Source: a virus. Taken from it: a DNA stretch of 29,366 bases. The stretch covers positions 1-29,366 of IMG/VR virus record IMGVR_UViG_3300050821_006184, one strand, 5' to 3'. The notes below the pieces were generated by a model. That model searched no databases. It saw only the letters and a program-made list of their open reading frames with translations, and was not told where the DNA came from. How positions within the stretch are numbered: position 1 is the stretch's first letter; each line of letters begins with the position of its first letter. Of this stretch, positions 1-29,366 are shown in pieces. The translations under genes were made by a program, and so were the position numbers.

Positions 1-115
1 TAAGGTGCGTTGGCGTCGGTCAAGTTGGCGGCGGTCAAATCGGCGGCGGTCAAGTTGGCGTAGGTCAAGTTGGCGGCGGTCAAGTTGGCGTAGGTCAAAT
101 CGGCGTCGAACTTAA
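1..115. repeat. 15-bp tandem repeats encoding pentapeptides
   Basis: On the plus strand, units of GTCAAGTTGGCGGCG and close variants (GTCAAATCGGCGGCG, GTCAAGTTGGCGTAG) repeat every 15 bp. They are the coding repeats of the pentapeptide protein, and the array continues beyond the window. Near-identical units at DNA level suggest recent expansion by slippage or recombination. Confidence 0.9.
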
Positions 116-233
116 TCCCCCATTTAACAGCCAGACCTACCTTTAGCGAATACTCCGCACCCTCATCACAATCAATTTCCGCCGTGAATTTGATTGCGCC
201 CGTCCAACGATTTTTAATGTAGAATTTTGTCAT
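1..233 (-). CDS. Pentapeptide-repeat protein, C-terminus cut by window edge
   Basis: The gene starts at an ATG (233-231) and runs off the left end, giving about 77 visible residues. The N-terminal half (MTKFYIKNRWTGAIKF...) is a non-repetitive cap of about 45 residues. After KWGIKFDAD the protein becomes tandem pentapeptides of the type A(N/D)LT(A/Y/D), with about seven repeats visible before the edge. This is the A(D/N)LxX pattern that folds into a right-handed quadrilateral beta-helix. It is the last visible gene of the small leftward operon, 6 bp after a 25-aa membrane peptide. The role is unknown: pentapeptide proteins can be DNA mimics or structural helices, and the sequence does not decide between these. 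The family call is firm; the full length cannot be seen. Confidence 0.88.
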   Translation of the reverse strand, partial: MTKFYIKNRWTGAIKFTAEIDCDEGAEYSLKVGLAVKWGIKFDADLTYANLTAANLTYANLTAADLTAANLTDANAP

Positions 234-239
234 AGGTTT

Positions 240-317
240 TTATTGCTGTTTAAAACATTCCACCGCTCCGGCAATTATCAGCAGTCCCCAAACGACAGTG
301 AGAAGCACGGGGATCAT
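240..317 (-). CDS. Small single-pass membrane peptide (25 aa)
   Basis: The peptide is MIPVLLTVVWGLLIIAGAVECFKQQ. Its ATG (317-315) overlaps the TGA of the upstream 89-aa gene as ATGA, the coupling style used throughout this operon. Residues 2 to about 19 are one hydrophobic helix, followed by a short charged tail. Without that helix and the exact stop/start overlap it would be dismissed as chance. The next gene starts 6 bp downstream. The function is unknown; a small membrane regulator or lysis accessory is possible but unsupported. Confidence 0.6.
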   Translation of the reverse strand: MIPVLLTVVWGLLIIAGAVECFKQQ

Positions 318-583
318 GACCACCGTCCATTTGGGTAAGCCTGTTTCACGCCAGCATTCGGATTGTATTCCTTCGCCACTTCATTCGCGGCCCGCATTTT
401 GGAAAGCTGCCAATGCTTAATGTTGACAAGCTGACGAAGAATCCAAGTGCGCTCGGTTTGCAGGCGGATGGCGATGTCGAATTCCACATTTGCGCCATTC
501 TCGGCTGGCGCTGCCTCTCGCCCAATTAAGGGAAAATGTTTAGAGGCAGAAATCACAAAGTTCCTCCGTTTTGTAATATCCAT
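314..583 (-). CDS. Hypothetical protein, 89 aa
   Basis: This is an 89-residue basic protein with the sequence ..RTWILRQLVNIKHWQLSKMRAANEVAKEY.. in its second half, probably helical. I recognise no family. The ATG at 583 makes it overlap the upstream 79-aa gene by 44 nt, which is unusually long here. A GTG about ten codons in, close to the upstream stop, would give a shorter overlap and is an alternative start. Its TGA overlaps the ATG of the 25-aa membrane peptide. Confidence 0.6.
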   Translation of the reverse strand: MDITKRRNFVISASKHFPLIGREAAPAENGANVEFDIAIRLQTERTWILRQLVNIKHWQLSKMRAANEVAKEYNPNAGVKQAYPNGRWS

Positions 584-779
584 GACCTGCTTCGTTTTGA
601 AAGCGCACCGCGAAGCATGGTTCGGCTAGTTGCAAACCGTCCATGTATTTCACGACCGCAACAATCTTCACCCATTCGCCGGTCGTGCGGAGTCTCGCGG
701 TCGCGTAAAGGTGCGCTTTGTCTTTTATCTCAGTCCATGTCGGCATGAACCGTTTGGTATCGAATGGAATTGTTTTCAT
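540..779 (-). CDS. Hypothetical protein, 79 aa
   Basis: The protein (MKTIPFDTKRFMPTWTEI...) has a mix of beta-prone segments such as GEWVKIVAVVKYMDG and PCFAVRFQNE, and ends ELCDFCL with two cysteines. It looks like a small beta-rich domain. Its ATG (779-777) overlaps the TGA of the ribbon-helix-helix-like gene as ATGA, so the two are probably translated together. No family is recognised. Confidence 0.65.
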   Translation of the reverse strand: MKTIPFDTKRFMPTWTEIKDKAHLYATARLRTTGEWVKIVAVVKYMDGLQLAEPCFAVRFQNEAGHGYYKTEELCDFCL

Positions 780-913
780 TTGTTTTGGATTTTCTGCGCC
801 TTTTCCACGATGGACGCGGACGCAATGTTCACTTGGGAAATTCCCGTTAGCTTGGCGATTTTCCTAAGTAAAACAGCGGCTTCGTGCGTTACGCGGACGG
901 TCTTTGTTTTCAT
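776..913 (-). CDS. Small ribbon-helix-helix-like protein (45 aa)
   Basis: The 45-aa protein begins MKTKTVRVTHEAAVLLRKIA and continues KLTGISQVNIASASIVEKAQKIQNK. The short strand KTVRVTHEA, then a helix containing LLRKIAKLTG, then a second helix starting at SQVNIASASI, matches the Arc/MetJ/CopG ribbon-helix-helix layout and length (usually 45 to 60 aa). It is the first gene after a good sigma70-type promoter and a near-perfect palindrome, which suits an autoregulator of the small leftward operon. Its stop is coupled to the 79-aa gene by ATGA. The fold call rests on pattern only. Confidence 0.6.
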   Translation of the reverse strand: MKTKTVRVTHEAAVLLRKIAKLTGISQVNIASASIVEKAQKIQNK

Positions 914-921
914 GCAGGGAC

Positions 922-950
922 ATAATCGCAGATATTTTTGAGTCCGTCAA
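922..950 (-). promoter_or_regulatory. Leftward sigma70-type promoter
   Basis: Read on the minus strand, TTGACG (950-945), a 17-bp spacer and GATTAT (927-922) form a good -35/-10 pair. The start codon at 913 is only 8 bp beyond the -10, so the transcript would be leaderless or nearly so unless initiation is elsewhere. Confidence 0.65.
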
Positions 951-959
951 CACTTTTCT

Positions 960-981
960 CCACATTTGTATACATTTGTGG
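960..981. promoter_or_regulatory. 22-bp palindrome, candidate operator
   Basis: CCACA-TTT-GTATAC-ATT-TGTGG is an inverted repeat centred between 970 and 971. Only the two 3-bp blocks between the arms and the GTATAC core break the symmetry. It lies 10 bp upstream of the -35 of the leftward promoter and 53 bp upstream of the plus-strand gene, so it could control either or both. The adjacent ribbon-helix-helix-like protein is a natural candidate ligand. Confidence 0.55.
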
Positions 982-1033
982 ACAGGCCACAAAACGCTTG
1001 TGTTTATTGGGCTTTTACGGCAAAAGCGAAGCC

Positions 1034-1243
1034 ATGATTGACGATTGGATAGCGGAATGGCGAAAAAAAGCGGCGGCTTATTATTTTATCGGCAAAAGAC
1101 CCCCCTACGATTTGGCCCGGTTCATTGCCCAATTGGAAATCATCCGCGATCAAAAGAACGGCGTATCCTTCGCTGAAATTGAGAGAAAATCGGCGGAGAT
1201 TATCCCGTTTCCGAAATCGCGGAAGCGAGCGAGCAGTCAATAA
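1034..1243 (+). CDS. Hypothetical protein, 69 aa, only plus-strand gene
   Basis: The protein is MIDDWIAEWRKKAAAYYF followed by IGKRPPYDLARFIAQLEIIRDQKNG and a basic C-terminus. I chose the ATG at 1034; the reading frame stays open upstream but has no other methionine after 938. Composition (two Trp, two Tyr, alternating charged and hydrophobic residues) looks like a real soluble helical protein. No clear Shine-Dalgarno is visible. It converges with the leftward lysis-module gene ending at 1237, overlapping it by 7 bp, and diverges from the small operon at 913. The function is unknown. Confidence 0.6.
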   Translation: MIDDWIAEWRKKAAAYYFIGKRPPYDLARFIAQLEIIRDQKNGVSFAEIERKSAEIIPFPKSRKRASSQ

Positions 1244-1656
1244 TTCGTCGGGTTCGCAAACTGATAAAACGCCTTGAAATAAAGCGCGGGCAGATTTGTG
1301 CCGGAGAATTGCATGGAGACCGTCCCGCCGTTTGTGGGATATGGAGCCGTTCCCAAAACTTTCCAACCATTCGTCATCGTCATGCCTGCGCGGTAAACAA
1401 ATCCCGCCCGAAGCCCTTGAATTTGCGTCGCCTGGAAATCAGCGGCGATGACACCCTGATTTGTAACGACGGTGATTACGTTCGTTGTGGCGCTCGCCAT
1501 CGCCTTCCCCGCCGCGCTCGCCAGTGCCGCAGCTTTCGGCGATTGCAATTTTTGTCCCGGTATCGGCGGAATACCTCCGTGCGCGGCCAGCAGTCCAAGA
1601 ATGACGATGCCGATTGCGGCGATGATGGATGGGTAAAGGAGCGGGGTGGATTTCAT
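1237..1656 (-). CDS. Membrane-anchored Thr/Asn-rich protein, 139 aa
   Basis: Residues 7 to about 26 (LLYPSIIAAIGIVILGLLAA) form a hydrophobic anchor or uncleaved signal with no obvious cleavage site. Then comes a Pro/Gly/Ala linker and a Thr/Asn-rich region (ASATTNVITVVTNQGVIA) ending in a beta-rich segment. The ATG (1656-1654) overlaps the stop of the peptidase gene as ATGA. Position at the end of the lysis module and the single N-terminal helix fit an envelope accessory protein, perhaps spanin-like, but no spanin signature is visible. The function is unassigned. Confidence 0.65.
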   Translation of the reverse strand: MKSTPLLYPSIIAAIGIVILGLLAAHGGIPPIPGQKLQSPKAAALASAAGKAMASATTNVITVVTNQGVIAADFQATQIQGLRAGFVYRAGMTMTNGWKVLGTAPYPTNGGTVSMQFSGTNLPALYFKAFYQFANPTNY

Positions 1657-2138
1657 ATACTCTTATCGTAAAGTTGGGACACATCAACCCACCGCCAGTG
1701 AAGCGCAACGGACTTCAAAAAATCACTCGGTGTTATCAGCGATGGATTCCACAACGGATTGAACAAGGGAGATCCCGCTCGGTCACAACCTTTCGCCACA
1801 AACGCGGAGCAAAACCAATGAAGCGGTTGTTGCGTCACCTTGTCCACTACGAAGCCCTCAAGTCCCTGCCAATCGTAACCGTCGCCGCGAACGGTATCAA
1901 ACCATGCGCAGAATTTATCCACGTCAACTTGGGATTCGAGCACGCCGATTAATCCTTCGTCACGAAAGGCGTATTGATTCACGCCGAGACCGTTGCGGCT
2001 CGCCAGCGATTGACCGTTGCCGCGATACAACTCGACGTGTTTTGCGGGGCCGGTCACGCCGATTACATCGTCAATCAAATCGTTCGTGCTATAGAGCAGG
2101 ATCGAACCGGGTTTGATGCTGGCGACGTCAGGCGGCAT
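1653..2138 (-). CDS. Permuted NlpC/P60 (YiiX-type) papain-fold amidase, putative endolysin
   Basis: The 161-aa protein starts KPGSILLYSTNDLIDDVIG, the lead-in of YiiX-like papain-fold enzymes, followed by KHVELYRG carrying the likely catalytic His (H34). The likely nucleophile Cys (C110) comes later in HWFCSAFVAKG. His before Cys is the circularly permuted order of this family. The region GYDWQGLEGF between them and the ITPSDFLKS end also suit it. No signal peptide is seen, so release would depend on a holin, and two membrane-protein genes just upstream could supply one. Substrate could be peptidoglycan peptide or another amide bond. The fold is likely; an endolysin role is inferred from context. 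Confidence 0.75.
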   Translation of the reverse strand: MPPDVASIKPGSILLYSTNDLIDDVIGVTGPAKHVELYRGNGQSLASRNGLGVNQYAFRDEGLIGVLESQVDVDKFCAWFDTVRGDGYDWQGLEGFVVDKVTQQPLHWFCSAFVAKGCDRAGSPLFNPLWNPSLITPSDFLKSVALHWRWVDVSQLYDKSI

Positions 2139-2140
2139 AA

Positions 2141-2773
2141 CTAAAATTTAAACCCATAGGAAATTCCACCGCCATAAGTGGTGCCGAGTTGAGAGATGTA
2201 TCCCCCCATCACCGTGATCGAGAGCTGGCCCGGCCCAAGATGCGTATTCCACGTTCCACCACCGAAGTTCTGCGCACCCACCGCGTGGTTGTTCAAATTG
2301 AGATACGGCCCGCTCTCGCCCCATGTATAGATTTGAAAAGCGGTATTAGTCGAACCAAAAAGGGAAAGCGGATTGATGGTTTTGCCAAGGTTGAGATTCA
2401 GCGCGGCGTCATAAAAGTTGTGGCGCAAATATCCCAGCGCAACCCCGGTTGAGATTTGTCCCGTGGATGTCAGTGGAATATGAGAATCGACCACGCCGCC
2501 CCAAGACGAGCCATTCTTGAGCGCGAAAGCATCAAGGCGAATATTTCCGTTCGTGGCAAAGTAAGGCTGATTGTCAGAGAGCCATGCTCCCAAATCGGAA
2601 GCGACTTGGCCGAGGCTCGCCGTTGTATTGTTCGTTCCGGCAACACCCTGAATGACGGTCGTAATGACCGTATTCGTGACCGGCGTATTGGTCACAACAA
2701 TGTTAGTGACAGTCTGCGCCTTGGCCGTGAGCACGGACAAGGCGAGCGCGATACTGAGAATGAATTTTTTCAT
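2141..2773 (-). CDS. Secreted, outer-membrane beta-barrel-like protein, 210 aa
   Basis: The N-terminus MKKFILSIALALSVLTAKA|Q is a classic Sec signal peptide with an AKA cleavage site. It is followed by a Thr/Asn/Val stretch (VTNIVVTNTPVTNTVITTV). The C-terminal half alternates polar and hydrophobic residues in Gly/Asn-rich strands and ends GGGISYGFKF, with the terminal Phe typical of outer-membrane barrels. The start (2773) overlaps the stop of the holin-like gene as ATGA. Its place in the lysis cassette suggests an envelope role, such as outer-membrane disruption or exclusion of other phages. Barrel topology is inferred by eye. Confidence 0.65.
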   Translation of the reverse strand: MKKFILSIALALSVLTAKAQTVTNIVVTNTPVTNTVITTVIQGVAGTNNTTASLGQVASDLGAWLSDNQPYFATNGNIRLDAFALKNGSSWGGVVDSHIPLTSTGQISTGVALGYLRHNFYDAALNLNLGKTINPLSLFGSTNTAFQIYTWGESGPYLNLNNHAVGAQNFGGGTWNTHLGPGQLSITVMGGYISQLGTTYGGGISYGFKF

Positions 2774-3042
2774 GATGTTTTGCTTTCGGTTGAGTTTGCT
2801 TTTACGGGTTCTGTCGGCGGTTGTAAAGGCGGAATTTGCGCCTGCGAATTCGCATAAACTTTGCTGCGAAAACCTACGAGCGCAGTTGCGCCTGCACCAA
2901 CCGCTCCGGAAATTACTTTCGTCAGGAAGACGGCTTTCGGCGGCAGATATTGATAAACGCTATCGGCGGAAAGCGAAAGCTGAATGGAGCCGCAGACGCC
3001 GATGATAAAGATCAACGAACCATCGATGTGCACTGGTTTCAT
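2770..3042 (-). CDS. Holin-like two-segment membrane protein, 90 aa
   Basis: I chose the ATG at 3042 (MKPVHIDGSLIFIIGVCGSI...), 4 bp after the upstream stop, over a longer Arg-rich extension starting at 3117. A first hydrophobic segment lies at about residues 9-25 and a second around VFLTKVISGAVGAGATALVGF (about 43-63). The C-terminus is Pro/Gln/Ser-rich and polar. Size, two transmembrane segments and placement just before the amidase fit a class II holin, although no specific family is recognised. The stop is ATGA-coupled to the secreted barrel-like gene. Confidence 0.6.
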   Translation of the reverse strand: MKPVHIDGSLIFIIGVCGSIQLSLSADSVYQYLPPKAVFLTKVISGAVGAGATALVGFRSKVYANSQAQIPPLQPPTEPVKANSTESKTS

Positions 3043-3046
3043 AAAA

Positions 3047-3427
3047 TCACTTAATCCATTTTTCCCAAGCCCGGACAAAGAACGCCCCGATAAACGCGAG
3101 CGCCAGCGGCCCGGCAATTCCGCAACACAAAAGGATAATCACGGTTTTCATTCCTGTGAACCGTTCCTTGAGTTTCTCGAAAGTATAGATGCGCTCGGAA
3201 ACGCTCCCCACCTTCTCGTTGAGGCTCGCCAAGGATTTTAAATCCAATTCCTCATGCGCCTTGAGGCGATCGTCATTTTCCGCAAGTCGTTTCAAAATTG
3301 TTTCACTCTGCGAAGCGAGGTGCTCGTTTTGCTGGCGCTGAATGGATTGCTGGTTGAACATCCATTTCTCCGAAGCAGTCTTGCCTTCGAGCAGCTCTGG
3401 TGGCACATCGGATTTGTAGGTTTGCAT
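3047..3427 (-). CDS. XhlA-like coiled-coil protein with C-terminal membrane anchor
   Basis: The 126-aa protein has a long helical, coiled-coil-prone region (about residues 20-90; NQQSIQRQQNEHLASQSETILKRL...) followed by one membrane segment VIILLCCGIAGPLALAFIGAFF (about 95-117) and a basic tail. This resembles XhlA-type haemolysin/lysis accessory proteins, which have the same order of coiled coil then membrane helix. It sits directly upstream of the holin-like gene, as lysis accessory genes often do. The resemblance is architectural, not a confirmed homology. Confidence 0.6.
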   Translation of the reverse strand: MQTYKSDVPPELLEGKTASEKWMFNQQSIQRQQNEHLASQSETILKRLAENDDRLKAHEELDLKSLASLNEKVGSVSERIYTFEKLKERFTGMKTVIILLCCGIAGPLALAFIGAFFVRAWEKWIK

Positions 3428-3430
3428 AAA

Positions 3431-3475
3431 TCATTTATCGCTCGGCGTCCATTCGGGTTGGTGCGGGGTAGTCAT
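3431..3475 (-). CDS. Possible 14-aa micro-ORF between fibre and lysis genes
   Basis: An ATG (3475-3473) lies 2 bp after the stop of the 602-aa fibre gene and opens the frame MTTPHQPEWTPSDK, which ends in TGA 3 bp before the next start. It fills the only gap between the fibre and the XhlA-like gene. It may be a real short peptide, a translational relay, or chance. Confidence 0.3.
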   Translation of the reverse strand: MTTPHQPEWTPSDK

Positions 3476-3477
3476 TA

Positions 3478-5286
3478 TTAATGTGAGGCAGTTGCTACGC
3501 CGACGATTGAGCCACTGGCCACAGTGAGTTTGTAACTTGGCCCCATGCCGATGGTTTCCGCCGTAGTGAACGTCAGCCCGGTGTCTGTGTAAATGCTGTT
3601 CGTTCCATCGCTTAAGGTGAACGTCGCCGCCGTAGCGCTAGTGATATATAACGTGCAGTTAAAACTATTCGTATTTGTCCAGCCGCTTGCCGCGACAGCG
3701 AATTGATTTGTGTTGTATGTTGTGAAGCCTCCATTCCTGCCACCCTGAATCAATGTGTTCGGGTCCATACTAAGAGTTACATGGACTGGGATGTTTGTCG
3801 CTTGGGTATTAGTTATAGCTCGCATCCCAACAGACCCCCCATAAGTTGCATCGGGGCATACCGTCAAAGTTTCGTAATTAGCTTGCGAATAGATTTTAAA
3901 AGACCCGACAGTTGAGCCTCCGCCATTGCCCCTTTGTATTGAACCAACAGTCAAGCCATATCCCAAAGCGTCGCCCTGTTCATTCTGAATAATCATTGTA
4001 TCCAGCCCATCGCTTTGCATAAAGAATAGTTTTCCGGGATTACCACTCGAATCAGATTGAACCGTAATCGAACCATCTGCACCGATGGCCCCAAAATACT
4101 TTCCCGTTGTGTCGCGTGTATATAGAGGCGCAGGATTAACTGTAATATTGCTGCCGGTAGTGATTGTTCCAACCGGAGGATATACAGACGCAGTATCGTT
4201 GGCATTTGTAATTGTTAATATCCAAAACTGACTCGTTGTATTGGAAATAATAATCTGGTCGCCCGGATGCAGTTGCGAAAAGGTGCTGCCGCTACCTTTT
4301 ATCCAGTCATTTCCATTGGTTCCAAAAATTGTTCCGTTTAAATTAGGATAAACATTTGAACCGTAGGTTGAGGAACTCATAATTACCGCATTAGTAACAA
4401 TTCCCGCCTTAATGGTTCCATTCACCATCACATTCCCAAACGTCTGCGTCCCGCCAAAGGTACCGCTTGCGTTGTAGAGGGGAACGTTGGTCGAGAGCCG
4501 CGCATCGGCCACCGTCCCGCTGCTGACGCTGCTGCCGTTAAGGGACGTCAATCCGGAGCCGCCCCCGATAAGCTGCTGCCCGGTCAGCGTATTAACGACG
4601 TATGAACCGTTGGTAGAACCCGTCGGCGCGGCTGTGCTGCTGGTTCCGTTGCCGAAGATGGTGTTAGCGCCCTGCGGCAGGAAGTTGCTGCCGGACAAAT
4701 TGGTCAGGCCGATGCCGTTGCTGTTCGCGAGAGCCGGAAGCAGGCCAAACTCATTATTCGTGGGGACGGTGCCACTGGAAATTGCCGAGGCGTTGAGGGA
4801 CGTAAGACCGCTTCCGTTCGTGTTCGCCAGTTGCGGCAATAATCCCGGAAGCTGATTCGTCGGCACCACGCCGTTAAAATAATTCGTGCTCGTCCAAGCA
4901 AAAATCCCAGTCTGCGTTACCAATCCCTGATACGCCGCCGCGTTCACTGTTCCGGTAAGCCCCGCTGGAAATCCACAGTTCGTATAAAACGTCGTGAAAC
5001 TCGCGTCGATTTCCAAAACGTAAACATAGCCCGCGAACAGATTCGTGAACGTGTAATTTCCGTTCGTATCGGTGACACCAACAATCGGCGTGGGAATTAA
5101 AAATTGATTCGTTGACGGATACAGGACTCCGGTGGGAGTGAACACGACGCGATCGCTGGCCGCTGGCAAACCCGCAAAGTTCGTTGCCGAAATGAGCGCG
5201 TTAAATTGTGTCTGCGCGATTGAGGATACCGCGCAGAACAGGTGCATGAAGATTGAGAAGACGACAAGTTTTACGGTGGGCTTCAT
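3478..5286 (-). CDS. Tail-fibre-like protein with Sec signal peptide, 602 aa
   Basis: The N-terminus MKPTVKLVVFSIFMHLFCAV|SSIAQTQ is a signal peptide with a SIA|Q site. Residues about 50-95 (TPIVGVTDTNGNYTFTNLFAGYVYVLEID) resemble a carboxypeptidase-regulatory-like/CnaB-type beta-sandwich. Residues about 155-270 carry repeats of GSGLTSLNASAISSGTVPTN and GSGLTSLNGSSVSSGTVADARL, a motif family common in phage fibres and bacterial surface proteins. The C-terminal half is Gly/Thr/Asn-rich beta structure (ADGSITVQSDSSGNPGKLFF) without a recognised chaperone or enzyme. It lies after the other fibre and before lysis genes, the usual place for receptor-binding proteins. A cleavable signal on a fibre is odd, because fibres normally assemble in the cytoplasm. 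Confidence 0.75.
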   Translation of the reverse strand: MKPTVKLVVFSIFMHLFCAVSSIAQTQFNALISATNFAGLPAASDRVVFTPTGVLYPSTNQFLIPTPIVGVTDTNGNYTFTNLFAGYVYVLEIDASFTTFYTNCGFPAGLTGTVNAAAYQGLVTQTGIFAWTSTNYFNGVVPTNQLPGLLPQLANTNGSGLTSLNASAISSGTVPTNNEFGLLPALANSNGIGLTNLSGSNFLPQGANTIFGNGTSSTAAPTGSTNGSYVVNTLTGQQLIGGGSGLTSLNGSSVSSGTVADARLSTNVPLYNASGTFGGTQTFGNVMVNGTIKAGIVTNAVIMSSSTYGSNVYPNLNGTIFGTNGNDWIKGSGSTFSQLHPGDQIIISNTTSQFWILTITNANDTASVYPPVGTITTGSNITVNPAPLYTRDTTGKYFGAIGADGSITVQSDSSGNPGKLFFMQSDGLDTMIIQNEQGDALGYGLTVGSIQRGNGGGSTVGSFKIYSQANYETLTVCPDATYGGSVGMRAITNTQATNIPVHVTLSMDPNTLIQGGRNGGFTTYNTNQFAVAASGWTNTNSFNCTLYITSATAATFTLSDGTNSIYTDTGLTFTTAETIGMGPSYKLTVASGSIVGVATASH

Positions 5287-5292
5287 GGCAGA

Positions 5293-6903
5293 TTAATGAA
5301 CAAGGATTTGACCTCCGACAATGCTGGCCCCATCGCCAGAACCGGCGCTGCGATTCGTGAATACATAGGTCTGGCCAATGGGAATTTCCATTGCCAGATA
5401 ATTGGTTTTTGAAACGGCGAGCGATGTAATCAAAGTTGTTTCACCGAATTGATTCGTTAAATATCCCGCCGCCTCAAGCGACATGCAGGCCGCGCCCGCC
5501 ACGCCCGTCTCAGAAAGCACGGCGTTTGCGCTCACGGTAATTACCACCGTATTAGTGTTGGTGTAGAGCTGGCCGGAAATGAAATTCGTTTGCGTGATAT
5601 TTATTAGATTCGTCAATCCGCCGCCGTTGCCGGAGAATGTTCCGGAGAATGTTCCGCTCCCGCCGCTTGAGGGTTGCCCGCTGGCAAAAAGCAAAATCCA
5701 AAGACTGACGGATGAATCATATTTGAACAATGCCCATGAGTTAGAGGACAACACCACATCTACGCCGGTGCCGGTGAAAATTCTGTTTGCAGCCGTTGCT
5801 TCAAAGCCGTTCTGATTTTGGATTGTCCATTGGAAGGATGTGGAGTTTTGGACGAAATTAAATTGGTCGTTGTTTGGCGCGGCGAATCCAGCGGTCGTGA
5901 AAGCGGCGGTTGGACCGCTCAATTTAGTATTGCAGTTGGTGCCAAGCTGAACATCCTGATTCATGCCGTTGGCTAATCCAGTATTATTGAAACGACTGAG
6001 AATTAATTCTGCATTTAAGGTGTTCGTTCCAGTTTCGGTTAAGCCGAAGCCGGTTCCGTTGGTCGATGGAATAAAAGCCGCCGTCCCTATCAGATTGCTC
6101 ACGGCGTAATTGGTCAGGCCAGAAGCATTTCCCCAAAACTTCGTCGCGCTGATATTTGCCGCATTCGTGATGTTTCTGATCGTGATAATATCTCCGGCGT
6201 CGTCGGTGAGAATATTACCCAAATCCAAACTGGTTGAACCGTCAACGATTAGTTGAGCCTGAACCGTTAACGTTCCATTGCCATCGGTAAAAATTCCCTG
6301 CGCTCCTCCGGTATCCAGAGTTGTGGCATTGGAAACATTCAGGGCACTTGCCTTCAATGTCGCCGAAAAGTATTTAGTGCCAGTAACCGTCTGGTTATTT
6401 CCCAACCCCACAAGCTGGCTTGCGATGGTTTTGGTCTGATCAATCGCATTCGTAGAGTAAGCATTCTCGTCCGCAATCAATCCACTCTCGACATTTGTGC
6501 GGCTGGCGATGTTGTAAACCGAAATCGGCACGACAACATTCGTCGAACCCCCGCCGCTGTTCGTCGAGAATGTCAGGCTCGCCCAAGTTCCGCTCGTGCT
6601 CGCCGTCAAACCGATTGCGGTAAAAACCAAATTCGTGATGTTCGTTTGAACGACGGTGACGCCATTGAACGGAACAACCGCGGCAACTACATTGTAAAGA
6701 TTCGTCGCATTCGCGGGCAAAGTGTTTGTAATCAGAACGAAGTTTGCGCTCGGCGTGTTGTTCGTCCAAATGAAAGTGACGCTGCCAATGGTGAGCGAAT
6801 TTCCATTGACCGGCGTATTCGTGATATTGAGGTTGCCGGTAACAGTCTGCGCTTGAATCGAAGCGCAAAACAAAAGAGCGAGAAGTGAGATTATTTTTTT
6901 CAT
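5293..6903 (-). CDS. Tail-fibre-like protein with Sec signal peptide, 536 aa
   Basis: The start is the ATG at 6903, overlapping the upstream TGA (ATGA), giving MKKIISLLALLFCASIQA|QT with an IQA|Q cleavage site. Thr/Asn-rich repeats follow (VTGNLNITNTPVNGNS). Later come short elements shared with the next fibre: NASGLTNYAVSNLIGTAAFIPSTNGTG and GTFSGTFSGNGGGLTNL. The C-terminus (about residues 440-536) is a compact beta-rich domain ending GDGASIVGGQILVH. Domain order is signal, beta-repeat shaft and terminal tip, consistent with a trimeric fibre. Function as a fibre is inferred from repeats and position; the signal peptide argues that it may be exported instead. Confidence 0.72.
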   Translation of the reverse strand: MKKIISLLALLFCASIQAQTVTGNLNITNTPVNGNSLTIGSVTFIWTNNTPSANFVLITNTLPANATNLYNVVAAVVPFNGVTVVQTNITNLVFTAIGLTASTSGTWASLTFSTNSGGGSTNVVVPISVYNIASRTNVESGLIADENAYSTNAIDQTKTIASQLVGLGNNQTVTGTKYFSATLKASALNVSNATTLDTGGAQGIFTDGNGTLTVQAQLIVDGSTSLDLGNILTDDAGDIITIRNITNAANISATKFWGNASGLTNYAVSNLIGTAAFIPSTNGTGFGLTETGTNTLNAELILSRFNNTGLANGMNQDVQLGTNCNTKLSGPTAAFTTAGFAAPNNDQFNFVQNSTSFQWTIQNQNGFEATAANRIFTGTGVDVVLSSNSWALFKYDSSVSLWILLFASGQPSSGGSGTFSGTFSGNGGGLTNLINITQTNFISGQLYTNTNTVVITVSANAVLSETGVAGAACMSLEAAGYLTNQFGETTLITSLAVSKTNYLAMEIPIGQTYVFTNRSAGSGDGASIVGGQILVH

Positions 6904-7535
6904 GCTATCACGTTCCATTGTTCCGAGCCGTCCGGGCCAATCGTCAATTGCCGAATCAATGCGCCTGATTGAAACTGAATCTGCTTATTTGGCACCGGCC
7001 CGATTTGAACGAAAGTATTCAAAGCATTTTGCAGGGTCAAATAAACCACTCCGGGCCCTGCCGGTGTCGGATTGCCGGGCACGTCCAGCGAAGGATAGAC
7101 GATTTGATCGGGTTGCGAACTTTGGAAAAGGGTTGTGCGATTTGTTCCGCCCGCTTGGAACATATCGAAGCAGATGTAAAATTGCAGACTCGCCGAGGTT
7201 CCCAAAGCTGCCAATACTCCCGCCGCACTCATGTTTAAAACGCCGGTAAAAAATGTGTTCGTCGGGTCGGGATTCATTGCGAGTGAAGTAAAGGAAGCTG
7301 GAGGTGCAGCCGCATTCGGAGCGCTCGCGCAACACACTAAATCCATTGACCAGCCCGCGAGCGATATGGCCTGCACGTATGCCGATGGATTTTGCGGGTT
7401 CGGAATTACCGGATAAACATTTATCGTCGGATTATCGAGGTAATAGAACGGCGGGATGGAAGTCGGCGAACCTTGATAGGAAACGAGCGTTTTTGTCGCC
7501 ACATTGAAATACAGATTTAGCGGGAGCAATGCCAT
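6900..7535 (-). CDS. Minor tail/baseplate candidate, 211 aa
   Basis: The protein begins MALLPLNLYFNVATKTLVSYQGS and is hydrophobic/Pro/Ala-rich with no signal peptide. It ends QFQSGALIRQLTIGPDGSEQWNVIA. The opening resembles the beta-rich N-terminus of baseplate upper or fibre-anchoring proteins. It is coupled by ATGA to the first signal-peptide fibre gene, so it may be that fibre's adaptor. No firm family is recognised. Confidence 0.6.
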   Translation of the reverse strand: MALLPLNLYFNVATKTLVSYQGSPTSIPPFYYLDNPTINVYPVIPNPQNPSAYVQAISLAGWSMDLVCCASAPNAAAPPASFTSLAMNPDPTNTFFTGVLNMSAAGVLAALGTSASLQFYICFDMFQAGGTNRTTLFQSSQPDQIVYPSLDVPGNPTPAGPGVVYLTLQNALNTFVQIGPVPNKQIQFQSGALIRQLTIGPDGSEQWNVIA

Positions 7536-7558
7536 TTGCGAAAAATGCGGTCAGTCAA

Positions 7559-8341
7559 TCAGGCGTGAAGAAAGGTAAATTGCGCTGAGATGTTGGCCTG
7601 CATTCCGTTGCTGGTTTTGGTCGGGCCGGGCAGACTAAATCCAATCGACATAACCATAAATGCGCCTCCAGCCGGAATAACGATGTTTGGCCCAGCTCCG
7701 CCAAGAATCTGATCGCCTCCGGTTATTGGCACTGACCAACCCTCGCTTCCAAATGTCGCCACATCTTGCAGGCCAACTTGAATTGACCCATTGGCAATCA
7801 CTGGTGTATCGCCTTGGCTAAAACCAACGACCGAATATCCGTAAGCCGATGACCATGTGCCCGGCTTCATAAAATAAAGGCTGCGCACGGAAAATCCAGA
7901 ACCGCGCGTGCAGCCAAATATCGACGCGCCGCCGCCAGGTCCAGCAATTAACATGCTTCCGGATGGATAATTATCCTGCAAATAGGAAAGCGTTGCTGCC
8001 CCGGAAATAAGATAGTCTCCCGTAAACCATGAACCGCCCGATACTTCTCCAGCCGTCGGATTTTGCGAACTGTAAGCAATGGGATTTATTACATTCATCG
8101 TCCCGCTATTCCCACCGAAAAGGCAGGACGCATTGATTGTCGGGTCGGCTGGATAACCAAAAACGCTCACGCCTAGAATTTGAAGTGAGGTCGCCTCAGC
8201 TTTGGTTGGGAATGAAGTTCCAGAACATTCGATATTGACCGTGTTACCAGCCAAGGTCGGCAGCATGTCCAAATCCTGCGCCGGACTTTGCTGGAAATCC
8301 TGTTCAGGCGATTGCAACGGATCGTTTGAATCTATAATCAT
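7559..8341 (-). CDS. Hypothetical tail protein, 260 aa
   Basis: The N-terminal 30 residues are acidic and Gln/Pro-rich (SPEQDFQQSPAQDLDMLP), probably flexible. The rest is a Gly/Ser-rich beta protein (GGNSGTMNVINPIAYSSQNP; AGPGGGASIFGCTRGSGF) ending MQANISAQFTFLHA. It has no signal peptide. It lies between the tail tip genes and the fibres, with an ATGA overlap to the upstream 204-aa gene. A role as a minor tail or tip protein is inferred from position only. Confidence 0.6.
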   Translation of the reverse strand: MIIDSNDPLQSPEQDFQQSPAQDLDMLPTLAGNTVNIECSGTSFPTKAEATSLQILGVSVFGYPADPTINASCLFGGNSGTMNVINPIAYSSQNPTAGEVSGGSWFTGDYLISGAATLSYLQDNYPSGSMLIAGPGGGASIFGCTRGSGFSVRSLYFMKPGTWSSAYGYSVVGFSQGDTPVIANGSIQVGLQDVATFGSEGWSVPITGGDQILGGAGPNIVIPAGGAFMVMSIGFSLPGPTKTSNGMQANISAQFTFLHA

Positions 8342-8952
8342 GGCGCACTCTGGTCAATCTTCCTCGCCCACTGCCGCGGAGGACCTTCTTCGAGATACGT
8401 TACGAGCGTTCCTACTGTGACGCCGCCATCCGCAGCAATCGTCTTGATGTTCACCGCCGCCGCCAGGGCCATCGGCATTTGAGAATATGAGATTTGGTCA
8501 ACCGGATTGGTGCAATAAACTTTCGTCACGCGCTGATATTCGGAGATGCCAGCACCGGATTTTGTCCGTGCCTGATATTTTAAAGCCACCGCCGATGGGT
8601 AGGTAAAATTCCAAATTGTGCCATCAAGCGTGGTTTCCGATTGGATGCTATTTCGCAAATGATACATCTTCGCCGCTCGTATCGTTGCTCCGGAAACCAA
8701 ATCTTTCAGGACGATGTAATTGTCATACACCGACAACAACGTTCCGACGAGCGTCGGCGATGATGGTGTGGAAACTTGCGGCGCACTCTTTTCCCGTTTC
8801 ACATTCGCGTAAATGCCGTCATGCCGATAATCGAAAGTCACCGTCGAACTGTCGCGCAACCGCCATTTTCCGTTACGCAACTTTTCGTGTGCCCATTGAT
8901 CGAAGACTGCTTCCTCATCATAACCGGTAGGTTTTAGCGGGTCGCTGTTCAT
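8338..8952 (-). CDS. Hypothetical minor tail protein, 204 aa
   Basis: The N-terminus is polar (MNSDPLKPTGYDEEAVFDQW) and the centre is beta-rich (LVGTLLSVYDNYIVLKDLVSGATIRAAKMY). The gene overlaps both neighbours by 4 bp, placing it firmly in the tail operon. Position after the tape measure and the 304-aa protein is where distal tail and hub-associated proteins are encoded in siphophages. No specific family is recognised. Confidence 0.6.
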   Translation of the reverse strand: MNSDPLKPTGYDEEAVFDQWAHEKLRNGKWRLRDSSTVTFDYRHDGIYANVKREKSAPQVSTPSSPTLVGTLLSVYDNYIVLKDLVSGATIRAAKMYHLRNSIQSETTLDGTIWNFTYPSAVALKYQARTKSGAGISEYQRVTKVYCTNPVDQISYSQMPMALAAAVNIKTIAADGGVTVGTLVTYLEEGPPRQWARKIDQSAP

Positions 8953-9863
8953 CGCTGTAAATAATCATCCGAGTTCCACCAGCCATACACATACTTCTGT
9001 GTGATGTTCAATCGGTTGTTTGCGGCATAACCCATATCCTGACGGCCCTTTTTCCAACCCCAAACATAATTGCCGAAAGTTATGGGGGTTGAGATGCTGC
9101 CAAGATAATTGATTTTGAAATAAAGGTATGAATTACCATTGACCGGCGTTGTCCAAATCTGGCCGTTGGTTATTTCGGAAAGCATCTCACCCGTGGTATA
9201 AATGTATCCGATGTATTCGTTCAAGGCGTCAGCCGCACCGCCAGCAATTCCGGTCCATCGATTCGGGATGTTGCAGGTGTGTTTCAGGACATAACCCGCG
9301 CCGACGTTGTCCCACTCGAATTCCGTGTTGCCGAGTTGGTAGCGAACGTAAGCGCGTTCCACGATGCCGCCAGAGAGCGGGGAAAGATCAACGTCATTGG
9401 AGCTTGCGGGCGCGTCAAAAGCTCCGTTAGGCGGCGTTGCAGCCGGATTATGGGCAGGCGTATTGCTGTTTAGATAGGCTAGGATTTGACCCATCTGATT
9501 TTCGGAAATCAAACCGGACAGGACACCCCAAACGGGATTGCTAAACAGATCCAATCGCGGTGAATCTCCTTCCAGTTCCCAAGTGTCAATCGGATTGTTC
9601 TGCGTCGCATCATCCGCCGTGATTTTCATCCGCCCGTTTTCAGTTTCAAACGAGACGGCGACGCCGTTCGCGTAAAACTGATTATACATCTGCACCATCG
9701 TATCGAACGAGATGCCGAGGATTTCTGTAAGAATCGTCGTGCCGCGTTGCGGGTCGCTCTTGACGGTTTGCTTTGAAATAATAGGCAGCGTCGTGCCGCG
9801 ATAAGCAGGCTTCGTAAAAAGCGGCAGGACATTATATCCGTTATTGTTGGTGGCGATTGGCAT
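8949..9863 (-). CDS. Distal tail/minor tail candidate, 304 aa
   Basis: The protein (MPIATNNNGYNVLPLFTKPAYRG...) has aromatic- and Asn-rich beta segments such as RAYVRYQLGNTEFEWDNVGAGYVL and a Trp/Tyr-rich end (YVYGWWNSDDYLQR). It is the first gene after the tape measure, where siphophages usually encode the distal tail protein. Its ATG overlaps the tape-measure stop by one base (TAATG). The role is positional; I see no diagnostic motif. Confidence 0.6.
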   Translation of the reverse strand: MPIATNNNGYNVLPLFTKPAYRGTTLPIISKQTVKSDPQRGTTILTEILGISFDTMVQMYNQFYANGVAVSFETENGRMKITADDATQNNPIDTWELEGDSPRLDLFSNPVWGVLSGLISENQMGQILAYLNSNTPAHNPAATPPNGAFDAPASSNDVDLSPLSGGIVERAYVRYQLGNTEFEWDNVGAGYVLKHTCNIPNRWTGIAGGAADALNEYIGYIYTTGEMLSEITNGQIWTTPVNGNSYLYFKINYLGSISTPITFGNYVWGWKKGRQDMGYAANNRLNITQKYVYGWWNSDDYLQR

Positions 9864-11419
9864 TAGTGTTTCACGGCTCCTGGACGCGGGGTTTTTAGAA
9901 CGGCGTGAATGCCTTTAAGTTCATGCAAGCTGGCGCGTTGAACATCGAGCATTCCAAAAACCGGCAAGCCGCCGATTTGCTGCAAGCTGTTTACTTTGCC
10001 ATGCTCGACTTTCATGCGCTCGTTGGCCAACTGCGCTTGCGCGAGTTCCGCCTCATCTTTGTTTTGTTGCGCGAATTTCTTTTGCAGATCGGGGATCGAC
10101 ATTCCGATGTCCGCCGCTTTCGCGCTGGCTTTGGCCGCTCCTGATTCGGCGTCCTCCTGCAGCTTGCGCTTGCGTTTGTTTTCCTCAACGATGTCCTGAC
10201 GGTCATGATATTGCTGAATGCGGCGTTGCGCTTCCTCGTCGGTCATGTCTTCCGCCGACTTCACCGCTGCGCGGCGTTCATCCTCGCCAATGCCGGTTCC
10301 AAATGCCCAGCCGCCGTATTGAATCGCCGCCTCTTTTTTTATCGCATCCCATTTCCCGCCGCCTTTGTCCAAGTGCATTTCGGCGGCGAGCGCGTTCGAT
10401 TGCAGGTCTTTCAGGTTGCGTTCATCTTCTGCGGCCGTAGTTGTCGGTTTTACCCGCATGGCTTCGGCAAGTTTATTCCTGGCTTCCAATTCCAAACTCA
10501 CTTTTTCATTATTGAGATTGCCCAATTCCGCCGCTCGTTCCTGCTGATTAATCGCCAGAATCTTCGCCTCTTTTGCGGCGGGATTACGTTCAAGCTCCGC
10601 GATTTTCCGCAGATGGTCGTAATGCTCTTTGGTGACGTCGGACACCCGTTTTGCGCGAGCTTCCGCCGAACCGTATTCCTCGACGGTTTTGCGCACGGCA
10701 TCCGTGATTTTTTGCTGCGCGTTCGCGGCGTCGGAAGTGTGACGGAGCAACTTGGGAATATAATCGTCTTTCAATCCGGGCAAATCCAGACCTTGTTTCA
10801 AAACGTTTTTCAAACCCCAAATGGATTCATAAGCGGTGAGTGCGGCGATGGCGATAACCGCAAGGGCGCTGCCGATCAAACCGAGGGCGCCCGCACCGGC
10901 GGCTCCCTCAACTTCGGAAGCAGCGGCGGCTTCCATGCTGGCCATTGCTTTGGCTTGAGTTGCTTTCGCATGTTGAATGGCTGCTGCTGCTGCTTCCTCA
11001 TCGGCAATGGCAACCTGCATGGCCGCTTCCGCGTCCATTTCTTCGGCTTCAAACGCCGCCAGCGATGCCCCTGCTTTGCGCGTGGCTGCGATCGCAGCGA
11101 GTCCCGCTTTCTGCGCTTGCAATTCCCAAGCGTCGGCCAAAATCCGCGCGGCGTTCGCCTGATTTCCGGTTAGTTTGGATAGCAGTCCAAGCCGGTCTAA
11201 AAGAATGGCGAATGAACCCGGAACGCGGTTCCAATTCCCTCGCGATATTTCCCGCAATAAAACCAAAGTCTCGCGAATTGCTCCGGAGCGAACATTTCCG
11301 CCGCCTTCAAGCCCCTGACGGATGTTGAGTCCAGTCTGATTGGCCATCCGTTGCACGGCGGCGAGTTCCCTTTTCATCGGGTCGGCGTTCGCGGAAATGA
11401 TCGCCCACAAAGCTGGCAT
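9863..11419 (-). CDS. Tape measure protein, 518 aa
   Basis: Ala/Glu/Lys/Arg-rich long helices cover most of the protein (e.g. KQNKDEAELAQAQLANERMKVEH). One hydrophobic stretch (about residues 172-192, GAGALGLIGSALAVIAIAAL) is typical of tape measures. The segment NWNRVPGSFAILLDRLGLL near the N-terminus also recalls this family. The protein sets tail length and plugs the tail tube; at roughly 1.5 angstrom per residue it would suit a tail of about 75-80 nm. At 518 aa it is on the short side (lambda gpH is 853 aa). It follows the chaperone candidate with a 1-bp gap, the canonical order. Confidence 0.85.
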   Translation of the reverse strand: MPALWAIISANADPMKRELAAVQRMANQTGLNIRQGLEGGGNVRSGAIRETLVLLREISRGNWNRVPGSFAILLDRLGLLSKLTGNQANAARILADAWELQAQKAGLAAIAATRKAGASLAAFEAEEMDAEAAMQVAIADEEAAAAAIQHAKATQAKAMASMEAAAASEVEGAAGAGALGLIGSALAVIAIAALTAYESIWGLKNVLKQGLDLPGLKDDYIPKLLRHTSDAANAQQKITDAVRKTVEEYGSAEARAKRVSDVTKEHYDHLRKIAELERNPAAKEAKILAINQQERAAELGNLNNEKVSLELEARNKLAEAMRVKPTTTAAEDERNLKDLQSNALAAEMHLDKGGGKWDAIKKEAAIQYGGWAFGTGIGEDERRAAVKSAEDMTDEEAQRRIQQYHDRQDIVEENKRKRKLQEDAESGAAKASAKAADIGMSIPDLQKKFAQQNKDEAELAQAQLANERMKVEHGKVNSLQQIGGLPVFGMLDVQRASLHELKGIHAVLKTPRPGAVKH

Positions 11420-11420
11420 G

Positions 11421-12044
11421 TTATTTTTCCGCCTTTCTTTCTTCGGCGATTTCTTTCATTGCCTGCGCCATTTCCTCGCGCACTTGGCGTTCGCGGTCGT
11501 TCTGGATTTTTATGCGCCCTTCTTTTTCCAGTTCGACAAAATACATTTGCAAAGCGAGTCCGTAGGGCATCTCATAAACAGTTTCGTAACCGAGCTTCTC
11601 GCATTTGTCGGCCATGAAGCAAAGCAATGCGGGCATCAAATCGCCGCCGAGCATTCTCCCTTTTTCCAAACCGCCATTGGCAATCGCATCTTCTTCCGGC
11701 GTTGGCATCGGCGGAGACGCGCTTCCTTCCTTCCGGTATTGGCGGAACGGTTCAACCGCCGCTAAAAACTCATCCCGCGAAAGTAGAAAGTTCCATGTGC
11801 GCAACCAATGCTGACGCCGGGCGTATTGTGCGTAAGGGCGCGAGCAAATGAGAACCGCCCGCATGATGGCGGAAATCCGATCGTTAAGGGGGAGAGCATC
11901 GAATTCAGCCGAGGAAAGAACCGCCAGCGCATTCCGTTCCGAGCGTAAAAGGATTTCGTGCCCGATGGAATATTTTTCCATCGGCAAGCGCAAAATCCTG
12001 ATTTGCTTTGGATGGGCTGCATCCACGAAAAGGAACTGATTCAT
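11421..12044 (-). CDS. Tail assembly chaperone candidate, 207 aa
   Basis: This soluble helical protein (MNQFLFVDAAHPKQIRILRLPMEKYSIG...) ends in a highly charged helix (REEMAQAMKEIAEERKAEK). It sits between the tube candidate and the tape measure, the fixed place of the gpG/gpGT-type chaperones that coat the tape measure. The N-terminal text LPMEKYSIGHEILL is the kind of short beta/helix start seen in such chaperones. I see no frameshift partner: one frame holds everything and the tape measure begins right after the stop. Confidence 0.6.
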   Translation of the reverse strand: MNQFLFVDAAHPKQIRILRLPMEKYSIGHEILLRSERNALAVLSSAEFDALPLNDRISAIMRAVLICSRPYAQYARRQHWLRTWNFLLSRDEFLAAVEPFRQYRKEGSASPPMPTPEEDAIANGGLEKGRMLGGDLMPALLCFMADKCEKLGYETVYEMPYGLALQMYFVELEKEGRIKIQNDRERQVREEMAQAMKEIAEERKAEK

Positions 12045-12047
12045 TCA

Positions 12048-12506
12048 TCACGAGGGCGTTGTGGTCATCAAAGTGTTTTGCGTCGAGTCGGCCCAGGCGC
12101 GGAGTTTGTAGGTGCCGTCCGCAACTTTCGTATTCTCTTGGTCCAGCTTCGTTCCGGAAATATTCTGCCAGGTGCCATTCAACGCCGCCATTTTAAAACC
12201 GGAAAGTATGATGTTCTGGTAGGGGGAAAGCATCGGCTGACCGAAATTAGAGAGGACTCCCGCGCCGGTGGACATTGGGACAGCGGCGTCTGCATTGGAA
12301 TCCGCCACAAATTTCAAACCGATGTCGCCGACAATTTTTTCATCGCGCCCGATTGCGGCCATGGTGAATCCATTGACATCCTTCAACAATTCCTCATCCC
12401 ACTCTTGCGTGAAATCCAGCTTTTGCTGAATCGGCCAGACAAAAACATTGACCGTTCCGGTGACTCCGGCCACGACTCCTTTACCGCGTTGAACGATGGT
12501 TGCCAT
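12048..12506 (-). CDS. Major tail tube protein candidate, 152 aa
   Basis: The protein (MATIVQRGKGVVAGVTGTVNVFVWPIQQKLDFTQEWDEELL...) is beta-rich, has no signal peptide and ends in a Thr-rich tail. Length is within the range of short siphophage tube subunits. Gene order (tube, chaperone, tape measure) supports the call. The segment LDFTQEWDEELLKDVNGFTMAAIGRDEK may be the loop that contacts neighbouring subunits. No diagnostic motif is visible, so this rests on size and context. Confidence 0.55.
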   Translation of the reverse strand: MATIVQRGKGVVAGVTGTVNVFVWPIQQKLDFTQEWDEELLKDVNGFTMAAIGRDEKIVGDIGLKFVADSNADAAVPMSTGAGVLSNFGQPMLSPYQNIILSGFKMAALNGTWQNISGTKLDQENTKVADGTYKLRAWADSTQNTLMTTTPS

Positions 12507-12508
12507 AA

Positions 12509-12697
12509 TCAGGTCGATTCAGTCTGGTATTGTTTCCAATCGCGGCCCGCGAGCGGCGGATAAGCTTTCAGAACTTCGGCGATTCTCTTTTGATCGCCAG
12601 AACGACACGCTTCGGTGTATGCCTTGTGCGCCGCATTTTCTTCCGCTTTGTCGAAATATTCCGGCAAACCTTGTTTGCTTATCATGCGTTCAGCCAT
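12509..12697 (-). CDS. Small hypothetical protein, 62 aa
   Basis: I chose the ATG at 12697 (MAERMISKQGLPEYFDKAEENAAHKAY...), 4 bp after the stop of the upstream signal-peptide gene; an upstream extension to 12778 would run inside that gene. The protein is charged and helical (EENAAHKAYTEACRSGDQKRIAEVLKAYP) and recalls a short ankyrin- or TPR-like helical pair. It lies just before the tube candidate. The function is unknown. Confidence 0.6.
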   Translation of the reverse strand: MAERMISKQGLPEYFDKAEENAAHKAYTEACRSGDQKRIAEVLKAYPPLAGRDWKQYQTEST

Positions 12698-12701
12698 AAA
12701 A

Positions 12702-13157
12702 TTATTTGAAACGGTTGATGGTCGCCTGGACGTTGGTGCTTCCGTTGTTGGTAATCGCAATTCCGTAAGTGATACCAAAGGTCAAATTGGTCGGTAGCGT
12801 GTAAACGTAATCTGGATTGCCGGAATTGTTGGTCGTGATCGGATTGTAAGTCAAATTCGTTGCGGCCACGGTCTGATTTGTGCCCCAGGTTTGAATCAGT
12901 TGGCAAACGAATACGCCATTGAGGGTGAGCCAAGCGGTTCCGTTCCATTGATTCGTCGCCGAGAGATTGAGATTTGCAATCGTAGAGCCGGTCGCATTTA
13001 CCGAGAGAGTTCCGGCGACAGAGGGCGAAGCGTTCGTTGCAGGAATGTAGGTGATGGCATTCGTTGGAAGAATCTGGCCTCCGGTCAAAACCTGCCCGCT
13101 GGCGACAGTGCTGCAAAAGCAAATGGCCAGAGCGGCAATTCCAAGCAATTTTTTCAT
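12702..13157 (-). CDS. Secreted Thr/Asn-rich protein inside tail module, 151 aa
   Basis: The start at 13157 gives MKKLLGIAALAICFCSTVASG|QV, a clean signal peptide with a VASG|Q site. An upstream extension to 13187 would add ten polar residues before the signal and is less likely. The mature part is beta-rich (LPTNAITYIPATNASPSVAG; NQTVAATNLTYNPITTNNSG) and ends TNVQATINRFK. It is embedded between tail genes yet appears exported. It may be a virion decoration, an envelope protein expressed with the tail genes, or acquired host DNA. Confidence 0.68.
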   Translation of the reverse strand: MKKLLGIAALAICFCSTVASGQVLTGGQILPTNAITYIPATNASPSVAGTLSVNATGSTIANLNLSATNQWNGTAWLTLNGVFVCQLIQTWGTNQTVAATNLTYNPITTNNSGNPDYVYTLPTNLTFGITYGIAITNNGSTNVQATINRFK

Positions 13158-13183
13158 CTGAAAACTTTGGTTAGTCAACCGTT

Positions 13184-13501
13184 TCAAAACATCGGGCTTA
13201 TCGTGAGCGAAAGCGTGAACTTCCCATTTACGAATTGAGGGTGCGCATTAATCTGCATTGCCACAGAGTTCAATCCGCAAATCGCCATCTCGGTGAGGAT
13301 AGCATTTTTCCAATGGTCGGGAATGCTCGTGTCGTTCTGGATTTCCTGCGCGAGTGACTCCTTCAAACCTTTATGCGCTTTGTGGGTAGAATCAATCCGC
13401 CAGCCTTTGGGAGATTCGGGTTTTGCTTCGGGCTTAGGTTCCTCTACGGTTGACGCCGGAACTTGCGGAGCCAGGGGAATGTCTTTTTGTTCATCGCTCA
13501 T
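13184..13501 (-). CDS. Hypothetical protein, 105 aa
   Basis: The first third is Pro/Glu/Lys-rich and disordered (PLAPQVPASTVEEPKPEAKPESPK). The rest is a compact domain (DHWKNAILTEMAICGLNSVAMQINAHPQFV) ending in the beta strand KFTLSLTISPMF. It is separated by 3 bp from the 65-aa gene upstream. I do not recognise it. Position between tail completion and tube genes suggests a tail assembly factor. Confidence 0.58.
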   Translation of the reverse strand: MSDEQKDIPLAPQVPASTVEEPKPEAKPESPKGWRIDSTHKAHKGLKESLAQEIQNDTSIPDHWKNAILTEMAICGLNSVAMQINAHPQFVNGKFTLSLTISPMF

Positions 13502-13504
13502 AAA

Positions 13505-13702
13505 TCAATCCGTTAATGTCATCACAGCCTTGAGAAGCGTTGTGTTTTTTATCCGCACTTCTTTCCCGTCGATTTTGACGGTAATAAAATTGCCGTAAGG
13601 TCCCGCCTCCATTTCAAGGAATTGCGGCTCGCCTTCCTTGGCAATACTGCTCAATTTTATTGTGTGCGGTTTGAAGCGCAATGAGTTCATTATCGTTGCC
13701 AT
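13505..13702 (-). CDS. Small hypothetical tail-module protein, 65 aa
   Basis: The protein (MATIMNSLRFKPHTIKLSSI...) reads as a small beta domain: EPQFLEMEAGPYGNFITVKIDGKEVRIKN. It starts 3 bp after the 190-aa gene and ends 3 bp before the 105-aa gene, so it is clearly in the operon. No family is recognised. Confidence 0.58.
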   Translation of the reverse strand: MATIMNSLRFKPHTIKLSSIAKEGEPQFLEMEAGPYGNFITVKIDGKEVRIKNTTLLKAVMTLTD

Positions 13703-13705
13703 AAA

Positions 13706-14278
13706 TCACGAAACGTTTGATGGACACGCGAGCAACTCATAAGTCAGAATCTCGCACCACGAACAGCCTTCTTCATCGGCCTCAATCGTGCCGTCGCCTT
13801 CCAGTCCTTCTTTTAAAACCAACGCGGTAAAATCCACCATATCGGCATTGTCGAGAGCGGATTGTGCGGCGACGGGATTTGCTCCATTGGTGGGATCGAC
13901 GGCGAGCGCGCGGCCATATTGATTTATCAAATCGCACGTCGCCTGCAAATCCTGTCCGTTATTTGAACTCTGCAACATGGCATCGCCAATCAGGGCAACC
14001 ATGTTATCGAATCCGACGCGGCCCTGTTGCGAAGCGGGGAACGCGGGGTCAATTGCCGCCGAACCTTTCACTTCAATCTGAATCTTCACCCAGCGATTGC
14101 CGGAATAGCTTGGGTCAGGGATTGAGGAAACGGAATGAATTGTTGCATTCGGATATGTTTTTGTCGCATTGACCGCGTAAGGAAGAATATTCGCGCCGCT
14201 GCCGCAATGTTCGCCAACCAGCATCGCTACGATTGCGCGGTCACATTTGCTGCGAAGATTGGAATAAGGAGATGCCAT
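13706..14278 (-). CDS. Tail terminator-position protein, 190 aa
   Basis: The N-terminus (MASPYSNLRSKCDRAIVAML) is helical, followed by a beta segment GNRWVKIQIEVKGSA. That is the helix-then-sheet arrangement of tail terminator/U-type proteins, and the gene sits directly after the gp10-like gene as in lambda/HK97 order. The C-terminus is Cys-rich (EEGCSWCEILTYELLACPSN), which is not typical. The role is inferred from order and general shape. Confidence 0.5.
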   Translation of the reverse strand: MASPYSNLRSKCDRAIVAMLVGEHCGSGANILPYAVNATKTYPNATIHSVSSIPDPSYSGNRWVKIQIEVKGSAAIDPAFPASQQGRVGFDNMVALIGDAMLQSSNNGQDLQATCDLINQYGRALAVDPTNGANPVAAQSALDNADMVDFTALVLKEGLEGDGTIEADEEGCSWCEILTYELLACPSNVS

Positions 14279-14295
14279 GCAAAAATATCAGGAAG

Positions 14296-15123
14296 TCAAG
14301 CCCACTCCTTATTAACCGGAGTCTCCAAATCTTCCTTGCCGGATTTGCGCAGGAAAAAATCCATCTCGCGCTGCCCTTGACGGTCCATTGCAATCTGCAA
14401 AGCGGGCGTCCCTTTTTCCATCAACGCGCGATTTTGTGACGGGTTTTTATTGTCCATGCCGACGTCGTTCTCAATCTGGCAAAAGGCTTTGGCATCTCCT
14501 TTCTTCGCGGGGATAACGGTTCCGAGCGCTTCAACATTTTGACCGCCGGAATCCACGTCGCTATTTTTTCGGTATCTGGCCGGCACGAGGCTCTTTAGCC
14601 GCTTCATACTCGCCAGCCAGCCCGCGCGTATAAAGCCGCTGGCGGCTCGGCGACGACCTTTGAGCATTGAATCTATCAGGCTGGCCATTGCGGCGCGTCC
14701 AGCCGCACGACCGCCCTTCCCAGTGGCATAAGGGGAGCGAGGCAGGTAATACCGAAATCCAGTGAGTTGATTGTATTTTGAATTGGAATTTGCCCTTGCT
14801 TGGGCGATGAGCACTGCGAGAGGAACGGTTGTTGTAACGCTGCCGCGCGTGTAATCGACAACCTTTCCCCCTTTCAAAATCCGTTTATTTTTTGACGGTT
14901 TTCCGCGCACTCCGATTTTCGGTTGCGTATCGATCAAAAATTCTCGGTTCACCCGTTCAGCAGTTGTCACCGGCGTATTTTGATAAGCTCCAAATGCAAC
15001 TTCCTTGGCCGTAAAATTGCAGGCGTCGGCAGGGGCGGTTTTGGAATATTCCCGCGCGAGTTCAAATCCGCGATTCAATTTCGTCGCGTCGATTTTTACG
15101 GTTGGCTGGACAAGGCTAGGCAT
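14296..15123 (-). CDS. Tail completion (HK97 gp10/lambda Z-like) candidate, 275 aa
   Basis: The protein begins MPSLVQPTVKIDATKLNRGFELAREYSK, then has a basic, Arg/Lys/Gly-rich centre (ATGKGGRAAGRAAMASLIDSMLKGRRRA). The N-terminal strand-helix start and basic loops recall gp10-type neck/tail-completion proteins, which pack around portal or tail DNA. At 275 aa it is larger than the usual 120-190. It overlaps the upstream connector candidate by 8 bp and precedes the terminator candidate. Order supports the call more than sequence does. Confidence 0.5.
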   Translation of the reverse strand: MPSLVQPTVKIDATKLNRGFELAREYSKTAPADACNFTAKEVAFGAYQNTPVTTAERVNREFLIDTQPKIGVRGKPSKNKRILKGGKVVDYTRGSVTTTVPLAVLIAQARANSNSKYNQLTGFRYYLPRSPYATGKGGRAAGRAAMASLIDSMLKGRRRAASGFIRAGWLASMKRLKSLVPARYRKNSDVDSGGQNVEALGTVIPAKKGDAKAFCQIENDVGMDNKNPSQNRALMEKGTPALQIAMDRQGQREMDFFLRKSGKEDLETPVNKEWA

Positions 15124-15469
15124 TTTGATTTAGCGCGTTCGCGGAACATTCGATCATCGTCGCTCCGCTTAAAATACGAAGTCCTTTGAATTTATATTTC
15201 CCATCGTTGTAGGTGAAAAAAGTATTTGCCAATGCCGCCGCAAGTTGCGTTGCATTTGTGATGGTAGGCGATAGCCATTGTGAAACCACAATCAGGAATT
15301 TCCCGTCATAAAAAAAAGAGAATCCGCCCGGTCTTAAAGGCGTGAAGTTTTCAACGGAGTTAGGCAAAATTGGATACTGCTTTTCATTCCATGTAATCAT
15401 TGGGCAGTTATCGCCCTGTTCATTCTGGTAGGCGATTACGTCGTTTGCCTGGATTGCGTAAGGATTCAT
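15116..15469 (-). CDS. Head-tail connector-position protein, 117 aa
   Basis: This small beta-rich protein (MNPYAIQANDVIAYQNEQGDNCPMITWNEKQYPILPN...) ends in a Cys/Asn-rich tail. It lies between the capsid-proximal genes and the gp10-like gene, where stopper/connector proteins are usually encoded. A GC-rich hairpin lies just upstream of its start. No family-defining motif is visible. Confidence 0.5.
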   Translation of the reverse strand: MNPYAIQANDVIAYQNEQGDNCPMITWNEKQYPILPNSVENFTPLRPGGFSFFYDGKFLIVVSQWLSPTITNATQLAAALANTFFTYNDGKYKFKGLRILSGATMIECSANALNQNA

Positions 15470-15479
15470 AAAATAAAAC

Positions 15480-15511
15480 CGCCGCTAAGGTCGGCGAGAA
15501 CCGTAGCGGCG
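15480..15511 (-). terminator. GC-rich hairpin with U-rich tract, possible leaky terminator
   Basis: In the 62-bp gap before the gene starting at 15469, CGCCGCTA (15480-15487) and TAGCGGCG (15504-15511) form an 8-bp perfect stem with a 16-nt loop. On the minus-strand RNA the stem is followed by GTTTTATTTT before the ATG. That is terminator-like and could lower expression downstream of the capsid genes, or it could shape translation of the next gene. Confidence 0.45.
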
Positions 15512-15531
15512 TGGCGAGCCAGCAACCTAAA

Positions 15532-15966
15532 TTATTGAGGGTCGGTCATCGCTTTCGCCAGCAAAACTCGATTCTGTTCTGCCGCCGTCGCGTTCCGTTC
15601 CTCATCGTTCTTTTTCGCTTCCGCCCATTCCTCGACTTCTTTTTTGACGCGCTCGACAACCTGAGTATCGGCGGCGTCGCCGATGCAACCGGCGTAACGC
15701 AGTTGCGCAATCAAGCGCTTTTGAGGGTCACGACTATCCGGCTGTTGCAATTCGAGTTCGGTCTTGGAGGTTCCCAGTTCGATAAACGCGCCCTTGTGGA
15801 TATGGTTCACATTCAATTCAGAAACCTTTTTTCCAGTCAAAGGATGATTCGGGTTTTTATCATCCTTATATTTGACCGTTTTGGGAGCGCCTTCAATACT
15901 GTCGAGGATTTCGACATTGGCGAGGTCGGGAGTGCGAAAGAAATCGCGTTTGACAATCCATTTCAT
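15532..15966 (-). CDS. Hypothetical head-module protein, 144 aa
   Basis: I chose the ATG at 15966 (MKWIVKRDFFRTPDLANVEIL), 4 bp after the upstream stop; the longer frame to 16032 lies within that gene. A beta N-terminal half (VNHIHKGAFIELGTSKTELEL) is followed by a charged helix (VVERVKKEVEEWAEAKKNDEER). It lies just after the secreted protein that follows the capsid gene. Location suggests a head completion or head-tail factor, but I do not recognise a family. Confidence 0.6.
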   Translation of the reverse strand: MKWIVKRDFFRTPDLANVEILDSIEGAPKTVKYKDDKNPNHPLTGKKVSELNVNHIHKGAFIELGTSKTELELQQPDSRDPQKRLIAQLRYAGCIGDAADTQVVERVKKEVEEWAEAKKNDEERNATAAEQNRVLLAKAMTDPQ

Positions 15967-15970
15967 AGTT

Positions 15971-16558
15971 TTATTGGTCTTGTTTCTTGCCGATGAAGAA
16001 GGCGCCGACGCTGTTGGTTTGACCGCCGCCATTCATCCAATCGATGCCGAGATACCGGGCTTGATCGGGAATCACGAAACCAATAACTGCATAATTCGTT
16101 ATGGTGAACGAACCGGAATTGGTAAACGGAGCCGTGGAATTGTAGGGCGTTGCAAAGCCCGCCGTTGCGGCTGTTGGCGTGGTATTCGTTCCCGGCAAAA
16201 CAAAAATGTTGGTGGCCAACGGCGTCCCGGAACCGTAGTAATTGTTGGTGTAGATTTTTGACAATGGAACGCCAATGGCATAATTGGAAATGATGGTCCA
16301 ATTCGTGCGGTCTGGCGAGCCGACAAGTTGCATGGTGCTGGTCGCGTTTTCCGAATTGGTGCTGGACATCAAAACTACGGCCCCGATGCCTTCGTAACCG
16401 TGAATGTCAATCACGTCATTGGTTCGCGCCGCTGTGATCTGTTGCGGCGAGGTGAGCACGGTGAAACGCGGTCCGGCGAACTGGTCAAATTGCGCTCGCG
16501 CCACAAACGGGACCAGGGCGAGCAATGCCACTGCTGCGATTCTGAAAAGGTATTTCAT
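15971..16558 (-). CDS. Secreted protein directly after capsid gene, 195 aa
   Basis: The start at 16558 gives MKYLFRIAAVALLALVPFVARA|QF, a textbook Sec signal peptide with an ARA|Q site. The mature region is Thr/Asn/Gly-rich and beta-like (NDVIDIHGYEGIGAVVLMSSTNSENATSTMQLVG) and ends GGQTNSVGAFFIGKKQDQ. It is the first gene after the major capsid gene (23-bp gap), the place usually taken by a capsid decoration protein. The mature part, with its 'GSPDRTNWT' element, would suit a head decoration domain, but the signal peptide would send it out of the cytoplasm. The call is therefore left open. Confidence 0.7.
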   Translation of the reverse strand: MKYLFRIAAVALLALVPFVARAQFDQFAGPRFTVLTSPQQITAARTNDVIDIHGYEGIGAVVLMSSTNSENATSTMQLVGSPDRTNWTIISNYAIGVPLSKIYTNNYYGSGTPLATNIFVLPGTNTTPTAATAGFATPYNSTAPFTNSGSFTITNYAVIGFVIPDQARYLGIDWMNGGGQTNSVGAFFIGKKQDQ

Positions 16559-16581
16559 ATTCGTTTTGTTCAATTGATGTA

Positions 16582-18807
16582 TTACTGCGCCGACGAATCG
16601 GTGGAAATGCAGACCGCCTGCGGATGCCGCAAGAGGAAATCGCCCCAGGTATTCATGTTGACCACGACCTCGGCATTCGCGGCTAGCGTGTAGAAATCGA
16701 CTACGATGTCGATGCCCGCCCACAAGCAATGCACAAAATGTTCAAAGGCGGCGGCGAGCATCTGATTGTTCGGGATCTGCTGGCTGTCGATAGCGGGCCA
16801 GCCGTTCAATCTTCCATCTTCCTCGCCTGTCTGGCCGACGCCCCGCCACAGTGCGGAATCGTAGCCGCTGACAACCGTTGAGGAGCCGGTCATCGTAACC
16901 GCTGCCGATTTCATCTTTCCCTTCGCGGTGCTGGTGGTAACATAAGCGAGAGCCTCCATGACATTCAGTTGTCGGATGGTTGTCTCGAAAAGAACAGTGT
17001 TCGCGTAGTTCGCAGCGCCGCCCCAAGTGATGGTTCCAATGCCATTTTGATTGAACAGCCCGGTCGGTTCGCTATTTGCACCTTGCCCGAAAATTCCCAG
17101 CGCATCCCATTTCAGGGCGAGCACTTTCATCATGTCATCGCGAATCAGGTTCTCGATGTCGGGCGAGGATTGAAAAACCAATTGCTTCGAGTAGGGAACG
17201 CGGTTGCCGACTCGGTGCGGAGTTGCGGTCAATTGGCCGAGCGTTTGCTGGCTGTTGGCAATCGCCTGGATTTCGGCGAGCGAATAGGCCGTCGAGGGCG
17301 CTTCGAGACGCGGCAGAATCACATTGCCGGTCAGGCCGGACAGCGTGCGCATTCCGACTTTTGACAGGACGATTTTGTTGCGCAACAATTCAATGACCGG
17401 GAGCAACCAGAACGTAGGCACCACGGCACCGCCCTGGCCGAATACGGTTGCCTGCATGTCGCGTTGCTGGAGGAAATCGCGCCCATACTGATTTACGAGC
17501 TTGCGATAATTGGACTTCGCCTCTTTTCGAGACATGCCCACATTTCCGATAGGAAATTCCCACGGCACAACGAATCCGTGGCTGTCAAAGCCCATGCCGC
17601 CGGGTTTGGCTTCGACTTCTTCACGATAAAAATTGATGACCTCACCTTCAAATGTTTTTGGGTCAGGCGCTAGGCCTCTGCCATCTTCCTGCTTGCGGAC
17701 GCATGACTGAATGGCGCGATGAAGTGAGAACGTGGCCATTTCTTCCTCACCTATTTTGGCGCGGATGCTTTCGTTTTTTTCCGGTTCTGCGGCGGAAATC
17801 GCTTCCAAACAACGCACCTTGAAATCCGGCACAGTAGAATCGGTCTGCAACGCCTCATTGGCGAGGGCGGAAAGTTTGTCGCGCAGCAGGATCACTTTGT
17901 CACCCTCGCGCAGTTCTCGATTGCCATGCTTGGCGATATGAGCATCGGCGACGGCGGTGAGTTCCTTCGCGCGTTCCTTGTAACTCTTGGCCGTGGCTTC
18001 GGCGGCTTCCCTCTTGATTTTCTCCTGGTCAACCGTTGGTTCAGTTTTTTCGGCCATAAGTTTGTGTCGTTTTAGAAATTTCTGTTTCTCGCTGTCGTTT
18101 AATTTTTCAAAGTCAACAGATTTGCTTCGAGCCGATGTAAAATGCCCGTCGCCATCGCATTCATGGCAATCGCCGGAGCCTTCGCAATCGGGACAATCTT
18201 CGTCTGCTTCATCTTCCTCTTTTGCGCGGCAGCGGCAGCGTCCGGTTCCGTCGCAGCGGCCGCAACGATGAGTTTTGGAACGGGTCAGAAGTTCGCCTTC
18301 GATTTCTTCGCGGCTGCGACCGATGCCCACGGAATCATCGGCGGGAGCGACGGTCAGGAGTGAAATTTCGTAAGGACGCCAGCTATACCAGCGGATTTGC
18401 AAACCTTCGGGACCGTCCTCCTCTTTCCGCAAAAGGCTCAAGCGAGAGTAGCCAACACTGACAGGAATTTCGGACGGCTCGTTTTTGGCGCGCGTAACCC
18501 ATGTGCCATCGTGAATGTGAATGTCGGCGCGGGTTTTCTTGTCAGCCTCAACTCGCGCACTGCCGCGAGCCACGTCGCCTATTTCCTTTTGGTCATCATG
18601 ATTTTCGAGAACGATGCCGTTGCGATTTAGGAAACCGAGGTTGGCATCACCAGCGGCGTGGGAAAGCACTTCCCAAAATTCCCCGCGCGAATCAGTCCGC
18701 TTTACGAGAGCTTCGCTTGCAAAAGACAGTCTTACCGTGCCGGCGACTTTGTTGGGATGCTGCTCGATTGCAGCGATGCGGTAAAATGTTTCGACTTTCT
18801 TTGCCAT
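16582..18807 (-). CDS. Prohead protease-capsid fusion with DnaJ-type zinc-binding insert, 741 aa
   Basis: I use the ATG at 18807 (MAKKVETFYR). Residues 1-160 are an HK97-type (U35) prohead protease: His70 in LENHDDQKEIGDV, Ser117 in IPVSVGY and Glu147 in YEISLLTVAPA form the likely triad. Residues 182-222 hold eight Cys: CGRCDGTG, a degenerate CRC, CPDCEGSG and CHECDGDG, i.e. three CxxCxGxG repeats as in DnaJ. About 235-345 is a charged helical scaffold (delta-like) region. From about 355 on comes an HK97-fold capsid protein (GGAVVPTFWLLPVIELLRNK and the N-arm before it). Protease, scaffold and capsid in one chain is known; the zinc region is not usual. A methionine at 251 could give a capsid-only product, though no Shine-Dalgarno is seen there. 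Confidence 0.85.
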   Translation of the reverse strand: MAKKVETFYRIAAIEQHPNKVAGTVRLSFASEALVKRTDSRGEFWEVLSHAAGDANLGFLNRNGIVLENHDDQKEIGDVARGSARVEADKKTRADIHIHDGTWVTRAKNEPSEIPVSVGYSRLSLLRKEEDGPEGLQIRWYSWRPYEISLLTVAPADDSVGIGRSREEIEGELLTRSKTHRCGRCDGTGRCRCRAKEEDEADEDCPDCEGSGDCHECDGDGHFTSARSKSVDFEKLNDSEKQKFLKRHKLMAEKTEPTVDQEKIKREAAEATAKSYKERAKELTAVADAHIAKHGNRELREGDKVILLRDKLSALANEALQTDSTVPDFKVRCLEAISAAEPEKNESIRAKIGEEEMATFSLHRAIQSCVRKQEDGRGLAPDPKTFEGEVINFYREEVEAKPGGMGFDSHGFVVPWEFPIGNVGMSRKEAKSNYRKLVNQYGRDFLQQRDMQATVFGQGGAVVPTFWLLPVIELLRNKIVLSKVGMRTLSGLTGNVILPRLEAPSTAYSLAEIQAIANSQQTLGQLTATPHRVGNRVPYSKQLVFQSSPDIENLIRDDMMKVLALKWDALGIFGQGANSEPTGLFNQNGIGTITWGGAANYANTVLFETTIRQLNVMEALAYVTTSTAKGKMKSAAVTMTGSSTVVSGYDSALWRGVGQTGEEDGRLNGWPAIDSQQIPNNQMLAAAFEHFVHCLWAGIDIVVDFYTLAANAEVVVNMNTWGDFLLRHPQAVCISTDSSAQ

Positions 18808-18822
18808 CGGATAAATTCCGAT
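18806..18822 (-). promoter_or_regulatory. Hairpin covering the capsid start codon
   Basis: On the minus strand ATCGGA-ATTTA-TCCGAT forms a perfect 6-bp stem with a 5-nt loop, and the A and T of the ATG are inside the stem. The weak GGA that could act as ribosome-binding site is in the same stem. It may slow initiation of the fusion gene. Confidence 0.4.
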
Positions 18823-18886
18823 AGTCAATCAATCGTGTCGCGGATGCTCCGGTTGTAAATGCAAAAGTTTTGTTTTCTTTCGCGGT

Positions 18887-20695
18887 TTACGCACCTTCTT
18901 TTTCCGAATGTTCGTCCGTGTGGCCATTTAACTGCGCTCGTTTCGCTGCCTTGAATATTTCGCGTCTCCGCATCCTTCCATTCCCATTCTTCGGCGGATT
19001 GTCTTTTTCGTCCGGTTGCGGTTGTGTCTCGCCCGGTTCACCTTTCTTAATCGTGGCAAGGGTGACTTCTTGGTGCAAGTCAATGCCGTGCTTTTTGGCG
19101 ATTTCTTCCTCGCTGGAAAGTTCGGCAATGACTTCGCTGAAGTTGCGTCCATTCGGACTTTCGCGTAGAACTTCCCCGCGCGATTTGATGTTGCCCTCGA
19201 TGGCGATGAGGTCGGCTTGCGCGTCCTGCACCGGCTGGATGTATTCCCAACGTTGCGCAAAGAACTGTGCGGCTTCGCAAAATTCCTCATAGCGGGAATA
19301 GGGCAAATCTATGAGTGTTCCGTAAAGCATCTCGCATTCGAGCCATGCTCCAAAATATTCCTCCACGAAATTGAGAATCATCAGGTTTTGCTCGACGCGG
19401 AAGTTCTGGCGCTCAGGAACCTGCGCGGAGCGAGCCACGCTGAAAGACATTTTCTCAAAATCGCCGGTGGTAGCCGCATAACTCAGCCCGGCTCCGACGG
19501 AGGTCAACTCGCCATTGGATTTTTTGAAAGCAGTCGCAGCTTCAATCGGGAATTTCGGGTCAACCAGATATGGCTCTTTGCCCATGTCGAGCAGTTCGCC
19601 GGTCGCGGGTTCAACCATCTTGCGCTTGTCCGCACCGCCGCCGCGTCCATCGCCGACATTGCTGTATTGAAATTGCGCTCCGGCGATTGGCGCTCCGGTT
19701 ATATCATTCGTTGTAGTGGGATTGAAAAGCGCTGACGGGTCAGAAACATAAGGCATCCCCGTTGGATATTTCTGGATGATATAAAACGGCTTGGCGGCGC
19801 TCCAAATGGCGGCGGAAACGTGAGCGCGATCAAACTGGCGGTTCAAATGGAGATGCTGAATGATGCTGTCGAATTCAGGAAAGCCAATGTCCTGCTCCGC
19901 GCGGTCGCGCAGATTGTTGAAATGAATTATGTCATCGGCGGGGATGCGTTCCCGATTCACTTTGGGACGCGGGCCGACGTAGGAAAACACTTCTCCGGGA
20001 TGACGGGTCAAAATCCAATAGTAAATCGGGAAATTGTAAATCGGGTCGCGCTCGATGCTGAACCTTATCGGGTTTCCATCCAGTGATTTTCCCTCATAAC
20101 TTTCCTGCAAACGGTCGTTCTCAATCAATTCAATCGCATATCGGCTTTTGTTGTAAGGAAACATCCGATGATGACGCGCGAGAACCGAGCCGTCGCGTTT
20201 GATGGCCGTGTAGGCGCAATGGAACATTTCCATCCGGCTCATGTCGCGGCGCACCGTGCAATTCTTTTTCTTTCCCGCGCGTTCCCATGCTTCCTCAATG
20301 CGGTCGTTTAACTCATCATCGAATTCGATGATGCCTTTCGCCGTGCCTTTCTTTTTGACGCCCATTTCCAAACGGAATGGATCTTCGCCGCAAACGTTGT
20401 TGCGATAGGTGCGGTAGATGCCCTTCGATGTCGCATCATCTTTGGCGAGGGTTCGGGCGCGTCCGCGTCCGATGTAAATGCTGTTTAGGATTTCCGCGTT
20501 GGCGCTTTGAACCGTGGGAATGAAATCGAGGTTGAGATTGCTGGTAATCGCCGCCTCATACATGCGCTTCTGGCGCTGGTTGAATTCAACGTCCTCTTTG
20601 ATTGCCTTCGCGTGCCACGGCTCGACGATGGATGGTTTAAAAAGCTGCGCGCCGGTAGGAAAGTCTTTCTTGCGGGTGAAAAAGGGGATTCTCAT
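18887..20695 (-). CDS. Lambda-type (gpB-like) portal protein, 602 aa
   Basis: The ATG at 20695 (MRIPFFTRKKDFPTGAQLF) overlaps the upstream TGA as ATGA; a longer frame to 20842 lies inside the upstream gene. The sequence has the typical portal run: early helical region, RTYRNNVCGEDPF, FHCAYTAIKRDGSVLARHHR, IELIENDRLQ and the DIIHFNNLRDRAEQDIGFPEFDSI segment, which is the HxxxxxRxxQxRGxS-like block of the lambda portal family. The C-terminus (EKDNPPKNGNGRMRRREIFKAAKRAQLNG) is basic and disordered. It forms the dodecameric ring through which DNA is packaged. Position between gpW-like and protease/capsid genes agrees. The length is similar to lambda gpB (533 aa) with an extension. Confidence 0.87.
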   Translation of the reverse strand: MRIPFFTRKKDFPTGAQLFKPSIVEPWHAKAIKEDVEFNQRQKRMYEAAITSNLNLDFIPTVQSANAEILNSIYIGRGRARTLAKDDATSKGIYRTYRNNVCGEDPFRLEMGVKKKGTAKGIIEFDDELNDRIEEAWERAGKKKNCTVRRDMSRMEMFHCAYTAIKRDGSVLARHHRMFPYNKSRYAIELIENDRLQESYEGKSLDGNPIRFSIERDPIYNFPIYYWILTRHPGEVFSYVGPRPKVNRERIPADDIIHFNNLRDRAEQDIGFPEFDSIIQHLHLNRQFDRAHVSAAIWSAAKPFYIIQKYPTGMPYVSDPSALFNPTTTNDITGAPIAGAQFQYSNVGDGRGGGADKRKMVEPATGELLDMGKEPYLVDPKFPIEAATAFKKSNGELTSVGAGLSYAATTGDFEKMSFSVARSAQVPERQNFRVEQNLMILNFVEEYFGAWLECEMLYGTLIDLPYSRYEEFCEAAQFFAQRWEYIQPVQDAQADLIAIEGNIKSRGEVLRESPNGRNFSEVIAELSSEEEIAKKHGIDLHQEVTLATIKKGEPGETQPQPDEKDNPPKNGNGRMRRREIFKAAKRAQLNGHTDEHSEKEGA

Positions 20696-21336
20696 GTATT
20701 CGGAATAAAAGGATTCTGGATGCCGACACCGGGACCGCCGTAAGGAATGATATTGAACACCGGCACAATCTTGTTGCCGTTTGGACGGTTGTTTTTCGCG
20801 TTCTCCTGCGCGATCTCGTTCATGCGAAGCGTTTTGTTCCAAGCGAGTTGTTTCTCCAAGTCCATCCGTTTAATGCGCCGGATTTCTACCTGCTGAATGT
20901 TGGACTCATCAATCGAATGTGCGGCGAGTTCCTCCAGTTGCCGCTCCAAAATCGGAATCATCCGTTGCGCGTGAGTCGTCAGGTTTACCTGATTGGTATT
21001 CGTGCCGAGGTTCGGATTGATTCGGACATAATTTTCGTAAATGTTGTGCCTGAGATTCTGGCTATTGTTGACTACAAACCCTATGAGGACACATTCCCCC
21101 GATTGCCATGCCGCCGTTATCGCGGGCGTGACCGTGTAGGTAAAATAGGAATTTGTCGCGTCGGCAACCCCGTTGATTGTGATCGCCGGATTCGTCGGTT
21201 GATTCGCGCTGCGCAGCTCGTAATAGGAGGTCCAACCAGCGGACGGAAGAAAACAGGGCCAATATTTGGAAAAGCACAGGCTGTCGCCCGCCATGAATTC
21301 GAGCGGCTCTTGAGGAAAGTTATAAGAATCTGCCAT
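20692..21336 (-). CDS. Head-tail joining protein, Ig-like plus gpW-like helices, 214 aa
   Basis: The N-terminal 100 residues form a beta-sandwich-type domain (FMAGDSLCFSKYWPCFLPSAGWTSYYELRSANQ...VIGFVVN). Residues about 122-175 are the helical pair (THAQRMIPILERQLEELAAHSIDESNI, then VEIRRIKRMDLEKQLAWNKTLR) seen in gpW-type joiners. This combined layout recurs in phage genes located between terminase and portal, and gpW occupies that place in lambda. The C-terminal tail (NRPNGNKIVPVFNIIPYGGPGVG) is Pro/Asn/Gly-rich and flexible. It likely closes the portal after packaging. Confidence 0.7.
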   Translation of the reverse strand: MADSYNFPQEPLEFMAGDSLCFSKYWPCFLPSAGWTSYYELRSANQPTNPAITINGVADATNSYFTYTVTPAITAAWQSGECVLIGFVVNNSQNLRHNIYENYVRINPNLGTNTNQVNLTTHAQRMIPILERQLEELAAHSIDESNIQQVEIRRIKRMDLEKQLAWNKTLRMNEIAQENAKNNRPNGNKIVPVFNIIPYGGPGVGIQNPFIPNT

Positions 21337-21361
21337 CGTGACAATGGCAGGAAGTCAAAGG

Positions 21362-23326
21362 CTATGCTCCAATCGAATACGTCGCCAAGCCATCCATGTC
21401 CATTCTCACCAGTCTCATGCAGACGAGGTCGAGGTAATGGTTTGGCCGGTTGCTGTTGATTTTGTCCCAAATGTCCTTGCCGTTTTTCTGTGTTCGCCAT
21501 TCCGAATTCAATTGCTGGTCGTAAGTGTAATCGCCGACTTCCTTCGCCTGCGTCTGCGGCGAAAGCATTTCGCGCCGTGCGGGAACGAGTTTCGGCATCC
21601 CCTCGCCGCCGATGCGCAGATTGAAAAGGCGCTCTTTGATTGTCGAATTTGACCAGCGATAAATCACCACTGGCACCGTGACTCTTTTTCCGTCCTTATC
21701 CAAGTTGATGAGCTTGGGATGACCCACGGAGTAGGATTTCCACGTCTTGTCAGGGTGCGGAAAGTTTCTCGCCTGGTCACCCATGAACGCTCGCCAGCAT
21801 TGCGCATACATAATCGGACGCCGCGTGTAGGGATGAATGCCTTGCACCATCTCGTAAAATTGGGCCATGTTGTCCAGAATGACCGGAGTCCATTTGCGGC
21901 AATCGACGCAGACGTAATGATTGGGAATCTTCCATTTCTTTTGAATCTCTCGCAGTTTTTCCCAGCCGGTGATTTCCTTGCCATCGGCGGATTTTTCTTT
22001 GGAGGATAAAAAGCCACGGTCCATCTGAAAGCTGTCGCCGCTTTTGTTGGCGATGTAAACTTCATACCAGAAGGTGCCGGGTTGATCGACGCCATCGGTT
22101 TCGATTTTTTGCACGTCAATAATCAGCCCGCGCGAATGTTCATTCTCGATGATGCTATTCGGGTCGTGACTGCCGATGGACGTTACAAATTTTGGTTGGG
22201 AAAGGGATTTGTCGTAGAACACCGCGCGTTCCGACATATACCAATCTTCCATCGGCGTCATGTTGCCCATGCGCTCCGCGTGTTTCGCGGTCAGGAAGGA
22301 CAGGACGGATTGTTCAAAACTGTTGTCGCGGGCTGCTTCTTTCGGATTATAAAAGCAAACTTTTTTCGGCGAGATGCCGTTGATTTTGTAATCCTGCCGG
22401 TAACTGTCCATTATCCGTTGGCGATTCTCTCGCGTATCGCGTATTTGTGTTCCGCAATGGTAACATTCCCATGTGGAGTTTCGGGCGCGTTCCTCAATCG
22501 TGCCTTCTTTGGGGATGGTCATGCCGCAGTAGGTGAGCGGTTTTGGCGAAGCGAATCCGTTGAACCTGTCGCAATCGGGCTTAAAATCTTCGGGCCGTGT
22601 CTGCGAAAAATCCCATTTGTTCATTCCATGACAGAATGGGCACGCCCAGGTTAAATCCACTCGCACCATTTCCTTGCAGCAACGGTCTAAATCCTCATCG
22701 GCGAGTCCAGCGCGGGATTCGATGTATATCTTTTTGTCATTGGGAAAGCGGTCGCTACGCTCGCGGGCCTTTTTCAGAAGTCCATCGGATTTATGCTGCC
22801 ACGATTCGCTTATCCAGATTATCGGCCATGAAAGTGTTGAGGTGTTTCCATCGTTCAATCCCATGACGTGGATGGTTACGCCCGCGACGATGATTTTTGT
22901 TTTGGTGATTTCATGACGGTCAACCTCTTTCAGCATCGTCTTTATCACGGGATGATTGCGAATTGTCATCATCAAACGAGCGTCGCAAAATTCCTGAGCC
23001 TTTTTGTCATCCTCGAAATAAATCGCCATGTTGCGGCCAACGTGCTCGATGATATAAGGAGTCCAGATATCGCCGCCGACTGATTTGAGGGTTTGGGTTC
23101 CGGCGATTAATCCGACTTCGCGCACGTTGGGATCTTGCAGGGCAAGCAATGGGCCGGTGAGGTGCCGCGCGGAGGCGATGTCGAAAAATCCGTCCTGCTC
23201 TTTCGGGAGTGCGTCGTAGGCTTTGCCGACGAGCCTAAATCGGCGAGCATTTTCCCAGATGGATCCACGGAACGTATTGCCGATTGCTGCGAATCCGGAT
23301 TTTAAAAGTGTGGCATCGGGTTTCAC
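21362..23326 (-). CDS. terL: Phage terminase large subunit, GpA type, 654 aa
   Basis: It starts at GTG (23326-23324), overlapping the upstream TGA (GTGA). A Walker A-like GTQTLKS (about 76-82), in place of the canonical GxxGxGKS, follows VREVGLIA, as in GpA-type ATPases with deviant P-loops. PIIWISES (about 168-175) is the Walker B-like strand. Cys clusters CPFCHGM and WECYHCGTQI form a zinc finger in the middle. RGLIIDVQKIETDG starts the nuclease domain, and NHYLDLVCMRLVRMD near the C-terminus matches the conserved NHxxDxxxYA-type motif. It cuts and translocates DNA with the portal. Length is close to GpA of lambda (641 aa). Confidence 0.9.
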   Translation of the reverse strand: MKPDATLLKSGFAAIGNTFRGSIWENARRFRLVGKAYDALPKEQDGFFDIASARHLTGPLLALQDPNVREVGLIAGTQTLKSVGGDIWTPYIIEHVGRNMAIYFEDDKKAQEFCDARLMMTIRNHPVIKTMLKEVDRHEITKTKIIVAGVTIHVMGLNDGNTSTLSWPIIWISESWQHKSDGLLKKARERSDRFPNDKKIYIESRAGLADEDLDRCCKEMVRVDLTWACPFCHGMNKWDFSQTRPEDFKPDCDRFNGFASPKPLTYCGMTIPKEGTIEERARNSTWECYHCGTQIRDTRENRQRIMDSYRQDYKINGISPKKVCFYNPKEAARDNSFEQSVLSFLTAKHAERMGNMTPMEDWYMSERAVFYDKSLSQPKFVTSIGSHDPNSIIENEHSRGLIIDVQKIETDGVDQPGTFWYEVYIANKSGDSFQMDRGFLSSKEKSADGKEITGWEKLREIQKKWKIPNHYVCVDCRKWTPVILDNMAQFYEMVQGIHPYTRRPIMYAQCWRAFMGDQARNFPHPDKTWKSYSVGHPKLINLDKDGKRVTVPVVIYRWSNSTIKERLFNLRIGGEGMPKLVPARREMLSPQTQAKEVGDYTYDQQLNSEWRTQKNGKDIWDKINSNRPNHYLDLVCMRLVRMDMDGLATYSIGA

Positions 23327-23577
23327 AATGGTTCGCGCAAATCATCCCACCATTGCCGCAATGCTTCAATAAATGTTTGCCTTTTGTTGGGAAGATTTGT
23401 TTTTCTCAAGAGGCTTTCTTTTGGTTGCCACTCACCACAGCAATAATCCTCCGCGATTACCTTTTCCATTTTGGGAAATCTACGGCATTCGGAATAAGTT
23501 CTTCCAGAGCAGTAGTGTAGAAACCGACAGCTTAGACAATTTTCGGGCAGGAATGGCCTACTAGGTTGGTGCTCCAT
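23323..23577 (-). CDS. Cys-rich small protein, 84 aa
   Basis: Six Cys occur in the first half (C14, C17, C23, C31, C46, C47) as CLSCRFLHYCSGRTYSECRR and DYCCGEW, suggesting a metal-binding or disulfide-like knot. The C-terminal half is helical (RQTFIEALRQWWDDLREPL). A good Shine-Dalgarno (GGAGG, 7 bp upstream of the ATG) supports this start at 23577. It lies between small and large terminase genes and overlaps TerL by GTGA, so it is cotranslated. It could be an accessory of the packaging motor, but no family is certain. Confidence 0.65.
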   Translation of the reverse strand: MEHQPSRPFLPENCLSCRFLHYCSGRTYSECRRFPKMEKVIAEDYCCGEWQPKESLLRKTNLPNKRQTFIEALRQWWDDLREPL

Positions 23578-23595
23578 TTATTGCCTCCAGTTTTT

Positions 23596-23640
23596 TTATT
23601 CGTTCCATAAGTCGTTGTAGAATTCCAAGATTTCTTTCAT
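23596..23640 (-). CDS. Possible 14-aa micro-ORF after the small terminase
   Basis: The ATG overlaps the TGA of the small-terminase candidate (ATGA) and encodes MKEILEFYNDLWNE. In another frame the same DNA encodes a short heptad-like tail (LQRLMERIKKLEAINGAPT). Either could be chance, since the region also carries the Shine-Dalgarno for the Cys-rich gene. Confidence 0.25.
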   Translation of the reverse strand: MKEILEFYNDLWNE

Positions 23641-24233
23641 CCCGCCTCCCCTTCACACCGCTTTTCAATCCTGTCCGTCGTGTTCCGCGCCGCCGCCAAA
23701 TCGAACTCGTAGAATTGTGCAACGATTTCCGGCGCCACTCCAAGTTGCTGCAATTTCTCCCGCCGCGCTTCGGCGGTGAGTGATTCAAGTTCCGTCCGCA
23801 CAAAGTTGTGATACATCTTCATCGCGGCCTTAATCGTGTTCTCGCTTTCATCGCGCCGAATCCATTCGCCTTTTTCCCTCTCGAATTCCCACGCCTCCCG
23901 CTCCGCTGCCACAATCTGCTTGCTGGACTTCGCCGCGTGCGTTTTCTGCTCAAGCATCTCCAATTGACGCAATTCCTTGTCCGACTTCCCGTTTTTCGAC
24001 GCCTCTCGGAGAACAGACGGAACGTATTTTTCAACCCATGCGAAACACTCGGCGACTTCAAATTCATTGCGGACGGGATCGGGCACCGTGAATTTTGGAC
24101 GGTTCCCCGTTGGCCGCGTCTGCCAGCCTTTTATCGTCATCTTATTGCAGGGGATGCCGAACTTCTGCTGAATCAACGCGGCGAGGTTGTTGTAGCCGCG
24201 AATCTTTTTTGGAAATTTGATTGCGGGCTTCAT
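23637..24233 (-). CDS. Phage terminase small subunit candidate, 198 aa
   Basis: The ATG at 24233 (MKPAIKFPKKIRGYNNLAAL) overlaps the upstream TGA as ATGA. Residues about 12-45 (NNLAALIQQKFGIPCNKMTIKGWQTRPTG) form a likely helix-turn-helix for DNA recognition. A long charged helix follows (QLEMLEQKTHAAKSSKQIVAAEREAWEFEREKGE), as in small terminases, where it oligomerises. It lies one small gene upstream of TerL. I infer that it recognises the packaging site; the family is not certain. Confidence 0.7.
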   Translation of the reverse strand: MKPAIKFPKKIRGYNNLAALIQQKFGIPCNKMTIKGWQTRPTGNRPKFTVPDPVRNEFEVAECFAWVEKYVPSVLREASKNGKSDKELRQLEMLEQKTHAAKSSKQIVAAEREAWEFEREKGEWIRRDESENTIKAAMKMYHNFVRTELESLTAEARREKLQQLGVAPEIVAQFYEFDLAAARNTTDRIEKRCEGEAG

Positions 24234-24430
24234 TTGGGGAGCAATCTTCTCAACTTCCAATGGCCTTTTTTAGTTCGCCCTATGAATTGCCATGTTCCTT
24301 CAATTCCTTTCATGCCTGTGAATGTCAGGTTTTGTAATGGAGTAGGGAGTTCGCTGCCAAGAACAGGTCCCCATCTCCTATACGTCCATTTTATTTTTAA
24401 TGCAGGAATGTTGTTTTTTGGTTTTTTCAT
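24230..24430 (-). CDS. Small basic protein, 66 aa
   Basis: The start at 24430 (MKKPKNNIPALKIKWTYRRW) overlaps the upstream TGA as ATGA. The protein is very basic and beta-prone (GTWQFIGRTKKGHWKLRRLLPK), so nucleic-acid binding is possible. It is coupled to the small terminase gene by ATGA. No family is recognised. Confidence 0.6.
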   Translation of the reverse strand: MKKPKNNIPALKIKWTYRRWGPVLGSELPTPLQNLTFTGMKGIEGTWQFIGRTKKGHWKLRRLLPK

Positions 24431-24717
24431 TTCGGAATAACCCATTCATGTTCAAAGTCCAAAGTTGTTACCGTCTGCCCGACGCGAATTATCCTCCGCA
24501 GAATCCAGTTGTCGCCTTTATCTTCGCAGACGCATTGGACAAATTCAGAATCGGGCTTGATGCTTTTAAAAACGCGGAAAGGAATTTCAAACTTGGCGAC
24601 CGGACCATCTTTTGCAATTCGGCTTCCGACTTCCAGTTTTGATAAAACCACTTGCGCTTCCGGACTTCCAAGTAGAACCATTTTCATGCCGTATTGAATT
24701 GGATGGTTCAATTCCAC
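24427..24717 (-). CDS. Hypothetical early protein, 96 aa
   Basis: The frame opens at GTG (24717) with MELNHPIQYGMKMVLLGSPEAQ; the in-frame ATG at 24687 (MKMVLLGSPE) is an alternative start that avoids most of the overlap with the upstream gene. The protein is a beta-rich domain (SRIAKDGPVAKFEIPFRVFKSI; ILRRIIRVGQTVTTLDFEHEWVIPK). It is coupled to the basic 66-aa gene. The function is unknown. Confidence 0.55.
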   Translation of the reverse strand: MELNHPIQYGMKMVLLGSPEAQVVLSKLEVGSRIAKDGPVAKFEIPFRVFKSIKPDSEFVQCVCEDKGDNWILRRIIRVGQTVTTLDFEHEWVIPK

Positions 24718-24941
24718 CTGTCTTTCTCCAACGACCGACGCCAGGCCTCATCCCATATTTCAAGATGCAAGGCGATAGTTTCCGCCGTGGCATTTTCAAC
24801 AATCATCTCATCTATGAACAAATGCTTATGCTCATCGCAATCGAAGTGCGGCTCAATCGGACGCAGATTGCCAATCGCTCCGCTGAGTTTTTCGATGGCA
24901 TATTCACGGTCTTGGGTTTCCTCGATGGTGAGAACTTTCAC
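24708..24941 (-). CDS. Small acidic protein, 77 aa, GTG start
   Basis: I chose GTG (24941-24939), which overlaps the upstream TGA as GTGA: MKVLTIEETQDREYAIEKLSGAIG. A longer ATG start (24977) lies inside the upstream gene. The protein is acidic with a His/Cys-containing middle (HFDCDEHKHLFIDE) and a C-terminal amphipathic helix (AETIALHLEIWDEAWRRSLEK). It looks like a small regulatory or assembly factor. No family is recognised. Confidence 0.55.
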   Translation of the reverse strand: MKVLTIEETQDREYAIEKLSGAIGNLRPIEPHFDCDEHKHLFIDEMIVENATAETIALHLEIWDEAWRRSLEKDRWN

Positions 24942-25516
24942 AGTGCTTTGACTTCCTCCCTCCGGTCCTGAATCCATTGCGTATCCGCGATGAAAGATTG
25001 CCGCATTGTCTCGCTCCAATCTGCAATCGGTATTTGCCGGACAACCTTCTCAAAATCCTTCCGCACAATCGTCACTTCCGCCAAAAACTTTTGCATCACG
25101 GAAACCGTTATCCGATTCTGCCGCTCGCCGCGTTCCTCAAGCTCAAGCAGGCCGCCAGCCTGAAACAGCAATTGCACGAACGGCGCGGCTTCATCCGGAG
25201 ATTTTATTTTCTTAGGCAGTTTCCGCGCGATGGCGATATAGATTTTTGCGGCATTGAAATCGAATCCCAATTGCTTTTCGCAGTCATTATTGTTCCAAAA
25301 GTCCAGATTGATCTGCTCATGGTTGCAGGCGGTCTGCAAATGCAAACCGATTTCGCGGCAGAGGTTCGCAACCTCAACGGTGGTATGACCCAAGCATTCC
25401 ATGTCCGTCTTCAACTGTTTGTGCTTCGCGCGGATGATGTCGAATTCCGCCCTTAAGGCTTCGTGGAATTTCTGGACGGAGCGCTCGCTGTAGGATGGGT
25501 TTGGGGTTCCGGTCAT
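24938..25516 (-). CDS. Hypothetical early protein, 192 aa, helical
   Basis: This protein is mostly helical (EALRAEFDIIRAKHKQLKTDMECLGHTTVEVANLCREIG) with a central segment FWNNNDCEKQLGFDFNAAKIYIAIARKLPKKIKS. The latter loosely recalls DUF3102-type phage and plasmid proteins (a helix pair after a 'FW...' strand), but this is only a weak resemblance. It ends in GTGA overlap with the 77-aa gene and begins in ATGA overlap with the gene upstream. No enzyme motif is seen. Confidence 0.6.
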   Translation of the reverse strand: MTGTPNPSYSERSVQKFHEALRAEFDIIRAKHKQLKTDMECLGHTTVEVANLCREIGLHLQTACNHEQINLDFWNNNDCEKQLGFDFNAAKIYIAIARKLPKKIKSPDEAAPFVQLLFQAGGLLELEERGERQNRITVSVMQKFLAEVTIVRKDFEKVVRQIPIADWSETMRQSFIADTQWIQDRREEVKAL

Positions 25517-25722
25517 TTGGATATGTCCTTTTCTGCCCGCCCGTCTGGAATTAATATTCGCATCAAAACCGGCTGTTTTGTTTTGGGGCAGATTGCAAAG
25601 TGGGAGATATCCTCAGGAGGATTTAACAGCGGAGTAAACTTCAAATCTAGGTGGTCGTTCTGGCAACGCGCACAGCATCTTATTTGGATATTCAGCGGCT
25701 TCCTAGAAGTTATGTTTTTCAT
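25513..25722 (-). CDS. Small Cys-containing protein, 69 aa
   Basis: The protein has IRCCARCQNDH (Cys at 16, 17, 20) and a further FAICPKTKQP (Cys44), suggesting an incomplete zinc ribbon. It lies between two ATGA overlaps. It may bind metal or DNA; no family is recognised. Confidence 0.58.
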   Translation of the reverse strand: MKNITSRKPLNIQIRCCARCQNDHLDLKFTPLLNPPEDISHFAICPKTKQPVLMRILIPDGRAEKDISK

Positions 25723-26054
25723 TTCAAATGCCTTTGCGCCTTTTTTAGAATGTGAGCCAAATCCTGCTCCGCAGTGGTGCGATTGAATGCCGCGTCAATG
25801 CGTTTTTGGGTTATCGGCGCAGATACTTTTTCTGTGGCGAGAGGATCGATCCCTTCAATCATTATTATTCTGGCAACCTCATTTCCGCATTCGTCCTCAA
25901 TCATTGTAAATCCAAAAAGGTCTTCCGCTTCCCTCTGTCCAAAGCGAGCCGTCGCATTGTTGATTATAGGAACATCTATCGTTGATTGAAGCGCATCAGC
26001 CACCTCCCGATTTATGGCGGCCTGAAATGCTGCTCTCACGCATCCGTGGCTCAT
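25719..26054 (-). CDS. Hypothetical protein, 111 aa
   Basis: A mixed protein with helical (VRAAFQAAINREVADALQS) and beta segments (LFGFTMIEDECGNEVARIIMIEGIDP). The C-terminus (RIDAAFNRTTAEQDLAHILKKAQRHLK) is an amphipathic helix. It is coupled by ATGA on both sides. I do not recognise a family; a small regulator or adaptor is possible. Confidence 0.55.
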   Translation of the reverse strand: MSHGCVRAAFQAAINREVADALQSTIDVPIINNATARFGQREAEDLFGFTMIEDECGNEVARIIMIEGIDPLATEKVSAPITQKRIDAAFNRTTAEQDLAHILKKAQRHLK

Positions 26055-26635
26055 TTCAGTTGCTCCATTCTCGCCTTCGTCATTCCATTCCTGCCCGAAT
26101 CCGACCTCTGCCCGTTGCTCGCCGGCAATGCCATTGCATCACGAAACATCAGTTTCACTTTCGTGACCGCCGCCTTGCGCTTCGGGTTGCGATAAAGTTT
26201 TTTGGCAACGTCCACGTCCGTCTCAACCCGCACCGTCTCTTTAGTCTTCGCGTCTTCGTATTCCAAAATGTCATTCCAGCCGAGCGCCAGGCAAAAGGCG
26301 TGTTGCGCCAAGATCACATCGCCTCTGTATTGAAATAGAACCCGAAAGATGCGCTTGAAAAATTCGCAGAGTTGCAGAAGTTCGGATTCTTTTTCCTGCT
26401 TCGCCGCGTCTTCCTCATCCATCAAAATCATTCTCATCGGGCCGGACTCGTTCAATGCACGCCGGAATTTTTTGATCTCGAAATCGGATGGTTTCCATTC
26501 CACGTCTAGCTTTCCGCGATGTTCGGCTTCAAATCGGGTGCGGCATTTCACGCAGACGCCAGCGATGAATTCTTTCGAGGGATTTCCACAGGCGGGGCAA
26601 TTCTCCGATTCTTTTGATGCCTTCCCCCGGCTCAT
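26051..26635 (-). CDS. First leftward gene, zinc-ribbon protein, 194 aa
   Basis: The N-terminus carries a zinc ribbon: CPACG (C13, C16) and CVKC (C28, C31). The middle is helical (FEIKKFRRALNESGPMRMILMDEEDAAKQEKES), and the C-terminus is basic (KLYRNPKRKAAVTKVKLMFRD). It is the first gene after the non-coding region and has a candidate promoter 40-75 bp upstream. A DNA-binding or transcription role would suit the ribbon. No exact family is recognised. Confidence 0.6.
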   Translation of the reverse strand: MSRGKASKESENCPACGNPSKEFIAGVCVKCRTRFEAEHRGKLDVEWKPSDFEIKKFRRALNESGPMRMILMDEEDAAKQEKESELLQLCEFFKRIFRVLFQYRGDVILAQHAFCLALGWNDILEYEDAKTKETVRVETDVDVAKKLYRNPKRKAAVTKVKLMFRDAMALPASNGQRSDSGRNGMTKARMEQLK

Positions 26636-26680
26636 GGTTGAGTTTTAAGCGGTTTTGACGATTTCTGATGCACGGGGAGG

Positions 26681-26710
26681 GTTTTAGCCCGAATGTGGTT
26701 GTAATGTCAA
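26681..26710 (-). promoter_or_regulatory. Leftward promoter candidate for the main operon
   Basis: A perfect TTGACA (26710-26705) has TAAAAC (26686-26681) 18 bp downstream on the minus strand. The -35 is strong and the -10 weak. The leader to the ATG at 26635 would be about 40 nt. Confidence 0.4.
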
Positions 26711-26815
26711 GCATGGGGCGTAAAACGGTCAAATTTTTGAGATTCATGAGGAAAAGATCAAATTCGGCAACTGGAACGCTTAAAAACCATCCTGTGGGAG
26801 AACCTACCTTCTTTT

Positions 26816-26952
26816 ATACCACACCGCATTGTGCATTGCTTTCGATTGCACGCGTCCGCGCACTCTCATTAATACCAAGGTGGCTGAAGGGGGTGTTGAC
26901 CGCTCATATCCAATCCTAGAGCGAATGTGGGCATCGGTTTTCGGTGTGGTAT
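26816..26952. repeat. 11-bp inverted repeat pair
   Basis: ATACCACACCG (26816-26826) and CGGTGTGGTAT (26942-26952) are perfect inverse copies 115 bp apart. They could be binding sites for one protein bringing the flanks together. Confidence 0.55.
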
Positions 26953-26998
26953 GCTGTATCCCGCACATTACATTATCGCTTGGATTAGATGTGGAGCG

Positions 26999-27043
26999 TT
27001 TGAATTTTAGCCCGCTCTTTTTGAGGTTTTTGAATTTAAGCCC
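26999..27043. repeat. 15-bp direct repeat
   Basis: TTTGAATTTTAGCCC (26999-27013) and TTTGAATTTAAGCCC (27029-27043) differ at one base and are 30 bp apart, about three helical turns. The core TTTTAGCCC recurs at 26682-26690 (overlapping the leftward -10) and 27627-27635. Confidence 0.6.
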
Positions 27044-27108
27044 CTCCAATGACCTCCTAGCGCTTTGTCTTGTTTTTAGACATTACAAACAAACCTGAAA
27101 AATAGGGC

Positions 27109-27136
27109 TTGACAGGGTGAATCAGCGAATGATACA
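27109..27136 (+). promoter_or_regulatory. Rightward promoter candidate
   Basis: TTGACA (27109-27114), a 16-bp spacer and GATACA (27131-27136) read as a sigma70-type promoter on the plus strand. The -10 lies in the left arm of the long hairpin. No coding frame of meaningful size follows it, so a non-coding transcript is implied. Confidence 0.4.
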
Positions 27137-27216
27137 CCTAAAACACCCCCCAAACCGCTTCCCTGCCCGCTTGAGGGCGGGCGAGGGACGGTTTGGGGGT
27201 GGGTTTTATGGTGTAT
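27132..27216. repeat. 85-nt long imperfect hairpin
   Basis: The arms pair as ATACACC/GGTGTAT, TAAAAC/GTTTTA, CCCCCAAACCG/CGGTTTGGGGG, CCCT/AGGG and GCCCGC/GCGGGC, about 34 bp in all with a few bulges and a 6-nt loop (27171-27176). A structure this long is rare by chance and may be a cruciform, an origin element or an RNA fold. Confidence 0.75.
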
Positions 27217-27263
27217 TTCATTTGAACCACTATTGCACCCCCCATTTCATTGGGTTTTGTGAG

Positions 27264-27494
27264 TTTTGACCAAGTGGATCAGGAGGTATTGACCTAGTAT
27301 TGAACCCCCCCCCTAAATTGCTGTAAGTCGTTGATCTGAACCAGGTCAATACTAGATCAATTGCTTTTGCGAAAAATAGGTATTGACCGGGTATTGACCT
27401 ACCTAGATTTTGCAACACAGATCAAACCCCTATTGGTATTGGCCTAAACAGGGGTCATTGGAGCAATTGACCGGGTATTGACCGGGTATTGACC
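27264..27494. repeat. TATTGACC iteron-like repeat family, 11-bp period
   Basis: Copies on the plus strand begin at 27264 (TTTTGACC), 27287, 27381, 27392, 27437 (TATTGGCC), 27465 (AATTGACC), 27476 and 27487; an inverted copy GGTCAATA is at 27344-27351. The pairs 27381/27392 and the triplet 27465/27476/27487 are spaced exactly 11 bp, one helical turn. CTAGTATTGA (27294) and TCAATACTAG (27346) form an inverted pair. Repeated sites in register are typical of iterons bound by a replication initiator, or of multiple repressor operators. Confidence 0.75.
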
Positions 27495-27666
27495 GCCTTG
27501 GAGCGTTTAAAAAGCACAAGCAATGCGCAAGGAGCTTGTTCAATCCGTTCAAAAACGGCCAAAATTTTGAACGAGTTGCCTCACAAAAAAACAAAGTTTG
27601 ATGGCCAAAATCAAACCCTGAAAAATTTTTAGCCCTACTCGCGGAGTTCTTCCGCGATTCGTCGCT

Positions 27667-27701
27667 AAAGCCTTCTCCGGTTTCACGGGGAGGGCTTTTT
27701 T
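27667..27701 (+). terminator. Rightward intrinsic terminator at the methyltransferase stop
   Basis: AAAGCCTTCTCC (27667-27678) pairs with GGGGAGGGCTTT (27687-27698) across an 8-nt loop, followed by a T tract to 27701. Two of the twelve pairs are G-U on the plus-strand RNA and would be A-C mismatches on the minus strand. The structure therefore best terminates rightward transcription, although it may also act weakly on the methyltransferase transcript. Confidence 0.7.
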
Positions 27702-28677
27702 ATCTCTGCTTAAACACCTTGGCAATCCAATCGGCGAGGGTAGGCGGAATCTTGGCGATTTCAGCGGAGGCTTGTTTGCGGGCATTGGATTTACTGCCGT
27801 GCTTTTTCCCCAATACATTCTTTCCCAGCGGCTCCCCGGAAGGCGTGAAGGGGTTCACGCCTTCCGCTCCACAATCCCGGCTGGTGAATCGTGCCCCATT
27901 TCCGGGCGCAGTCCTGCGCCCGGACTCGCTTGGCTGCTTCACGCCATCACCCGCCTGGTTTCCCGCAATCCTCGTAAAATCCTGGCCCTTGATGCTCCGG
28001 TCCGACCAGTTCATCCCGGCGGTTTTGTTGCCTTCGGATTTTGCGCCGTTGTTCAAATACCGGTGAAAATTCGTTGCGCCTCCGGGCCGGTGGGCTATTC
28101 CGGGTTTTGACCCTTCCCAAGCATGGTCCGCATTGTAATTTTCCCGAGTCGTGTCCCAAGACCCTTCTGGCGTCTTGCATAATTTGCCCGGTATCGGCAT
28201 CAGCGCCGGAACATCGCCCCAAAGATAGAAACTCCCAAAATTCCACCGTGCTTTACCGACCCATCGCTGCGCTCCGCGCACGTTCTCGACGACCATCGGC
28301 ACATGATGCCCCACTGCGGCGATTACTTCCCTCTGAATCCGAAAACACGCATCGAAAAGCGCGGTCAATTCTTTAACGTCGCGTTTGCCTTCGAGATATT
28401 CTTTTTGAATCGCTTTTGCTTTGCTCCACGGCATCGCCATATAACTGAAAGCCTGGCATGGCGGCGAGCCAACAATGCAAGTCGGCACTCCAAATTCTTT
28501 TACCAAATCCGCGCCGTTCATCGAACGCATGTCGCGCAAAATCAATTCGCCGGGATAAACGCCGTTGCCGTAGTTGTGCGCTTCGATGTCAAATCCAATC
28601 GCGCGATAACCGTTTGCAATGAATGCTTCGCTCCAGCCGCCGAGGCCGCAGAACAAATCAAAGACAATCGGTTTCAC
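27700..28677 (-). CDS. DNA C5-cytosine methyltransferase, 325 aa
   Basis: It starts at GTG (28677), overlapping the ATPase stop as GTGA. Motif I is FDLFCGLGGWSEAF (SAM binding, residues 6-19). Motif IV is GSPPCQAFSY with catalytic Cys74, and motif VI is ENVRG (131-135). The C-terminus IPPTLADWIAKVF resembles the motif X region of phage-type enzymes. It methylates cytosine C5, probably for self-protection or regulation; the target site cannot be read from sequence. Residues about 243-283 are a Gly/Ser/Arg/Pro-rich insert encoded by two near-perfect palindromes. The protein is shorter than many bacterial enzymes (usually 320-450) and lacks a clear motif VIII. Confidence 0.87.
   Translation of the reverse strand: MKPIVFDLFCGLGGWSEAFIANGYRAIGFDIEAHNYGNGVYPGELILRDMRSMNGADLVKEFGVPTCIVGSPPCQAFSYMAMPWSKAKAIQKEYLEGKRDVKELTALFDACFRIQREVIAAVGHHVPMVVENVRGAQRWVGKARWNFGSFYLWGDVPALMPIPGKLCKTPEGSWDTTRENYNADHAWEGSKPGIAHRPGGATNFHRYLNNGAKSEGNKTAGMNWSDRSIKGQDFTRIAGNQAGDGVKQPSESGRRTAPGNGARFTSRDCGAEGVNPFTPSGEPLGKNVLGKKHGSKSNARKQASAEIAKIPPTLADWIAKVFKQR
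27837..27866. repeat. 13-bp-arm palindrome inside methyltransferase gene
   Basis: CGGAAGGCGTGAA (27837-27849), GGGG, TTCACGCCTTCCG (27854-27866) is a perfect inverted repeat with a 4-nt spacer. It is translated in frame as the sequence around AEGVNPFTPSG. TTCACGCC recurs at 27938-27945. Confidence 0.85.
27901..27924. repeat. 11-bp-arm palindrome inside methyltransferase gene
   Basis: TCCGGGCGCAG (27901-27911), TC, CTGCGCCCGGA (27914-27924) is a perfect inverted repeat with a 2-nt spacer, translated in frame as SGRRTAPG. It lies 34 bp from the first palindrome, so the block looks like one inserted palindromic unit. Confidence 0.85.
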
Positions 28678-29366
28678 GCATTCGCTCCAATTCTAAATAG
28701 CAAATCTTTGCCCTTGCTGATTTTAACGCGCGAAACCAATTCATCAATCACTCTTTTACAGGTCGCTTCCGAAACCGAAATGTTATTCGTCGCCAGCCAG
28801 GATTCAAGGCGGCGTGAGATTTCGCCCTTGGATTCCCCATCGGATTTGCAAGCCGCGCAAAAATCATGCGTATTCATCGCGCAGATTTCGTTTATCTTGG
28901 AGGGTTTGCCGCCGATGAGTTTGCTGTCTCGCTTAGGCTTATCGTCCGACTCCGGTTCTTCCGGCGGGTCTATTTGCTCCCAGTTGATGCCACCAGAGCC
29001 GTGACGTAGCCAGAGGGTGATTGCGGGCGAGCCGTCCGGATGATGCGCCCAAGCCCGTTTACCGCGCTTGGCGAGCACCAGGCGGTAGGCGTTGTCACCC
29101 GCGGGCTGAATCAGCATTACCGCCCGGGAGAAATTCACCAGTTCGGAGCTACCTAGCCCGTCATACATCATGTCGTAAACCGTTCGTGGCGGCGCGTTCT
29201 TTTGCTGCTGAACCGGCTTGCCGGTATGATGCCCGCAAATCAGAACCGCTCCGGTTTCGAGCAAAACCGGCAAAAGCCAAACGCGAAAAAACAGCGAGGC
29301 TTCGGATTGCTTCCCAAAATCAATCCCAGCGAATGACAACATCGGGTCAACAATCACAATTTCCGC
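28674..29366 (-). CDS. RecA-like (AAA_25/RepA-type) replication ATPase, N-terminus outside window
   Basis: The frame stays open to the window edge, and 230 residues are visible. EIVIVDPMLSF is the Walker B strand, HHTGKP and GSSELVNFSRAVMLI are the following conserved elements of the AAA_25/RepA-type family, and the P-loop would be in the missing part. The C-terminal 70 residues read as a winged-helix-like region (GEISRRLESWLATNNISVSEATCKRVIDELVSR). Such proteins act as phage or plasmid helicase-like replication factors. Its stop overlaps the methyltransferase start as GTGA. Together with the repeat-rich region downstream this suggests a replication module. Confidence 0.8.
   Translation of the reverse strand, partial: AEIVIVDPMLSFAGIDFGKQSEASLFFRVWLLPVLLETGAVLICGHHTGKPVQQQKNAPPRTVYDMMYDGLGSSELVNFSRAVMLIQPAGDNAYRLVLAKRGKRAWAHHPDGSPAITLWLRHGSGGINWEQIDPPEEPESDDKPKRDSKLIGGKPSKINEICAMNTHDFCAACKSDGESKGEISRRLESWLATNNISVSEATCKRVIDELVSRVKISKGKDLLFRIGANA

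Follow-up and report, generated by a model that had tools for sequence, protein, structure and literature searches.

A protease-scaffold-capsid gene with a cysteine-rich module

The window analysed here is a 29,366-nucleotide stretch of an uncultured phage contig (IMG/VR record IMGVR_UViG_3300050821_006184), in which the minus-strand gene at 16582-18807, with its ATG at 18807, encodes a 741-aa HK97-type protease-scaffold-major capsid protein. The product matches PHROG 617 'major head protein' over almost its whole length (E=6e-63), PHROG 4523 'major head and protease protein' over residues 19-324, and Pfam Phage_capsid (PF05065) over residues 459-733 (E=2.1e-21). Its HK97-type prohead protease domain occupies residues ~19-164 (18316-18753, minus strand) and contains the catalytic His70, Ser117 and Glu147, which are invariant in a 13-sequence alignment of homologues. 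A helical, delta-like scaffold region is assigned to residues 251-458 (17434-18057, minus strand) from where it lies with respect to the mature R4C capsid protein and from helices at residues 261-294 and 308-375 in a low-confidence full-length AF2 model (two sequences, pLDDT 34), and an HK97-fold capsid domain, the expected mature shell protein, fills residues 459-741 (16585-17433, minus strand; R4C capsid chain 8gta_A, E=4.6e-27). Upstream on the same strand lie the genes for a lambda-family portal protein (18887-20842; PF05136, E=3.6e-52), a head-tail joining protein (20692-21336; PHROG 5774, E=5.6e-14) and the terminase large subunit (21362-23326; Pfam GpA_ATPase, E=1.5e-13). With a prohead-protease His/Ser/acid triad, an HK97 capsid domain in the same chain and portal and terminase genes upstream, the locus has the traits of the fusion family, and it shares domain order, catalytic residues, capsid fold and these neighbours with the PHROG 617/NF045541 fusions of VP882, phiHAP-1 and R4C. 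The MD8-type arrangement, in which protease, scaffold and capsid are encoded by a single gene, has been described (PMC8508860). Elsewhere in the window there are a short match to C-5 cytosine methylases (27703-28677; PF00145) and a match resembling enoyl-CoA hydratase/carnitine racemase (1656-2138; PHROG 1128).

After the protease domain and ahead of the scaffold, residues 178-225 (18133-18276, minus strand) form an acidic module (pI 4.6) with the pattern CxxCxGxGxCxC-x11-CxxCxGxGxCxxCxGxGxF. Its eight cysteines, at residues 182, 185, 191, 193, 205, 208, 214 and 217, and the three catalytic residues stand in the translated gene exactly where the preliminary description had placed them. That description had also seen a DnaJ-type layout with one degenerate repeat, and this reading holds: three repeats are full (CGRCDGTG, CPDCEGSG and CHECDGDG), and the second is reduced to CRC, a CxC without the GxG. 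Among 20,000 composition-preserving shuffles, three CxxCxGxG motifs arose in none and one such motif in 16. Only one close relative was found in IMG/VR, the contig L002, which is 53% identical in its best segment and carries CxxCxGxGxCxC-x10-CxxCxGxGxCxxCxGxGxF at the matching site; pair-alignment, capsid-domain and portal scans for further close relatives returned nothing beyond L002 and a fragment that shares the portal, so that the fused module is represented by two sequences. Between these two, 8/8 cysteines and 6/6 motif glycines are identical, as against 9/31 of the other positions (Fisher p=6.8e-6). Because all 14 motif cysteines and glycines are kept while the remainder diverges, the motif is subject to selection in this lineage, and since a second contig at 53% identity retains every motif residue, an assembly artefact or chance can be ruled out.

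The affinity of the module was assessed at the level of profiles and folds. In isolation it scores 15.8 bits against PF00684, below the cut-off of 32.7, and 25.2 bits against DUF7895, for which the cut-off is 27. A profile built from 18 phage 8-Cys modules, the window copy included, and searched against the PDB matches the cysteine-rich domain of E. coli DnaJ (1exk, E=1.6e-6), anti-TRAP (3lcz, E=4.7e-5; 2bx9, E=3.7e-4) and DnaJA3 (2ctt, E=6.9e-4), with a weak match to the Q-like antiterminator 4mo1. The preliminary description had proposed a structure prediction and fold search, and here the profile matches to DnaJ and anti-TRAP bear out the DnaJ-type layout. The AF2 model of the module (short terminal strands, pLDDT 66, pTM 0.43) is too weak to argue for or against metal sites, and Foldseek gave no significant match with it (best E 0.11 in the PDB), although anti-TRAP, BSD2 and DnaJ-type domains were its top, non-significant neighbours. 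A true DnaJ insertion is ruled out by the sub-threshold PF00684 score and by the absence of a J domain, for which the 741-aa protein has no Pfam match at E<=1; the substrate-binding domains of DnaJ are likewise absent. With three full and one degenerate repeat, the module thus falls outside DnaJ (Hsp40) proper, and belongs to the DnaJ-type modules in the broad sense, which have ordered CxxCxGxG repeats with conserved cysteines and glycines. The Cys-to-Cys spacers of E. coli DnaJ are 14/19/11. The window module keeps the m1-m2-m3-m4 order and the cysteine and glycine positions of the DnaJ domain (PF00684; 1exk), but its spacers are shorter, at 6/12/6. Judged by its sequence, the segment is genuine: a compact cysteine-rich module of DnaJ type, which very probably binds zinc and most likely holds two zinc ions, the expected pairing in such modules being m1/m4 and m2/m3.

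Distribution of the module among head proteases

The preliminary description regarded a zinc module as unusual in the linker of protease-capsid fusions, and the survey of homologues agrees. Linker length varies among the fusions. None of the 19 cultured phages with such a protein has a CxxC anywhere in it, and the 8-Cys module is absent from all of another 41 full fusions, encoded in MAGs and bacterial genomes, two of which (the near-identical MAG loci L190 and L196) have a single CxxC at the module site. The module is therefore not a general trait of the family, and its absence from these 60 fusions indicates that it was gained in the lineage of the window and L002. Loss of the cysteines from related phages had been proposed as evidence against the module; distant homologues do lack them, but the close relative L002 keeps all eight, which marks the module as lineage-specific rather than spurious.

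Similar modules recur outside the fusion family. A motif scan of viral contigs for CxxCxGxGxCxxCxGxG-x(n)-CxxCxGxGxCxxCxGxG found that, among the matches listed, compact 8-Cys modules are common and reside mainly in small ORFs. Examples among these matches are ORFs of 49-136 aa in L015, L021, L031, L036, L048, L054, L059, L068, L072 and L107, which are made up for the most part of the module, lie in varied gene neighbourhoods and mostly have no known function; very large viral ORFs of 937-3090 aa in L033, L035 and L099 also contain embedded CxxCxGxGxCxxCxGxG motifs. A free-standing module is encoded between the terminase and the protease-capsid fusion in L068, and another downstream of the fusion in L062. 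Other free-standing modules adjoin integrase or recombination genes, so such a module is not a head-gene marker in general, and the proximity at these two loci is suggestive only.

Two viral proteins, in L027 and L128, place the module on a different protease. Both are unfused head maturation proteases (PHROG 80) of a family unrelated to the fusion, with the capsid protein encoded by a separate downstream gene, and both carry a full 8-Cys double module in an extension downstream of the protease domain. Two of the four members of this family have the module, and the other two (L174 and L175) do not. The L174 protein (4450-7554) has a different cysteine motif, CPDCGAKMVGGKCPKCDG, in its C-terminal extension, and L175 has neither this type of motif nor the DnaJ-type module. 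In the 1369-aa L027 protein (7745-11851), an AAA+ ATPase domain (PF00004, E=1.5e-18) separates the protease domain from the module; L128 gave no PF00004 match. Since most fusion proteases work without the module, as do two of the four members of the L027/L128 family, it must be dispensable to the general mechanism.

A predicted nested start and the probable fate of the module

A methionine directly follows the protease domain in nearly every homologue. Across the 51 fusions whose linkers differ, an in-frame ATG is always present no more than 70 codons after the protease, and a Shine-Dalgarno sequence of at least 4 nt precedes this nested ATG in 45 of the 51, compared with 41 of 665 other Met codons. 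After removal of near-duplicates, the Shine-Dalgarno sequence is found at 38/43 nested ATGs against 243/2967 (8.2%) in-frame codons of the same linkers, a contrast that is still large even though its p=4e-35 overstates the evidence, the homologues not being phylogenetically independent. The spacing peaks at 7-8 nt, and the control frequency of 8.2% rules out that the enrichment is an artefact of Glu/Lys-rich linker codons. Examples are found at residue 189 in R4C (L140), residue 356 in CRP-406 (L011), residue 404 in CRP-811 (L164) and residue 180 in L226. The Shine-Dalgarno sequence and ATG after the protease in 38/43 fusions imply that these genes also yield a nested, protease-less scaffold-capsid product. 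In phage lambda, the C/Nu3 overlap (Shaw and Murialdo 1980, as cited in PMC8508860) similarly produces a protease-less scaffold from a nested in-frame start, but the lambda capsid protein comes from a separate gene, whereas the product predicted for the fusion family would include the capsid domain. We found no description of a nested start in the protease-capsid fusion family in the open literature, of which our coverage was limited; the text of PMC8508860 nowhere uses the word 'internal'.

In the window, the equivalent of this start is probably Met251 (18055-18057, minus strand), which is the sole ATG, GTG or TTG between residues 218 and 299 and is conserved as M233 in L002. Neither codon is preceded by a Shine-Dalgarno sequence, which is uninformative because most genes of the window phage are without one. 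We infer that Met251 is used as a start in this phage. The distance from the end of the protease to the nested methionine is ~87 residues in the window and 72 in L002, compared with ~1-45 in the 51 fusions, and this stretched interval is filled by the module. Lying upstream of Met251 and M233, the module belongs to the protease arm, and most likely it rides only on the longer, protease-bearing product and not on the bulk of scaffold-capsid subunits.

The R4C homologue suggests what may become of the module. Its gene product has 629 residues, whereas the solved capsid chain (8gta_A) has 268; this chain aligns with residues 470-732 of the window protein and starts near the equivalent of residue 459. 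By this comparison the mature shell would consist of residues ~459-741, and the module should be cleaved away at maturation with the rest of the first ~458 residues, as the lengths and HK97 biology together suggest. In the R4C structure paper, searched for protease and cleavage wording, cleavage is not discussed.

Possible roles of the module in head assembly

Our best reading, held tentatively and with slightly less than even confidence, is that the module is a DnaJ-type zinc knob peculiar to this lineage, that it serves to dock or stabilise those prohead subunits which bear the protease, and that it is removed at maturation. This reading draws on where the module sits, on its reappearance in a second protease family, on the fact that most relatives do without it, as they would without an optional addition, and on the mode of action of BSD2/ZnJ2. 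Sitting between prohead protease and scaffold, the module would be confined by the nested start to a long protease form, with a short scaffold-capsid form lacking it; the zinc-stabilised knob would then hold or recruit protease-bearing subunits in the prohead, with scaffold, capsid or portal as putative partners, and would be destroyed along with protease and scaffold upon head maturation. The protease, scaffold and portal of lambda form an initiator complex (PMC3224144), and such a contact would fit naturally into a complex of this kind. The scaffold or portal binding site suggested in the preliminary description is close to this reading. It is also possible, although we consider it doubtful, that phages have repeatedly attached the module to head proteases as a targeting or assembly-control domain, which would single out the subunits with a protease from the protease-less scaffold-capsid subunits encoded by the same gene, zinc-dependent docking setting the place and number of the proteases in the prohead.

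Other roles are conceivable. The module might be no more than a passive linker, a zinc microprotein domain of a kind common in phages that was picked up through recombination and is tolerated because it sits where length varies among fusions anyway. Free-standing modules are indeed widespread in viral contigs and also occur beside integrase and recombination genes (among the matches listed), and the module is optional in the L027/L128 family, but retention of every motif cysteine and glycine while other positions diverge implies selection for the fold, and the repeated association with head proteases makes passive carriage unlikely. Alternatively, the module could shield or guide the scaffold-capsid part of its own chain, as BSD2 and ZnJ2 do for Rubisco. 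DnaJ-like zinc proteins without a J domain can prevent aggregation or serve as specific assembly factors (PMC5818400), and BSD2 is among the top, non-significant Foldseek matches. We nevertheless regard an intramolecular assembly chaperone as quite unlikely, given that 60 homologous fusions fold without the module and that most capsid chains would lack it if Met251 is used. The internal chaperone 'for the capsid protein' of the preliminary description cannot be kept in that wording: with a start predicted downstream of it, the module may be missing from most capsid subunits, and the protein has no DnaJ co-chaperone features.

The position directly after the protease domain could also suit a redox or metal switch of protease activation, for example one that holds back proteolysis until the prohead has closed. 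Against such a switch speak the reducing cytoplasm, in which phage heads are built, and the regulation of homologous proteases whose chains have no CxxC at all; we rate it as very unlikely despite the thiol-disulfide chemistry described for DnaJ-type zinc centres (PMC5818400, PMC4428491). To a nucleic-acid or host-factor binding element, contacting RNA, DNA or host RNA polymerase for instance, we assign the lowest probability: a phage Q-like antiterminator has a DnaJ-type zinc motif (PMC5313236) and is weakly matched by the module profile (4mo1), and a partial DnaJ zinc domain occurs in the DNA polymerases of HMO-2011-type phages (PMC9038755), but the acidity of the module disfavours this role.

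Several elements of the proposed knob have precedents. BSD2/ZnJ2 and anti-TRAP, the best fold and profile neighbours of the module, are small zinc domains that act through protein-protein contact; they are separate, stand-alone proteins with other partners, whereas the window module is fused to the protease-capsid chain. A phage protein with DnaJ zinc motifs set between its catalytic domains is the HMO-2011-type polymerase, but this is a replication enzyme with two motifs and no link to head assembly. DnaJ-type motifs in phage enzymes and protease-scaffold-capsid fusions are already known; of a DnaJ-type module on a prohead protease we found no description in the literature.

The module and the conserved nested start offer concrete parts by which phages with an all-in-one protease-scaffold-capsid protein might regulate how much protease enters the prohead and where, in that one gene would supply a long protease form with a knob and a short scaffold-capsid form. 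That the module turns up again in a second protease family, and by itself in phage microproteins, suggests that it is a reusable assembly part.
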